Source of the DNA: Candidatus Hydrogenedentota bacterium
GTDB taxonomy: Bacteria; Hydrogenedentota; Hydrogenedentia; Hydrogenedentales; SLHB01
Assembly: GCA_029552745.1 (NCBI GenBank)
Contig: JAKPDK010000104.1
Span: forward strand, 1 to 59,951
Length of the DNA stretch: 59,951 nt
Direction of reading: 5' to 3'
Positions within the stretch are counted from its first letter, which is position 1. Every line of letters begins with the position of its first letter. Both the position numbers and the translations under genes were made by a program. Under the pieces are notes generated by a model that saw only the letters and a list, made by a program, of their open reading frames with translations, had not been told where the DNA came from and did no database searches. Of this stretch, positions 1 through 59,951 are shown piece by piece.

Positions 1-22
1 GTGGTAAAAATCCCCTTTCTCT

Positions 23-1632
<1,610 letters not shown>

Positions 1633-1639
<7 letters not shown>

Positions 1640-1752
1640 GATACTTTCTTGCCTATTGTATATACCGTTTTGCCTGTTCGATTACGCAGTTTGTCGCGAT
1701 GCATGTAGGTCCCCACTGGTCGTTTTTTTCCTGTATGCTGTTGTCTTGTCAT
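1633..1752 (-). CDS. Small basic ORF immediately upstream of hsdM
   Basis: This is a 39-codon ORF, rich in Lys and Arg (about a third of residues), whose stop codon lies 7 nt inside the hsdM start. It is supported mainly by a near-perfect Shine-Dalgarno AGGAGG (1761-1766 on the complement) 8 nt before its ATG, whereas hsdM itself has a weak site. That arrangement fits a leader peptide or small protein whose translation is coupled to hsdM. I do not recognise the sequence. It could also be a non-coding stretch with a chance SD. An ORF in the same frame can be opened up to 1947, but the extra part has no SD. Confidence 0.4.
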
Positions 1753-1994
1753 GCAAGAATCCTCCTGGGCGTTTGTTGTGTCGTTCGGACCTTTTCGACC
1801 ATTGTCAGCGTACTGAGACGACCTTTGGCGCCCGCGGGTTTCTGGCGCTTTGATAACAGGGGCTAGGGACATGTTACATATCATATAAAATTGTGTCAGG
1901 ATTGCAAGTTGGTGTTGGGGTATCGAATGCCTTTTTCCAGGATTCATGGTTCTTGTGTTTGTTGCTGAGCGGGTGTTTCGTGTCGGACTTGAGT

Positions 1995-2378
1995 TTAGTT
2001 AGTCTGTTCTGGTGGGGATTCTTGGGATTCGGGGGGTGCCACGGGGCTACGCACGTTTTTCAGTTGTTCGGCGATTGGTGGACGGCTGCGGACCTCTTCT
2101 TCCATTTCGTTTAGGACGATGCGCTGGTGAAATGCAGGCGCGAACGACCAAGCAAGCCCGCCGATGAGTAAAGCGACGAGGGGCATCCAAATCAGGTCTT
2201 TGTTATCGCCGGCAAATGCTGCCACAAGTGCGATGATGGCACAAAGGAGGGTGATGGCTGCCAGGATACTGGTTACGGAGTCCAGGTTCGGACTTATGTA
2301 GATGAGACCGAAGACAATCGCGGTAATGATGCTCAAGACCAAAGCGGCAATGCTGAGGGGTTTGGCAAGGTTTGACAT
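1995..2378 (-). CDS. Small three-helix membrane protein, function unknown
   Basis: A 127-aa protein with three hydrophobic segments at about residues 7-28, 35-56 and 64-82, then a hydrophilic Pro/Glu-rich C-terminal tail of about 40 residues. It begins MSNLAKPLSIAAL and has a good SD (AAAGGA) about 8 nt before the ATG. The topology is that of a small inner-membrane protein. No enzyme motif is visible and I do not recognise a family. It stands alone between hsdM and a mobile-element copy and is transcribed in the same direction as hsdM, 240 bp upstream of the small ORF. Confidence 0.6.
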   Translation of the reverse strand: MSNLAKPLSIAALVLSIITAIVFGLIYISPNLDSVTSILAAITLLCAIIALVAAFAGDNKDLIWMPLVALLIGGLAWSFAPAFHQRIVLNEMEEEVRSRPPIAEQLKNVRSPVAPPESQESPPEQTN

Positions 2379-2549
2379 TGAAAGGTTCCTTTCTTTTGTT
2401 TGGGATGTATCGTCGGCATGTGCCGGCGCGTTAATAACCCATTTTTCGACGAGTCTCTATTGTCCTCCAGTTAGTGTAATGCAAAAGATGTTCGTGGTTG
2501 TACTTTTTGGTGACTTTGTGGGTCAGGCGGCAGCGAGGTGTTGGAGCTC

Positions 2550-3080
2550 TGCATAAGTTCACAAACCTTTGGCACTGCATCGAGGGCGTAGACTAGGCTT
2601 GTACGCCCGGTTGTCATTGCGAGGAGCGAGTCCCCCGAAGCGACGAAGCAATTCCCTCAACCGCGTAGCGCAAGAGGACATGGGGCATGGGTCGGGGTAA
2701 TCTCCGGATACCTAAGGGGATTGCCACGTCGCCCCTTCGGGGCTCCTCGCAATGACAACGGCGGATGGCTTTCTATCCCCTGCGCAGGGTTCAGCCCCCT
2801 GTGTCCACCGGCATGCGGGGGAGTAAGAAGGGATGAGAGAAGAACAACACAGCGGGGAGCCATCTCCCCGCATCCGGAGGGATTTTCACCACAGGGGGCA
2901 CAGAGAACGCAGAGTTTGAGGCATCCCCCGCGTGCGGGGGGACTAAGGGGGCATAGATAGATCAAACCCACCTATGACGCACCGCGTCAGTGCTTTTCTC
3001 TTAATAACTTTCACGGAAAATCCTCTCTTCAATTCTTCATCCAACATAACAAAAAGTGCCAAAGGTACTGAACTTATACA
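2550..3080 (+). mobile_element. MITE-like element, copy A (best preserved ends, 5-bp target duplication)
   Basis: A 531-bp non-coding element. The left terminus 2550-2576 (TGCATAAGTTCACAAACCTT...) and right terminus 3055-3080 are imperfect inverted repeats sharing TATAAGT-type ends and CCTTTGGCACT. The flanks carry the 5-bp direct repeat AGCTC at 2545-2549 and 3081-3085, as expected for a target-site duplication. The interior holds the common GTCATTGCGAGGAG...CTCCTCGCAATGAC long palindrome (about 2613-2758). Unlike the other copies, it also holds a nested block (about 2760-2960) with CCCCCGCATGCGGGGG-type and CACCACAGGGGGCACAGAG-type repeats. It has no transposase, so it would need one supplied in trans. 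See the sequence at 59806 for a candidate parent. Confidence 0.8.
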
Positions 3081-3085
3081 AGCTC

Positions 3086-3114
3086 TTGACAATACTATAA
3101 GGCGGGGTTAGCAT
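3086..3114 (+). promoter_or_regulatory. Sigma70-type promoter abutting MITE copy A
   Basis: A -35 TTGACA at 3086-3091, a 17-bp spacer and a -10 TAGCAT at 3109-3114. The -35 begins directly after the 5-bp target duplication of the element. It faces the HTH-receiver gene. Confidence 0.55.
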
Positions 3115-3144
3115 AAACTCATCTAGTTGCATGTTGCCTAGTTT

Positions 3145-3780
3145 ATGGCAGGGGATCGAGGAGAGCTGAAGGTGGTTGGGCGAAAAGACCGAGTCTATAC
3201 GAGTGGCGAAGTGGCGAGGATTTGCGGTGTCTCGCCGGATACGGTGGCGCGATGGTTCGACATGGGGCAGATAGAGGGCTATCGGTTGGGACCGGGGGGT
3301 GACCGGCGAATTCCCTACGAGAGTCTGCGCAAGTTTTTGATGAATCATGGGATTCCGCTATCGCGTTTGGAGGAGAGCTCGTGCTGTATTCTTGTGGTGG
3401 ATGATGATCCCTATTATCTGGATATTATTCCGACGGCGCTACATAGGGCGGGACAGTACGATATTTATACCGCCAGTACGGGTTTTGACGCGGGTGCGCT
3501 GGTGGTGGAGCATGCGCCGCATCTGGTGATTTTGGATATTCATCTATCGGATATCGATGGCAGAAAAGTATGCGAACGCATCAAGGCGAGGCCGGAGACG
3601 CGCCACACGCGTATCCTGGCAATCAGCGGTTTTTTAGAGGGTTCAGCCGAACGGAACTTGGCGAGACACGGTTTTGATGATTATCTCAAGAAGCCATTTT
3701 CGATAGACGATCTAGTGGCACGGGTGAAGAAATTGGTGGGGGACGGGACTTCACCTGTCGGACAATCGGAAACAGAGTGA
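3145..3780 (+). CDS. HTH-receiver response regulator (MerR/excisionase-type HTH + REC)
   Basis: A 211-aa two-domain regulator. The N-terminal helix-turn-helix (about residues 18-70) has the YTSGEVARICGVSPDTVARWFD signature of MerR/excisionase-like DNA-binding domains. The C-terminal receiver domain (about 81-200) has acidic residues D86-D88, phospho-acceptor D131 in VILDIH, S161 and K183 before Pro. It probably binds DNA under control of a histidine kinase that is not in the window. The order (HTH first, REC second) is the reverse of OmpR-type regulators. The start is uncertain: ATG 3145 has no clear SD, while the in-frame GTG at 3172 follows GAGGAGA at good spacing and would remove nine residues outside the HTH. 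Confidence 0.88.
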   Translation: MAGDRGELKVVGRKDRVYTSGEVARICGVSPDTVARWFDMGQIEGYRLGPGGDRRIPYESLRKFLMNHGIPLSRLEESSCCILVVDDDPYYLDIIPTALHRAGQYDIYTASTGFDAGALVVEHAPHLVILDIHLSDIDGRKVCERIKARPETRHTRILAISGFLEGSAERNLARHGFDDYLKKPFSIDDLVARVKKLVGDGTSPVGQSETE

Positions 3781-3914
3781 AAAGTACCCGCTTCGGTCAA
3801 TTCCTTTTTCACGGCTTGTTTGACATCCGGCGTTGGTTTTGGTCGGGGGAGGCGCGATGGATTCTGATTCCGAGACACATTATAATCCGTTAGGAAACGA
3901 CTAGGAACAAGGGC

Positions 3915-5087
3915 ATGGATTTACGGGAATTGCGAGACAAGGAATACCGATACGGTATTGGTTTGACGGTAGGGACATCGTGTGCAGGTATTGATGCAGC
4001 GGCGGTGCGGATTCGGGGGACCGGGCGGGAAACCGCCGTGAAGCCTTTGTTGTATGAGCATTTCCCGTATTCGCCGGCGACGCGCAATCGTCTGCTAATG
4101 GCACGAAAAGACAACAAGGCGATGGGGTTGCTCCATTTTGAATTGGGGGAGCTGCTCGCGACTGCGGCGCAGCGCATCGCAGAAAAGTTGGCTGCACGTG
4201 ACGAATCAGCCCAAGTCGACTTTGCAGCGATAAAAGGTTTTCCTGCATCGCATATTCCGCCACGTGGAGCCGAGCCGATGGTTCGGGGCGGCTTGGAAAT
4301 CGGCGAACCGGCGTTTGTGGCAACGTCTTTGGGTGTGCCAGTAATCTCCGACTTTTATGCGAAAGATATGGCGGTGGGGGGACAAGGCGCGCCGATTTTT
4401 TCGTATGCCGATCATGTTCTTTTTGGACGTAAAGACCGTACGGTGGCTGTGTTGCATTTGGGTGCGTTTGCTTCGCTCACGGTGCTGCCGCCGGAGCTCG
4501 ACCAGGTGATAGGTTTTCATGTGGGTCCGTGTAATATTGCTCTGGATGGTGCCATCCACCTCATCACAGCGGGCAACCGGGAGATGGATACCGATGGGAA
4601 AGCGGCGTTTCAGGGTGTTGTGATTGATGAGTTCTTGGATTATTTACTCGACCATCCTTTTCTAAATCGGGTGCCTCCGAAGAGCACATCGCGTGAGGAA
4701 TTTGGTCCCGAGGTCTATCTTCGAGATGCGATAGCTGGACGGCGCGACCGGTCGCTTGAAGACCTTCAGGCTACCGTGACTGCGGCGGTTGCGAATTCCA
4801 TTATTCGTGCATATGGCCGGTTCGTGAAATCGACGTATGAAGTGTCGCGGCTGATTTTGACCGGTGGGGGCGTGCGGAACACGACGTTGGTGGACTATTT
4901 GAAGAAGGGGTTGACGGAAATGGTTTTTCGGCGGAGCGATGATTATGGTTTGCCGAGTATGGCGGCAGACCCCGTGCGGGCGGCGATTCTGGGCAATGAA
5001 GCCGTGTGCGGAACTCCGAGCAACGTGCCTCGTGCCACCGGTGCGCGCCTGCCGATTTGTTTGGGCAAGATTACGTTACCCAAATAA
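3915..5087 (+). CDS. anmK: Anhydro-N-acetylmuramic acid kinase-like protein
   Basis: A 390-aa ASKHA-fold sugar kinase of the AnmK family, which cleaves and phosphorylates 1,6-anhydro-MurNAc from peptidoglycan turnover to MurNAc-6-phosphate in the cytoplasm. Visible hallmarks are the N-terminal GLTVGTSCAGIDAA (family GLMSGTSLDGID), the central GVPVISDFYAKDMAVGGQGAP block, the LHLGAFASLT segment matching the family NIGGIANIT, GPCNIALD and a DTDGKAA stretch. It ends with a C-terminal LTGGGVRN nucleotide-binding motif. Several canonical positions are altered (LMSGTS to LTVGTS, TGPGN to VGPCN), so substrate range may differ. It converges with dnaB, with 12 bp between stop codons. Confidence 0.88.
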   Translation: MDLRELRDKEYRYGIGLTVGTSCAGIDAAAVRIRGTGRETAVKPLLYEHFPYSPATRNRLLMARKDNKAMGLLHFELGELLATAAQRIAEKLAARDESAQVDFAAIKGFPASHIPPRGAEPMVRGGLEIGEPAFVATSLGVPVISDFYAKDMAVGGQGAPIFSYADHVLFGRKDRTVAVLHLGAFASLTVLPPELDQVIGFHVGPCNIALDGAIHLITAGNREMDTDGKAAFQGVVIDEFLDYLLDHPFLNRVPPKSTSREEFGPEVYLRDAIAGRRDRSLEDLQATVTAAVANSIIRAYGRFVKSTYEVSRLILTGGGVRNTTLVDYLKKGLTEMVFRRSDDYGLPSMAADPVRAAILGNEAVCGTPSNVPRATGARLPICLGKITLPK

Positions 5088-5099
5088 TTCTTTGGGGTG

Positions 5100-6626
5100 T
5101 CAGAACGGAATTTCGTCGTCATCGTCGTGTTCTTCGTCGGGCGGTTCCGGTTCTTCCTCTTTTTGGGGCACGGGTTTCCAGCCTTGTCGTTTTTTCAAAG
5201 GCGGTCTGAGAGGTTTTTGCGCTTCCTGTAGGTCGGGGTCAAAGGCAACATTCTTAAATTTCTGGAAATGTCGTTCAAAAAGTAGCTCGAAATTTCCAAT
5301 AGGCCCGTTGCGCTGTTTTGCTAACTGGACTTTGATCAGGTTTTCGTTGTCCTCTCGTTTTATGGGCGATAACATGAGTACCACGTCAGCGTCTTGTTCG
5401 ATGGCGCCGGACTCCCTCAAATGGAAGAGTTTCGGGATGCCTTCGTCGTCTTTTTCGGCTTCACGACTCAATTGGGACAAGGCGACCACGGGCACGCGCA
5501 GTTCCCGCGCAATCCCTTTCAGAGATCGACTGATTTCAGCAATTTCCACCTGGCGGTTTTCGCTGCGGCCCGGCGAACTCATGAGCTGCAGGTAATCAAT
5601 AATGACTAGGTCGAGGTCATGCTGTGCCTTGTGGCGGCGCAACTTGGACCGAAGTTCCAGCACCGTAATATTGGGGGTATCATCTATGAAAAGTTTGGCG
5701 CGGCTTAATCTGTCGGCTGCGTGCTGTAATTTTGGGAACTCTTTGTCGGCGAGAAACCCCGTCCGCAAACGCTGAGAGTCAATCTGTCCTTCGAGGCACA
5801 ACAGCCGTTGCACCAACTGCTCTTTTGACATTTCCAGACTGAAAATTAGGGCGGATTTTCCTTCGTTTACGGCGGCGTGGCAAGCGATGTTCAAGGCAAA
5901 CGCCGTTTTTCCCACCGACGGGCGCGCCGCAATGACGATCATGTCGGACGGCTGAAATCCAGAAGTCAATTCATCTAGTCTGGCGAATCCTGTAGCAAGT
6001 CCTGTGATACCCTTGTGAGACGTGATGATCTCTTCAATTCGCCCAACGGCGTCCATAAGTAGATCGGCGACAGGAACGATGGGATTGAGCTGTCGCGCTT
6101 GAGCAATGGAGAAGATATTGGATTCCACGCGGTCCAATAGGGCGTTGACATCGGGGGGACTATCGTAGGCTTCGCCGGCGAGCCGCGTGCATGTGATAAT
6201 GATTTTACGGAGAAGCGCGGTGTCTAGTACGATGCGGGCGTAGTATTCGATATTAGCGGAAGTAGGCACTGCATTGACGAGTTCGGCGAGATAGGTGGCG
6301 CCGCCGGCGCTTTCCAGAGTGCCGTCCCGCTGGAGCTGTTCTAACAGCGTAACGCTGTCAATGGGTATACCCTGCCGAAACAGCGTCAGGATAGATCGGT
6401 AAATGTGTTGATGCGCATCGGCATAGAAAATTTCCGGGTCGTCGTGCAAGATTTCAATGCCGGTACCCACCGCGTCGGGGTTGAGTAGCATGGCTCCCAG
6501 CACTGACCGTTCCGCTTCGATGTTCTGCGGCGGCGTACGGTCGAATGCGGGACGTGCGTTGCCCTCGGCTGCCCCGCTACTCGGTTTGCCCCTCCGTCTT
6601 TGACTCGGAGACTCCTGCCGTTGCAT
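5100..6626 (-). CDS. dnaB: Replicative DNA helicase DnaB with SSB-like acidic C-terminal tip
   Basis: The hexameric replicative helicase that unwinds DNA ahead of the fork, 508 aa. The N-terminal helical domain begins at TPPQNIEAERSVLGAML (31-47). Walker A ARPSVGKT is at 234-241, then the VIIDYLQLM Walker B-type segment, and LRESGAIEQDADVV carries the arginine-finger region. After the helicase core comes a lysine/proline-rich linker and a highly acidic tail ending in DDDDEIPF, strikingly like the SSB C-terminal tip (this genome's SSB ends in EDDVPF). The start ATG at 6626 overlaps rplI by 50 bp and has GGAGG 12 nt upstream. It is the last gene of the rpsF-ssb-rpsR-DUF2232-rplI-dnaB operon. 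Confidence 0.97.
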   Translation of the reverse strand: MQRQESPSQRRRGKPSSGAAEGNARPAFDRTPPQNIEAERSVLGAMLLNPDAVGTGIEILHDDPEIFYADAHQHIYRSILTLFRQGIPIDSVTLLEQLQRDGTLESAGGATYLAELVNAVPTSANIEYYARIVLDTALLRKIIITCTRLAGEAYDSPPDVNALLDRVESNIFSIAQARQLNPIVPVADLLMDAVGRIEEIITSHKGITGLATGFARLDELTSGFQPSDMIVIAARPSVGKTAFALNIACHAAVNEGKSALIFSLEMSKEQLVQRLLCLEGQIDSQRLRTGFLADKEFPKLQHAADRLSRAKLFIDDTPNITVLELRSKLRRHKAQHDLDLVIIDYLQLMSSPGRSENRQVEIAEISRSLKGIARELRVPVVALSQLSREAEKDDEGIPKLFHLRESGAIEQDADVVLMLSPIKREDNENLIKVQLAKQRNGPIGNFELLFERHFQKFKNVAFDPDLQEAQKPLRPPLKKRQGWKPVPQKEEEPEPPDEEHDDDDEIPF

Positions 6627-7083
6627 CTTTCGTCTCTTCCTCCAAGGGGGTTACCCATACGCGTACACTGGCTTCGACGCCGCTGCCCAGTTTGACGGGC
6701 ACGAGAAAGATGCCCAGAGATTTAATAGGCTCTGCCAATTGGATACCCTTGCGATCGACTTCATGTCCCAACTGCTTCAGTCGTTCGGCGATATGCGCAG
6801 AAGTGACAGAACCGAAGAGTTTTTCGTCTTCTCCCGCCCGCATCTTGAATTCCAACGTGAGCGCTTCCATTTCTTTTGCCACTTGTTTGAGGTGGGCGCG
6901 GACTTGCTCTTCGCGTTTTTTGATCATACGGAGTTCATGTTGGATCTGGGCGGCACTCGCCGAATCCACGCTCACTGCTAGTTTCCGAGGAATGAGATAG
7001 TTTCTGGCAAATCCGTCGGAAACATTGACCGTTTGGCCCATTTCGCCCAAATTGGGTACGTGTCGGCAAAGAATCACTTTCAC
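6577..7083 (-). CDS. rplI: 50S ribosomal protein L9
   Basis: A ribosomal large-subunit protein, 168 aa, slightly longer than the usual 148-150 because of a Glu/Thr/Ser-rich tail. It begins with the classic MKVILCRHVPNLGEMGQTVNV, then GFARNYLIPRKLA (N-terminal 23S-binding domain), a long connecting helix (about 45-80), and the C-terminal domain with LFGSVTSAHIAERL. The start is GTG with an excellent SD (AGGAGG, 7 nt). Its last 50 bp overlap dnaB, and the order rplI-dnaB is widely conserved. Confidence 0.97.
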   Translation of the reverse strand: MKVILCRHVPNLGEMGQTVNVSDGFARNYLIPRKLAVSVDSASAAQIQHELRMIKKREEQVRAHLKQVAKEMEALTLEFKMRAGEDEKLFGSVTSAHIAERLKQLGHEVDRKGIQLAEPIKSLGIFLVPVKLGSGVEASVRVWVTPLEEETKDATAGVSESKTEGQTE

Positions 7084-7153
7084 GGTACATCCTCCTAATT
7101 TTCAACCTATTCCCAAACTCTCTTGAACAACCGACGAACCATTGCAGGCGGGG

Positions 7154-8086
7154 CTAGCTTCCCGGCCCTTGCAATCGCGGCAAGGTCTTATGCCACGAGT
7201 CCAATCGGCGGCGAAAATCAAACCATGTATCAAACAATCCCACAAAAAAGACAATGTAGGCGCCGCACAGGGCGATGCACACGAACGCCGTCATATAAGC
7301 GAACGGTGTGCCGGCTAGAGCAGCAGCAAAGAACGCCACGGAAACACCGTTAAGCCAATAGATGGCGGTGAGTCCGGTCGCTATGTTCCACACAAAGGGG
7401 CGGAGCCCCAAGTCGGGGCGTTGATTGTCTAAGAACCACAACCCCGCAGCGGCAATTGCCGTCCACACCAGCCATTCCGGCACGCGCATTTCGGAGAATC
7501 CGCCGGACGGGCCCGCCGTACCGTAGCGTAGGCGCAACCGTCGGGAAGCGACGGAAACCCCGACACAAATCATCAACAGAGTGGAGCTGAACATCATGCC
7601 CAGCCCCAGGTCAACCCAGTGTTCTCGTAAAAGCCAGCCCATTTGATCGGTGACCTCGTTCGCCAGCTCTTCAGAAGCTGTTTCGTGGGAGTTCACTAAG
7701 AAAGCCGACCATTGCTCGTAAATACGGGTTCCTTCGTTTACCCAATTTTCCCAAGTGGTCAGCGCTGCCACCAAGGTGACAGAAAACGCCGCAGCCGTGC
7801 AGAGCGAAACAGTTTGTCCATAGGTCCAGCCTCTTCGTGCCGCTAGACCTATTAAAAACCCCAAACTCGCCACAAAGGCATAATACGCGGCAAAAACGAG
7901 ACTCAACCGGACAAGTCCTGCGCCTGCCGCCGCTGCGACAATAAGTCCGACCGCTTTGTAGGTCTTTCCAGAGCCGAATGCAGTACCCACTGCGATCGGC
8001 AGGATAGCCAGCTCCAGCGTGCTGGCTCCGAACAAGCCCAGAACGGCACCTACATTGGCTTGTACCAACCAAACGAGTATGTACAT
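7154..8086 (-). CDS. DUF2232 (YybS-like) polytopic membrane protein
   Basis: An integral membrane protein of about 310 aa with eight or so hydrophobic segments and short polar loops. Its place between rpsR and rplI is that of Bacillus yybS, and the membrane layout fits the DUF2232 family, whose function is not established. I prefer the ATG at 8086 (MYILVWLVQAN) because GGAG lies 6 nt upstream and it avoids overlapping rpsR. An in-frame ATG at 8152 would add 22 residues and overlap rpsR by 29 bp. The identification rests on position and topology more than on motifs. Confidence 0.75.
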   Translation of the reverse strand: MYILVWLVQANVGAVLGLFGASTLELAILPIAVGTAFGSGKTYKAVGLIVAAAAGAGLVRLSLVFAAYYAFVASLGFLIGLAARRGWTYGQTVSLCTAAAFSVTLVAALTTWENWVNEGTRIYEQWSAFLVNSHETASEELANEVTDQMGWLLREHWVDLGLGMMFSSTLLMICVGVSVASRRLRLRYGTAGPSGGFSEMRVPEWLVWTAIAAAGLWFLDNQRPDLGLRPFVWNIATGLTAIYWLNGVSVAFFAAALAGTPFAYMTAFVCIALCGAYIVFFVGLFDTWFDFRRRLDSWHKTLPRLQGPGS

Positions 8087-8123
8087 TACCTGCTCCGGCT
8101 TGTTGCGGAAAAGCCCTTGCTGG

Positions 8124-8384
8124 TCAGTCTGCAACAAACGGAAGAAGAGCAATCTGTCGCGCCCGTTTGATGGCTCGAGTCAACATGCGCTGATGTCGAG
8201 CGGTCGCTCCGGTGATGCGACGGGGTATGATCTTTCCGCGTTCCGTCACGTAATGTTTCAACAATGCCACGTCTTTGTAATCTATGTAAACAACCCGGTC
8301 GATGGTTAACCGGCAGACCTTCGCGCGAGGCGGTCCTTTCTTTTTCCGTTTTTTGGATTTTGCTTTTGTCGTTGCGCGAATCAT
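8124..8384 (-). CDS. rpsR: 30S ribosomal protein S18
   Basis: A small-subunit protein that pairs with S6 in the 30S platform, 86 aa. It has a lysine-rich N terminus (KSKKRKKKG), the conserved [26 protein letters not shown] core and the [24 protein letters not shown]-terminal block. The ATG has a good SD (GAGGAG). It is co-transcribed behind ssb with 46 bp between. Confidence 0.97.
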
Positions 8385-8430
8385 TTATATCTCCTCATGT
8401 ACGAAATAGTCGTTGTTTTGATTTTGGCGG

Positions 8431-8862
8431 TTAGAACGGGACATCGTCTTCCGGCGGTGGTTCCTCAGCCGGTTTTGGGGCGTCGGCGCGAGTTTCTTCC
8501 GTTGCGTCTCGCTCCGCCCAATCAAGCTGTTGAACGCGCGTAGCGCGTACCGATATGCTGGTGCGCCGTTGGCCGGTAGCCTTGTCTTCCCATTCTTCGC
8601 CTTTCAGAGAACCTTCCACAAGAACGGGCCGTCCTTTGCGTAAGTATTGGCCGCAAAATTCGGCATGTTTATCCCAAACGGTAACATTGATGTAGAGGGT
8701 TTCTTCTTTCCGTTCTCCCTCTTTCGTCCTAGGATAACGCGAAACGGCTATACTCAGTTTGCAAACGGCGGTACCGTTGGGCGTGTAACGAAGTTCCGGG
8801 TCGCGTGTGAGACGACCCGCCAAGAACACGTGGTTCAGCTCCGGCATTCGAAGGTCTGACAT
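8431..8862 (-). CDS. ssb: Single-stranded DNA-binding protein
   Basis: A 143-aa OB-fold SSB that coats single-stranded DNA in replication and repair. The N-terminal domain has LNHVFLAGRLTRDPELRYTPNGTAVCKLSIAVSR and the GRPVLVEGSLK segment. The linker is short and Pro/Glu-rich and the conserved acidic tip is EDDVPF, which recruits partner proteins. The SD is GGAGGG before an ATG. It lies in the standard rpsF-ssb-rpsR arrangement, which balances SSB and S6/S18 supply. Confidence 0.97.
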   Translation of the reverse strand: MSDLRMPELNHVFLAGRLTRDPELRYTPNGTAVCKLSIAVSRYPRTKEGERKEETLYINVTVWDKHAEFCGQYLRKGRPVLVEGSLKGEEWEDKATGQRRTSISVRATRVQQLDWAERDATEETRADAPKPAEEPPPEDDVPF

Positions 8863-8883
8863 CCTTCAGCCCTCCATACTTAA

Positions 8884-9354
8884 TTATTCTTCCTCTTCCT
8901 CGTCATCTTCGTCATCTTCGGAATCGGCAAGAGCGACTCTGGACCGTGCCAGAGGCACGTCAATGTCTTCATCTTCATCGTCATCGGAGCTGGCTCGCGG
9001 TGCAATACCGGCGCGCAATTCGGCTTCCCGACGCGCAAGCTGTTCTGCCTCCAAGCGGAGTGTCTTCTCGTCGAAATAAACCACGAGATGGCGGATGATC
9101 GCCTCTGAAATGCGGAAATAACCCTCCAAACGGGAGATAAAACTGGGAGGGCTTTGGAACCGAATTAAGACGTAGCACCCGTCGGTAAATTGCTTTACCT
9201 TATAAGCTAGCTTACGCCTTCCCCAGATTTCGGAGCGCACGATAGCACCACCCTGATTTGTAATGAGAGATTCTACTTCTTTGGCTACCGCCTGGATCTC
9301 CTCGTCCTTCAAATCCGGTCGGACGATGAAGAGCGCTTCGTATGTTCGCAACAC
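8884..9354 (-). CDS. rpsF: 30S ribosomal protein S6 with acidic C-terminal extension
   Basis: A 156-aa S6 protein, longer than the usual 95-135. The ribosomal domain (1-100) shows YEALFIVRPDLKDEEIQ, GRRKLAYKVKQFTDGCYVLIRF and ISEAIIRHLVVY. Beyond it is a low-complexity tail with two acidic clusters (SSDDDEDEDID and SEDDEDDEEEEE), reminiscent of the post-translational polyglutamate tail of E. coli S6 but genetically encoded. Translation starts at GTG with a near-perfect SD (AAGGAGG). It is first gene of the replication/translation operon, and its promoter lies next to MITE copy B. Confidence 0.96.
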   Translation of the reverse strand: MLRTYEALFIVRPDLKDEEIQAVAKEVESLITNQGGAIVRSEIWGRRKLAYKVKQFTDGCYVLIRFQSPPSFISRLEGYFRISEAIIRHLVVYFDEKTLRLEAEQLARREAELRAGIAPRASSDDDEDEDIDVPLARSRVALADSEDDEDDEEEEE

Positions 9355-9410
9355 GTATTCACCTCCTTCTGATGTCTACGAAAAACCCAACGTGATGGAT
9401 AAGAAACATA

Positions 9411-9440
9411 AGTGTAACAAAAAATGGGTTTGACACTCAA
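9411..9440 (-). promoter_or_regulatory. Sigma70-type promoter of the rpsF operon abutting MITE copy B
   Basis: On the minus strand, -35 TTGAGT (9435-9440), an 18-bp spacer and -10 TACACT (9411-9416), giving a leader of about 50 nt to the rpsF GTG. The -35 begins 4 bp beyond the right terminus of the element at 9445. Confidence 0.5.
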
Positions 9441-9444
9441 CTCA

Positions 9445-9849
9445 TGTATTCGTCCAGTCCATTTGGCACTTTTTGTTATGTTGGATGAAGAATTAAAGAG
9501 AGAATTTTCCAGGAAGGTTCTTAAGGGAAAGGCACCGACGCATGGCACCTCCGAAGCACATTTGATCCATCTACGCACCCCTTGAGCATTTGGGATTACT
9601 CGTTTTTCCATATTAAGTCCTATTGCGCTATTGCCTCCCGGTGTCATTGCGAGGAGTGCCGCAGGCACGACGTGGCAATCCCCTTAGGTATCCGGAGATT
9701 ACCCCAACCCATGCCCCATGTCATCTTGCGCTACGCGGTTGAGGGGATTGCCTCGTCGCTTCGGGGGCCTCGCTCCTTGCAATGACAACCGGGTGTATAA
9801 GCCGGGGCTACCTGGTCGATGTAGTGCCAAACGTCCGTGAACTCATACT
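9445..9849 (-). mobile_element. MITE-like element, copy B (inverted)
   Basis: About 405 bp, in reverse orientation to copy A. The right terminus is 9445-9470 (TGTATTCGTCCAGTCCATTT...) and the left terminus lies near 9823-9849. The inner 150 bp is the reverse complement of the copy A palindrome block with only scattered differences, including the shared CATGGGGCATGGGT and CTCCGGATACCTAAGG spacer. A clear target duplication is not visible. Confidence 0.7.
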
Positions 9850-9893
9850 CTAGAGTTTTCCGCGTTTAATCGAAGTACACACGGAAGCATTCA

Positions 9894-10880
9894 TTACATT
9901 CTTGGATTTACTGCTTCGGGATTGAGACAGTCGGGCACTACGATGCCTTGCGCAAGAGCGACAGCGTTTTCTGCGGCGCGACGTTGCAGTTCCGCCATGG
10001 CTCCAATACTGTAGAAGGCATAGTGTCCCGTGGCGGTTACCCGTGGGTGAGATAGCAGGGGTTCCCATTTTGGATAGGGAGGCTCCTCAGAAAACACGTC
10101 AAGCCCCGCGGAGTGAATTTTTCCGAAGTTCAGTGCTTCTAGCAGCGCGTTTTCGTCGACGATAGATCCTCGTGCCGTGTTTACCAAAACGGGTTTTCGG
10201 CGCATTTTGGCGAATGCAGCGGCATTGATCATGCCCGTTGTCTCTGGCGTTAAAGAACAGTGTATGCTTATCACGTCGCTCTCGTTCAGAAGCGCATCCA
10301 AAGTTACAGAACGGACACGTAGGTCTCGGAAGCGTTCTTGGGAGATATAGGGGTCGCATGCAATAACCTCTCGAAAGAGTCCCACGGTTTTTTGAGCGAG
10401 TGCGCCGCCAATTCTGCCGAGACCGATAATTCCCAATACGGCTTGTCGCATTTCGATGATGTCGGTACGCGGTGGACCGCCGAAAAGTCTGCCGAAGTTG
10501 GCTATGCCTTCGCCTAATCCTCGCATGCAGGCAAGAATGAGCATGAGTGCATGGTCAGAGACGGAATGATTGCCGTAGCCTGGCACGTTAGCAACAAGAA
10601 TGCCCCGTTGTGTTGCCGCTTCGACGTCGATGTTTTCATAGCCGACGCCGCAGCGAACAATGCCACGCAGTCCAGGAATACTGTCCATAAATGCGCCATC
10701 GATGACGCTTCCCCGAACGATGATTGCCGAGGCGCCCTGAGCGAACTGTATTCTCCCGGCGCGGTCAGACGCATCGCCGAAGAACACGTCCAGGTGCATG
10801 CCAGCACGTTCGATCAAGGCGCGTTCCACCTCATGCCCGGCGTGACCTCGGTCAATGATGACAATGCGTAATTTTTCCAT
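9894..10880 (-). CDS. D-isomer-specific 2-hydroxyacid dehydrogenase (CtBP/phosphoglycerate dehydrogenase-like)
   Basis: A 328-aa NAD-dependent D-2-hydroxyacid dehydrogenase. The catalytic domain contains VRCGVGYENIDVEAATQRGI and VPGYGNHSVSDHALMLIL. The Rossmann motif GLGRIG is near 153-158. Catalytic Arg is in NTARGSIVDE, Glu in DVFSEEPP and His in TGHYAFYS, the last in an atypical context compared with the usual PHxA. The substrate (3-phosphoglycerate, glyoxylate or another 2-oxo acid) cannot be told from sequence, and there is no ACT domain as in long SerA forms. The gene is alone between two element copies. Confidence 0.9.
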   Translation of the reverse strand: MEKLRIVIIDRGHAGHEVERALIERAGMHLDVFFGDASDRAGRIQFAQGASAIIVRGSVIDGAFMDSIPGLRGIVRCGVGYENIDVEAATQRGILVANVPGYGNHSVSDHALMLILACMRGLGEGIANFGRLFGGPPRTDIIEMRQAVLGIIGLGRIGGALAQKTVGLFREVIACDPYISQERFRDLRVRSVTLDALLNESDVISIHCSLTPETTGMINAAAFAKMRRKPVLVNTARGSIVDENALLEALNFGKIHSAGLDVFSEEPPYPKWEPLLSHPRVTATGHYAFYSIGAMAELQRRAAENAVALAQGIVVPDCLNPEAVNPRM

Positions 10881-10977
10881 CAGTGGACACCTGGTGATAA
10901 ATCGTTTCGAAGCGCCAGATGCAACGTTCTACTTATTATGATGGCTGAAAACTGTTCTTTGCTTCAAATTGTCGGTT

Positions 10978-11278
10978 CGTATAAACTCACTAAAATTTGG
11001 TATTCAATTGAAGGGATAGACCAGCGCTTATATGCCCGGTTGTCATTGCGAGGGACGAGTCTAGCCCCCTTGTAGGGGCGAGACGTGCCTCGCCCTTCCC
11101 CTCAATCGCCTAGCGCTGGAGAACCTAGGGATGGTCATCCCGGAATACCTAAGGGGATTGCCATGTCGTGCCTTCGGGGCTCCTCGAAATGACAGGGGTC
11201 GGGCAATACCCGAATAGGACGCTTCCTCAATTCCCCATCCGAATATAACAAAAGTGCCAGAGGTACTGGACGAATACG
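10978..11278 (+). mobile_element. MITE-like element, copy C (degenerate left end)
   Basis: About 300 bp. The left end (about 10978-11004) is a diverged version of the family terminus and the right end 11253-11278 (AGTGCCAGAGGTACTGG...) is well preserved. The inside holds the GTCATTGCGAGG...CGAAATGACA palindrome and a nested GGGCGAGACGTGCCTCGCCC palindrome (11076-11095). Flanking 5-mers (CGGTT/GGGAT) no longer match well, so this is an older copy. Confidence 0.65.
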
Positions 11279-11283
11279 GGGAT

Positions 11284-11312
11284 TTGATTGCGACTTAACG
11301 GGGGGCTAGTAT
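11284..11312 (+). promoter_or_regulatory. Sigma70-type promoter of the ThuA gene abutting MITE copy C
   Basis: A -35 TTGATT (11284-11289), a 17-bp G-rich spacer and -10 TAGTAT (11307-11312), five bp beyond the element's right end and about 60 bp before the ThuA-family start codon. Confidence 0.5.
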
Positions 11313-11372
11313 CTTCTCGTGTTTTGGGTTCTCTCACGCAATTAGCGTATCAACATTGCAAAGGAGGTTTGT

Positions 11373-12233
11373 ATGGTCACGTTTTTGAGAATAGCAGCTT
11401 TTTTTGGTGCAGCCGCCACGGCGCTCAATGCAGTTGCCGCAGATTCCGTTCAAGTCCTTATTCTCGAAACCTCAGAGAGTTTTGCACACAGTCCGACCGT
11501 GTCGGAAGACGGGAAACCAAGTTTGCTTGAACGGACGATTAAGCAAATCGTTCCCCAGGAATGGAACGTCGTTGCAACCAAAGACGCCAGTATGATCAAT
11601 GCGGAGAATTTGAAGAAGTATCAGCTGGTTATTTTTTACACCCAGGGAGACTTGACAAAACCGAATAAGAGTGGAACTCCTCAAATGGGAGAGAATGGAG
11701 TTGCAGACCTAATTGCATGGATTGAGCAAGGTGGGGGATTCGTTGGTTTTCATTCGGCTACGGATACCTTTCGTGGTGAAGGAGATACCGTGACGCCGTA
11801 TACGGAGATGATTGGCGCCGAGTTTGCGGGTCATGGAAAACAATTTGTTGGGAAGGTTGTCGTAACCGATCCCAATCATCCCGTAATGAAACACGTTCCC
11901 ACAAATTGGGAACTGAATGAAGAGTGGTATACGTTCCGCAAATTTAACAAGGGTGCGTTGCGGGTACTTGCACTGTTGGATTGTGGAGAAGAACGGAAAA
12001 ACCAAGAGATGTATAACGTTCCGAACTATCCGATTATTTGGGTACGTTCGCTTGGCAAAGGGAGAGTGTATTACAGTGCACTAGGACATCGTGAGGATGT
12101 ATGGGAAAATCCCACGTTTCAACAGACGGTCCGGGATGCCTTGAATTGGGCATTGGGCGAAGGCCCCTCAGCGACCGCGCCCAATTTTGCTTCTGTGGTT
12201 CCTACTGAGTTACCAAAAGAAAAAGAGAAATAG
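11373..12233 (+). CDS. Secreted ThuA-family (class I glutamine amidotransferase-like) protein
   Basis: A 286-aa protein with an N-terminal signal peptide (hydrophobic residues 4-22, likely cut near AVAA-D). The ThuA fold follows: VQVLILETSESFAHS, then YQLVIFYTQGD, LIAWIEQGGGFVGFHSATDTF, GHGKQFVGKVVVTDPNHPVMKHVP, and the C-terminal GRVYYSALGHREDVWENPTFQQTVRDALNWALG. ThuA domains are linked to trehalose and other sugar metabolism, and in planctomycete-like bacteria they are often exported, but the reaction is not defined. It has a perfect SD AAGGAGG. An FMN-binding protein follows 180 bp downstream. Confidence 0.88.
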   Translation: MVTFLRIAAFFGAAATALNAVAADSVQVLILETSESFAHSPTVSEDGKPSLLERTIKQIVPQEWNVVATKDASMINAENLKKYQLVIFYTQGDLTKPNKSGTPQMGENGVADLIAWIEQGGGFVGFHSATDTFRGEGDTVTPYTEMIGAEFAGHGKQFVGKVVVTDPNHPVMKHVPTNWELNEEWYTFRKFNKGALRVLALLDCGEERKNQEMYNVPNYPIIWVRSLGKGRVYYSALGHREDVWENPTFQQTVRDALNWALGEGPSATAPNFASVVPTELPKEKEK

Positions 12234-12343
12234 GTCTGCTACCTTTCTGCGATTTCACGTAACGGAACTATAGTCGTTCGTTCGGGGTTATATGTTTGAC
12301 TGCCACGAAGAAGTGGGTCATTGGTTAACGAAAATATTTTTTC

Positions 12344-12396
12344 CCACAAAGAACATATGGAAAAGAGAAATCGGATAGTTGGGTTGTTCTTTGTGG
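12344..12396. repeat. Inverted repeat before the FMN-binding gene
   Basis: An 11-bp perfect inverted repeat, CCACAAAGAAC at 12344-12354 and GTTCTTTGTGG at 12386-12396, with a 31-nt loop and ending just before the SD of the downstream gene. The arms match the core of the repeat inside hsdM (TTCTTTGTGGTG, 945-956), so it may be a relict of that repeat family. A regulatory hairpin is an alternative. Confidence 0.6.
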
Positions 12397-12412
12397 TAAA
12401 AAGGAGAAAAAC

Positions 12413-12859
12413 ATGGTTCCCGGGAGTAGGAAGCCTTTTTGGACTAATTTTTTGAGGACAAGTATTCTCTGCGTTTTTGTCTTTTGTGTCATGCTTGTCT
12501 TGTCTATGTTTCTGCCCCGAATGACGGAAGCGGCGAAAACAGATGGAGGTTCCAATAGCCAACAGGATCAGGCTGCCAAGCTGCGTGACGGGAAGTATGA
12601 AGGAAGAACGGACGTAAATTATAGGGGCACGGTTGTTGTTACGGTAGAAGAGGGCAAAATCAAAGAGATCCAGGCGAAGCCTATTGGCAAAGATGCGCGA
12701 TATAAAAGAGAAATCGACGTGATTCTCGCGAAAGTCGTCGAAAGTCAAGAGTATCATGTTGATGCCTATTCTGGCGCTACTCGTTATACAGTCGCGGTTG
12801 TAAAAGCCGTTGAAAATGCTTTGCGAGACGCGGAAATTAAAGAGACCCCCTCAGAATAA
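12413..12859 (+). CDS. Exported FMN-binding domain protein
   Basis: A 148-aa protein with a membrane-anchor or signal segment at about 13-36 and a single FMN-binding domain (about 58-143) of the type found in NqrC/RnfG and in free-standing flavoproteins. The DGKYEGRTDV start and the DAYSGAT motif are visible. The Thr of SGAT is the usual attachment site for covalent FMN by ApbE-type transferases, although no apbE is in the window. It is likely a periplasmic electron carrier. The SD GGAG lies 7 nt before the ATG. The next gene, a radical SAM protein, follows after 31 bp and is probably co-transcribed. Confidence 0.85.
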   Translation: MVPGSRKPFWTNFLRTSILCVFVFCVMLVLSMFLPRMTEAAKTDGGSNSQQDQAAKLRDGKYEGRTDVNYRGTVVVTVEEGKIKEIQAKPIGKDARYKREIDVILAKVVESQEYHVDAYSGATRYTVAVVKAVENALRDAEIKETPSE

Positions 12860-12890
12860 ATTGCGCTAGTTTGCTGTTTCTTACAGCAGC

Positions 12891-14030
12891 ATGGATTATC
12901 GGGCAGAAATAGATGCGGGTACTTACGCAGCCCTCGGCAGGATTTCGCGTTTTTACCTTTCATTGACCCGATTGTACACATCCTTGCCCTACTCCTTTTC
13001 GTCTTCTGGCGCAACCTTTCCCCCAGCACATTACTTCATGGAAATCACCCGACGTTGTAACTTGAGGTGCAAAATGTGCTGTTTCATTGATTGGCTGCAA
13101 AATACGCCGGCAAAACAACAGGCAGAGGGAGAACTGACCACCGAAGAGTGGCTTGGGGTCATCGACCAAACCACCCGTTACAGTCTGATAACCTTCACGG
13201 GAGGAGAGGTATTTTCACGGCGCGATTTCATGCAAATCTTGGAACATGCGTGTTCCAAACGGCGTGTCCATTTTATATCGAACGCAACCATGTTGAACGA
13301 AGAGCGCGCGAAACACTGCGCGGAACTCGCCCCTAGACGTTTAGGCGGGAAAGGTCTGAATTTTGTTGGTACTTCCATTGACGGGATACGGGACGTTCAT
13401 GACCAGATTCGTGCCCAGCAAGGGGCTTTTGAGAAAACGGTGTCGGGCATTAAAAACTTGGTTCGTTTTAAGCGAGAATCTGGCAAACGGTGTCCCCTCA
13501 TTCATGTAAACACCGTAATTCAAGAGGACAACGTTGCCTGCTTGGCAGATTTGCCGCAGGTGGTTGCCGATGCGGGCGCGGATGTCTTGAATTTGTTGAC
13601 GGAAAATCGTGCATTCGATTTGCCCACATTGGGCGAGGTCGATCCCAGCACGTTCAGCCGCGACGACGTCAGGCAGAAACGCATAGACCGAAACCTCTTG
13701 TCGGATGCTATTTTGAAAACCTTGAAAAACGCCAAACGCGTTGGGATCGAGGTGAGGCTTCCTCGAATGCCTCTGGAAGAACTGCTTAATCATTACGATC
13801 AGGGATATGATCTGAAAAAATTTGAATGTCGCGCGGTTTGGATTAACTTTTATATCGATTCCAAGGGCGGGGTGTATCCTTGTTTTATCAAGAAAGTGGG
13901 GAACGTACGACAACATACCTTGCGCGCGCTCTGGAACTGCCCTGAGATTAGAGATTTTAGGGTACGCCGCCGCGAAAGCGGTTTTGCCGTGTGTCGAGGA
14001 TGCTGCGAATTGGAGTACAAGAGATCTTAA
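12891..14030 (+). CDS. Radical SAM protein with C-terminal SPASM-like cysteines
   Basis: A 379-aa radical SAM enzyme. The 4Fe-4S/SAM motif is CNLRCKMC (CxxxCxxC, about residues 58-65), followed by the GGE-type TFTGGEVF and the SIDG segment. The C-terminal region has a cysteine pattern (C in KFEC, C in VYPCF, then CRGCC) resembling a SPASM/twitch domain that holds auxiliary clusters. Such enzymes modify peptides or small molecules. No precursor peptide is evident nearby, so the substrate is unknown. The SD is weak. It follows the FMN-binding gene closely. Confidence 0.88.
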   Translation: MDYRAEIDAGTYAALGRISRFYLSLTRLYTSLPYSFSSSGATFPPAHYFMEITRRCNLRCKMCCFIDWLQNTPAKQQAEGELTTEEWLGVIDQTTRYSLITFTGGEVFSRRDFMQILEHACSKRRVHFISNATMLNEERAKHCAELAPRRLGGKGLNFVGTSIDGIRDVHDQIRAQQGAFEKTVSGIKNLVRFKRESGKRCPLIHVNTVIQEDNVACLADLPQVVADAGADVLNLLTENRAFDLPTLGEVDPSTFSRDDVRQKRIDRNLLSDAILKTLKNAKRVGIEVRLPRMPLEELLNHYDQGYDLKKFECRAVWINFYIDSKGGVYPCFIKKVGNVRQHTLRALWNCPEIRDFRVRRRESGFAVCRGCCELEYKRS

Positions 14031-14126
14031 ACTTGTCGGCTCCCTCTTGTTATCGTGTCAACGGGCGGCCACTTCCAAAAAATAAGCACGCTTTCACTTA
14101 CTGCTGATAGGCGAACTTTGGGTTAT

Positions 14127-14534
14127 CTATTTAACCCCTTTGCTGTTCAAAAAAGGACCGTATTTCTTGTCAACTACTTTAATATGGTGTTGTAGCCAAT
14201 TGCTCAGGAAATTCATGATTTGTATGGATAATCCTATCTTACCGGAGTTGTAATCCGCTTGGAACTGTGCCGCTTTTGCCACAAAATCTTCGTGCTCTTT
14301 TTTGTGGACGTCAGCTTCCGGATAGCCATGCTGAGCAAAAATTCTTTCCTCTGTGCCAAAATGAGTTTGGGTGTAGGCGATTAAGCCACTTACCACTTTA
14401 GAAACAACTTCTTTTCCTTTTCCTTGGCGCATGGCGTCGTCGAGTTCGTTTATAAGAGCAACGAGTTTTTGATGCTGTCGATCAATCTCTGCAATATTTA
14501 CGCTAAATGAATTGTCCCATTTGATTATTGCCAT
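14127..14534 (-). CDS. Bacteriohemerythrin 1
   Basis: A 135-aa four-helix-bundle oxygen- or iron-binding protein. The di-iron ligand pattern is complete: His in DRQHQKL, His and Glu in THFGTEE, His in HKKEHEDF, and HxxxD in LQHHIKVVDKKYGP. It has a good SD (GGGAGG). It is a close paralogue of the gene 80 bp upstream, with the same length and most residues shared, so the pair looks like a recent tandem duplication. The role is probably O2 storage or sensing, or delivery of O2 to enzymes, in a microaerobic or anaerobic cell. Confidence 0.94.
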   Translation of the reverse strand: MAIIKWDNSFSVNIAEIDRQHQKLVALINELDDAMRQGKGKEVVSKVVSGLIAYTQTHFGTEERIFAQHGYPEADVHKKEHEDFVAKAAQFQADYNSGKIGLSIQIMNFLSNWLQHHIKVVDKKYGPFLNSKGVK

Positions 14535-14613
14535 AGGTCATCCTCCCAAAATCGCCTTATTGCTAAGAGAATTATTGCTATAAATTGTCAGCTGTAGCAG
14601 CAAAAAGGGGCCA

Positions 14614-15021
14614 TTAACGGACACCCTTGCCGTTAAGGAAGGGCCCATATTTCTTATCAAGCACCTTGATGTGGTGCTGGAGCCAATTGCTTAGAAAATT
14701 CATGATCTGTATGGATAAACCCATCCTACCGGAGTTGTAATCTACTTGGAACTGTGCCGCTTTAGCGACGAAATCCTCGTGTTCTTTTTTTTGAACATCG
14801 AGTTCCGGATAGCCATGCTGAGTCAGGAGTCTTTCTTCGGCACCAAAGTGAGTTCGCGTGTATGTCACTAAACCGCCGATCACTTTCGATACGACTTCTT
14901 TACCTTTCCCTTGGCGCATCGCATCGTCCAACTCATTGACAAGCGCGATAAGTTTCTGATGCTGTTGGTCCATTTCTGCGACACTGACACTAAATGTGCT
15001 GTCCCATTTGATTGCCGCCAT
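14614..15021 (-). CDS. Bacteriohemerythrin 2
   Basis: A 135-aa bacteriohemerythrin paralogous to the neighbouring gene, with all ligands kept (MDQQHQKL, THFGAEE, KKEHEDF, LQHHIKVLD). The start chosen is ATG 15021, preceded by AAGGAG at ideal spacing and matching the paralogue's start. An upstream in-frame ATG at 15156 would add 45 unrelated residues. Between the paralogues the differences are mostly conservative. Confidence 0.94.
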   Translation of the reverse strand: MAAIKWDSTFSVSVAEMDQQHQKLIALVNELDDAMRQGKGKEVVSKVIGGLVTYTRTHFGAEERLLTQHGYPELDVQKKEHEDFVAKAAQFQVDYNSGRMGLSIQIMNFLSNWLQHHIKVLDKKYGPFLNGKGVR

Positions 15022-15171
15022 AGTCTTTCTCCTTGGATCTGTTCCTGCCATGTCTTTACAAAATTGTTGATTCTGATTATGTATCAGTACAAATTTTCGA
15101 TACAAGTGGACTTGTGACAGGCGGACTGGGTAATCTAAATGGTCTTCACTAAGCATTAAAGGAGCTGTCCC

Positions 15172-16248
15172 ATGCCACTAAGTTACCGTGAGAACTATTT
15201 GCGCAATGCCTCCTTTCAGTATCCCGAGTTTATTCCTATGCATATTGGGATCTCCAATGCATCATGGGATCAGTGGCGTAGTGAGATGGAAGACGTAGTT
15301 GTGCGACATCCATCGATCTGGCCCGGCTTTGAAAAGGGCAAACGGGACTGGGACCATTTTGATTTCGGGCCTGCCTATACGAAAGGTGTGCCATTTCGCG
15401 ACGCGTGGGGGTGCGTTTGGGAGACCGACATAAACGGCATTGAAGGTGTGGTGAAGGAGTCGCCATTGTCGGATTGGGCGAACTGGGACAACTGGCGCGC
15501 CCCGAACCCACTGGAGACGGCTGACCGGGGACCCGTGGATTGGGGGCAGCGGAGGCGGGACATTGAAGCAGCAAAGCAGCGAGGCGACCTGACATCAGGG
15601 GGGCTACCTCACGGTTTCTTCTTCATGCGACTTACCTATCTTCGTGGTTTTGAGAACATGATGGTTGATATGGCGACCGAACACCCGATGCTGTGGAAAC
15701 TCATAGATGTGTTATATGAACACAATCGAATTATCGTGGATCAGTTTTTGGAAATGGGCGTTGATATGATGAGCATTGGGGAAGACCTTGGCGCCCAGAA
15801 CTCTTCGATTATTAGTCCGGCGATGTTCCGGAAGTATTGCCGTCCGACCTATGAGAAATTGCTCCAGCCTTGCCGCGAGCGGGGAATTCACGTCATGTTG
15901 CACAGTGACGGATACATTATGGATTTGGTAGACGATTTACTCATGTCAGGTGTTACGATCTTAAATCCACAGGATCTTTGTAACGGAATTGAAAATATTC
16001 GCCGGGAGTTAAAAGGGCGGGTCTGCATTCGTTTGGATGTAGATCGACAAAAGATAGTGCCCTACGGTACGCGGCAAGAGATTCGGGAGTTGATCGAGGA
16101 GGAAGTACGCGTGCTGGGCTCGCCCCAAGGCGGATTGGAATTCATATGCGGGATTTATCCTCCGACACCGCCCGAAAATGTCGACGCTGTGGCTTGTGCG
16201 TTTGAGGAGTTTCGGACGTACTGGTGGGACGGTCGAGGCGGGGCATAA
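15172..16248 (+). CDS. Uroporphyrinogen decarboxylase (URO-D) family protein
   Basis: A 358-aa TIM-barrel protein of the URO-D/methyltransferase superfamily. Family features visible are SIGEDLGAQNSSIISPAMFRKYCRPTYEKL, the HSDGYIMDLVDDLLMSG strand-helix, NPQDLCNGIENIRRELKGRVCIRLDVDR and the C-terminal GGLEFICGIYPPTPPENVDA. The early residues invariant in true HemE are not obvious and no heme genes lie nearby. It may be a corrinoid/methyl-transfer-type or catabolic member, as is frequent in fermentative environmental bacteria. It is divergent from the hemerythrins and precedes lptF by 38 bp. Confidence 0.85.
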   Translation: MPLSYRENYLRNASFQYPEFIPMHIGISNASWDQWRSEMEDVVVRHPSIWPGFEKGKRDWDHFDFGPAYTKGVPFRDAWGCVWETDINGIEGVVKESPLSDWANWDNWRAPNPLETADRGPVDWGQRRRDIEAAKQRGDLTSGGLPHGFFFMRLTYLRGFENMMVDMATEHPMLWKLIDVLYEHNRIIVDQFLEMGVDMMSIGEDLGAQNSSIISPAMFRKYCRPTYEKLLQPCRERGIHVMLHSDGYIMDLVDDLLMSGVTILNPQDLCNGIENIRRELKGRVCIRLDVDRQKIVPYGTRQEIRELIEEEVRVLGSPQGGLEFICGIYPPTPPENVDAVACAFEEFRTYWWDGRGGA

Positions 16249-16286
16249 CACTGTTTCTACAGCAAGACACACAGTAAGGAATACGT

Positions 16287-17441
16287 TTGCGGCAGATTAC
16301 CCGATATATTCTCCGAGAGACGGCAACGCCATCTTTATTGGCGCTGGGTGTTTTTAGTTTTCTCGGAGTAGTCAACGAATTAAGGGAACGCATTCGCGAG
16401 TTTGATGTAGCACATGTTTTTGTCTCGGATTTTACCAAGCTCGCGCTTTGGTTCTTACCCACGCTTCTTTATTACATTGTGCCTATAACCTACATGATGG
16501 GGGTATTATTGGCGTTTGGGCGTTTTGCACAACAGAACGAAATCACGGCAATGCAGGCGGCCGGCATACCTTTGAAACGGGTAGTAATGCCTGTCCTGGT
16601 GTGTGGTTTGTTTTTGAGTGGTGCATGTTTCGTGTTGCAGGATCGTCTGCAGCCTGCCGCTCTACGCAAGATCAACGATCTGATTTACACCCAGTTACCG
16701 CTGCGCTTGACGATGGACGCTATTTCACCTGGTGTCGTTCATGAGATAGGGAATTGGCGCGTTTACATCGGCGGCAGAGATCGGAAGACGGATACTCTGG
16801 AGAATGTTGATATTCTTGTCACCCAAGATAACGGTGAGATTTGGCTGTATCATGCGGACAAGGCTCAATTTGTGCGCGAGGGAGCGAGGTTACAGTTGTA
16901 TATTCCGGAGTGCTTTTTGATTTTGCCCGGAAACCCTGTTCACACGCGTATCACAGACCTCACACTTAGTCCGCCGGCTCCACAAGCGCGAAAGAGAGCG
17001 CCCGAACGGCGCATGCTTTCTCTGCGAGAGCTTTTAGAGCGCGATGCCGCTTTGCAGAAGAAAATATTGGAATCTGGTCGGTTATCCGATATGCGTTCAT
17101 TGTATGGTGTTCCGTCGAGTTTTCCCGAAGGGGTGTCCATTCGTGACTGGAATGAACTGCGCAGTATCCGTGCCGAAACGCGCGAACGGATTTCCTTGCC
17201 GTTTGCGTGTTTGGCCGTGAGCCTGGTGGCAGCGCCTTTGGCGGCGCGAGCGCGGAGTGGCGGCCGCTCCTATGGGTTTGCGGTGGGTTTTGCGATAATT
17301 TTGGGATATTACCTTCTTTTGATGCTTACCCAGGCTCGGGGCCTACCCTCACTTGGTGAGGCGATACTACGTGGCGCCGTGCCCAATTTGGTTCTTGCGG
17401 GGATAGGGCTCTGGGCGATGTGGCGCGTGGATCGGATTTAG
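16287..17441 (+). CDS. lptF: Lipopolysaccharide export permease LptF/LptG family (first)
   Basis: A 384-aa inner-membrane permease of the YjgP/YjgQ family, part of the LptB2FG transporter that extracts LPS from the inner membrane. Transmembrane segments occur near 15-35, 52-75, 95-118 and again as three helices at about 305-380. Between them is a periplasmic beta-jellyroll-like domain (about 120-240). The start is TTG 16287 with an upstream AAGGA. Its stop lies 2 bp before the preferred start of the second permease gene. It supports an LPS-bearing outer membrane. The F-versus-G assignment is by order only. Confidence 0.88.
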   Translation: MRQITRYILRETATPSLLALGVFSFLGVVNELRERIREFDVAHVFVSDFTKLALWFLPTLLYYIVPITYMMGVLLAFGRFAQQNEITAMQAAGIPLKRVVMPVLVCGLFLSGACFVLQDRLQPAALRKINDLIYTQLPLRLTMDAISPGVVHEIGNWRVYIGGRDRKTDTLENVDILVTQDNGEIWLYHADKAQFVREGARLQLYIPECFLILPGNPVHTRITDLTLSPPAPQARKRAPERRMLSLRELLERDAALQKKILESGRLSDMRSLYGVPSSFPEGVSIRDWNELRSIRAETRERISLPFACLAVSLVAAPLAARARSGGRSYGFAVGFAIILGYYLLLMLTQARGLPSLGEAILRGAVPNLVLAGIGLWAMWRVDRI

Positions 17442-17443
17442 TC

Positions 17444-18526
17444 ATGACATTGCTCGATCGGTATCTTTCCGTACGGTTTGTGGGGATGTTATTCCGCACC
17501 TTGTTGGCACTGGTGGCGCTGTATGTTCTCGTCGACCTTTTGGTGGAACGCTTGCAACAGGTAGATAAGCACGGCGTTGCGTGGTCTATCGTCTTGCAAT
17601 ACTACATTTCTTTGTTGCCTTACATCCTTGTGCAGTATGTAGCCCCTTTTGGGGCGCTGATGGCGGGTCTGTTTGTTTTTGGCGAAACAGCGCAGAACAA
17701 CGAAATAACGGCCGCCCTTGCCGGAGGAATCAGTTTGCGTCGGTTTGTCCTCGCGCCCCTCGTGATTGGATTAATGTTTTCGATCATGCTTTTCATCGTA
17801 CAAGAAACGATGGGCATTGCAGGATATCGTCGCGCAAATGAACTTAACGGCAAGTATTTTTCCGGCGAGTCTGACACGAAACGGGGAGCCGTAACCTGGG
17901 CAAATCTTCAGGACGGTTGGACATGCCACATCCTTAAATTCAACCGGGCAGCTCTTACAGGGGAGGGAGTTGTCGCCTATTCTCGCCAAGGAGGGCTGCA
18001 GCAACTGATTGAGGCTAATAGCATTTTTTGGGATGAGGAAAAGAATCGGTGGGTTTTGCGGCGAGGTAAGCATTTTGTCTTCGACCCAGAGACTCAAGCA
18101 AGGACGGCGCAACGAATCACGCAAACGCCTGCACCTTTTTCAGAAACCCCGGAACAACTTTTTTCACTGGATCGGGCGCCGGAAGAGAAGAGCTTGAAGT
18201 TGATCTTAGCTGATCTGGCGTATGCGCGTAGTCGTGGGATGTATTGCGCCCCTCTTGAGGTCAAATTTCATACGAGGTTTTCTCAACCTATGCTCAGTTT
18301 TGTTATGATTCTCTTGGCGGTGCCTTTCGGTATGAGAATCCGACGAGGTGGGCTTGCGGTGAGTTTCGGCGCGGCAATAGCGGTTGCCGTTATTTATTTG
18401 TTGTTGTTTTTTGTTTCGGTAGGTCTGGGCAACATGGGAAGGTTGCCGGCGTTTGTGGCAGCCTGGCTAGCCAGTATACTTTTTGTTTTGACAGGTATTT
18501 TTCTCCTCGTGAAAACGCCGACATAA
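17444..18526 (+). CDS. lptG: Lipopolysaccharide export permease LptF/LptG family (second)
   Basis: A 360-aa permease with the same layout as the preceding gene: three N-terminal helices starting MTLLDRYLSVRFVGMLFRTLL, a periplasmic domain at about 115-255 and three C-terminal helices including AVPFGMRIRRGG. The ATG at 17444 is preferred because it directly follows the lptF stop. An in-frame ATG at 17420 would overlap lptF. The two genes form one transcription unit, probably with the downstream propeller protein. Confidence 0.88.
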   Translation: MTLLDRYLSVRFVGMLFRTLLALVALYVLVDLLVERLQQVDKHGVAWSIVLQYYISLLPYILVQYVAPFGALMAGLFVFGETAQNNEITAALAGGISLRRFVLAPLVIGLMFSIMLFIVQETMGIAGYRRANELNGKYFSGESDTKRGAVTWANLQDGWTCHILKFNRAALTGEGVVAYSRQGGLQQLIEANSIFWDEEKNRWVLRRGKHFVFDPETQARTAQRITQTPAPFSETPEQLFSLDRAPEEKSLKLILADLAYARSRGMYCAPLEVKFHTRFSQPMLSFVMILLAVPFGMRIRRGGLAVSFGAAIAVAVIYLLLFFVSVGLGNMGRLPAFVAAWLASILFVLTGIFLLVKTPT

Positions 18527-18537
18527 GAGGATAAAGC

Positions 18538-19611
18538 ATGGCAAAAGGGACAATATACGATTCAGAACGGGCGATTTTTCGAGATGCTAGGTCGGGCTTG
18601 CGGATTTTTCGTTTGACCCACGGACCGTGTATCGCTACAAATCTGTACTTTGAGATGTGTTCGTTTACCTCCGATGACCGGTACGTTGTTTTTCGTTCCC
18701 AACGATTTGCGGGTAGAGGTGCGCCGTTCGATTTGTTTCGGGCGCGAACGGATGGTCTGGAGCTCGTCCAACTTACGGAAAGAGATGATTTAAGCGGTAT
18801 TGCATTTTGTTCCAAGAAACACTGTGCGTTTTATGTCAGCGAAGGCAAGGTTTTCTGTCTAGATATCCTGTCTTGGGAGGAAACCGTCATTGCAGAAGCG
18901 CCCCACCCCTCACCTGCTTATGCTGGTTCGCTTGGCGCCGTGGATCAGGAAGGACGGTTCTTTTTTTCGAACTGCCTGACGCCGGATGGGGACGCTGTGC
19001 TGTATCGGGTGGATGTTGCAAACAGTACAACGAAAACGATTTTCCAATGGAAGAGTCAAAACCACATTCACTGCGACCCAACCGGGGCGGTAGTATCGTT
19101 CAACCGCATAGACGCCGAGGGTTCTATACCCTATTTAGTGAATTCAGACGGAACCGATCCTCGTCCCTGGCATTTCCACAAATTCGCTCACTGCACCTGG
19201 TTTGGTACTACGGGGAAAATGCAGGGCACGCTTGTCCCTCCTGGCGATGCGATCGTTGTTGTCGGTGAACATGACCCGGCGCCCCAGTACCTGGCACGCG
19301 GGAGATATTATTGGCATAGTTCCGCCAGTTTGGATGCACAATGGATTGTTTCAGATACGAACTGGCCTGAAGAAGGCTTGTTCTTGGTGCATTGTCCCAC
19401 AGGTAACATAGGATATGTCTGCGAAACGAAGTCATCTTGTTCCCACCCGCAATGGACACATCCCCACCCTTCGGTCTCTCCGTGCATGCGTTACGTCCTT
19501 TTTAACTCTGACATGACTGGAGTCGGTCAAGTGTATCTGGCAGAGCTTACGGACGAGTTTCTGGAAAAGATCCAACAAGGGTACGAATGCAAGCCTGTGT
19601 TGTGGGCGTAA
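18538..19611 (+). CDS. Oligogalacturonate lyase-like / WD40-type beta-propeller protein
   Basis: A 357-aa cytoplasmic-looking protein (no signal peptide) made of repeated four-strand blades, for example LTHGPCIATNLYFEMCSFTSDDRYVVF and HPQWTHPHPSVSPCMRYVLFNSD. This recalls the seven-bladed propeller of oligogalacturonate lyases, which have a His-rich metal site. His residues cluster at NHIHCD, FHKFAHCTW and PQWTHPHPS. It might act on unsaturated uronates or oligosaccharides, but the substrate is an inference. The SD is GAGGA, 11 bp after lptG. Confidence 0.72.
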   Translation: MAKGTIYDSERAIFRDARSGLRIFRLTHGPCIATNLYFEMCSFTSDDRYVVFRSQRFAGRGAPFDLFRARTDGLELVQLTERDDLSGIAFCSKKHCAFYVSEGKVFCLDILSWEETVIAEAPHPSPAYAGSLGAVDQEGRFFFSNCLTPDGDAVLYRVDVANSTTKTIFQWKSQNHIHCDPTGAVVSFNRIDAEGSIPYLVNSDGTDPRPWHFHKFAHCTWFGTTGKMQGTLVPPGDAIVVVGEHDPAPQYLARGRYYWHSSASLDAQWIVSDTNWPEEGLFLVHCPTGNIGYVCETKSSCSHPQWTHPHPSVSPCMRYVLFNSDMTGVGQVYLAELTDEFLEKIQQGYECKPVLWA

Positions 19612-19648
19612 CATAGATCCGACATTGTGAATACATTAGGTGACTGCC

Positions 19649-20347
19649 ATGCAAGTTAGATTGATAAAATCGTTTCATTTTGAAGCTGCTCACTGGAATC
19701 CTGTAGGCGGTGAAAAACAAAGACGTTTGCATGGTCATAGCTATCGGGTGGATATTCTGGTAACGGGAAATGTGGAGTCTCCGTGTGGATGGCTCTTGGA
19801 TTTTGCCGAAATAAGGACCGCGTTTGATCCTTGCCGTCATATGCTTGATCATGCGTTTTTGAATGAATTGCCTGGGATGGGAAATGCACGACTGCCCGAC
19901 GTCCGGCAGTGGATTCTAAATCGTCTTATTGGGGTTTTGCCGGGAACTGTGGACGTGCAAGTCGGAATCGTCGGAGATTGCGCATTTTTACCGAGGCGTT
20001 TAGCGGCAGACAGCCGACTCGCCTTGCCCGAACGAATTCGGTTCTCATTCGAAGCGGCGCAGGAATTGCCGCAATTGCCGGAGGGCCATCCTTGTCGCCG
20101 TCTTCATGGGCACAGTTACCGTGTGGAGGTGGGCGGCACCGATATGGCGACACTGGAACCCTTGCTGAAGAAGTTGTATGAAACGTTGGACCATCGCCAC
20201 CTGAACGAAATCAAGGGTTTGGAACATGCGACGAGCGAACGGCTAAGCGAATGGATTTGGAAGTGGTTGGTTGGCAGCGGTGTAACGCCGACGGTGGTGG
20301 TTGTGCAGGAAACGGAAACGGCAAGGTGTGTGTACTATGGCGAGTAA
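19649..20347 (+). CDS. queD: Tandem-domain 6-carboxytetrahydropterin synthase (QueD-like)
   Basis: A queuosine-pathway enzyme family of the 6-pyruvoyl-tetrahydropterin synthase fold, normally about 120 aa. Here two copies are fused in 232 aa. Domain 1 (1-115) keeps the three zinc histidines H15, H28 and H30 and the LDH pair (D67/H68). It has Gln in place of the catalytic Cys and lacks the C-terminal pterin-anchoring Glu. Domain 2 (130-232) has Cys149, H153, H155, D181/H182 and E221 but has lost the first zinc His (Q138). The start is ATG 19649 with AGGTGA upstream; a GTG at 19640 is possible. The queF ATG lies inside its 3' end, so the two are coupled. Confidence 0.88.
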   Translation: MQVRLIKSFHFEAAHWNPVGGEKQRRLHGHSYRVDILVTGNVESPCGWLLDFAEIRTAFDPCRHMLDHAFLNELPGMGNARLPDVRQWILNRLIGVLPGTVDVQVGIVGDCAFLPRRLAADSRLALPERIRFSFEAAQELPQLPEGHPCRRLHGHSYRVEVGGTDMATLEPLLKKLYETLDHRHLNEIKGLEHATSERLSEWIWKWLVGSGVTPTVVVVQETETARCVYYGE

Positions 20348-20777
20348 GAAAACCTCCAAGAAGAAAGTTGCCTTCAAAGCGTTGGATAAGACGTTGCCTT
20401 TCGTAGGTCCTGAGCATGTCGATTCCGGCTGCTTGGAGTGTTTTGAATATGAGTACGCAGAGGCTCCTCCTGGGGGAGATATTGAAATTACCACAACCAC
20501 GGATGAGTTCACTTCGGTGTGTCCTTTTTCGGGTTTGCCCGACTTTGCACGGGTGACGATTACCTATACGCCCGATCGACTGTGTATCGAGTTGAGGTCG
20601 CTGAAGTACTACCTGACATCGTACCGCAATGTGGGGATCTGGTATGAGCATTTGGTGAATAAGATGTTGGCAGACCTGGTAGCAGTTTGTAAGCCGAAGC
20701 GGATGAAAATCGTGATAGCGTGTAACCCACGAGGCGGCCTCGCCAGCACGGTTACCGCGGAATACGTTCGCGAGTGA
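20337..20777 (+). CDS. queF: NADPH-dependent 7-cyano-7-deazaguanine reductase
   Basis: A 146-aa unimodular QueF that reduces preQ0 to preQ1 in queuosine biosynthesis. The catalytic Cys is in TSVCPFSGLPDFA, followed by the conserved Asp of PDF. ELRSLKYYLTSYRNVGIWYEHLVNKM carries the substrate-binding Glu and the typical QueF motif. The preferred ATG 20337 lies inside the end of queD, with AAGGTG upstream. An in-frame start at 20301 is less likely. Its TGA overlaps the GTG start of the TauE-like gene. Confidence 0.94.
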   Translation: MASKKTSKKKVAFKALDKTLPFVGPEHVDSGCLECFEYEYAEAPPGGDIEITTTTDEFTSVCPFSGLPDFARVTITYTPDRLCIELRSLKYYLTSYRNVGIWYEHLVNKMLADLVAVCKPKRMKIVIACNPRGGLASTVTAEYVRE

Positions 20778-21610
20778 CCTATTGTATGTTCACCTCATTC
20801 ATGGAGCCTGGAGTCCCGTCCCCTGTGTTTTGGACGTTTGTGGCTGCGGCAATCATCATCCAGGGTATAAGCAAGTCGGGATTCGCCGGCGGCGCCGGGA
20901 TTTTGTCATTACCTCTTATGATGTTGGTGATGCCTCCAAACCTCGTGTCAGCCACCATGCTGCCTCTGTTGATCCTGTGCGATTTGAACGCCGTATATCA
21001 CCACTACCACAACAAGGTCTGGCGCAAAGTCCTGGAAATCTACTTGCCTACTTTGCCGGGGATTGTTTTGGGCGCCTGGGTTTGGTGGAAGATAGGCAAA
21101 GAGGGCATCGGTCCTTATGAGGTCTTGTTGAAACGATTCGTGGGCGTCATCGCTATTCTTTTCTCGTTATATATTATAGGAAAAGAGACGGCTTCGGCCA
21201 CGGTGGCTCGGTACAAGCCGGGTTGGAAAACGGCTATCCCAGCGGGAATTGCTGCGGGCTTCTGTTCTACGATCGCTCACGCCGCGGGTCCCATCGTTGG
21301 GCTCTATTTGTTTGCTCAGAATCTTGGAAAGACGCTGTTTGTTGGTACGGTTGCGTGGACGTTTTTGCTCATCAACCTGAGCAAGCTCCCCTTTTATTAT
21401 GGGGTTGGGCTTGTACGAACCGATGTTCTTTTGTTTGACCTGTTGCTGGTGCCTCTGGTTCCCGCGGGTTCGTTTCTCGGAAAGTGGCTTCATGAACGTG
21501 TTTCCGAGAGGTTGTTTAATGCAGTAATCTTTGTGTTGACATTGCTTGCGGGGATACAACTCCTGCTTAATGTTCGTCTTGTCGAGGTGGTATTACAAAA
21601 GATCTTTTGA
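20774..21610 (+). CDS. TauE/SafE (DUF81) family membrane transporter
   Basis: A 278-aa polytopic membrane protein with seven to eight hydrophobic helices and the family signature GISKSGFAGGAGILSLPLM near the N terminus, repeated in weaker form as AAGFCSTIAHAAGPIVGLYLF in the second half. The family exports or imports sulfonates, sulfite or other small anions. Specificity is not predictable. The GTG start (GTGA overlap with the queF stop) indicates translational coupling with the queuosine genes. ATG 20786 is an alternative. Confidence 0.88.
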   Translation: MTYCMFTSFMEPGVPSPVFWTFVAAAIIIQGISKSGFAGGAGILSLPLMMLVMPPNLVSATMLPLLILCDLNAVYHHYHNKVWRKVLEIYLPTLPGIVLGAWVWWKIGKEGIGPYEVLLKRFVGVIAILFSLYIIGKETASATVARYKPGWKTAIPAGIAAGFCSTIAHAAGPIVGLYLFAQNLGKTLFVGTVAWTFLLINLSKLPFYYGVGLVRTDVLLFDLLLVPLVPAGSFLGKWLHERVSERLFNAVIFVLTLLAGIQLLLNVRLVEVVLQKIF

Positions 21611-21651
21611 TCTATCGCGGTTTGGGCGTGGGTGTTTCGTGCAGGCGTGCC

Positions 21652-22440
21652 ATGGAAAACACCAAGTACAGGCGAAACCTCTTCGTAGGCACCAGCGGCT
21701 GGAGTTATAAACATTGGGCGCATGGCGTTTTTTATCCCCGTGGTTTGAAACAAAGCGATTGGTTAGCCTTCTACGCTGCCCATTTTTGTACCGTTGAAGT
21801 CAATATGACCTTTTACCGGTTACCCCACACGACCATGCTCCAACGGTGGTGTCGCGAAACTCCAGACAGTTTCTGTTTCGCTATCAAATTGTGGCGTCGT
21901 ATTACTCACGAGAAAAGACTGAAAGATTGTGCAGAAGATTTGTGTGGTTTTTTTGAGACACTGGCTCCCCTTCGCCCCAAATGGGGACCTCTGTTGGTTC
22001 AACTTCCGCCGTCCGTGTCGTGTGACCTGACGTTACTGGATGAATTCCTGCACGCTCTCCAGTCTGTCTCTTGTAGTCCCGAAATGAAAACGGCTTTTGA
22101 GTTCCGAAATCCCTCTTGGCTCAACGACAGAACCCTGGAGGTTTTGTGTCGTCATGGAGCGGCGCTGTGTCTTGCAGACATGCCGCGCAGTAAAACGACA
22201 GAACCCAACGAGGTGGACTTTGTTTATGTCCGACATCATGGACCAAAAGGAAACTATCGGAGTTCTTACGATGAGAGATTTTTGAAAACAGAGGCTAGTC
22301 GTATCCAGCGATGGTTAGAGGAAGGCAAATGTGTTTATGTGTATTTTAACAACGACATAGACGGCTTTGCCGTTGAGAACGCAAGACAATTGCAAAACTT
22401 CGTGGAGGCAGAAGCAGCAGCGCCATATACCTCAACGTGA
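21652..22440 (+). CDS. DUF72 (YecE-like) TIM-barrel protein
   Basis: A protein of about 262 aa with the DUF72 signature: VGTSGWSYKHWAHGVFYPRGL at the N terminus, VEVNMTFYRLP, FCFAIKLWRRITHEKRL, LVQLPPS, AFEFRNPSWL and a C-terminal VYFNNDIDGFAVENARQL. The molecular function of the family is not established. I use ATG 21652 as start. A TTG at 21607 would overlap the upstream TauE-like gene by 4 bp and add a non-conserved leader. It ends 70 bp before the oppositely oriented tRNA. Confidence 0.88.
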   Translation: MENTKYRRNLFVGTSGWSYKHWAHGVFYPRGLKQSDWLAFYAAHFCTVEVNMTFYRLPHTTMLQRWCRETPDSFCFAIKLWRRITHEKRLKDCAEDLCGFFETLAPLRPKWGPLLVQLPPSVSCDLTLLDEFLHALQSVSCSPEMKTAFEFRNPSWLNDRTLEVLCRHGAALCLADMPRSKTTEPNEVDFVYVRHHGPKGNYRSSYDERFLKTEASRIQRWLEEGKCVYVYFNNDIDGFAVENARQLQNFVEAEAAAPYTST

Positions 22441-22507
22441 TGGTTTTCGGTCGCCACTTGCGAAACGAGGGAACAGGACTCGACGTTTTGCCTCAACTCG
22501 TAAGAAG

Positions 22508-22594
22508 TGGTGCCGGAGAGAGGGCTTGAACCTCCACGTCCTTGCGGACACATGGCCCTGAACCATGCGTGTCTGCCAATTCCACCACTCCGGC
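22508..22594 (-). tRNA. tRNA-Leu (anticodon CAG)
   Basis: An 87-nt class II tRNA with encoded CCA. The acceptor stem is GCCGGAG/CTCCGGC, the D-loop is GTGGAATTGGCAGAC, the anticodon stem CATGG/CCATG encloses TTCAGGG (anticodon CAG at 22558-22560 on the complement), there is a long variable arm (GTCC-GCAA-GGAC) and the T-loop is GTTCAAGC. It reads CUG codons. Confidence 0.97.
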
Positions 22595-22663
22595 ACCGCA
22601 TGGAGGAAATTATCGGGTATTATACTACATCGCGAACGTCGTTTGGGTCAACCCGGCGACTTT

Positions 22664-25585
22664 TTACTGTTCCCGAAATGCTTTCCCCAAGGAATCAACC
22701 AAATCCTGAATCTGGATTTGCTGTCGGAATTCCAATGCGTTGGTAATGACGCCTTCATCGATGCGTGGCGTAATTGTGAGGTTCAACCCTTTACCTTTCA
22801 AAGCCACTTCACCCACATATTCATGATTTCGCCATTCCAGTGTCAATTGACCAGAATTGAAAGCATGTTGCGAGGCGGGACCAAGCGCTTTGTCTCGAAT
22901 GGTCTTGAACACTTTATTAGACCATTTTCCTTGTTCATATTGTGACAGCAAAAGCCACTCGAGAAAACTGCGGTTGACCGAAAAGTTTTCCGCGGTGAGC
23001 AAATCCATACGAAGGTCCTGTACCTGTCCTTCGCGCCAAGTGGCAGTCAAGCTACCATTTCCAATTCCAGTAAGTACAATGTCTTTGGGTTTGAATTCTT
23101 CCGTAAACCGTTCAAGGTCAATTTGCTGAATTTTCAAATGGAGTGTTCCTCTCAAGTCGGGCGCAAAAACCTCTTGAGACAAGACACCGAGAACTTTACC
23201 GCCAAAGAGATTCCCTTCCAGGTTGTCCGACTTCAGAACTCCATCTCGATACTGCCAAGAGCCCTCCAAATCACTTACGTTTAGCCCCATGGCGGCGAGA
23301 TTGGCACATTGTAAAATCCCCTGTCCCCCGTCTTGGGTGAGTTGTCCTTCTACACGTGTGTCGCTCAAAATTGCCTTGTCGTCACGGATTCCTAACAGGG
23401 CTGCGGAACCGGTGAGTTTCGCTTCGTACTGAAGTGTGGACGCGGCGATTTGCACCAAGCCGTCAAGCTGCAGACTCCCATTTTCCAACTTACTCAGGTA
23501 TCCACTGTCAAGAAAAGGTGACAAATTCGTGTGGAGCGAAAAGGGTATGGCGGTTGATTTTTCCGACATGTTGAAAGTGAAGGGTTCTACTGATAACTCC
23601 ATTCTTGGCGCATTATCCCATACGCTTCTTGCAACACGCAGAACGCCTTTCGGAACGTCATACTCAAACGGGGTTTTGCTTTGCAGAGGTGGCTCTGATG
23701 TGAACGACAGCGAACCTATTGAGGCGTCTTTGGCAAGGATATCGACGTGCCCGCTAATGACCTTATTGGCGTAGGTTACCGGCGCCTTCACTTCAAGAAT
23801 TCCATGAAGGCTGATGTTAAAGAATGTGGTACTCAGGGCGTCTAAGTCAATTCGGGCAGAAGGGCGCAGGCTGAACGAGCCTGTTGCTAAATCCAACGTG
23901 AAAGGCGCCGCGGAAGCTTCCAGCCATCTACCGCACCGCAAGGTTACGTTCTTGACCATCGCCGACTCGTAGGTGTTTCGGAGCGCGAATTCCGAGCGGA
24001 GAGTAGTTGCCTCCGTTTGAGGCAGTGGCTTTCCAAAAAGGGAAGTGGCGCGTCCGTCAAGATTTAGAGAGCACCTTATCTCGGAACCGTCACTCGAGAC
24101 CGACGCTGTTCCAGAAAAAACGCCGGCTAAGTAACTCGGCGAAGTGTTGAGCGGCAGCCACACGATTAACTCATCCAGGGAAGTCTCTTTGAGGACGGCG
24201 GATACGTCAAAGCGTTGAGCGGCGTCGGAAATAGTCCCCGTAAATTCAAGAATGTCTCTCGGTTTCTGTTTGTTTGAAATCTGAATAGATCCCTCGAAAG
24301 TCGCCGGACTTAGGATTTTGTTCATGTGGCTGTTTTTCGTCCCGGAAACCAACTTAAAGTGCAGTTTGGAGTCGGTCTTCGTATCTGCAGTGGATGGGAT
24401 AACCTGACCAGATAACACCCGTGATTCTTTTTGGTCATCCCACGAAAATTGAAAGGACGTCGATTTCCACAGGGGAAACCAAGAACCGAATCGCTGCTGC
24501 AGAGAAGCCGGCAAAATCTGCATTACGTCGTTACGGCTCCAATTTTGTGCTGTCAGGCGATACAAAGAAGGTCCATCTTTTGTGAGAAGGAGTGGGAGTT
24601 GCTCGTCTAGGAAGATCTGCAAATCGCCAGATTCTTCCATCCAATTGCCCTGAATGTGAACATTTCCCAGATTAAGGGGGTACCTCATTATTTCTATAGA
24701 GGTTTGTTCTAATAGTGCGTCCATGGATAGTCTTGTGACGGTAGTCTTTTCCTGATCGTTTATCAAGAACTTTCCACTTGATTGCTCAATGTGTAGGTTA
24801 GCCAAAGAGATTCCTACCGAACGAGCGGTGTTTATAAACGTCGATGCCAGGGGGCCTGCAAGGGATGTCTTGTCAATAGTCCATTCAACGTGTGTTTCGT
24901 TGGGCTCTCTTTTCAGGTAAAATCGGGCTTCGCCGTCCAAAATGTTGGGTAAGTGCACTTTCAAAGGTTCTAGTTTCACTTTTTGATTACGCCAATGCAA
25001 TACCGCATCTAGAAAACCCTCTTCGAACTCAGAGTTTCTCGCGGGTTCGTTCGTCCATTTGGTTTCCCCGGCCAGATGATTACCATTTATGGATGCAACG
25101 ATATCGTCCATTTGGGACACAGAAATTTCCGCGGTCAAACCTTTCACAAAGCATTGCCACGAGGGGGTGGTAATGTGGGCGTTAATTGTTTTGAACGTGA
25201 TGTTTTCCGGGGTGAAAATCAAGGGATCGAATTTCGATGGGGGCGCTTGGATAAGTCTCATGACAAATTCATAATTGCGTTCCTCGGCCGATCGCTCTTC
25301 GAAATTAAGGCGCAGTTCGTCAGCGACAACTTTGGTCACAAAACGTCCGTTTTTAGGGACCAAGGTATAGTGGACAAAAATTTTTTGCAGGCATAAGACC
25401 GGGCGGTTTTCTTTGGCGTCTCGAGGGGAATTGTAGAGATATATAGATTGGGCAGTTAAAACGGGGTATAACGAAAGCTCGTGGATTTTCACAACGCTTT
25501 GGAAGGCATTGCTAAGGATATTTTCCAGTAGGATTCTGGGCAGAACACCGCCCAAAACGACCAAGACGAGAAACAGACATGCCAC
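22664..25585 (-). CDS. Large AsmA-like exported/membrane-anchored protein
   Basis: A protein of 973 aa or more with one N-terminal transmembrane helix and a very long, beta-rich, hydrophilic remainder. It ends with the AsmA-type pattern (LTGIGNGSLTATWREGQVQDLRMDL...), consistent with AsmA-like proteins that bridge the envelope and affect outer-membrane lipid assembly. The stated start is GTG 25585. In frame upstream the sequence continues as RRSRWILFAFV, a natural start of the same membrane helix, but no ATG, GTG or TTG occurs before the stop preceding it. A CTG at 25663 with AGAGGA 8 nt upstream is a possible unusual start, overlapping the transglutaminase gene end. The family call is from overall architecture. 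Confidence 0.72.
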   Translation of the reverse strand: MACLFLVLVVLGGVLPRILLENILSNAFQSVVKIHELSLYPVLTAQSIYLYNSPRDAKENRPVLCLQKIFVHYTLVPKNGRFVTKVVADELRLNFEERSAEERNYEFVMRLIQAPPSKFDPLIFTPENITFKTINAHITTPSWQCFVKGLTAEISVSQMDDIVASINGNHLAGETKWTNEPARNSEFEEGFLDAVLHWRNQKVKLEPLKVHLPNILDGEARFYLKREPNETHVEWTIDKTSLAGPLASTFINTARSVGISLANLHIEQSSGKFLINDQEKTTVTRLSMDALLEQTSIEIMRYPLNLGNVHIQGNWMEESGDLQIFLDEQLPLLLTKDGPSLYRLTAQNWSRNDVMQILPASLQQRFGSWFPLWKSTSFQFSWDDQKESRVLSGQVIPSTADTKTDSKLHFKLVSGTKNSHMNKILSPATFEGSIQISNKQKPRDILEFTGTISDAAQRFDVSAVLKETSLDELIVWLPLNTSPSYLAGVFSGTASVSSDGSEIRCSLNLDGRATSLFGKPLPQTEATTLRSEFALRNTYESAMVKNVTLRCGRWLEASAAPFTLDLATGSFSLRPSARIDLDALSTTFFNISLHGILEVKAPVTYANKVISGHVDILAKDASIGSLSFTSEPPLQSKTPFEYDVPKGVLRVARSVWDNAPRMELSVEPFTFNMSEKSTAIPFSLHTNLSPFLDSGYLSKLENGSLQLDGLVQIAASTLQYEAKLTGSAALLGIRDDKAILSDTRVEGQLTQDGGQGILQCANLAAMGLNVSDLEGSWQYRDGVLKSDNLEGNLFGGKVLGVLSQEVFAPDLRGTLHLKIQQIDLERFTEEFKPKDIVLTGIGNGSLTATWREGQVQDLRMDLLTAENFSVNRSFLEWLLLSQYEQGKWSNKVFKTIRDKALGPASQHAFNSGQLTLEWRNHEYVGEVALKGKGLNLTITPRIDEGVITNALEFRQQIQIQDLVDSLGKAFREQ

Positions 25586-25652
25586 AAAGGCAAAAAGAAT
25601 CCACCGGCTTCGTCGCGCATTTGCCTGCGGAGGTCGTACCTTTGGCTCAAGT

Positions 25653-27107
25653 TCACTGGGCAGATGGTTTTTCCTCTTCTAGTACGCGCACGTGTATTCT
25701 ACCGATAATAGGTATCAGCTGGACTTGTTGTAGCAAATCGCCTTCGGCTAGTTTGATGTGTGTCACGTCCACAAGGGTCTGGTTGAACATAGGGTCCATG
25801 TCTATCCATTCCCCGACATAGACAGATGCCCATTGGTGAAAATAGAAGCCTGGCTTCTTCTCGGGCGCCGTGTAGACCAAGCCTGCGACCTCACGTGCCG
25901 GGATACCGGCAGCGCGCGCCAACGCAACGAACAAGACGCTATGTTCCGTGCAATCGCCTTCCATAGTATCGAGTACATCGAGGGCGTTAGAGAGTGCTGC
26001 CGAATACTGTTTTCGAAGGTTTGCATGTACCCAGCTACACAGACGAGATGCCGCCAGGTAAGCATTCTTTTCATCTCCCACAATTTCTTTCGCCTTGGCA
26101 ACAATTCGCGGGTCGTCGCTTTGTACGAACGGGCTCGCTTTTAGCCAAGGCTTCACCTCTTCATCTTGAATGGGAAGCGTTGCCTGCTTGAGTGTTTCGG
26201 CAGCAATTCTTTGCGCTGTAAAATGGACGCGCCCGTTCTCGAGGACCATCGTTTGGCGTCTATCTGAAAACAGATGGGATTCGCGTAGCGGCCCCTCAAG
26301 CACCAGGTTTAAGTGATCTCGTGTAGTCGGCATGCTGATCGGCTGTTCGATGAGAGCAGCGTTAGAAAAAATCACATCATTGGTTGAGCTCATCTTTTTG
26401 GCGAGGTCCTCCGGTTCAAGGCGCATCCTATAAATCCCGGCGACCGTATCTTCCAACAGCACACCATTTTCAGTTATTTTTGACAGCGATTTGAGGGTTT
26501 CGTTTGGAAAACGCTCTTCAGTCTCCACGAGATATACCTTTGTCGGCGTACCGTCCAACACCTGTTCGTCTATGGCTGTGACTTTGTTTGTCCCTCGTAT
26601 TTCCACTTTGAGCATGCTTTCAAAACGGACATAGTCGATTTTGTCGCCGACGGCAGGGCGAGCTGCAACCAACCGCATGCGGCTCAACACATCACGCAGC
26701 GTTTCCGCCGGAGGAGTACGCACTTCTTCCGTTCTCTTTCCTCCTACCACGGAAACACACCGCATTTCAGGTCCTTCTACAACGGCTTCAAAACTATGCG
26801 TGATACCACCGCTGACCACTTTGGACGTAATACGTTTTAACGTGGCATCCGGAGCATATTCGCGCGATTCCGTGATTTGCATGTCCTGTACATTGCCCCC
26901 TTGGTTTACTTTCATATGCACATCTAATGACTCGCGCACTTCGCCTTTGTCGTTCAGAGTCAATTCATGTTCCGCGTACCCCATCTTTTGGTCATTTAGG
27001 TAGACACCGTACCAGTTCTTTCCCGTCAGGGCACGCAGATCCAAATCTTGGGCAACTAACACGCGGCTGAACAATGATACTGCCAACATAAATATCACTT
27101 TCTTCAT
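25653..27107 (-). CDS. Secreted transglutaminase-like (cysteine protease superfamily) protein
   Basis: A 484-aa protein with a signal peptide (MKKVIFMLAVSLFSRVLVAQ), a beta-rich N-terminal region of about 320 residues and a C-terminal transglutaminase-like domain. The catalytic triad is visible as Cys in EGDCTEHSVLF, His in GFYFHQWASVYV and Asp in EWIDMDP. The domain is found in peptidases and cross-linking enzymes. The actual reaction is unknown. The SD is AAGGAAAA. The AsmA-like gene follows directly and may overlap, so the pair is likely an envelope operon. Confidence 0.87.
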   Translation of the reverse strand: MKKVIFMLAVSLFSRVLVAQDLDLRALTGKNWYGVYLNDQKMGYAEHELTLNDKGEVRESLDVHMKVNQGGNVQDMQITESREYAPDATLKRITSKVVSGGITHSFEAVVEGPEMRCVSVVGGKRTEEVRTPPAETLRDVLSRMRLVAARPAVGDKIDYVRFESMLKVEIRGTNKVTAIDEQVLDGTPTKVYLVETEERFPNETLKSLSKITENGVLLEDTVAGIYRMRLEPEDLAKKMSSTNDVIFSNAALIEQPISMPTTRDHLNLVLEGPLRESHLFSDRRQTMVLENGRVHFTAQRIAAETLKQATLPIQDEEVKPWLKASPFVQSDDPRIVAKAKEIVGDEKNAYLAASRLCSWVHANLRKQYSAALSNALDVLDTMEGDCTEHSVLFVALARAAGIPAREVAGLVYTAPEKKPGFYFHQWASVYVGEWIDMDPMFNQTLVDVTHIKLAEGDLLQQVQLIPIIGRIHVRVLEEEKPSAQ

Positions 27108-27321
27108 GAGGGTTTTCCTTCATATCTGTTTCCATCTTTATTGTAAAGTATTTGATTCAAAGGTGCATTGTTTATCACGTAGTGGCAATTTCAGGCGATT
27201 GGGAACGGTGTGTTTTACTCAAAAAAGGAACTTATCAAAAAGTTGTCAAGCACGTTACACCCCTTTTGCACCAATCTGCTGTGGACAAGGGAATCTTCCT
27301 AATACGCTTTGGGGGACAATC

Positions 27322-28341
27322 TTATGTTCGTTCTGCAATAAGCCGGTTTGCCTCTTCAGGGTTTTGTTGGCATTCCAGGAGCGCCTGGAGGATCAGAGGT
27401 GCGACGATGGTGGCGTCCGACTCGATGACGAACATGGGCGTATCTGGGGTCAGTTTATCCCATGTAATTTTCTCGTTGGGTGTTGCTCCACTGTAGGAGC
27501 CGTAAGAGGTGGTCGAATCGGAAATCTGGCAAAAATATGCCCAAGGTTTCACAGGCTGCTGGAGATCATATTTTATCGAAGGGACGACACAAATGGGGAA
27601 ATCTCCCGCGATACCCCCACCGATTTGGAAAAAGCCTATGCCGATGCCTTCCGACAATTGGCGATAGACATCGTAGAACCAGACCATGTACTCGATTCCT
27701 GACCGAACGATGGAAGCATTGCATTCGCCAGTTTTCACATAGGAAGCGAAGATGTTTCCGAAGGTAGAGTCTTCATATCCTGGAACCACAAGAGGGAGAT
27801 TTTTTTGTGCGGCGGCGAGCAGCCAGCACTCTTCTCGGGGGCCGGAGCATAATTCCGGGCTTAACGTCTGAACTAATTCATAAAAATACTCATGCCAGAA
27901 TAGGCGTTCGCCGGTTTCAGACGCCTTTTTCCAGCGCGGTACCATGAACTTCTCCACGGCTCGAAAGGCTTCATCCTCGGGGATCGAGGTGTCTGTAACC
28001 CGTCGCATCCGCTGCGCCAAGATCTGTGCATCGTCTTCTTTTCTGAAGTAGCGATAGTCCGGGAAGTCATGATAATGCTGGTGTGCTACAAGACGGAATA
28101 GAGATTCCTCGAGATTGGCGCCGGTGACGGACATGCCATGAATCAGTCCAGCACGGATTGCCGGAGCCAAGGTAATGCCCAGCTGCGCTGAAGACATAGC
28201 GCCAGCGACAGCCCAGAACATACGTCCGCCACGCTGAATGTGGTTCCAGTAAGCCAGCATGGCGTCCTTTGTCGCGCGCGCGTTAAAGTTTTTGTAATTG
28301 GTCAGAACAAATTCCAAAATGGGCAGTTTATTTTCTCCCAT
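27322..28341 (-). CDS. Deoxyhypusine synthase-like protein lacking the catalytic lysine
   Basis: A 339-aa NAD-binding Rossmann-like protein of the deoxyhypusine synthase superfamily. MSVTGANLEESLFRLVAH, GYEDSTFGNI, then a GGG motif (GGGIAGDF) and YGSYSGATPNEKITWDKL line up with the DHS C-terminal active site. In true DHS the GGG is followed by the lysine (GGGxxKHH) that forms the enzyme-imine; here that position is Gly. Bacteria lack eIF5A, so protein hypusination is not expected. Bacterial homologues are thought to act in polyamine metabolism (homospermidine-type reactions), which is the best inference. The SD is AAGGAAA. The ATG is 154 bp from the next gene's stop. Confidence 0.82.
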   Translation of the reverse strand: MGENKLPILEFVLTNYKNFNARATKDAMLAYWNHIQRGGRMFWAVAGAMSSAQLGITLAPAIRAGLIHGMSVTGANLEESLFRLVAHQHYHDFPDYRYFRKEDDAQILAQRMRRVTDTSIPEDEAFRAVEKFMVPRWKKASETGERLFWHEYFYELVQTLSPELCSGPREECWLLAAAQKNLPLVVPGYEDSTFGNIFASYVKTGECNASIVRSGIEYMVWFYDVYRQLSEGIGIGFFQIGGGIAGDFPICVVPSIKYDLQQPVKPWAYFCQISDSTTSYGSYSGATPNEKITWDKLTPDTPMFVIESDATIVAPLILQALLECQQNPEEANRLIAERT

Positions 28342-28495
28342 GTGATTTCCTTTTCTTTTTTGTAGTCTATAATCAGATTGCGCCTGGAGCTTTCTTTATA
28401 TATACCGTAGCTGTCACAGAAAACGCAATTCTCAGTTGCCTGTTTACTTAATGAGAATTTGGAGCGGGCAAGATGAAAAAGCAGAAGGTCGGTTC

Positions 28496-29803
28496 TCATT
28501 TTCCTTGTAGCCGGATATGGAACACGTTTTCACCTTCCCGCAAGTTATACCTAAGAAAGAGGAGTTCGCCCGACAAGATTTTGCCTTCTAACAACCCCGG
28601 CGCTTCCGCAATTTGGTACAGGGCGTAGTCTTTCCAAAGGGCTAACCCATAGGGCATGGGGCGAGGGCTATTTACCACGATTTCGAGTTGACGACTCCAA
28701 TGATAACGCGTGTCGGAAATGAGACGTGCGCGAGGAATCTCGGGTTCGGCAAAGTATTCCCTATTGTTCCAGCTTCGGGCGTAATTACGGATGCAGATCG
28801 GCTCAACTTTTCCTTCGATGAACATCATTTGGGCGTATCGGTCGTAGAACAAGAAGGTCTTAGGCCAAGGCCCTTTCGCTATGCTCCAAACGTAATCCGG
28901 GTTGGGGTCCGGACAGGGCGCATCTTCCCATAGCATGTAAGAGGAAGGTGTGTGGGGATATTTTTCACGGTATAAAGTGGCAGCCTCGGTCAGCGTCAGC
29001 ATTTGGGCATGAGGTCTGATATAGTCAACGAAGCAGTCAAGCATGATTGCTGCTTCACGGATATCTTCTTCTGTGTAGCATTCCCAACCGGGTGCCCGTT
29101 CCATTTCGTGAGCTTCCTGGTGTTGCAACAAAAATACATGCTGATTGTACCGGGTATTTCGGATGTAGTTGTCTGCTATGGATTTGAGATAGTCAATTTT
29201 CTCCCACGAACAGAGTCCTCCTCGTGCGACGTCGTTGGGATCTGTGGAATACAAAGAGGGATTGCCGGAGTGAAAGCTCTTAAGAAGGTCGCGCGCCGTC
29301 CATTCCATGCCGATCACCCCGCGTCCTTGCCCCGGACGCAGCCGCTGTTCCCTATCCATGTAGTAGAACCCCCATGGACAGCCCCGGTCAGTAATATCGT
29401 CAATTTCAATCTGTTCCCAACAAAATCCCCATAAACCAAGAAATCCCAAGTCTTCGAGAACCGCGGCGATTTCCGGGTCTTGGTGGCCGGCTGCGGCTAT
29501 TTTGACATCAGCCCACGGTAACGCTTCCGCTATACCATGTCTGGCTGAGGCAACTTTTGCCTTCTTGTCTCCGAGTGCCCCGGTTAGGGGTGGAGTCTCC
29601 ATCGCGACATCGTCCCCGTACTTTTCGTGCCATTGAGTTAACAAGGGCGCTGCCAAACGCGCCGAGGTAGGACTGACAATCCAGGTGATCTTTACTCCGT
29701 GAGGATGCAGGGTATCAGCCAGTAGCTTCATCCCGTTGGTGCAGGTGACTCCCTGGTGGTGGCGTGCCGCCAGACTGGCGAACATATAGATGAGGTCTCC
29801 CAT
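28496..29803 (-). CDS. Conserved protein with possible polysaccharide-deacetylase-like N-terminal region
   Basis: A 435-aa soluble protein without signal peptide. I do not firmly recognise the family. The first 250 residues alternate helix/strand in a barrel-like way (NGMKLLADTLHPHGVKITWIVSP, EKYGDDVAMETPP, HQDPEIAAVLEDLGFLGLWGFCWEQ) that recalls NodB-type deacetylases or GH57/38-like barrels, with several His/Asp that could bind metal (LLQHQEAHEMERAPGWECYTEEDI). The last 130 residues are beta-rich, like a carbohydrate-binding or sandwich domain. The SD AAGGAG is good. It precedes an amidohydrolase and flavin oxidase in the same direction. Confidence 0.55.
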   Translation of the reverse strand: MGDLIYMFASLAARHHQGVTCTNGMKLLADTLHPHGVKITWIVSPTSARLAAPLLTQWHEKYGDDVAMETPPLTGALGDKKAKVASARHGIAEALPWADVKIAAAGHQDPEIAAVLEDLGFLGLWGFCWEQIEIDDITDRGCPWGFYYMDREQRLRPGQGRGVIGMEWTARDLLKSFHSGNPSLYSTDPNDVARGGLCSWEKIDYLKSIADNYIRNTRYNQHVFLLQHQEAHEMERAPGWECYTEEDIREAAIMLDCFVDYIRPHAQMLTLTEAATLYREKYPHTPSSYMLWEDAPCPDPNPDYVWSIAKGPWPKTFLFYDRYAQMMFIEGKVEPICIRNYARSWNNREYFAEPEIPRARLISDTRYHWSRQLEIVVNSPRPMPYGLALWKDYALYQIAEAPGLLEGKILSGELLFLRYNLREGENVFHIRLQGK

Positions 29804-29852
29804 AAAATTCTCCTTATCGTATTAGTTTTCTCGTGTGAGGAAATCGTTTTTC

Positions 29853-31166
29853 CTACCACGCACTGTGCAAACCGTAAAGCTCAACCCCGTTTTCATACAA
29901 CATCCAACGTGCGACTTGTTCCAAGTGTTTACGCTCCATACCGTAGATCTCCGCATGGTTTTCGAGTGCCCGAGCCAAGATCCATCGGACCAAAGCGGCA
30001 GCGCCGACAGCCATTTCCACAGAAGTCGCATCTTGGGAAAACATCAGTTTGGACGCGGGGATATAACTTAGCCATGTGCGTAAGGAACGTTCCAAGAACA
30101 TGGGATTTAAGATCACCTGCCAACAGGCGTCTATATAAACGTTGGGAAACTGTTTTGATAACCATCCGGCTTCATCTACGAAGGGCCAGCAGTGAAGCAA
30201 AACAATCTTGAGCTTGGGAAAACGTTGGGCAATTGTTGTCAAAGGCATCGGGCTGGACTGAGACAGGTTGTGGGTGCCGATGTGGAATTGGAAGGGCCAG
30301 TTGCGTTGTTCTGCTAGCCGGCAGCACTCCCATACTACCCAGTCCTGAAAAGCTCGCACTTGTTCCGCAGAAAGTTCACCGCCTGACCAAACGATTTCAT
30401 CGTCTGTTCTAGGTACGAAGTTCAGATCTCGGGTATACGCTTGGAGCTGCTTGATACCTACAGCCCCACGGGCGGCTGCTAGCTCAAATAGCGCAGACAG
30501 AAATGCGCGCCAGCTAGCGGCGTCTGTGGGGAGAACACCGACGGCTTTGCCGAGGGCTTCCCGCCGAGGACATTCCTTTTGCCACAACTCTAACAAGGGG
30601 TCAATACGAAGCACGGTAGCGATTGCTGCGGTTTCTTGGTCTGCATACGGACCTTTTCGTAGATAGAACTCCGGATGGACGGGGCGGACAATGGGACCCA
30701 ATTTCTCTTGACGAGCTGCTTTCCTGATCCAGTCAATGGGCTTTTGGTAGTTTTGGGCGATGGCTTGAGAGATTTCATTAGTTAAGTGGATGTCTAAATC
30801 ATCCAGGTCTTTCGTGTAGAGTCGTAGGATTCCTTGTCGCAAGACTTGGTAACCGCCTGTAAGACGATGCCGGGCAAGCACGGGCAAGAGGGCGTTGCAG
30901 GCGTCGGCAGGGCATTTTTGTGCCCATTCATGAAAATCAGACATGCCCGCTTCTATGCCCCATTTGTTGAAGTCGGCTCCGGAAGAGTAGATCCACCCGC
31001 CAAAATAGGGGTCGAGAATTAAGTCCCAAAGCGTAACCGCGCGTGACGGTGCGGCGCCGCATTCTGTGTCTGCGCGGAATCCTTCTTTAGTGATTCCGTA
31101 AGCAGCAAAACTTCCCCAGTGTTCATGGGCACAAAAGACCGGTATGTCATCGAAGTTCAGTCGCAT
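29853..31166 (-). CDS. Metal-dependent amidohydrolase-superfamily protein
   Basis: A TIM-barrel hydrolase of about 437 aa of the amidohydrolase-2/uronate-isomerase-like type. The first metal motif is AHEHWG (HxH) near the N terminus, then WPFQFHIGTHN, KIVLLHCWPFVDEAG and SQDATSVEM supply the later His/Asp ligands. The length and the C-terminal ILARALENHAEIYGMERKHLEQVARWMLYENGVELYGL fit members in which the metal-binding Asp precedes the last helix. Substrate unknown. Start ATG 31166 has GAGGG 7 nt upstream; the longer ATG 31184 overlaps the oxidase stop by 4 bp and lacks an SD. Confidence 0.8.
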   Translation of the reverse strand: MRLNFDDIPVFCAHEHWGSFAAYGITKEGFRADTECGAAPSRAVTLWDLILDPYFGGWIYSSGADFNKWGIEAGMSDFHEWAQKCPADACNALLPVLARHRLTGGYQVLRQGILRLYTKDLDDLDIHLTNEISQAIAQNYQKPIDWIRKAARQEKLGPIVRPVHPEFYLRKGPYADQETAAIATVLRIDPLLELWQKECPRREALGKAVGVLPTDAASWRAFLSALFELAAARGAVGIKQLQAYTRDLNFVPRTDDEIVWSGGELSAEQVRAFQDWVVWECCRLAEQRNWPFQFHIGTHNLSQSSPMPLTTIAQRFPKLKIVLLHCWPFVDEAGWLSKQFPNVYIDACWQVILNPMFLERSLRTWLSYIPASKLMFSQDATSVEMAVGAAALVRWILARALENHAEIYGMERKHLEQVARWMLYENGVELYGLHSAW

Positions 31167-31180
31167 GTATTTGCCCTCAT

Positions 31181-32812
31181 TCATTTGTTAAATCGGGGAA
31201 TATATCTTCCGGGCGCTAAAATCTCATTTGGGTCTAGGGCGCGTTTAATGCGTTGTGCCACTTCCCAATAGGACTCAGAACCTTGATAAATATCCGCCAT
31301 CCCCTCCAAAGAGACTCGGTAAGGTGGATAGCCCTCGTCCATGAGGGTCTTCATTAGTTTGTGGTAGCACGCGACGGCGCGCTCGCATTCCTCTGTGTCG
31401 GTACGGTCAAAAGCGACATTTAGAATACCGATCATAGAGCGTTCGTTGATCATGGTAAACGTTATCAGAGGCTCAAAGCGATATTCTGCGAAAATAGGCT
31501 CGACCAGGCGGGAGACAGCCAAAGCATGACTTCCTGTCATAGGTATAACGGGTGAAATCCACAAAAGCCCACATCCGTAGTCAAGGGGATCTCTCGGGGG
31601 ATGTGGGGGTGGGCGCCGCAGGCGCCATTGGGCGCCGTGCAGCGCTTCGTCATTTGGGATACCTTTTAATAACTGGTAGACGGGTTCCAGGGATTCCAAT
31701 TGGCCGCGCAGCGTAGCACCGACGCCGAACCAATTGAGAAAGGTTACTACGCGTTTGCCGAGGTTCAGCAACCGATCATCGATGAAGCGCAACCGGCCAA
31801 TGCCGCGTAATGCCTTTTTTAGAGCGTGGCAAGATGCGCGCACGTGTGCCCGGGAACCTGTGAATGCTCCTGCCGTAGTCCAAGCGCCAATGCCAGCCGC
31901 TTTCCGCATCTTTCGACGTATGGACTCCGGCAAAGGCGTCATCCCACCGGTCTCTTCCCAGGGATAGTGAAAGCGACTACTTAAAACACGTAGGTCGTTG
32001 GCAATGTGGAGTGCTGAGTTCAGAATTCCACTCATGCGAAGAGGTCGTAACCGGTCTACCAGGAGAGACAAGCCTTCATATTGATCCACAGCGATAGCAA
32101 AACAGCAGAATGCCTCGGGGGCAGGCATAAGCCACAGTCCGATTTGGGTGACGATGCCCAGGTTAGCTTGGCAAAACAATCCGTCCAACGCAGGACCAAC
32201 CCCATAGCGATATAGCCGGGCGGCATGAGCTTTCTTGTAATGGCAAAATCCCGTGCGCACAACAGTACTGTCGGGAAGGACGATTTCCATCCCACAAGTC
32301 GTCGCAAAATGGTCACCGTACCGCGTATGCCCAAAACCACGATCGAGTGTGTTCCCTACGAGGCTGGCTTCTCGTCCCGCTCCTGTACAATCCATCCAGA
32401 GTTTCAGATTCTTCTGCTGTAGAAAGTCATAGAGTTGTTTTTGAGAGACGCCGGGCTCTACTACGGCGTAGGCAAGTTCCTCATTAACCTCCACGATGCG
32501 GTCCATTTGAGAGAGGTCGACGATTGCCATGCCGTCTTCAGGCGCGCAAGCATCTCCGTAACCCCAGTTCTTACCTCTGGAAATGGGATACAGTGGGATA
32601 TTGAATTCGTTGGCTATTTTGACGACGGCCTGGACTTCCGCGGTGCTCCGGGGATACAAGATGCAGACGGGGTGTGTCGAACGGATCAGGGTAGTTCTAG
32701 AGATTTTTTCCAAGGCGCCGTGGTCGACACATACCCTTTCCGGGGCAAGTGCAGTTTTCCAAGCGCTCAGCGCTTCGGTCAGGCTTATCGATTTGTCTGT
32801 GGGCTCGGTCAT
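31181..32812 (-). CDS. FAD-linked oxidase of the vanillyl-alcohol oxidase / 4-cresol dehydrogenase type
   Basis: A protein of about 543 aa. The PCMH-type FAD-binding N-terminal domain (ILYPRSTAEVQAVVKIANEFNIPLYPISRGKNWGYG, then AYAVVEPGVSQKQLYDFL and GNTLDRGFGHTRYGDH) is followed by a substrate domain with TFTMINERSMIGILNVAFDR and the closing LDPNEILAPGRYIPR. This is the layout of flavoenzymes oxidising p-substituted phenols or related alcohols. No cytochrome subunit is adjacent, so the acceptor is unknown; the 7Fe ferredoxin upstream is a candidate only by proximity. I take ATG 32812 over TTG 32839. Confidence 0.86.
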   Translation of the reverse strand: MTEPTDKSISLTEALSAWKTALAPERVCVDHGALEKISRTTLIRSTHPVCILYPRSTAEVQAVVKIANEFNIPLYPISRGKNWGYGDACAPEDGMAIVDLSQMDRIVEVNEELAYAVVEPGVSQKQLYDFLQQKNLKLWMDCTGAGREASLVGNTLDRGFGHTRYGDHFATTCGMEIVLPDSTVVRTGFCHYKKAHAARLYRYGVGPALDGLFCQANLGIVTQIGLWLMPAPEAFCCFAIAVDQYEGLSLLVDRLRPLRMSGILNSALHIANDLRVLSSRFHYPWEETGGMTPLPESIRRKMRKAAGIGAWTTAGAFTGSRAHVRASCHALKKALRGIGRLRFIDDRLLNLGKRVVTFLNWFGVGATLRGQLESLEPVYQLLKGIPNDEALHGAQWRLRRPPPHPPRDPLDYGCGLLWISPVIPMTGSHALAVSRLVEPIFAEYRFEPLITFTMINERSMIGILNVAFDRTDTEECERAVACYHKLMKTLMDEGYPPYRVSLEGMADIYQGSESYWEVAQRIKRALDPNEILAPGRYIPRFNK

Positions 32813-32891
32813 AACTTCAGGAACCGGCCTTAACCCCAAAAAGTGCTCAGTTTAAGGGCAGAGGTCAACTTGCTTCGTCACGAGTCCCGTT

Positions 32892-33242
32892 TCAACCTTC
32901 ATCCGTGCGCGGTGCAGGCCTTGGGTCCAACTCGTGTCGTTTGTTCTCGATATCTTTGTATTCTTCCGCGGTTGGGAGAGGATCTTGAGACTTGCTGATC
33001 ACCGGCCATTCCGCGGCGTATTGCGCGTTTAATTCCAAAAAATCTTTCCACTTTTCAGGAAGGTCTTCCTCAGGAAAAATAGCATGAACGGGGCATTCAT
33101 CGATACATGCGCCGCAGTCGATACATTCATCGGGGTCGATGACCAGCATGTTCATGCCCTCGTGGAAACAATCCACAGGGCAAACAGCCACACAGTCTGT
33201 AAATTTGCACTTGATGCAAGGTTCTGTGACGACATGCGTCAT
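32892..33242 (-). CDS. fdxA: 7Fe (3Fe-4S/4Fe-4S) ferredoxin
   Basis: A 116-aa cytoplasmic electron carrier very like Azotobacter FdI. Cys9, Cys17 and Cys50 fit the 3Fe-4S ligands and Cys21, Cys40, Cys43 and Cys46 the 4Fe-4S ligands, with an extra Cys12. The C-terminal tail has the [21 protein letters not shown] helix-loop typical of long 7Fe ferredoxins. The SD GGGAG lies about 9 nt before the ATG. It is the first gene of the minus-strand group that continues with the flavin oxidase, 79 bp downstream. Confidence 0.93.
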
Positions 33243-33645
33243 AATTTCAATCTCCCAAATATGCCTAACATGACCAACTCAGTAAGGTTAATGAACTACC
33301 ACTACAAAGAATCGGCTGTCTATGTCAGCCTGGGTCAAACATACTGCGGACTGCAAGTCGGTAGAGCATACTGTACAACAAATGAATGACGAATTTCCAT
33401 TAGAAGGAGATTTCGCCGATGGTTCCCTTGTGTCTGGCAGTATCTTCACCAACGTGATTGTGATGAGTGTCTACGGGCGTCTCCGGCGTGCAGCGACCAA
33501 TACGCTCGCGGCTAATCGAATTTTCACGCATTTGTTTTCGCCCTGGCTAAAAGACTTTTTAGGCCTGACGGACCAAGGGTCTGAGCATTTCCAAGATGAC
33601 TGTATACAAGTGATTCGCTTTACACCGATTTGTTCGCTTCCTTCT
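33243..33645 (+). other. Gene-poor stretch with an open frame running into MITE copy D
   Basis: About 400 bp between the ferredoxin gene and copy D. On the plus strand a frame stays open from about 33322 (or ATG 33385) to the element at 33646, encoding 87-108 residues (for example SGSIFTNVIVMSVYGRLRRAATN). No SD and no recognisable domain are seen. It may be the front of a gene broken by the insertion, or chance. The ferredoxin promoter should lie in the left part on the minus strand, but I see no strong hexamers. Confidence 0.3.
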
Positions 33646-34048
33646 TGCATAAGTTCACAAACCTTTGGCACTGCATCGAGGGGCAGACCAGGCTCATACG
33701 CTCGGTTGTCATTGCGAGGAGCGGAGTTTTCGACGCGACGAAGCAATCCCCTCAACCGCGCAGCGCAAGAGGGCGCCGCACAAAGTTGCGAACTCTCCAA
33801 ACTACCTGAGGGGATTGCCACGTCGCCCCTTCGGGGCTCCTCGCAATGACAGGGGGCGAGCCATAGCACAATAGGACGTATTACGGAAAAACAAGTAATC
33901 TTGAGTGGTTAAAAGAGTTCGCAAATAGTTTAAACGTACTTCGGAAATGCCATGCGTCAGTGGTTTTCCTTTAATGGCCTTTATGCAACGTCCTCTATTC
34001 AATTCCTCGTCCAATATATAAAAGTGCCAAAGGTACTGGACTTATACA
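33646..34048 (+). mobile_element. MITE-like element, copy D
   Basis: 403 bp with well preserved ends: left terminus 33646-33672, nearly identical to copies A and F, and right terminus 34023-34048. The flanks read CTTCT and CTTTT, a 4/5 match to a 5-bp duplication. The inside is the GTCATTGCGAGGAGCG...CTCCTCGCAATGAC palindrome with a CAACCGCGCAGCGCAAGAGG segment, without the nested block of copy A. Confidence 0.8.
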
Positions 34049-34052
34049 CTTT

Positions 34053-34081
34053 TTGAAAAGCGTTCGATGAGGTGTTATACT
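34053..34081 (+). promoter_or_regulatory. Sigma70-type promoter abutting MITE copy D
   Basis: A -35 TTGAAA (34053-34058), a 17-bp spacer and -10 TATACT (34076-34081), four bp beyond the element. It is the best promoter match in the window and should drive the zinc-ribbon gene and perhaps the arg genes. Confidence 0.65.
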
Positions 34082-34156
34082 TTATTTTTTGTTGAAAGCT
34101 CGTTTTTGTGTGCCAGATCAGAGTACGTCGCATAACAGCAAGGAGTGAGGTCTGAG

Positions 34157-34462
34157 ATGCCGACATACACATACAAATGTGTGAAGTGTTCGCATGAGAT
34201 GGATGTATTTCATGGTATGACGGAGAAGCCCCGCGTGAAATGCACCTCCTGCGGCAGCACCCAGACCAAAAGGCTGCTAGGAACTGGTGCGGGGCTGATT
34301 TTCAAGGGCTCGGGTTTTTACGAAACGGACTACAAGAAAAACGGTAAACGTTCTGCCGACACGTCTGCTTCGCAATCCAAATCCAATGGCAAATCGGAGT
34401 CGAAAGCCGAGTCAAGCGCGCAGAAAAGTGGGTCGAAAACTAAATCCAGCGATGCGAGCTGA
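34157..34462 (+). CDS. FmdB/CxxC-CxxC zinc-ribbon regulatory-type protein
   Basis: A 101-aa protein. MPTYTYKCVKCSHEMDVFHGM with a second pair (VKCTSCGS) forms the FmdB-type zinc ribbon (Cys8, Cys11 and the later CxxC), followed by the GTGAGLIFKGSGFYETDYK segment typical of the family and a Ser/Lys-rich disordered tail. The family is named after a putative regulator of formamidase genes but its function is not established. ATG 34157 is the start that matches the conserved N terminus, with GAGG upstream. argD follows after 79 bp. Confidence 0.9.
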   Translation: MPTYTYKCVKCSHEMDVFHGMTEKPRVKCTSCGSTQTKRLLGTGAGLIFKGSGFYETDYKKNGKRSADTSASQSKSNGKSESKAESSAQKSGSKTKSSDAS

Positions 34463-34541
34463 TTAGGGGGCGTGTGTTTTTGACGCGGGGTACAGTGGGG
34501 GAGAGGTGTTTTCTTTTTTGCATACAAAAAAATAGGTGCCT

Positions 34542-35732
34542 ATGAACACATCACAAATCAAGTCGCTTAATGATCAGTTCATCTTAAACACATACGGCGA
34601 GAGAAAACTGGCGCTTGTGCGAGGCTCGGGTGTTTCCGTGTGGGATGCGGACGGTAGAGAGTACCTCGACTTTTTTGCGGGTATCGCTGTAGTTTCGCTC
34701 GGTCATTGCCATCCGGAAGTCACAGAAGCTATTTGCCGTCAAGCCCGTACGTTGGTGCATGTCTCGAATCTTTATTACATCGAGCGCCAAGTACAACTCG
34801 CCAAGATACTTTCAGAACACAGCTTTGCGTCCCGCTGGTTTTTCTGCAATTGCGGGGCTACCGCTAACGAAGCGGCCATCAAGTTGGCGCGGCGGTATTG
34901 GGTGCAAAAAGGGACACCGAAGCCGGATATTCTTGCAATGCAGCAGTCGTTTCACGGTCGCACCTTAGCGGCACTGACTGCGACAGGACAGCCGAAGTAT
35001 CACCAGGGGTTTGAACCGTTGGCGTCTGGAATATCTGCCACGGTACCTTATGACGATGTGGAGGCACTAGAGCGCGCCATAACTCCTTCGACGGGTGCTG
35101 TTATATTAGAACCCATTCAAGGGGAAGGAGGTGTGCGAGTTCCTTCGGCGGGTTATCTGCGTGCAGTTCGGGAAATCTGTTCCAAACGTGGCGTACTGAT
35201 GATTCTGGATGAAGTGCAGACCGGCATGGGACGCACCGGCAAGCTTTTTGCCCATGAACACGCTGGGATTTTCCCGGATATCATGACGTTGGCGAAGGCG
35301 TTGGGCAATGGCGTGCCGATTGGAGCTCTTGGTTGCACCGAAGAGGTGGCATCAGGATTCGGTCCCGGAATGCATGCTTCGACGTTTGGAGGTAACCCGC
35401 TATGCACGGCCGCTGCGCTGGCAACGGTCTCGGTGATGACGCGTCCCGGGTTTTTGGAACACGTGTGTGAAGTGGGCGGGTATTTTATGGAGAAATTACA
35501 TCAGCTTGCGGCGAAATACCCTGTTATTCGGGAGATACGAGGCAAGGGCTTGATGATTGGCGTGGAGTTGAATACAGAAGTCAAACCGGTTGTAGACAAA
35601 ATGCAAGAGGCGGGCATCATTTGTGGGCCGGCTGGTCCGAAGGTTCTACGATTTGTGCCGCCTTTGGTGATTGAGAAAGAACATGTTGACCGTGTTGTGA
35701 CCGCGCTCGATACTATATTGGGAGCACTCTAA
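34542..35732 (+). CDS. argD: Acetylornithine aminotransferase
   Basis: A 396-aa class III PLP aminotransferase that converts N-acetylglutamate semialdehyde to N-acetylornithine. It has NCGATANEAAIKLARRYW, SFHGRTLAALTATGQPKY, EPIQGEGGV, LILDEVQTGMGRTGKLFAHEH (PLP Asp) and TLAKALGNGVPIGA with the Schiff-base lysine. The ATG at 34542 has AGGTG 6 nt upstream; GTG 34536 is an alternative. Its stop codon shares a base with the argF ATG (TAATG), so argD-argF are coupled. Confidence 0.93.
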   Translation: MNTSQIKSLNDQFILNTYGERKLALVRGSGVSVWDADGREYLDFFAGIAVVSLGHCHPEVTEAICRQARTLVHVSNLYYIERQVQLAKILSEHSFASRWFFCNCGATANEAAIKLARRYWVQKGTPKPDILAMQQSFHGRTLAALTATGQPKYHQGFEPLASGISATVPYDDVEALERAITPSTGAVILEPIQGEGGVRVPSAGYLRAVREICSKRGVLMILDEVQTGMGRTGKLFAHEHAGIFPDIMTLAKALGNGVPIGALGCTEEVASGFGPGMHASTFGGNPLCTAAALATVSVMTRPGFLEHVCEVGGYFMEKLHQLAAKYPVIREIRGKGLMIGVELNTEVKPVVDKMQEAGIICGPAGPKVLRFVPPLVIEKEHVDRVVTALDTILGAL

Positions 35733-36688
35733 TGTATACCGATCTCATTTCGTTTCAGGACCTCACTGCGGAAGAGGTGATGGATCTTCTATCGTTTGCG
35801 GATGAGCTGAAACGCCTTCAACGACATCACCGGCCGTTTCAACCGTTACTCGGACAGACGATCGCCATGATTTTCGAAAAGCCGAGTCTACGTACGCGCG
35901 TCACGTTCGAAGTGGGTATTATGCAACTTGGTGGACACGCCGTGATGTTGGAGACGCGTCTGGGGGAACGCGAGTCCGTGTCGGATGTCGCCAGAAATCT
36001 TGACCGGTGGGTCGATGGTATTGTGGCGCGGACGTTCAGTCATGATGTATTGACGGAGATGGCGGCGTGTGCCGACATTCCTGTCATCAATGCGTTAAGC
36101 GATCGTCTTCATCCTTGTCAGATCTTGGCGGATGCGCAGGCTTTACGAGAGCACAAGGGAGAACTTTCTAATCTAAAGTTGGCTTTTGTCGGCGATGGAA
36201 ATAATGTATGTGCTTCTTGGTTTGAGTTTGCCGCGCACGTGCCCATCTCCGTGACACTAATTTGTCCACCCGGATACGAAGTGGAGCCTGAAATCCGATC
36301 GTTTGCAGAACAGCATGCCGGCGGGAGGGTACAGGTTACCCATGACCTTGAGGAAGGTTTGAAGGATGCGGACGCGGTATACACCGATGTCTGGACAAGC
36401 ATGGGGCAAGAAAAAGAAAAAGCAAAACGGGAGAAGGCGTTTGCGCCATACCAAGTGAATGCACGGGTGATGGCGCTCGCAAAAAAGGACGCCGTGTTTA
36501 TGCACTGCCTTCCCGCCAAGCGGGGTTTGGAAGTTACCGACGATGTGCTCGATGGTCCCCAGTCGATTGTTTTGGACCAAGCGGAAAACCGTCTGCATGC
36601 CCAGAAAGCCGTCATGGTCAGGCTGATGGAACGCGGCAAGGATGGGATGTGCGTGAAACGGCGCGCCCGTATGTCGAACAAATCATGA
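35732..36688 (+). CDS. argF: Ornithine carbamoyltransferase
   Basis: A 318-aa enzyme that makes citrulline from ornithine and carbamoyl phosphate. Carbamoyl-phosphate motif EKPSLRTRVTFE (family STRTR variant), HPCQILADAQAL, the ornithine-side GDGNNVCASW, DVWTSMGQE and the HCLPAKRGLEV loop with its catalytic Cys. The length is usual. It is translated directly after argD and is followed by argG after 42 bp. Confidence 0.95.
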   Translation: MYTDLISFQDLTAEEVMDLLSFADELKRLQRHHRPFQPLLGQTIAMIFEKPSLRTRVTFEVGIMQLGGHAVMLETRLGERESVSDVARNLDRWVDGIVARTFSHDVLTEMAACADIPVINALSDRLHPCQILADAQALREHKGELSNLKLAFVGDGNNVCASWFEFAAHVPISVTLICPPGYEVEPEIRSFAEQHAGGRVQVTHDLEEGLKDADAVYTDVWTSMGQEKEKAKREKAFAPYQVNARVMALAKKDAVFMHCLPAKRGLEVTDDVLDGPQSIVLDQAENRLHAQKAVMVRLMERGKDGMCVKRRARMSNKS

Positions 36689-36730
36689 GGTGAAACGAGT
36701 TCAGTCTTGTAGGGACGAGGAGAGAGGACA

Positions 36731-37948
36731 ATGCCGGACGTGAAGAAAATTGTGTTGGCGTATTCGGGAGGGTTAGACACTTCTGTTATTTTGAAGTGGT
36801 TACAAGAAACGTATCGGGCGGACGTCGTGGCGTTTATTGCAGACATTGGTCAGGGTGAGGAGACAGAACCGGCGGTACAAAAAGCCAAAGCGACAGGCGC
36901 ATGTGCCGTGTACTGTGAAGATTTGCGGGAAGAGTTTGTTCGGGACTATGTCTTTCCTGCCATGCGCGCCAACGCGATTTACGAAGGCTCATATCTTCTA
37001 GGAACTAGCGTGGCACGTCCTTTGATCGCCAAAGCGCAAATCGACGTGTTGCGGAAAGAAAAAGCGGATGCGGTCTCTCATGGTGCTACGGGAAAAGGGA
37101 ACGACCAAGTACGTTTTGAATTGACTTATTACGCTTTGGAACCCGACGTGGTGGTTATCGCGCCGTGGCGGGACCCCAAGTGGACGTTGCGCGGTAGGTC
37201 GGAACTTATCGCTTATGCGCAGAAACACGGAATTCCCGTGCCCGTGACGACGGCAAAACCCTACTCGATGGATAGAAATTTGCTTCATTTGTCGTTTGAA
37301 GGCGGTATTCTGGAAGACCCTTGGGCAGAGCCTCCCGAAGATATGTTTGTGCTTACAGTTGACCCTCGCAAGGCGCCGGATACCCCCACGTACGTAGAAA
37401 TTGATTTTGAAGAGGGTACCCCTGTTGCGGTGGATGGGGAGCGGTTGAGCCCGGCGAATCTCTTGGCGCGTCTTAACGCCATCGCCGGAGCCAACGGTGT
37501 GGGACGCGTGGACATCGTGGAAAACCGTTTTGTGGGGATGAAATCGCGGGGTGTCTATGAGACCCCTGGAGGCACGGTGTTGTATAAAGCCCATCGCGCG
37601 GTGGAGTCCATCACGATGGACCGTGAAGTGATGTTACTTCGCGATCAGATGTCACCCAAGATCGCTCAATTGATTTATAACGGTTTTTGGTTTTCTCCTG
37701 AAATGAAGTTGATGATGGACTTTGTAAAGTCAACGCAGGAGCACGTAACCGGTACGGCGCGTATGCGTCTGTATAAGGGCAATTGTGATGTGGTGGGGCG
37801 GAGAGCGCCGAAGACGTTGTATGATCCCAAGATCAGTTCCTTCGAAGAAGATGAGGGCGCTTACCAACAATCGGATGCCGGCGCATTCATCAAGTTGAAC
37901 GCTTTGAGGTTGCGAGTCCGAAACAGGGCGGGTTTCCTGAAGGGATAG
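36731..37948 (+). CDS. argG: Argininosuccinate synthase
   Basis: A 405-aa ATP-dependent ligase that joins citrulline and aspartate. The N-terminal PP-loop is [16 protein letters not shown], then [37 protein letters not shown] and [19 protein letters not shown], all family hallmarks. The C-terminal helix region ([23 protein letters not shown]) is complete. It has a good purine-rich SD (GAGGAGAGAGG). It lies between argF and argH. Confidence 0.97.
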
Positions 37949-37968
37949 TTGTTCAGCAATCTGCCGAC

Positions 37969-38076
37969 CTATGGCGGCCAAGGGCATGTCGTAACCTTAT
38001 TGAAGTCAGGCAAACGAACTTGCCACACAAGCATTTTCTCAAAGTTGTCGGCGGGCGCATAGAATGATTTCAACAT
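37969..38076 (-). CDS. Possible 35-codon antisense ORF in the argG-argH gap
   Basis: A short minus-strand ORF (MLKSFYAPADNFEKML...) with GAGGA 7-8 nt before its ATG. It sits in the 201-bp gap between argG and argH. The composition looks protein-like but the ORF is short and no homologue is recognised, so it may be chance. The gap otherwise contains only the argH SD region. Confidence 0.22.
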   Translation of the reverse strand: MLKSFYAPADNFEKMLVWQVRLPDFNKVTTCPWPP

Positions 38077-38149
38077 CCTAAATCCTCTATTCTCATTTGC
38101 TGAAAAAGTTTGTACGAGAGGAGTGTTGTTGCAACGGAGGAGAGTTTCT

Positions 38150-39523
38150 ATGAGTAAGCAGTGGGGGGGGCGGTTTGAAAAGCCTGTTGACAAAATGGTC
38201 GAAATGTTTACGCAATCCGTGTCGTTTGATTCCCGCCTGGCGCCTTACGATATAGCCGCAAGTATTGCCCATGCCGAAATGTTAGGCAAGCAGAAAATCA
38301 TCTCCAGACGGGACGCAGCCGCTATCGTAAAAGGGTTACGTGAAATTTTGCGAGAAATCGACGCGGGAAAGTTTCGGTGGGACGTTTCGCTTGAAGATGT
38401 TCACACCAATATTGAGGCGGCGTTGGTGGCGCGAATAGGAGAAGCGGGGCGACGCCTTCACACGGCGCGAAGTCGGAACGATCAAGTGGCGACGGATGTG
38501 CGGCTTTGGGCGCGCGATCAAGTGGATTGTATCATTGAAAAGGTTCGCCTACTCCAGCATACGTTGGTTCGTATTGCGGAACAACACGTTTCGACGCTTC
38601 TTCCGGGGTTCACGCACTTACAACATGCGCAGCCGGTATCCTTGGCGCACCATTTGCTCGCCTATTTTGAGATGTTACAACGCGACCGACAACGTTTCAC
38701 GGAAGTGAGGAACCGTTTGAACGTGCTTCCGTTGGGCTCTGCCGCATTGGCAGGCACACCGCATCCAATTGACCGGTTATTTGTGGCAAAGAAGCTGGGT
38801 TTTGATCGAATTTCGGAAAACAGTATGGATGCAGTCAGCGACAGAGATTTTCTCATTGAGATCTGTTCGTGCAGCGCCTTGCTTATGATGCACCTATCCC
38901 GCTTTTGTGAAGAGCTGATTGTGTGGTCCTCGCCGGAATTTGGATTTGTGGAAATAGGGGATGAGTTCACCACCGGCTCCAGCATCATGCCCCAAAAGAA
39001 AAATCCTGATGTGGCGGAATTGATTCGTGGCAAGACCGGGCGCGTTTACGGGAGTTTGATGGCACTTCTTACCGTGATGAAAGGACTTCCACTTGCGTAT
39101 AACCGCGACATGCAGGAAGACAAAGAACGCGCTTTTGATGTTGTTGATACCGTAGAGAACTGTCTGGATGTCATGACCGGTATGTTAGCGAATACGCGGT
39201 TTTGTTCGGATCGGATGCATGCCGCGGCGGAACAGGGTTTCTTGGAAGCCACGGACGTGGCAGACTATCTGGTGGCGAAAGGGGTGGCGTTCCGGGAAGC
39301 CCATGCGCTTGTCGGGCGAATTGTCCTGTTTTGTGTGAAAAACCAAAAGCGTCTGACGGAACTGACCTTAGACGAATATCGAACGTTTTCTCCTTGTTTC
39401 GACGACGACGTATTTCCCCTGTTGCGTTTGGAGTCTGTGGTGAACCGACGTAACACACCCGGCGCCACGGGGATGCGCCAAGTACGCCGTGCCCTTCAAA
39501 AAGCCAAAAAGGCTTTGGAGTAA
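38150..39523 (+). CDS. argH: Argininosuccinate lyase
   Basis: A 457-aa fumarase/aspartase-superfamily enzyme that splits argininosuccinate to arginine and fumarate. WGGRFEKPVDKMVEMFTQSV opens the protein, with SLEDVHTNIEAAL, TARSRNDQVATDVRLW and the signature GSSIMPQKKNPD carrying the catalytic Ser. ATG 38150 is preferred (GGAGGAGAG upstream, matches the conserved N terminus). It completes an arginine branch from acetylornithine to arginine except for the deacetylase/transacetylase step, which is not in the window. Confidence 0.96.
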   Translation: MSKQWGGRFEKPVDKMVEMFTQSVSFDSRLAPYDIAASIAHAEMLGKQKIISRRDAAAIVKGLREILREIDAGKFRWDVSLEDVHTNIEAALVARIGEAGRRLHTARSRNDQVATDVRLWARDQVDCIIEKVRLLQHTLVRIAEQHVSTLLPGFTHLQHAQPVSLAHHLLAYFEMLQRDRQRFTEVRNRLNVLPLGSAALAGTPHPIDRLFVAKKLGFDRISENSMDAVSDRDFLIEICSCSALLMMHLSRFCEELIVWSSPEFGFVEIGDEFTTGSSIMPQKKNPDVAELIRGKTGRVYGSLMALLTVMKGLPLAYNRDMQEDKERAFDVVDTVENCLDVMTGMLANTRFCSDRMHAAAEQGFLEATDVADYLVAKGVAFREAHALVGRIVLFCVKNQKRLTELTLDEYRTFSPCFDDDVFPLLRLESVVNRRNTPGATGMRQVRRALQKAKKALE

Positions 39524-39527
39524 TCTG

Positions 39528-39544
39528 CCGGACAAGCAGTCCGG
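39528..39544. terminator. Hairpin between convergent argH and gmhA
   Basis: A 6-bp perfect stem, CCGGAC (39528-39533) and GTCCGG (39539-39544), with an AAGCA loop. It fills the short gap between the two stop codons and is followed on the plus strand by a T-run after a few bases. It may act as a terminator for argH, but the T-tract is not adjacent. Confidence 0.4.
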
Positions 39545-40204
39545 TCAACGTTTTTCAGGAAAATAGTGCGCTTCGATCATGGCGCAAAATGTATGATACA
39601 GGACAATGTGGGCTTCCTGTATTGTCTTTGTGCTGTGTCCAGGGGCGCGCAGGGCGATATCGGCGAGCTCCGCCATCTTTCCTCCGTGCGGGCCTGTCAG
39701 CGATACGGCGGTCACACCAACTGCTTTAGCTAGGGACATAGCCATCAAACAATTTGACGCGTTTCCCGATGTCGAAATGGCGATCAACATATCCCCGGGC
39801 GAGGCAAGGGCAAAAAGTTCTTGAGCAAAGGCGATGTCCCGTTGAGGTGAATCATTTTCGACAGCGGTTTTGAGTGCGCTGTTGAGTCCCAAGGTAATTG
39901 CGGGTAGACCTTTTTCGAGATTGTGAGCGAGTTCGTCGCCGAAGGGTTTGTCTTTCAGTTTGTCCGCAAGTGGCTTCGGTACGGGTCGTTTACGTTCGAA
40001 ACTTTTGCACAATTCTCCGGCGATGTGAAGGGCATCGGCACAGCTTCCCCCATTGCCGCACAGAAACAGTTTCCCGCCAGAGTCGTATGTTCGAACGAGT
40101 GTTTGGTGTACTGCGAGGAGACTCTCGACGCAGGGTTCTAGATCGGGACGGCGCGAGAGCATTTCAGAAAGGATTTCTTGTTCAACAGGCAATAACTCAC
40201 CCAT
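39545..40204 (-). CDS. gmhA: Phosphoheptose isomerase-like SIS-domain protein
   Basis: A 219-aa SIS-fold protein. The GmhA signature is GKLFLCGNGGSCADALHIAGELCKSF, followed by an insert (KPLADKLKDKPFGDELAHNLEKGLP), AITLGLNSALKTAVEND, LIAISTSGNASNC and the C-terminal EAHIVLYHTFCAMIE. GmhA isomerises sedoheptulose-7-phosphate to heptose-7-phosphate for LPS core, which fits the lpt genes in this window. No other heptose gene is adjacent, so another sugar-phosphate is possible. Co-directional with the upstream conserved unknown, 28 bp away. Confidence 0.87.
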   Translation of the reverse strand: MGELLPVEQEILSEMLSRRPDLEPCVESLLAVHQTLVRTYDSGGKLFLCGNGGSCADALHIAGELCKSFERKRPVPKPLADKLKDKPFGDELAHNLEKGLPAITLGLNSALKTAVENDSPQRDIAFAQELFALASPGDMLIAISTSGNASNCLMAMSLAKAVGVTAVSLTGPHGGKMAELADIALRAPGHSTKTIQEAHIVLYHTFCAMIEAHYFPEKR

Positions 40205-40232
40205 GACGGATCTTCTACCTCCTACAGATTCT

Positions 40233-41387
40233 CTATTTCTTTATTCCGGGGTCGCCACGAGGCTTCCAAGTTTCTTGTGCGTGCACGGGTTCCAGACGTT
40301 GCACCAACGATAGAAGAAAATCTCGATTATCGGCGCTCAGGTAGCGCATGGTACCACCCATTCGCGAAAATGATTTGCAGTAACGCAAATAATAATCCGG
40401 GTTGTCCTCCGGCGGTTCGCCTTGAGTCCAGTCCCAATGTGATTCTTGCAGGTCGACTACAAGCATGTAGTGATTATCCATATGACGTCCGTTTTGGATG
40501 GCTATGTTTTGCGCCATGGACATGGATTTTTCGAATACCATCGGCGACATAACAGCAGACCCAATCGACATGTAAACGCCGCCGTCAAGATTCTGAACAC
40601 TATGGGCAAAAGTCAAAAAATCGCGCTCTGCTGTTCTACCGATTGCGGCACACTTGTTCATGGGATGGGTGTAAATGATGTCATGGCCGATCATGGGATG
40701 CCCGGTGAAAGGGATGTTCAGGCGAAAAGCGGCAGCTTGTAAACCATACTTCTTAAATGGATGGGGTACCTTCATCCAACCAGGGTTAAGGTCAAAGGAC
40801 TGGATTGTCGCCAACAGGTCGCATGCGGCTGCGGCGAGGTCTGGATCAGAATCTAGGTAACGTTTCACGCGTGCCTTCAATTCGGCGGGTTCGGGGATCT
40901 CGAGTCCTTCATTCTCAACCATTTTGCCAACAGCTTCTCCGTACCCTAGTCGGGCATACGCCCCCACAATCAACGCCAAGTTAATGTAATATCCGGTTTC
41001 GTCCCACAAGCCGAAACGCCCTTGAGCCACGTTTGTCCGCACGTCTTCACTGCTACAGCCTTGAAACGCAAATTCCCAGTCGTGGATGATGCCGGCGCCG
41101 TTCGTCGCGAGGTGGGTAATCCACCCTTTTTCCATCAGAAAAATGATCACAGGCGACAATCCGTTTTTGATGGCGTGGGCGCCGAACGTGAGCATTCGCG
41201 ACTTTCCGTTTTCCCGGGCAACACGCAAACGATCGGCGGTCTCGTCGATAATTCGTTGTGCCACGGGTGATAATTCACGCGGTTTTGCCGTTGGGGGGAC
41301 GTGGTCGCGCTCAATGAACACCTTGTTTTTTCGTTCGTTCAGCGGCCTTACATCCAACTTGCGACGATCGAACACAGGATAGGGCAT
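40233..41387 (-). CDS. Conserved hypothetical protein upstream of gmhA
   Basis: A 384-aa soluble protein starting MPYPVFDRRKLDVRPLNERKNKV. I do not recognise an assigned function. The segment MLTFGAHAIKNGLSPVIIFLMEKGWITHLATNGAGIIHDWE looks like a Rossmann-type nucleotide-binding strand-helix, with faint resemblance to the TGANxxHD region of deoxyhypusine-synthase-like proteins. Other blocks are RLNIPFTGHPMIGHDIIYTHP and NLDGGVYMSIGSAVMSPMVFEKS. Start ATG 41387 has GAGGAAG 7 nt upstream. The frame is open for another 80 codons upstream, but that part lies in repeat DNA and looks non-coding. Probably co-transcribed with gmhA. Confidence 0.78.
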   Translation of the reverse strand: MPYPVFDRRKLDVRPLNERKNKVFIERDHVPPTAKPRELSPVAQRIIDETADRLRVARENGKSRMLTFGAHAIKNGLSPVIIFLMEKGWITHLATNGAGIIHDWEFAFQGCSSEDVRTNVAQGRFGLWDETGYYINLALIVGAYARLGYGEAVGKMVENEGLEIPEPAELKARVKRYLDSDPDLAAAACDLLATIQSFDLNPGWMKVPHPFKKYGLQAAAFRLNIPFTGHPMIGHDIIYTHPMNKCAAIGRTAERDFLTFAHSVQNLDGGVYMSIGSAVMSPMVFEKSMSMAQNIAIQNGRHMDNHYMLVVDLQESHWDWTQGEPPEDNPDYYLRYCKSFSRMGGTMRYLSADNRDFLLSLVQRLEPVHAQETWKPRGDPGIKK

Positions 41388-41604
41388 GATGACTTCCTCT
41401 GCCTCTTGGCGTTCTTCTGAAACGCCAGTGAAAGAATAAAACCCAAACGCATAGAACGATGGTACAAGTATAGCACAGCTGAAGGCTATTTTATCAGCGC
41501 GTATATTGTGTAGGTAATGAACATGTGTCCTTAAGAGAAAGCGGGGAACAAATGCCAGTAGTTGCATGGTAGGCATCTGGGCTGGACTTCGCAGTTGTCC
41601 TTTC

Positions 41605-41905
41605 CCAGAATGCCCCAGACCTGACATGGCAATCCCCGCGGGTAAGCGGAGAAGATCGTAACTATGTGCTGAACTACCACCCTGTTATTGCGAGGAGTGC
41701 CGACAGACACGACGTGGCAATCCCCTCGGGAATTCAAAGATGACCTTGCCCTAGGTCCTTTTGCGCTACGCGGTTGAAGGGATTGTTTCCTCGCTTCGAA
41801 GACTCCGCTCCTCGCAATGGCAACCATAAATGCGGGGGTAAGACGGGCGAGGCGTGCCTCGCCCATAGGTATTCGTTGCGAGGACGCCGCTCCTCAAAAC
41901 GACAG
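41605..41905. repeat. REP-type repeat cluster without MITE ends
   Basis: Diverged fragments of the GTCATTGCGAGGAG...CTCCTCGCAATGGC palindrome (41686-41822), preceded by a second partial copy. A perfect 9+9 bp palindrome with a 2-bp centre, GGGCGAGGCGTGCCTCGCCC, lies at 41845-41864. The TGCATAAG-type termini are absent, so this is either a relict element or the repeat moving on its own. Confidence 0.7.
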
Positions 41906-42041
41906 TAAGAGATAATCTGCAAATGGTAGTCCTCTGGTGTAAGGACTTTGCAAAAAACATTCTGAAGCTGTAGACTAAACTTAGTTATATTTCAATCGGG
42001 TAGGATCGGATAATCTGGGGGAGGTGCCGAGCCGGGTGATA

Positions 42042-42102
42042 TTGCCGAGGGAAAATGGGTCATTTGCTTGGCAATGCGGGTTGTGAAAGCTCCTTTGGGA
42101 GC
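42042..42102 (+). promoter_or_regulatory. Two-hairpin leader upstream of the chemoreceptor gene
   Basis: Hairpin 1 pairs TTGCCGAG (42042-42049) with CTTGGCAA (42067-42074) and continues inward as AAATG/CATTT. Hairpin 2 pairs GCTCC (42089-42093) with GGAGC (42098-42102) around TTTG. The AGAAAGGG ribosome-binding region follows, then the ATG at 42120. The structure fits a folded 5' leader, but it matches no riboswitch consensus that I can recall. Confidence 0.45.
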
Positions 42103-42119
42103 AGAAAGGGCGTGTCGCT

Positions 42120-44291
42120 ATGAACAACACACTTTCTTTGCAAGCGAGGTTACTGACAATAGGTATTATTCTGTCTGTGGTGCCTCTACTGATCGTAAGT
42201 GGGGTAGTTTACTTCCAAAACCTGAAGATGATGAAATACGCTGGAGAAGAGACTTTCAAGTTGGGTTTGGCGGATCTTGACCATATTGCTCAGAATGTAT
42301 ATGCCATGTGTCAAGCCCAAGAGGAAGTCCTTCAGCAGAGTGTGTCAAACAACTTGAATGTCGCGAGAAAGCTCCTGCAACAAGCGGGTGGAGTTCGGAT
42401 TGCTCCTGAAGAGACCGTGACCTGGGAGGCGGTCAACCAAGCCACTAAATCGTCGTCTTCTATCTCCTTGCCAAAGATGTATGTGGGTGACACGTGGTTG
42501 GGACAGAACCGCGACATGAATACACCTTCTCCCATCGTTGATGAGCTGAAACAATTGGTTGGGGGTAGTTGCACCATCTTTCAACGCATGAACGGCACGG
42601 GAGACATGTTGCGAGTATGTACGAATGTTCCTAAGAGTCAAACCGAACGGGCAATTGGGACGTTTATCCCGCGCACACAGCCTGATGGGTCTGCCAATCC
42701 CGTCGTGTCCGCCGTCTTGTCGAAAGCGCCGTACCGCGGGCGGGCATGGGTCGTTGACCGCTGGTATATAACAGCATACGAACCTATTCTGGATTCTCAA
42801 GGCCAAGTGATCGGGATGCTTTACGTGGGAGTTCCTCAGGAAAGTGCCACGTCGCTTCGTAAAGCCATTATGGGCATCAAAGTGGCAGAAACGGGGTATG
42901 TGGCTATCCTCAATGCCTCAGGTGAAACGCGTGGTCACTACGTAATATCTAAGGATGGCAAACGAGATGGTGAGAACATTTGGGAGGCAAAAGACAGCGA
43001 TGGAAGACTTTTCATTCAGGAAATGTGCAAGATTGCGCTTGGGTTGAAGCCGGGGGAGATCGCTGAATACCGCTATCCTTGGAAGAACCAAGAGGATCCC
43101 GCTCCACGGATGAAAATAGCACGGTTGATGTATTTTGAACCGTGGGATTGGCTCATCAACGTGGGGTGTTTTGTTGACGAGTTCCAACAAGCGGAAAAAA
43201 GGATAACGGCTGTTGTTCAAACTGGAAATCGAGTTCAATTTCTTGTGGGTTTATTGAGTCTAATCGTGACCATCGTGGTGTGGTTGTTCGTGGCGCGCAG
43301 GCTGGGTGGACGCATTACCGGCGTGGTTGTGCAATTACGCGGAGCCGCGGAACAAGTCTCTTCTGCGGCGGCGCAAGTAGCCCAGTCCAGTCAGCAAATG
43401 GCAGCGGGCGCCAGTGAACAGGCTTCTTCGTTGGAAGAGACATCGGCATCGTTGGAAGAGATGGCTTCCATGACCCGACAGAACGCAGATAATGCTGCCC
43501 AGGCAAGAAGCATGGCAGAAAATGCGTTGACTGTTTCCGAGACAGGTCGAGTCGCTATGGAGCGCATGGTGGAGGCGATTTCACGGATTAAGGAGTCTTC
43601 GGACCGCACGGCGAAGATTCTAAAAACGATTGACGAAATTGCGTTTCAGACCAATCTGTTGGCTTTGAATGCGGCGGTAGAAGCAGCGCGTGCGGGTGAC
43701 GCGGGCAAGGGATTCGCAGTCGTTGCGGAAGAGGTACGGAACTTGGCGCAACGAAGCGCTCAAGCCGCCAAGGATACGGCTACTTTGGTGGAAGAGGCGC
43801 AACGCAATGCGGAAAACGGCGTGGCGGTTTCAGAAGACGTTGTGAAGTCATTTATGAGTATCGGGGAAACCGTCAAAAACGTAGCTACGCTCATCAGCGA
43901 AGTGTCTGCGGCGAGTAACGAACAGGCACAAGGTATTGACCAAATCAATACGGCTGTGTCCCAGATGGATCAAGTGACTCAGTCGAATGCGGCGAGCTCC
44001 GAAGAGGCAGCTTCTTCGAGTGAAGAGCTGTCGGCGCAAGCCGCTGACCTCAACGAAATGGTGAATGTATTAGCGGCAATCGTGTCTGGGAGACAAGAAA
44101 CTACTCTACGGGAAAGCAGCCTTTCTAAGGGAACAAAACCCAGTGCCACAAGGGGAACAAGCGAAACTCAAAAGGCATTGCCTCATTCCTCCAAAGGGGC
44201 GTTGGTGAAACGGGAAAAGACGTCACCGCGTGCCGTGGTCGATCCGGAGCAAGTGATTCCACTTTCGGATGAAGACATCAAAGACTTCTAG
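42120..44291 (+). CDS. Methyl-accepting chemotaxis protein with Cache-type sensor
   Basis: A 723-aa transmembrane chemoreceptor. TM1 is at about 10-32, a long periplasmic double-Cache-like sensor spans about 35-365 (containing VGDTWLGQNRD, YEPILDSQGQVIGMLYVGVPQ, AETGYVAILNASGETRGHYVIS and WDWLINVGCFVDEF), and TM2 is at about 376-396. Then a HAMP-like short linker and the cytoplasmic signalling domain follow, whose hairpin tip is KTIDEIAFQTNLLALNAAVEAARAGDAGKGFAVVAEEVR. It has Gln/Ala-rich methylation helices and a disordered tail. It would relay ligand signals through CheW/CheA, not in the window. AGAAAGGG precedes the ATG. Confidence 0.95.
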   Translation: MNNTLSLQARLLTIGIILSVVPLLIVSGVVYFQNLKMMKYAGEETFKLGLADLDHIAQNVYAMCQAQEEVLQQSVSNNLNVARKLLQQAGGVRIAPEETVTWEAVNQATKSSSSISLPKMYVGDTWLGQNRDMNTPSPIVDELKQLVGGSCTIFQRMNGTGDMLRVCTNVPKSQTERAIGTFIPRTQPDGSANPVVSAVLSKAPYRGRAWVVDRWYITAYEPILDSQGQVIGMLYVGVPQESATSLRKAIMGIKVAETGYVAILNASGETRGHYVISKDGKRDGENIWEAKDSDGRLFIQEMCKIALGLKPGEIAEYRYPWKNQEDPAPRMKIARLMYFEPWDWLINVGCFVDEFQQAEKRITAVVQTGNRVQFLVGLLSLIVTIVVWLFVARRLGGRITGVVVQLRGAAEQVSSAAAQVAQSSQQMAAGASEQASSLEETSASLEEMASMTRQNADNAAQARSMAENALTVSETGRVAMERMVEAISRIKESSDRTAKILKTIDEIAFQTNLLALNAAVEAARAGDAGKGFAVVAEEVRNLAQRSAQAAKDTATLVEEAQRNAENGVAVSEDVVKSFMSIGETVKNVATLISEVSAASNEQAQGIDQINTAVSQMDQVTQSNAASSEEAASSSEELSAQAADLNEMVNVLAAIVSGRQETTLRESSLSKGTKPSATRGTSETQKALPHSSKGALVKREKTSPRAVVDPEQVIPLSDEDIKDF

Positions 44292-44324
44292 TAGTTTCGA
44301 TGATAGTGCCTTTCGAGTCGGTTT

Positions 44325-45617
44325 TTAGGTGTTTTTACGGGCTTGGAGAATTAGTTCGCCACCGCCGATGTACGCGCTGCGGAGTATGGAAAAGCCTCGT
44401 TGGTTTAAGGCGTGTTCCAGGGTCTCGCGAGTGTAGCGTGTAACGTGCTCATCGCCGTAGGCGCCGGGGGCCAATTTCTTGTAGAGCCACTCGGTCAAGC
44501 GCCATTGCCATCTTCCATAATCCGGAGTGCCAAGAATCAACATGCCGTTTGGTGCGAGTATTCGCGCCAATTCATCTAGCAATCTGCCGTTTTCTTCCGG
44601 AATATGCTCGATTACCTGAGAACAAATGACGGACGAAAACGCTGCATCTCCAAATGGCAGTTTGAGTCCGTCCGCCTGGACGAGACGTTTATTGGTGCGG
44701 CGCATAAACATGAGTTTGTCGCGGCGGATATCTACTCCGACGGCGCAAGGCAAGTCAGCAAGAATGTGGCTGCTGCCACACCCCACGTCACAGACGTTAT
44801 TCGGTGAGGGGAGAAAACCCAGTACAAGGTCATGACGTCGGCGTTGCCAATAGCGCTGGAGCGGAATTCGACTGTTATAAGCGCGCCAATCGTAATCGGG
44901 GAAGGCGATGCTGTTTCTTTTTTTCCAGACCTGAAAGAAAAGGCGGAGGTAGTCCTTGCCAAACTGCACGATACGTGCGTGCGATCCGCCTTTGTCCCTG
45001 GGTTGGTAATGGAAAGGCACTTCCGCGATACGATAGCCTCGTCCCAAAGATTTCAACAGGATCTCGATGAGGATTACAAAGTTCGTATACTCCAAATCAA
45101 GAGAACGCAGCACCTTCGTTCGATACAACCGAAACCCGCTGGACATGTCTCGAACCGGAATGGAGAGCCCAATCCCGAAGAAGCGGTTTAGGATGCGACT
45201 TAACAAGAGACGCCCAATGGGTTGGTCTGCTTTCCCGCCCGGGACATAGCGGGATGCTATGACAATGTCGGTGTCGTGTCGGGCGTCCCAGATAGTGCGG
45301 ATGAATGCCGTCGGGTGCGACATATCGGCGTCCATTGTCAACAGGAACTCACCCCGACACTCAAGGATTCCCCGTTGAATGGCTTTTCCGTATCCGCGTC
45401 CGCGCTCACAAATGTATCGAAACCCTTCGCCGAAAGATGCGACAAGTTCTTCCGTGCCGTCGCGAGAGTCCCCGTCGATTACCAGAACTTCCCATGCGAT
45501 GCCCAATTCGTTCAAAACAGTCTGGAGCTGCGGCAACAGATTGCGTAAGTTTTCAACCTCGTGGAGGGCGGGAATGACAACGGATAATGCAGTAGTTTCT
45601 TGGGTATTATTAATCAA
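44325..45617 (-). CDS. Fusion of family-2 glycosyltransferase and SAM methyltransferase
   Basis: A 430-aa two-domain protein. Residues about 10-245 are a GT-A fold family-2 transferase of the DPM1/polyprenyl-phosphate type: VVIPALHEVENL, VLVIDGDSRDGTEELV, TMDADMSHP (DxD), ASRYVPGG and RDMSSGFRLY. Residues about 265-430 are a class I methyltransferase with VCDVGCGSSHILADL motif I, the GVDI acidic strand end, FSSVICSQVIEHIPEE and LGTPDYGRWQWRLTEW. It may build and methylate a lipid-linked glycan. The start is TTG 45617 with AAGGA upstream. The order (GT then MT) in one chain is uncommon but known in surface-glycan loci. Confidence 0.88.
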   Translation of the reverse strand: MINNTQETTALSVVIPALHEVENLRNLLPQLQTVLNELGIAWEVLVIDGDSRDGTEELVASFGEGFRYICERGRGYGKAIQRGILECRGEFLLTMDADMSHPTAFIRTIWDARHDTDIVIASRYVPGGKADQPIGRLLLSRILNRFFGIGLSIPVRDMSSGFRLYRTKVLRSLDLEYTNFVILIEILLKSLGRGYRIAEVPFHYQPRDKGGSHARIVQFGKDYLRLFFQVWKKRNSIAFPDYDWRAYNSRIPLQRYWQRRRHDLVLGFLPSPNNVCDVGCGSSHILADLPCAVGVDIRRDKLMFMRRTNKRLVQADGLKLPFGDAAFSSVICSQVIEHIPEENGRLLDELARILAPNGMLILGTPDYGRWQWRLTEWLYKKLAPGAYGDEHVTRYTRETLEHALNQRGFSILRSAYIGGGELILQARKNT

Positions 45618-45823
45618 AGCGGCATCCTTTTCTTATGTCCTGCAACCAGTCCATTAAATTGTACAGACTCTCTTGAGACATGTCATGATCCCAGTTGGGG
45701 CTATCCACCGAGAACGGGTATTCGGAAAAGTTGGCTTGCCGTATTCATCTGACGATACAATTAGAGTTTGTTAATTCCTTTTTGAATGACACGTAGGCAG
45801 CAGCGATTATCGAGGAACGGAAT

Positions 45824-46807
45824 ATGCTAGTCAACTCAGAGGCGGATGGAGTTATTGCTCTGGAGATTGGCGGGACAAAGCTTCAAGTCGCGTTATCGAC
45901 CTTGCAAGGGGAGCTTGTCTTGTCGAGTAAAGGCTCAGCACCTGTTTCGGGCGGTGCCCCGGCTATCTTAGACTGGTTCGGGAAAGAGGTTCCCGTGGTT
46001 CTGCAGAAGGCTCGGGAAAGAAATTTCCGAGTGAGGGCTTTGGGGGTAGGTTTCGGGGGACCTGTGGAGTCGGCAACGGGAAGGGCGCTGGTATCGCATC
46101 AAGTGTCAGGTTGGGAGAATATTCCACTTAAGGACTGGTTTGAGCAACGTTTTGATTTACCTACGGTAGTAGCGAATGATTCCAATGCAGCCGGTTGGGC
46201 AGAATACCGGTGCGGTGCGGGTCGTGGCACAAAAAACTTTTTCTATACGAATATTGGCAGCGGCATCGGCGGGGCGCTAATTATTCAGGGACAACTTTAT
46301 GACGGACAGGGTTTTGGAGCAGCTGAAATGGGGCATACCTACATACCTGATTGGACAGCCGCTACTCCTGGAGTGGCAGAGAAGGTTGAAAACCTGTGTT
46401 CGGGCTGGGCGATTGAGCGCCGTCTGAGGCAAATGACTATTTCGGCGGAGTCACATCTTGGGAAGTTGTCGGGAGGTGACCCGGCGAAGCTTACTTGTGC
46501 CGTACTGGGCGAAGCAGCAAGGTTGGGTGACCCAGTGGCGCTTCACGAGTTGGAACAGGTTGCTAAAGGAGTGGGTACGGCGATATCGAATGTTATTACA
46601 CTGTTTCACCCGGAATGCGTGGCAATTGGGGGTGGCGTAGCGCTTTTGGGAGACATATTATTAGATCCAATACGTAATCACATAGAACAGTTAGTGTTCA
46701 AACCGTATTGCGGGCGCTACAAGATCGTACCCTGTGTTTTGGGAGAGTCGGTCGTCCTAGTGGGTGCAGCCTTGATGGCAGCCGATCTTTATGGCGGGAA
46801 ACCCTAA
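45824..46807 (+). CDS. ROK-family sugar kinase (glucokinase-like)
   Basis: A 327-aa ROK kinase. ALEIGGTKLQVAL is the phosphate-1 motif, GFGGPVESATGRAL the next, VVANDSNAAGWAEYRCGAGRGTKNFFYTNIGSGIGGALI carries catalytic Asp and phosphate-2, and the AEMGHT motif is present. The zinc-binding CxCGxxGC segment of most ROK kinases is missing; the region reads KVENLCSGWAIERR. No HTH is fused, so it is an enzyme rather than a NagC-type repressor. Substrate probably glucose or another hexose. The SD is GAGG. The GHMP kinase starts 2 bp after its stop. Confidence 0.9.
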   Translation: MLVNSEADGVIALEIGGTKLQVALSTLQGELVLSSKGSAPVSGGAPAILDWFGKEVPVVLQKARERNFRVRALGVGFGGPVESATGRALVSHQVSGWENIPLKDWFEQRFDLPTVVANDSNAAGWAEYRCGAGRGTKNFFYTNIGSGIGGALIIQGQLYDGQGFGAAEMGHTYIPDWTAATPGVAEKVENLCSGWAIERRLRQMTISAESHLGKLSGGDPAKLTCAVLGEAARLGDPVALHELEQVAKGVGTAISNVITLFHPECVAIGGGVALLGDILLDPIRNHIEQLVFKPYCGRYKIVPCVLGESVVLVGAALMAADLYGGKP

Positions 46808-46809
46808 CC

Positions 46810-48483
46810 GTGAGTCCTTTTAAGTTCTTAGAAACATGGCTTCATACGCTGGATAATCCGGACGGTGAGTTTCAACGAATTCTTTCTAAAACGTACGGGT
46901 CTGACGAGACAGTACTCACTGGCCGAAAATCTTTGCTTCAGAAAGCATTGACCCTATATGGCACCCGATTTGGCAACGACCCTGTTCGGGTTTTCCGATG
47001 CCCAGGACGTGTTAACCTACGGGGTATGCACGTGGATACCCATGGGGGGTATCTGAACCTTATCACCCATCAGCGTGAAACCATTTTTGTCGTGTCCCTG
47101 GCAACCGATACGCGGTGCACCTTTGTCAATCTCAACCCAGAATACGAGGAAGGGCAGTTTGATGCTTTGGAGGTGACCCAAAGCGCAGCGGACGCGCCGG
47201 ATTGGGAGCGCGTGTTGTCGAGTCCTTCCGTGAAAAGCCTGATACGGGAGCGGAGAGGTCACTGGTGCAACTATCTGCAAGGAGTGTTTGCGCGTGTCGC
47301 GCATGCAGCGCGATGCCCCATTTCCAAAGGTGTACGCGCCGTAGTCGCGAGTGATCTGCCAGCCGGGGCGGGTCTGAGCTCCTCGCACTCGGTATGCACG
47401 TGCCTTTTGTATGCTCTCTGTGGCCTTTTTGACGTCTCTCTTTCAGATGCGGAACGGATTCTCTGTGTGCGAGATGCGGAATGGTATGCAGGGGCGCGTA
47501 GCGGGGTGAGCGACCAAGGCGCAATGATCCTTTGTAAAAATGGTGAGTTAGTGAATGCGCCGCTTTACTTACCCGAATTAGATCTTTCCGAGGTTCGACG
47601 TATCTATCCGTCCGATGCGGTGTGTCTGTTGGTAATCAATTCGTATACGACAAGGAGTCTCAGCGGGGCACAGCTCGTTGAATATACTCGAAACCGATTT
47701 GCTTATTCGATGGCGTTGGACATTTTCAGACAGGAGCTGCGCAGACAGGGGGTGGCAGAGTCTTTTGTTTGTTCGGTAGATCGACTTGCGCGCCTTTCGC
47801 CCGATTATCTAAAGCCTGTTGGTGGATTATCTCTATTATATTCCGTGCTCCTATCAGTTCCTGAACGGATTTCGCTTCAAGAATTGCGTTCTCGGTATGT
47901 TTTGGATCGTTTCGAACAAGTTTATACCCAGTATTTCGGAGGCATACCCGAGGAAAATAGACCAAAGGAAATAGCGTTACGAGGGCCTTTACTATACGGG
48001 ATTGCAGAGTCCGAGCGCGCCAGAAAGTTTTTTGACTATGTCAAGCAGGAAGACTGGATATCCGCGGGAAAACTCATGACAATTGGTCATGATGGAGACC
48101 GACGGGTGCGGTTCGATGGTCGAGAGGTATGCCCTGATGTCAGTGATGGTTTTCTCGCGCGCGCTCGAAGGGACAATATATCCATTGAACTATTGCCGGG
48201 AGACTACGGGGCAAGTAGTCCCGCGTTGGATGCGCTGGTTGATTCGGCTTTGGGAGCAGGGGCATTAGGCGCCTGTTTGACGGGCGCTGGAATAGCTGGG
48301 TCGGTGATTGCCCTTTGTCGAAGAGATGACGCGGAAAGGGTGAGCAATGCCGTGAGACAATTCATGGGAGGGCGGGAGTATGCTCGCCTGGCGGGAAGGG
48401 ACGATAAAAGATTATCCTATCGAGAGTTGGAGGAAGCCGTTGTTCTGAATCATCGTACGGCTGGCGCGGGTGAAATTACATAG
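46810..48483 (+). CDS. GHMP-family kinase, galactokinase-like
   Basis: A 557-aa protein, longer than usual galactokinases (about 390-400). The galactokinase signature is RVFRCPGRVNLRGMHVDTHGGYLN (family PGRVNLIGEHTDY). The ATP motif is ASDLPAGAGLSSSHS, with the catalytic-Asp region ARSGVSDQGAMI and a C-terminal CLTGAGIAGSVIAL (GAGxGG-like). Altered residues (LRGMH, AGIAG) suggest another sugar substrate such as a galacturonate or mannose derivative. GTG 46810 is taken as the start because upstream sequence overlaps the ROK gene. Coupled to it by 2 bp. Confidence 0.88.
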   Translation: MSPFKFLETWLHTLDNPDGEFQRILSKTYGSDETVLTGRKSLLQKALTLYGTRFGNDPVRVFRCPGRVNLRGMHVDTHGGYLNLITHQRETIFVVSLATDTRCTFVNLNPEYEEGQFDALEVTQSAADAPDWERVLSSPSVKSLIRERRGHWCNYLQGVFARVAHAARCPISKGVRAVVASDLPAGAGLSSSHSVCTCLLYALCGLFDVSLSDAERILCVRDAEWYAGARSGVSDQGAMILCKNGELVNAPLYLPELDLSEVRRIYPSDAVCLLVINSYTTRSLSGAQLVEYTRNRFAYSMALDIFRQELRRQGVAESFVCSVDRLARLSPDYLKPVGGLSLLYSVLLSVPERISLQELRSRYVLDRFEQVYTQYFGGIPEENRPKEIALRGPLLYGIAESERARKFFDYVKQEDWISAGKLMTIGHDGDRRVRFDGREVCPDVSDGFLARARRDNISIELLPGDYGASSPALDALVDSALGAGALGACLTGAGIAGSVIALCRRDDAERVSNAVRQFMGGREYARLAGRDDKRLSYRELEEAVVLNHRTAGAGEIT

Positions 48484-48559
48484 TTTTTCGTGTAACAGTT
48501 TCTTGTGCGCAGAATATTGTATATGCCGCCCTGCGTAAAATGGGTTAGGAGGAGTGGAT

Positions 48560-50362
48560 ATGAACAAGGTTTTTTACCCCGTGCTGATGTTCAGCCTTTT
48601 GGTCTTCAGTGTATATGCAGAAGGACAGACGAGTGGATGTGCGGGATGTGGGAACGACACGTTGTACTCGAGCGATGCCGCTATGTTGGAGCGTGCAGGA
48701 TTTTCTGCGGAGAAGTATACCGTTGTGTTGAGCTGGGAAGAACGGGCACGGGATGGCTCCAACCAATATGTTAACGGGTTTCGAATTCGTTCAAGAAATG
48801 GCGGCGAACCCTTCGATGTGTACATTGGCGAAGGGTTTCGGGTGTTGGGGGATTCTGACCTTGCGGCACTGGGGATCCCGAAAAAGAATTGGGCGGTGCA
48901 ACCTATATCGACGAAAAGCGAGCCAACTAAGGGTGTCCTTCGCTGGTTGCCGCCGCCCCCGAAACCTCGTGTTGTCGGCATGAAACCCACCGGAAAGGTG
49001 GAGTTACCTCAACCGGATATGGCACGGGTGCTGGCAGAAGATGAAGAAGAGGCTCTTTTGAAACATGCTTCTCGAATAGGCGTATTTCAAGAGATTGATC
49101 CGCCGATCATGGTGCAAAACGGGTACACGACAGATAGCAGCTGGGTTTCTACGCAGGAAGGATTTGTGTGGAGCCTTGCTATTGTTTCTACGGGCGCCAA
49201 GGGGCAACGTCTCCACTTCGCGGCGCTTGATATCCCACCAGGTGGGCAGGTCGTTGTGTATAACCCCAAGAATCCCGAAGAGGCGTATGGCCCGTACACG
49301 GAGATAAAAGATTTACCTGAACTGGGTCTATGGACAGCGACCTGCTTTTCTGATGAGGTAGTTGTCGAGTGTCTCGTAGCGAGTGAAGCAGACATTGAAA
49401 AGGTCGATCTGATCATCGATAGGACCATACATGTTTACAAAGGTTTTGATGAATTGTACTGGGGCAAGGCAGCCGGGTCTTGTAATTTGGATGTTAGTTG
49501 TTATAGCGATTGGACGAACGAAGCCAAAGGGGTTGCCGGCATCGGCTCGGTCGGTTATACGGGTGAGCTATGGTGCACGGGTTCCTTGATCAGTGACCTG
49601 GATCCTTCCACCCAAAAGCCATTTTTCTTGACCGCCAATCATTGTGTGAGTAGCCAAAGTCAAGCTTCGAGTATAGAGGTTTATTGGCTTTATCAGACCC
49701 CCTCTTGTAACGGTACCCCGCCCGATCCTTCCTCGGTACCGCGAACGACGGGTGGTGCGGATTACCTGGCTGGGGTTTCCCAATATTCTGGGAATGATTT
49801 TACGCTGTTACGATTGCGGAATAGTCCGCCTTCCAGTGTGTGGTTTTTGGGTTGGACAACAGCCGCACCTAGTACAGGACAAAATATTGTGCCGATTCAC
49901 CATCCGGATGGTGATTACAAACGCATAAGCTTTGGCTACATCTATGCCTTAGATTCAAACTTCATTGAAGTCCGTTATAACCAAGGTACGACCGAGCGCG
50001 GTTCATCCGGCTGTCCGTTGTTTGACCAGTCAACCAAGAAAATAATCGGTCAGTTATGGGGCGGGGATGCTTCCTGTGAGAACCTGTCCGGCTACGATAA
50101 ATACGGCCGGTTCGACAAAACTTATCCGGTAGTTGAAAACATACTGAGTGGAAATGACGGTGGGACACCTCCTGATGACACGATAGTCTGTGGTTCGTTG
50201 GTGCCTATTGACCAATTGCCGCGCGGGAGTAGTCTCCGCGAGGCCATGTCGAAACGCGTGGGAATTACCTGGTTGGACACGGGTGCCTTTCTTCTAGCCG
50301 TGGCTATTGTGTTAGGGTGGGGCAGACGAAGCAGACAATACAAACGCCGTGTCGTTTCGTAA
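48560..50362 (+). CDS. Secreted trypsin-like serine protease with C-terminal membrane anchor
   Basis: A 600-aa protein. The signal peptide is MNKVFYPVLMFSLLVFSVYA. A 300-residue N-terminal region is of unknown role. The lysyl-endopeptidase-like chymotrypsin fold (about 305-540) has CTGSLIS, His in FFLTANHCV, Asp in GNDFTLLRL and Ser in TERGSSGCPLFD, with several paired Cys. The C terminus (TGAFLLAVAIVLGWGRRSRQYKRR) is a hydrophobic helix then a basic cluster, like a sorting or retention tail. ATG 48560 has AGGAGG 8 nt upstream; GTG 48554 is in frame. The cellular target is not predicted. Confidence 0.9.
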   Translation: MNKVFYPVLMFSLLVFSVYAEGQTSGCAGCGNDTLYSSDAAMLERAGFSAEKYTVVLSWEERARDGSNQYVNGFRIRSRNGGEPFDVYIGEGFRVLGDSDLAALGIPKKNWAVQPISTKSEPTKGVLRWLPPPPKPRVVGMKPTGKVELPQPDMARVLAEDEEEALLKHASRIGVFQEIDPPIMVQNGYTTDSSWVSTQEGFVWSLAIVSTGAKGQRLHFAALDIPPGGQVVVYNPKNPEEAYGPYTEIKDLPELGLWTATCFSDEVVVECLVASEADIEKVDLIIDRTIHVYKGFDELYWGKAAGSCNLDVSCYSDWTNEAKGVAGIGSVGYTGELWCTGSLISDLDPSTQKPFFLTANHCVSSQSQASSIEVYWLYQTPSCNGTPPDPSSVPRTTGGADYLAGVSQYSGNDFTLLRLRNSPPSSVWFLGWTTAAPSTGQNIVPIHHPDGDYKRISFGYIYALDSNFIEVRYNQGTTERGSSGCPLFDQSTKKIIGQLWGGDASCENLSGYDKYGRFDKTYPVVENILSGNDGGTPPDDTIVCGSLVPIDQLPRGSSLREAMSKRVGITWLDTGAFLLAVAIVLGWGRRSRQYKRRVVS

Positions 50363-50376
50363 ACTTTTCAGGAGTC

Positions 50377-51381
50377 TTATCGTTTTCCCTGACGCACTTT
50401 CAGGGCACATTCACGCAGCCATTGACACTGAATGGCAAGACGTTCCATCCACTCAAAAGCTGTTAACCCTGCTACCTTCCCGCCTGGCTCCGGGGTCTGA
50501 TACGAGACGGTGGCGATATGCTTAATACCTACAGCGTAATACAGTGCTGCCAGTTCATAGAACGACAAAGTTCGATGGCGTTGGTAGTGGGCCAGCAAGA
50601 TTTCGCTTCGCTTCGCTAATCTTTCAACGCGCATCGTCGTTCGAATACACAAGTTCGACACCGCGTAGGAGAGGTCTTCCAGAAAGCAGCCATCACCGGC
50701 AAATTCCAGATCGACGATGGCGACGAGTCTTTCGTTGCGAAAGATGAGATTACCGGAATGCCAGTCGCCGTGGATAAGTCCCGTCTCGAAGAGCTCGCGC
50801 TTTTCTAAGCTAAGTTCTTGTGCCGCCTCGTGCAAAAACAGTGCAATTTGGTTACAGTAGTCTATGGCTTTCGCGCTATCACCTTCCGTTTTGGCTCGTT
50901 CAAACAGATTGGCAAAGGCGCGTTTGGGCACTTCACTGAATCGCCACATCCGAGCATCCCGCTCGGGGCGCGGGAAATCTCGGCAGACTTCGTGGAAACG
51001 CCCGAGCGCTTCTCCCGAAATGGCTAACGTTTCCGAGGAGACGGGCATAGGCTCTCCTTCGACGAATTCTTGTAATTCCAGCGCCCACGCATCGAGTTCC
51101 ACGATACGTCTCCCCGAAGTGGCGGGTTGAATGCGGGCGACCGGCAAGCCCTTACTGGCTAGATGGTCGCTTAAACGGTGTTGAAAACGTAACGCATCGA
51201 GGACGTATGGGTCACGGGGATACGTCTTGATCAAGAAATTGCCCAACGTTGTAGAAACAAGAAGTTTTCGATGCCGCCGTTGGTGCGTACCGGTTAGCAC
51301 CCGCGGTTTTTCCACGGTTCCAAGCGCATAGTGCTGACGGATAACGTCAGCAATCTCATCCAAGTCTTCTGGAATACTCAC
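50377..51381 (-). CDS. Aminoglycoside phosphotransferase/CotS-like kinase
   Basis: A 334-aa protein-kinase-like fold. It carries a nucleotide-binding lysine region (TLGNFLIKTYPRDPYVLD), the hinge LELQEFVEGEPM, the Brenner motif GLIHGDWHSGNLIF and the metal motif VAIVDLEFAGDG. The family covers antibiotic kinases, choline or homoserine kinases and spore-coat proteins. Nothing points to resistance here. The GTG start overlaps the penicillin-acylase stop (GTGA), so the two are translated together and the kinase may act on a related compound. Confidence 0.88.
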   Translation of the reverse strand: MSIPEDLDEIADVIRQHYALGTVEKPRVLTGTHQRRHRKLLVSTTLGNFLIKTYPRDPYVLDALRFQHRLSDHLASKGLPVARIQPATSGRRIVELDAWALELQEFVEGEPMPVSSETLAISGEALGRFHEVCRDFPRPERDARMWRFSEVPKRAFANLFERAKTEGDSAKAIDYCNQIALFLHEAAQELSLEKRELFETGLIHGDWHSGNLIFRNERLVAIVDLEFAGDGCFLEDLSYAVSNLCIRTTMRVERLAKRSEILLAHYQRHRTLSFYELAALYYAVGIKHIATVSYQTPEPGGKVAGLTAFEWMERLAIQCQWLRECALKVRQGKR

Positions 51382-53582
51382 GGGACCGACAACACAACTT
51401 TGGACTCAACGTTATTCATCAAATCTTCTTTTTTGAACCATGTGGGTTTCAGTATGCGTGAAGAATAGAGTTTTTCAGCCTGATCCACATGGTGAGGCGA
51501 CTGCGGATCAGCACTTTGACCCCACGGCGTGCACGTATAAGATTCTACACCGTCTTTTTTCAAGAAGATTAGTTGGGTGGCAATCGAACCGTTGTTGGCA
51601 ACGTATGTTTTGTCGCTCTGTTCTTTTGTCCCAACGTCAAACAGGGTTTCCCAAGCGCCAACGCCGCCCCCGTAGTCTGCACCATCGCAAGGATAGAAGC
51701 GGCCGCTGCGGCCAACTCGGTGTACGTCGCCCCAAGTCAGGTCAAGACGGCCATAGCGGGTTTTGATGGTTTCGATCGCCTTTGCGAGCGCTTCAATCAA
51801 TACCCCCTGTGATTTCTCATCCGGTGGTTGGCCCGAGTCAATGGCTTTGCAATCAACGCCGTTTTCACGGCACTGCATTCGCCAAAAACGCATGAGAAGG
51901 GCGCCTTTGCTGTCTTTGGTGTAATCACCGTTCCAATCCAATATGGCTTGTATGGCGTTTGCCATTTCCGGTTGGTGCGTTTTCCCCGATGTGTCAAGTT
52001 CGCTTACGACGCGCAGGGCTTGCTGCCAGGCTTCTGCGTAAATGTCATGGACATCGGTTGCAAAGGCGATAGCCTGCTCGCGCGTAATAGAATCGTGAGT
52101 GCCCAAGAGTTCCAGTATGCGTTTCCCCCGCATGTTCTGCGTGTCCCAATGCACGTTGTAAATGTAACTGGGGTATTTGTCCGGTGTCATGGGCGAATTC
52201 GGCATCATGACTTCCGGCGAGACGTTGCAATTCTGCATATAACCTTGGGCAGGGTTCTTAATTTGGACGAGATCGGCGATGTCATGAATCCCTTTCCATG
52301 CTGTGGCAGAAGTGTTACCGGGTACGGGAGCCGACCAGTTATAGCCCTCTGGCCGAATGGGAGTTGCCCCGACTCGCACGTATTGGATATTGCCTTCCGT
52401 GTCAGCAAAGATCACGTTTTGTTCCATGAATTGGTTCATGCCCAACGCCTGATAAAATTCATCGCAGTTCTTGGCGAGATTCATCCGATACATTTGTTCG
52501 AAGAGACCGGTCTGCTCAAAATATGGAGACGCGGCGGCGTAAGCAATGCCTTTTTCTAAGTCGGGAGGTTCGAAGACTACACCGAGATGGGTGTAGGCAA
52601 TCATGCGCTGAACGGGTGGGGCGTCTTTGACGTTGATCGTGATGTTTTCGACTTGTGCTGTGCGCCATTCGCCATCGTACTCATATTGCATAGGGTTTTC
52701 CGGATTCAATTTCAACATGTAAGCGTCGGAAGTGTCGGGTCCGCCGGTCGTGCATGCCCATGCGACATGCGCATTATGCCCCAGCGCAATCAAGGGCGAA
52801 CCGACGATGGTAAAGCCGCTCAGGTCAGCCTCGTTGGTGTGAATTCTGAGTTCATAGAAGACCGCCAGTCCTTCCCAGGTAAGGTGCGGGTCGGTAAGCA
52901 GGATGGCGCAGCCCTCGGCGGAACGACTGGGAGCAACCGCCCATCCGTTGGAACCGAAAGGTGGCGCCTCTTTCTTATTTTTTAAGTCACCCATGGCTGT
53001 GCCGATAGGCCAACGCAAGATCATAGCGCGGCCTACGGCGGCGCAATGCCAACCTTCGAGTTCCAGAGCATACGGCGAGGTTTTCTCGGGATGGTCATGG
53101 AGATAAGCTTGCACACCTTTGACGAAGTTATCACCCAACGCTTTCAAGTGGGGCGGAGCCGTTTCCCAGTATTTCTTAACCAAGGTATCATTGCGCGCTA
53201 AACGCATAGCCATGTCCTGTATCACGCTATCGGGACCTAGTACTTCCGCTGCCCTTCCTATGGCTATACGGACATTGAGGTAGATGTCGTCCAAGCGGTC
53301 TTCCGCCTGAGCATAGCCGACGCCGTAAGCTGCCTCGGCGAGCGTGTCGGCAAACACATGGGGCACTCCCCATGTGTCCCGATAGACTGTAACTTCTTTA
53401 GATGTCGACGTTGGAACGGGTGTTGGTTTTTGTGGTTCGGAGACAGCTGTCTCGGATGAAGCAGTTTTTTCCGGTGCGGGTGCAGGTGGTGAAGGAGGCT
53501 GACCGCCTTTGGTACAGCCGACAAAGCCGCAGAAAGCTGTTAAGACAAGCACGGTGGTTAAACGGAACAGCTTGTTTTGCAT
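51378..53582 (-). CDS. Penicillin-acylase-family Ntn-hydrolase, lipoprotein
   Basis: A 734-aa precursor. Signal peptide with lipobox GFVGC (Cys23) and a low-complexity PAPEKTASSE linker. The alpha-chain region begins VTVYRDTWGVPHVFA and includes YGVGYAQAEDRL. An autocatalytic cleavage site follows with nucleophile Ser211 in FGSNGWAVAPSRS, after which lies the large beta chain with ALGHNAHVAWACTTGGPDTSD. The family hydrolyses amides such as acyl-homoserine lactones or beta-lactams. The SD GGGAG precedes the ATG. Linked by GTGA overlap to the kinase. Confidence 0.92.
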   Translation of the reverse strand: MQNKLFRLTTVLVLTAFCGFVGCTKGGQPPSPPAPAPEKTASSETAVSEPQKPTPVPTSTSKEVTVYRDTWGVPHVFADTLAEAAYGVGYAQAEDRLDDIYLNVRIAIGRAAEVLGPDSVIQDMAMRLARNDTLVKKYWETAPPHLKALGDNFVKGVQAYLHDHPEKTSPYALELEGWHCAAVGRAMILRWPIGTAMGDLKNKKEAPPFGSNGWAVAPSRSAEGCAILLTDPHLTWEGLAVFYELRIHTNEADLSGFTIVGSPLIALGHNAHVAWACTTGGPDTSDAYMLKLNPENPMQYEYDGEWRTAQVENITINVKDAPPVQRMIAYTHLGVVFEPPDLEKGIAYAAASPYFEQTGLFEQMYRMNLAKNCDEFYQALGMNQFMEQNVIFADTEGNIQYVRVGATPIRPEGYNWSAPVPGNTSATAWKGIHDIADLVQIKNPAQGYMQNCNVSPEVMMPNSPMTPDKYPSYIYNVHWDTQNMRGKRILELLGTHDSITREQAIAFATDVHDIYAEAWQQALRVVSELDTSGKTHQPEMANAIQAILDWNGDYTKDSKGALLMRFWRMQCRENGVDCKAIDSGQPPDEKSQGVLIEALAKAIETIKTRYGRLDLTWGDVHRVGRSGRFYPCDGADYGGGVGAWETLFDVGTKEQSDKTYVANNGSIATQLIFLKKDGVESYTCTPWGQSADPQSPHHVDQAEKLYSSRILKPTWFKKEDLMNNVESKVVLSVP

Positions 53583-53768
53583 GGTCTATTCTCCCGTGAT
53601 GCAGTCGCGATTATTTTCGCCATAGTGCCTAGACCCTGTACTTTACACAAAATACGCCTTACAATTCACGTGTGCGGTTTGTCATGCCTTTGACAGGCGT
53701 ACAATACAGTATCGAACTAGGAGAAATATTGCCCGTTTGTATTTGAACCCGTGGAGTACTCCTGAAGT

Positions 53769-54566
53769 ATGGAAGCGCCGACGATTACAGAGATATCTCG
53801 TGGCTCCGATTCTCAACGTGTTCTCTTGTTCGTACGAGGGTATCTTTCCGAAGGGCCACGCGGAAGGTGCCGCGATAGGGAGTGGTTAACAGTTGCCCGA
53901 CGTTCGGGGTGGCGCGGCGATATTTACCAGTTCCGTTGGGATGCTTCAGAGTCAGCGGCTATTGTCGCCAGGGCGCTCTGGGCAATGACCCGGTTTCGGG
54001 GCGATTGGAAACTTATTGCCGCTGGGACGGTTGCTTCGACGGTTCATCACTGGTTATCCGTGCGCCGATGTGCAGAAGAAACAGGAAAGCAGTACTTTGT
54101 CCCGTATGTGGAACGCCATTTTAAGGGTCGTGAGGTGACCGTGGTAGCACACTCCGCCGGTGCTCGGTTAGTTTTTTCCGGACTTTTACACGCTCAGGAG
54201 ATTTGTAAGCCCGTAAGCGATGTGATTTTTCTTGGCGCGGCGGTGAGTCGGGGACATCGAAAAGACTGGGCGACCGTTGTTTCTCGGATAAACGGAGTCT
54301 TGTTAAACTTATACAATCCTTATGACTGGATATTGACCATTTTGTACCGGCTTGGTCAGCTGACAACACGAGATGCATGCGGGCGATATCCTATACTCTT
54401 GGAGCATCCGAAAATTCACAATTATGACGTCTCTCGCATTGTCGGCAAGGCGCTGAGTAACCATGAGTCGTATCACGAAGCGCTTCCGGTGGCGTTTTCT
54501 GCACTGAAGAAAGCAGAGACGGGCGTAGGAACCGAGCTTTCTTCAAACCCTCTGGAAATTGAATAG
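53769..54566 (+). CDS. Alpha/beta hydrolase-fold protein (DUF726/lipase-like)
   Basis: A 265-aa cytoplasmic-looking protein. VLLFVRGYLSEGP starts the fold, with the nucleophile elbow TVVAHSAGARLVFSG (Ser in HSAGA), then DVIFLGAAVSRGHRKDW and LYNPYDWILTILYRLGQ with the likely Asp, and His in NHESYHEALP. Resembles DUF726-type (TMCO4-like) or class-3 lipase-like hydrolases that lack a signal peptide. Substrate unknown. Weak SD. Confidence 0.72.
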   Translation: MEAPTITEISRGSDSQRVLLFVRGYLSEGPRGRCRDREWLTVARRSGWRGDIYQFRWDASESAAIVARALWAMTRFRGDWKLIAAGTVASTVHHWLSVRRCAEETGKQYFVPYVERHFKGREVTVVAHSAGARLVFSGLLHAQEICKPVSDVIFLGAAVSRGHRKDWATVVSRINGVLLNLYNPYDWILTILYRLGQLTTRDACGRYPILLEHPKIHNYDVSRIVGKALSNHESYHEALPVAFSALKKAETGVGTELSSNPLEIE

Positions 54567-54661
54567 ACATTCATGATCTGGTAGAACAACAAGCGTATGC
54601 CTCGAGAATAAGGGATCTTAGTCCGCACTGATTTGACGCATGGCGTCGAGGAGGGGGAGAA

Positions 54662-55753
54662 ATGAGTGTCACCTTGCAGAAAAAGGGAACTCGTATGCAT
54701 CGGTTCGGAGTATGGGCATTTGCCGTGTTGTTGACCCTCCTATTCATCTGGTTGTTGGGATTCGTGATGACGGATATTGGGCGCATTCCAGGTCCCGACT
54801 TTCGCACCTTAGAATCTAAATATGTGGATTCAAACCTTGTTGCAAGAAAAAACGAAATCGAAAGGGAACTGCACCGTCTGGAGGTAGATATTTCCAATCA
54901 AAAACAGGTTCAAGACATTCTGCGAAACAGTACAGAAAACTCCCAAAGGACCATGAATCAACTTTTGGATTTGCGCCGCAGAAACCTAGAAAAGTCGGTC
55001 GCTCCGACGCCGGACGAACAACGCGCACTCGAGGAAAGTCAGGCTGTGTTCTTGAAAAACCAAGAAGAATTTCAGAAGGCGAACGAGCAAATATCCCAAT
55101 TGGTTACGCGGCAAAAGGCATTGCAAGAGGAAATGGCTAATCTGGAGGAGCAATTAGCTGCTCAACGTAAGCTGGCACAAGAAGAGTTTGAACGATTACA
55201 CCGAAAACATTCCCTGAAATTAGCGAGTATAAAGCTTCTTATTTTGTTGCCTCTCCTTTTTGTTGCGGTGTGGATGGTGTTAAAGAAACGGGCGAGTGTT
55301 TACAAGCCGATCTTTTACGCCTTTGCGTTTGCGGTATTTTGGAGAACGGCTCAAGTTATTCATGAGCATTTCCCGAGTGCGCTCTTCAAATATATCGCTG
55401 TGGTTGCGGGCATTGTTGCCGTATTAGCCATCCTGATTTATTTGATTCGCATGATTGCCGCGCCGAAGAGAGACTGGCTCTTGAAACAGTACCGCGAAGC
55501 GTACAACCGCCGTATTTGCCCGATTTGCGCTTATCCGATCCAGTTTGGCATTGCCGCGTCCGCGCCGTACTCGAGACGTCTTGCCTCTGTCCCTGAACTC
55601 TCGGGAGTAGGAGGGACGGGAGAAGATACGCCTTACACGTGTCCAAGTTGCGGGCAAGCCTTATTCAGCGCCTGTGAAGCGTGTGGAAAGATTCGTCACG
55701 TGTTACTGCCGTTTTGCAGGCATTGCGGGGCAAGTGTTCCGCAGCAAAGTTGA
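54662..55753 (+). CDS. Membrane protein with coiled coil and C-terminal zinc ribbon
   Basis: A 363-aa protein. TM1 is at about 15-38, then a long coiled coil (about 58-180), a second group of three hydrophobic segments (190-275) and a C-terminal double zinc ribbon with CPICAYPI, CPSCGQAL, CEACGK and CRHCGAS pairs. It looks like a signalling or scaffolding membrane protein with cytoplasmic Zn ribbons. I do not recognise a named family. It has a good SD (GGAGGGGGAG) before the ATG. Alone, converging with the GT-C gene. Confidence 0.72.
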   Translation: MSVTLQKKGTRMHRFGVWAFAVLLTLLFIWLLGFVMTDIGRIPGPDFRTLESKYVDSNLVARKNEIERELHRLEVDISNQKQVQDILRNSTENSQRTMNQLLDLRRRNLEKSVAPTPDEQRALEESQAVFLKNQEEFQKANEQISQLVTRQKALQEEMANLEEQLAAQRKLAQEEFERLHRKHSLKLASIKLLILLPLLFVAVWMVLKKRASVYKPIFYAFAFAVFWRTAQVIHEHFPSALFKYIAVVAGIVAVLAILIYLIRMIAAPKRDWLLKQYREAYNRRICPICAYPIQFGIAASAPYSRRLASVPELSGVGGTGEDTPYTCPSCGQALFSACEACGKIRHVLLPFCRHCGASVPQQS

Positions 55754-55764
55754 CCTGTGTGGTT

Positions 55765-57768
55765 TTAGCCCATTGCCCAGTATGTGAGATAGGAATAAAA
55801 CGCCCAGGCAACGAAGAGCGACGTGACCAAGACACTCGCCACGAAATTCTGCCGTATTCTTTCAAAGCCTGCCGTGGTCAAAACCGCAAAGCTCGGAATT
55901 GCTCCTACCATGTAAAACGACTTTACGGCGCAATAGTAGGGCAATGTTAGAAAATGGTGCAATAGAGCGGCAAAATAGATGGCTCCCGCAAGGCAGAAAA
56001 ACAGGAGGGCAAATTGTTTGCCCGCTTCTTGTTTTCGGATGCTGACTATGCCTACGAGTAGGGCTATACTGGGTACGAGAGCCAACCATAGACTCGTGTT
56101 CATGAATCCGTAATTCCAGGGGGGGCGCGTGGCGATGTTTGCTGTCCCGCTCAATAAGCCATCCGCCCAGAACGTGGAATAAACACCATCCCAAAAGTTC
56201 GACGCGCTTGCAAATATGGGGTAAAACAGCGCATTACCGCGGGGGATCAGTTGAGTTAGTGTGCGGTAGCCGGGGTCCTGCCACCACGCAGTGCCGTCGA
56301 GAGCGTCCCAACCGCCCAAGATCGGTTTCCCGAAGATGATCCAGTTTCTAAGATAATACCACCCTGCGACAAGGAAGGCACATCCAAAGACGGTAGCGCT
56401 GTGCGCCGAAAATTGCCGAAGAATACCCAGTTTGAGGTCTCTGTCTTTCATTGTCGTGTAGGTAATTGCGAAAAGGAGGGGGATCGCCAAGACAAGCGCG
56501 TTCGCTTTTGACAAGAGAGCGAGTCCCCACACGCATCCTAGCATGACCTTTTGTCGGAACGAGAGTGACGTATGAGGATAATGAATCATTCGGAACGCCA
56601 AATACAGCACGAAGGCGCTGAGAACTCCCTCGAACGGCTGGTTGCTGAGGTATTGGGAGATATAGAGGTTCATGGGCAGAAATGTGCTGAAAGCCGTGCA
56701 AATGGCTTGAAGGTCTTCTCTCTCCGGAAACAATTTGGTAGCGATTCGGAAGCAAATCTCGATCTGCAGTGCGCCTGCGAACAAGGGAAGTAGGCGTAAC
56801 GCGACAATAGCGGTTTCGGGCTTGCCCGGAATCCAAAACAACCTTAAAAGAGGCGCACTGAGCAGGTAATATAGGGGTGGCTGAAACATTTGTGCGCCGT
56901 CGCTGGCGAGGGGAAGTTTCATCTTAAACGCGATGAACCAGATATAGTCGAAATGGTAGGGAAGGTCGAAGCCGTGGTTCGGTGGAAGTCGCACAAGATT
57001 GTTAAGACTGAGGATGGTCCATAATCCCAGGCAAACCCACCGAAAATGTGTGGAGCGCCAACGATGAAAAAACGAAACTTTGGGAAACGCCTTTGCTGCA
57101 AGGAGAATGAGCGCCGCGATAATCGTTACGGCTATTGTTAACGGGAGGTTAGATAGGAAGTCTTTGTCGGCACGACGAAAGCTCCGCGCCATTTCTACGT
57201 CCCAGCTTGCTGCTGCCCGAACGGCGGAAACCCATTTCTCACCATCGCAGGAGGTTTGCCAAGATGCGTCAGAACATAAATCGCGGACGTTTGACCTGAC
57301 TCGTATTAGGGCGGGACCCGTCGGATTTGTGGTTTTCACGAGAAGTTCATGAGTTGAATGGGGGCGGGGACTGCCCAAAAGGAACTTCCTCTCGGTTTTC
57401 CAGTTGTCCGTTTCTTGTGAGACCGAGATTTTTTTGCCATCGTAAAACAAGTCAAACGCACCGGTAGCTGCGACATACAAAATGACATCCGATGGGGGCG
57501 TATCGGCTAGCACAAACTCTTTGCGGAATAGGTACGTTCCTGGCTGTTGATCTTGATGGGCTCCCGCTGAAAAAGGAGTGCTATAACGGATCCAATGGGC
57601 GCCATCCTTTGGGAAGATGAAGATCACATTGGGATCATAAAGAATGCGCCAGACCATCCAAGCAGCGTAAATGAGCAAGCCGCTCGCCAAGAGAAGTGAA
57701 GCGCCAACAGCAAAACGGGATAGTGTCAGGTTATCCTTTTTGCCCCATTTTGAAAGTTGGTCCGACAC
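55765..57768 (-). CDS. GT-C glycosyltransferase (ArnT/PMT-type, family 39-like)
   Basis: A 667-aa polytopic inner-membrane protein. TM1 is at about 20-43, a periplasmic beta-rich insert of about 170 residues (45-205), then a run of about 11 helices typical of GT-C enzymes. NHGFDLPYHFDYIWFIAFKM carries the acidic residue near the first large loop, and SDGAQMFQPPLYYLL is a family-like loop. It would transfer sugar from a polyprenyl-phosphate donor to lipid or protein. The early position of the soluble insert is unusual. The GTG start has GGGG upstream. Confidence 0.82.
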   Translation of the reverse strand: MSDQLSKWGKKDNLTLSRFAVGASLLLASGLLIYAAWMVWRILYDPNVIFIFPKDGAHWIRYSTPFSAGAHQDQQPGTYLFRKEFVLADTPPSDVILYVAATGAFDLFYDGKKISVSQETDNWKTERKFLLGSPRPHSTHELLVKTTNPTGPALIRVRSNVRDLCSDASWQTSCDGEKWVSAVRAAASWDVEMARSFRRADKDFLSNLPLTIAVTIIAALILLAAKAFPKVSFFHRWRSTHFRWVCLGLWTILSLNNLVRLPPNHGFDLPYHFDYIWFIAFKMKLPLASDGAQMFQPPLYYLLSAPLLRLFWIPGKPETAIVALRLLPLFAGALQIEICFRIATKLFPEREDLQAICTAFSTFLPMNLYISQYLSNQPFEGVLSAFVLYLAFRMIHYPHTSLSFRQKVMLGCVWGLALLSKANALVLAIPLLFAITYTTMKDRDLKLGILRQFSAHSATVFGCAFLVAGWYYLRNWIIFGKPILGGWDALDGTAWWQDPGYRTLTQLIPRGNALFYPIFASASNFWDGVYSTFWADGLLSGTANIATRPPWNYGFMNTSLWLALVPSIALLVGIVSIRKQEAGKQFALLFFCLAGAIYFAALLHHFLTLPYYCAVKSFYMVGAIPSFAVLTTAGFERIRQNFVASVLVTSLFVAWAFYSYLTYWAMG

Positions 57769-57832
57769 GAAATTCTACCCCTGATTCTTGTCAGGTGACA
57801 ATCGGTTTGCCGCAAGGTGTGGAAAGCACAAC

Positions 57833-58303
57833 CTATGTTGTTTGTGATGAGTCGGGATTCGTTTCTGCCATTTGTTGCATCAGCCGACGATTGGCTTCCC
57901 GGAGCCTTTTACTTAAGGTAGCAATGATGTTCAACAACATCCGGATGGCGACGCGCTTTGTCATCAACTCGTCAAATGTAGTTTCGGTTAGGACAAAAAG
58001 CGTAGAATCTTCTCCTGCAATTGCCGTCGCGCTTCGAGGCTCATCACTGATTAGGGCCATTTCGCCGAACATTTCACCCGTGCCTAATGAGGCAAGATGT
58101 TTCTTTTTTTCAAAGAGCTCGATTTTCCCTGACAAGATAACATACATCGTGTTACCGGTACTCTTTTCATAGAAGACGGCGCTCCCCTTTCGGATTTGCA
58201 TGGTCATGCCTTTTGCAAGGATCTTTGCGACGTCTTCTTCGCTTATTTTTGCGAAGAGACTCACTTGACGGGCGATGCGGCGGACCTCACTAGGTGAGAG
58301 CAT
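57833..58303 (-). CDS. Cyclic nucleotide-binding domain protein
   Basis: A 156-aa protein that is essentially one cNMP-binding (CAP_ED) domain. ILAKGMTMQIRKGSAVFYEKSTGNTMYVILSGKIELF leads to the phosphate-binding cassette LGTGEMFGEMALISDEPRSATAIAGEDSTLFVL, with the conserved Arg of PRSAT. No DNA-binding helix-turn-helix follows, just a helix (LLNIIATLSKRLREANRRL). It could act as a sensor subunit. The SD AAGGAG is good. It lies just downstream of the EIIA fusion on the same strand. Confidence 0.9.
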   Translation of the reverse strand: MLSPSEVRRIARQVSLFAKISEEDVAKILAKGMTMQIRKGSAVFYEKSTGNTMYVILSGKIELFEKKKHLASLGTGEMFGEMALISDEPRSATAIAGEDSTLFVLTETTFDELMTKRVAIRMLLNIIATLSKRLREANRRLMQQMAETNPDSSQTT

Positions 58304-58345
58304 GATGGCCTCTCCTTGTGTGTAGGGGCGTCCTGATGAGACGCT

Positions 58346-59176
58346 CTAGACCACATAAATATATCGACTACAATTTGGGCAAGTATGAATGTGTTCACTT
58401 TCTTGCCGAACTTGTTGCACGAATTTCGAAGGTAGCCGCATGAAACAACCTTGGCAGGTATCTCCTTCTACAGAAACCAGCGCCGGTGGGCGCGCTTTTG
58501 CTACCCGGTCATAATGCTTCAGAATCCGTGGGTCGATTAACGACCGGATACGGTCCACCTTTTGCTTCAACTCCGATTTGCCGGTACGTGTGCTACTCAA
58601 CATTTCTTGGTACAGCTGAAGGCGGGCAAGCAAGACCAGATCGGTGTGAGCATCCGGTTTTCGAACCACTTCCGGAGCAGTTTTGACCTGCAATGCGTTT
58701 TGTTCAGGTTTTTCAGTGAAATTACGCGAAGCGTCTTCGAGTAGTTCATAAAACTCTTCCGCGGTGGATGCCTGCATGATCTGTTGTCTCACCTCGGCAT
58801 GACTAAGAATACGGGTTACCGTTGCAACGAAGTTAAGATATGCGGTCTGTTCAGTGGGTGGGTAACATATCAAAAAGACCAACTCGACAGGCTGCCGATC
58901 GATAGCGCTGAAATCGATACCTTGAGGTGCTCGCCCCACAGCGCACATGAGGGTCTTTAAACCGGTAATGCGGGCGTGGGGGACAGCGATTCCGTGCCCT
59001 ATACCGGTGCTTTCGGTAGCTTCGCGCGCGAAAATTTGGTCGAGAGCTGTGCCGACATCGGGCAATTTGCGTTTCTCAAAGAGGAGATGGGTGAGTTCTC
59101 GCAATGCTTCTGGTTTGGTAGAAGCAGACATGTGAGGGATGATACATGATTTTGTGATGTATTTTGTCAAAATCAT
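58346..59176 (-). CDS. PTS EIIA (PtsN-like) domain fused to C4 zinc ribbon
   Basis: A 276-aa protein from the preferred start ATG 59176 (GGAG upstream). A longer frame to 59278 has no SD. The N-terminal half is a fructose/nitrogen-type EIIA domain with phospho-His67 in GIGHGIAVPHARI and PQGIDFSAIDRQPVELVFLI. The C-terminal half has a coiled-coil segment and a zinc ribbon with Cys241, Cys244, Cys266 and Cys269 (CQGCFMRLP ... CPNCSRYIYVV), resembling the CdsZ/zf-RING_7 family. EIIA-Ntr usually regulates other proteins. The ribbon may be the output module. Confidence 0.87.
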   Translation of the reverse strand: MILTKYITKSCIIPHMSASTKPEALRELTHLLFEKRKLPDVGTALDQIFAREATESTGIGHGIAVPHARITGLKTLMCAVGRAPQGIDFSAIDRQPVELVFLICYPPTEQTAYLNFVATVTRILSHAEVRQQIMQASTAEEFYELLEDASRNFTEKPEQNALQVKTAPEVVRKPDAHTDLVLLARLQLYQEMLSSTRTGKSELKQKVDRIRSLIDPRILKHYDRVAKARPPALVSVEGDTCQGCFMRLPSKFVQQVRQESEHIHTCPNCSRYIYVV

Positions 59177-59456
59177 TCCTTTGACTCCATTGGGATACGA
59201 CGGTTTGTTACACGCTTGACCGTGGCGCATTTTGTCGTCGAACCGTTCTTTCAGTGTAACACGATCAGAGATCTTCATCCAAAAAGAAAATCTCGGGAGA
59301 AACTTGGCAGGCTGTGAAAGCGAATCGTGCGGCTTCTTATTCTCTGCCTTGTTTGGTTGTTGCTTTTTTGAGGAATGTCGTCAGGCACAATCTGGGAAAT
59401 TACTTTTGGAATCTGTAAGCACCCTTCGGCCTCGTATGGCTTTGTGCGTTGTCTTT

Positions 59457-59800
59457 CCCGTTGTCATTGCGAGGAGCGAGTCTTCGAAGCGACGAAGCAA
59501 TCCCCTCAACCGCGCAGCGTAAGAGGGCAACGGGTAAAGCAGAGTCCGGGATCATTTCCAATTCCTGAGGGGATTGCCACGTCGTGCCTGACGGCACTCC
59601 TCGCAATGACAGGGGGCGAGCCGCAGCGCAAGGGAACTAAAAAGTACAAATGAAAAATGTTCAAGCGGTTCATAAATACTCAAACATACTTCGGGCTGCC
59701 ACGTGCCGTAGCCTTTCCTTAATGATTCTCTCAAAAAATCCGTTCTTCAATTTCTCAGACCAACACAACAAGGAACGAAATAAAATACCAGACGATTAGA
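59457..59800 (+). mobile_element. MITE-like element, decayed copy E
   Basis: The GTCATTGCGAGGAGCGAG...CTCCTCGCAATGAC block (59461-59612) is followed by right-half sequences shared with copies A and D (CTTCAATTTCTCAGACCAACACAACA). The terminal repeats are eroded. Its right end is directly followed by copy F. The preceding 280 bp (59177-59456) hold no gene that I can support. Confidence 0.65.
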
Positions 59801-59805
59801 GCCGC

Positions 59806-59951
59806 TGCATAAGTTCACAAACCTTTGGCACTGCATCGAGGAGGTAGACTAAGATGCAGGTGCATCATAAGGGATACCGGATTCGGGGGTTTTATCGAGC
59901 GGCCCAGATCGGATATCGTTGGGCTATGAGACACCCAGATTGTCATAAACG
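59806..59951 (+). mobile_element. Left end of copy F, candidate autonomous parent element (cut by window edge)
   Basis: 59806-59832 is nearly identical to the left terminus of copies A and D, then GCATCGAG continues as in the MITEs. From about 59850 the sequence departs from the MITE interior and runs into an ORF. The next bases beyond the window should complete the element. Confidence 0.7.
59854..59951 (+). CDS. N-terminal fragment of putative transposase (partial)
   Basis: A 32-codon open frame running off the right edge, starting at ATG 59854 with GAGGAGG nine nt upstream. The sequence (MQVHHKGYRIRGFYRA, then AQIGYRWAMRHPDCHK) is basic and helical and resembles the extreme N terminus of integrase-type transposases, but no catalytic motif is in the window. 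The strong SD and its place behind a terminal repeat shared with the MITEs are the main support. Confidence 0.5.
   Translation, partial: MQVHHKGYRIRGFYRAAQIGYRWAMRHPDCHK

Follow-up and report, generated by a model that had tools for sequence, protein, structure and literature searches.

The queD locus of a 59,951-nucleotide stretch of DNA from a Candidatus Hydrogenedentota bacterium (the whole of this stretch is hereafter the window) raises the question of how a queuosine enzyme might function when it consists of two fused domains, neither of which retains a full set of catalytic residues. The first-pass annotation had described the two halves as carrying complementary broken active sites, and translation confirmed each of the residues it listed: H15/H28/H30, Q24 and no anchoring Glu in the first domain (D1), together with Q138, C149, H153, H155 and E221 in the second (D2). 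The answer we favor, with a probability of roughly 80%, is a bimodular QueD, the queuosine enzyme that makes 6-carboxy-tetrahydropterin from dihydroneopterin triphosphate, in which the faces of the intersubunit active site are divided between the fused domains, such that D2 would supply the substrate and metal face and D1 the partner face. The features of the locus are collected in Table 1.

Table 1. Features of the tandem queD locus (positions are those of the window)
Feature	Position	Strand	Evidence
Bimodular QueD of 232 aa; a single frame encodes both PTPS/T-fold domains in tandem	19649..20347	+	Translation, PF01242, TIGR03367, AlphaFold2 model
D1 and start of linker, residues 1-121: H15/H28/H30, W48, D51 and D67-H68 present; Cys replaced by Q24, anchoring Glu absent	19649..20011	+	
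D2, residues 122-232: C149, H153, H155, T195, E197, E221-T222, D181-H182; Q138 replaces the first zinc His	20012..20344	+	
Codons of D1 D67-H68, the pair that would complete the D2 site	19847..19852	+	D1 conservation
Codon of D2 Q138, position of the first zinc His	20060..20062	+	Sequence; D2 alignment, tree
Codons of D2 C149-x3-H153-G-H155, the QueD signature CxxxHGH	20093..20113	+	Sequence, alignment
Codons of D2 E221-T222; E221 is the pterin-anchoring Glu	20309..20314	+	E and T in 59/59 D2
queF, unimodular, preQ1 synthase	20337..20777	+	TIGR03139, 121.8 bits (cut-off 86.9)

The tandem frame is open throughout, and the first ATG of queF at 20337 overlaps the queD stop codon, with 11 bases shared between the two genes (ATGGCGAGTAA). 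In profile searches, both halves of the protein matched PF01242 (128.7 bits for the whole, in two stretches), and the whole protein passed the QueD profile TIGR03367 with 117.3 bits against a cut-off of 89.25, a score that is the sum over both domains. The signature in D2 reads C149-RRL-H153-G-H155, and D1 has Gln in the place of the Cys. Where QueD has KETC, D1 has VGIVGD and consequently no anchoring Glu, while D2 has a deletion of the 11-residue Gly-Trp hairpin found in other QueDs. The Asp-His pair, of which the first-pass annotation made no use, is retained in both domains (D67-H68 and D181-H182). According to the available text of PMC5041015, PTPS-III proteins are marked by ExxHGH and PTPS-II proteins by CxxxxxHGH. 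Both motifs are absent from the window protein, as Arg occupies the PTPS-III position in both domains and H147 occupies the PTPS-II position in D2; it likewise contains no QueF motif and no match to PF14489, the family of bimodular QueF, PF01242 being the sole family matched. The protein therefore presents most of what identifies a QueD (PTPS-I), namely the CxxxHGH motif, the TIGR03367 score, an Asp-His pair with an anchoring Glu and surrounding queuosine genes, but it does not have a three-His zinc site in its Cys-bearing domain, where Q138/H153/H155 are found instead. In the phylum alignment, that three-His site is present in family f5 and in part of family f1. Judged by its residues, the window protein is best classed as a variant QueD and not a canonical one. 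The gene upstream of queD (18538-19611, + strand) has only a short match to the oligogalacturonate lyase family PF14583, near its end (37.8 bits, best stretch 305-339).

The tandem QueD is a phylum-wide form, as opposed to a local oddity or an artefact. Among 68 genomes of Candidatus Hydrogenedentota, all from a single order, a PTPS match was found in 60 and none in the remaining 8. Both domains lie in one frame in 57 of the 60, with 54 of these at full length and three truncated by the end of their contig (G003, G023 and G043). The other three genomes (G008, G042 and, in two pieces, G014) have halves that stand alone where a contig ends. A free-standing QueD was seen in none of the 68 genomes. 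This search for other tandems with the same split, which the first-pass annotation had suggested, also found both the Cys and the anchoring Glu missing from every scorable D1. Two more tandems were among the matches listed from Candidatus Hinthialibacteria, in OLB16 (locus L126) and H5_UNCL2 (locus L117), and a tandem of the QueD type was seen in no other of the 14 genomes in their phylum. With the 54 from Candidatus Hydrogenedentota (alignment A1), these give 56 full tandems for comparison. We found no account of a tandem QueD in the open-licence literature searched, and neither “tandem” nor “fused” occurs in the available text of PMC5041015.

A domain alignment of D1s, D2s and single-domain QueDs, using E. 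coli numbering, reveals how consistently the residues are divided. Every catalytic residue is present in all 61 single-domain QueDs, a set of E. coli QueD and the 60 non-tandem loci in the best 80 of 229 confirmed matches, obtained with two scan patterns that favor HGHSY-type QueDs. Among the rows scorable at each position, D1 never has Cys27 (0/60) or Glu110 (0/59), and yet Trp51, Asp54 and His71 are invariant in it (61/61 each) and Asp70 nearly so (60/61). D2 has Cys27 in 60/61, His31 and His33 in 61/61, and Thr84, Glu86, Glu110 and Thr111 in 59/59 each, with the Asp-His pair less well preserved (Asp70 in 48/60, His71 in 42/60). The first zinc position of D2 is His16 in 18/60 and Gln in the other 42, a replacement found in 0/61 of the same single-domain QueDs, and the Gly-Trp hairpin is deleted in D2 but kept by all D1s. 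The arrangement noticed in the window is hence not a product of chance. When these residues are combined by protein, the Cys, two His and Glu of D2 together with the Asp and His of D1 are intact in 54 of the 56 full tandems, the exceptions being G026 (Cys to Arg in D2) and G009 (Asp to Glu in D1), which may be either sequence errors or real. The reverse set, with Cys/His/His/Glu from D1 and Asp/His from D2, is intact in 0/56, as is D1 alone, and D2 alone retains all residues, including His16 and thus three zinc His, in 14/56. The first-pass annotation had imagined a composite site across the domains, and this idea is well supported, but not for the residues it named: the D1 zinc triad with the D2 Cys and Glu is present in 39/56, the window included, and broken in 17/56, among them all 15 full members of family f3.

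The division of residues follows the line along which PTPS subunits share their sites. In rat PTPS, one subunit contributes Cys42, Glu133 and the zinc His, whereas Asp88-His89 belong to a different subunit. Each PTPS active site is located between three adjacent monomers according to the available text of PMC7546909, which cites a 1995 paper by Burgisser whose title describes the catalytic triad as intersubunit. Since the triad is intersubunit, a pairing of the D1 Asp-His with the D2 Cys and Glu falls on this same line. In the proposed bimodular QueD, D2 would thus form the substrate and metal face with Cys149, His153, His155, Thr195/Glu197 and the anchoring Glu221, while Asp67-His68 of D1, together with the Gly47-Trp48...Asp51 hairpin, would enter the D2 site as the partner face and complete the catalytic triad. 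The other conceivable site, composed of the D1 zinc triad and the D2 Asp-His, would be dead, as its Cys and Glu are missing, and could be a remnant that has not yet decayed completely, or else a metal site without a catalytic role. Presumably, it is the D1-D2 pairing that forms the site, in which case half of the sites in each assembly would be used. As D2 of the window has lost one zinc His, the enzyme is not certain to be active.

The retention of an Asp-His pair in D2 suggests a simpler arrangement, in which D2 alone would be the enzyme, forming D2-D2 sites with its own Asp181-His182, and D1 would be a mere scaffold. This pair is kept in 37/56 full tandems, with the rest of the D2 face intact and the window included. 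However, it was lost on three branches, by Phe for His in OLB16, by Arg for His in genus g5 and again in family f3, and the D1 Asp-His was intact each time. Three such changes, like the two losses of the D1 zinc triad, are too few for statistics, but the D1 pair is preserved almost without exception, and D1 is the one domain that still has the Gly-Trp hairpin. We therefore consider a D2-only enzyme unlikely, although D2-D2 sites are conceivable in the 37 tandems that keep the D2 pair.

The genomic context bears upon a further alternative, in which the tandem PTPS would serve another reaction or pathway (e.g. folate, a PTPS-III-like activity or a new pterin product); a changed reaction had also been raised in the first-pass annotation. 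The remodeled D2 metal site is consistent with this, given its frequent Gln, the loss of Cys112 and the usual change of Lys26 to Pro, whereas the CxxxHGH motif, the absence of the PTPS-II and PTPS-III motifs and the queF gene directly downstream all argue against it. FolE, QueC, TGT and FolB were all found in the window's genome, FolB being near FolE. With FolE, QueC, TGT and queF the genome has the queuosine pathway, and with a canonical FolB it has the usual enzyme for the folate step. Across the phylum, FolB is present in 61/68 genomes. PTPS and QueF occur together in 57 of the 68 genomes, PTPS only in 3, QueF only in 2 and neither in 6 (Fisher p 2e-5, uncorrected for kinship), and in 37 of the 57 genomes with both, the gene directly downstream of the tandem queD is queF. 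The gene thus tracks queF, which agrees with the coupling suggested from the window alone, and with FolB serving folate, a changed reaction finds no support and appears quite improbable. Nor did a search of the window's own genome (a 4.36 Mb assembly, completeness 99.7%) find a second PTPS-family locus, and hence no separate canonical queD. In three other genomes more than 90% complete (G006, G007 and G021), the profile search found a full-length QueC with neither PTPS nor QueF above the cut-off; QueC may serve a purpose other than de novo queuosine in these organisms.

Based upon the phylogeny of the domains, several inferences can be made regarding the history of the split. Firstly, the D1s form one clade (99/98) and the D2s another (100/98), which marks the division as old and stable. 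The tandem may have originated either by duplication within one gene or by fusion of two QueDs, as a single clade of D1 plus D2 was neither recovered nor rejected (p-AU 0.30, from an alignment with few columns). Secondly, Gln16 of D2 arises once on the tree of the 56 tandems, in a clade (39 rows, 99/92) whose members have all retained it. Its conservation over long branches suggests that Gln at this position is functional. Cys112, which follows the Glu-Thr in D2, is present in 18/18 domains with His16 and in none with Gln16, and Lys26 is replaced by Pro in 36/42 of the Gln16 D2s; being one event on the tree, the joint appearance of Gln16 and loss of Cys112 gives no statistic of coupling. Thirdly, the D1 zinc triad was lost on two branches, in family f3 and in G047. 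In the 15 full members of f3, the D1 triad is mostly Arg/Thr/Asn and similar, and the Asp-His of D2 has given way to His-Asp, Asn-Gly, Asn-Asp and similar, with Gln still at the first zinc position of D2. The D1 Asp-His and the D2 Cys/His/His/Glu are each present in 15/15, and of the catalytic set only the Asp-His and the Gly-Trp...Asp remain in D1. As far as can be read from these residues, the division of the site is complete in f3. G047 mirrors the window, with Gln in place of the first zinc His in D1 and the His kept in D2.

The same family bears directly upon the composite first imagined, in which H15/H28/H30 of D1 would act with Cys149/Glu221 of D2. In favor of this composite, the D1 triad is among the most conserved positions of the domain outside f3 (40, 41 and 41 of 41), and both residue sets coexist in the majority of the full tandems. 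Yet the triad is broken throughout f3 even though the f3 D2 also has Gln at its first zinc position, and it is kept equally well where the D2 triad is complete (f5 except G047). Furthermore, the other two zinc His of D2 are invariant, which would be odd if the zinc were held in D1, and in PTPS the Cys, Glu and zinc ligands all derive from one subunit. A composite using the D1 zinc is consequently very improbable. Decay to a non-functional enzyme is scarcely credible, because, despite the broken residues in both domains and the 8/68 genomes without a PTPS match, the frames are open, few positions of the protein are as well conserved across the phylum as those of the split site, and this is the sole QueD in a complete genome that carries queF, QueC, FolE and TGT.

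The metal sites of the two domains are nonetheless peculiar. His147 (E. coli His25) is invariant and lies in the same loop as Cys149, and we would guess from this that it is a candidate metal ligand. The D1 metal site outside f3 is probably structural or regulatory, since its triad is kept without the Cys or Glu. A tentative scheme, which we regard as possible but doubtful as a whole, would have the remaining site operate with a remodeled metal center. Its ligands would be Gln138-His153-His155 or, were His147 to shift inward from the GHPC loop, His147-His153-His155, and it might hold a metal other than zinc or depend upon zinc less strictly. In the same scheme, the D1 zinc triad would be non-catalytic in most lineages and a catalytic ring would be stacked on a helper ring.

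An AlphaFold2 model of one chain, built from alignment A4 (40 sequences), has a pLDDT of 95.6 and a pTM of 0.89; it superseded a single-sequence model (pLDDT 57), which was dropped. Residues 2-111 of the modeled D1 align to E. coli QueD (4ntm_E) with Z 17.3 and rmsd 1.5 over 110 (VIA-align; Foldseek E 5e-11). By VIA-align, no more than a single domain of the model aligns to urate oxidase or to GTP cyclohydrolase IB, and Foldseek rows spanning both domains have a TM of about 0.2-0.3 with large rmsd, a weak hint that the modeled domain order may be unlike the side-by-side T-folds of those enzymes. Domains of two types could not follow each other in turn around a ring with three members, so the protein probably assembles either as a ring of three D2s on a ring of three D1s or as an even-membered ring.

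Several known systems provide useful comparisons. E. coli QueD (4NTK, 4NTM, 4NTN, 3QN0) shares the fold, the CxxxHGH motif (in D2 here), the Asp-His, the Glu-Thr and nearby queuosine genes, but it is a single domain without a fused partner, has all residues in one chain and has His as its first zinc ligand. QueD2 of Acinetobacter baumannii (7V0F), a QueD paralogue that aligns to D2 at Z 9.2, likewise does not consist of two PTPS domains in tandem (target length 169). GTP cyclohydrolase IB has two T-folds per chain. The same is true of urate oxidase in the available text of PMC5138847, as in the tandem QueD, although the model matches a single domain of either enzyme, so the arrangement may differ. 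The 6-pyruvoyl-tetrahydropterin synthases of rat and Plasmodium resemble the tandem in their three-His zinc site, intersubunit triad and three-monomer sites (PMC7546909, available text), but are single-domain homohexamers with other motif spacing. A precedent for the organization is found within the same pathway. Bimodular QueF of E. coli and V. cholerae consists of tandem T-folds with Cys and Glu in one module and the partner motif in the other, making one interdomain site, and of its two modules the C-terminal one has retained the catalytic Cys while the N-terminal one has lost it (PMC5372742, available text). It thus resembles the tandem QueD in having its Cys in the C-terminal module, and its site between modules resembles the one proposed here, despite its being a member of another enzyme family (PF14489), a homodimer without a tunnel and the product of a separate fusion. 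In the window, it is QueF that is unimodular and QueD that is bimodular.

If the split is as proposed, the fate of QueF has been repeated in an enzyme that acts before it in the pathway, so that two T-fold families can be compared, and the tandems comprise a natural series leading from an enzyme with sites shared by identical subunits to a fused enzyme of two parts. In its first stage D2 is complete save for the Gly-Trp hairpin, in the second a zinc ligand is replaced, as in the window, and in the third, represented by f3, the division is total. The split also predicts which mutant halves should complement one another, and it raises the question of whether a metal site of Gln-His-His suffices for a working QueD. 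From a practical standpoint, the standard QueD profile accepts the tandem protein without revealing that half of its sites would be dead.

The phylum that includes the Hinthialibacteria has further PTPS relatives. Its single-domain members at loci L193-L196 (in G072, G079, G074 and G071) are of a distant HGHNW type and are not ordinary bacterial QueDs. There is also a second, separate tandem, PTPS-II-like and of the FGKCNN..HGHGH type, in G068 (L190:1453-2403, - strand) and G080 (C5:86841-87644), and as two adjacent frames in G069 (C45:181787-182587). Cys is missing at the catalytic place of the first domain in both G068 and G069 (FGKSA and FGAAA), and, from these motifs, this second tandem is possibly a parallel instance of the same site division.
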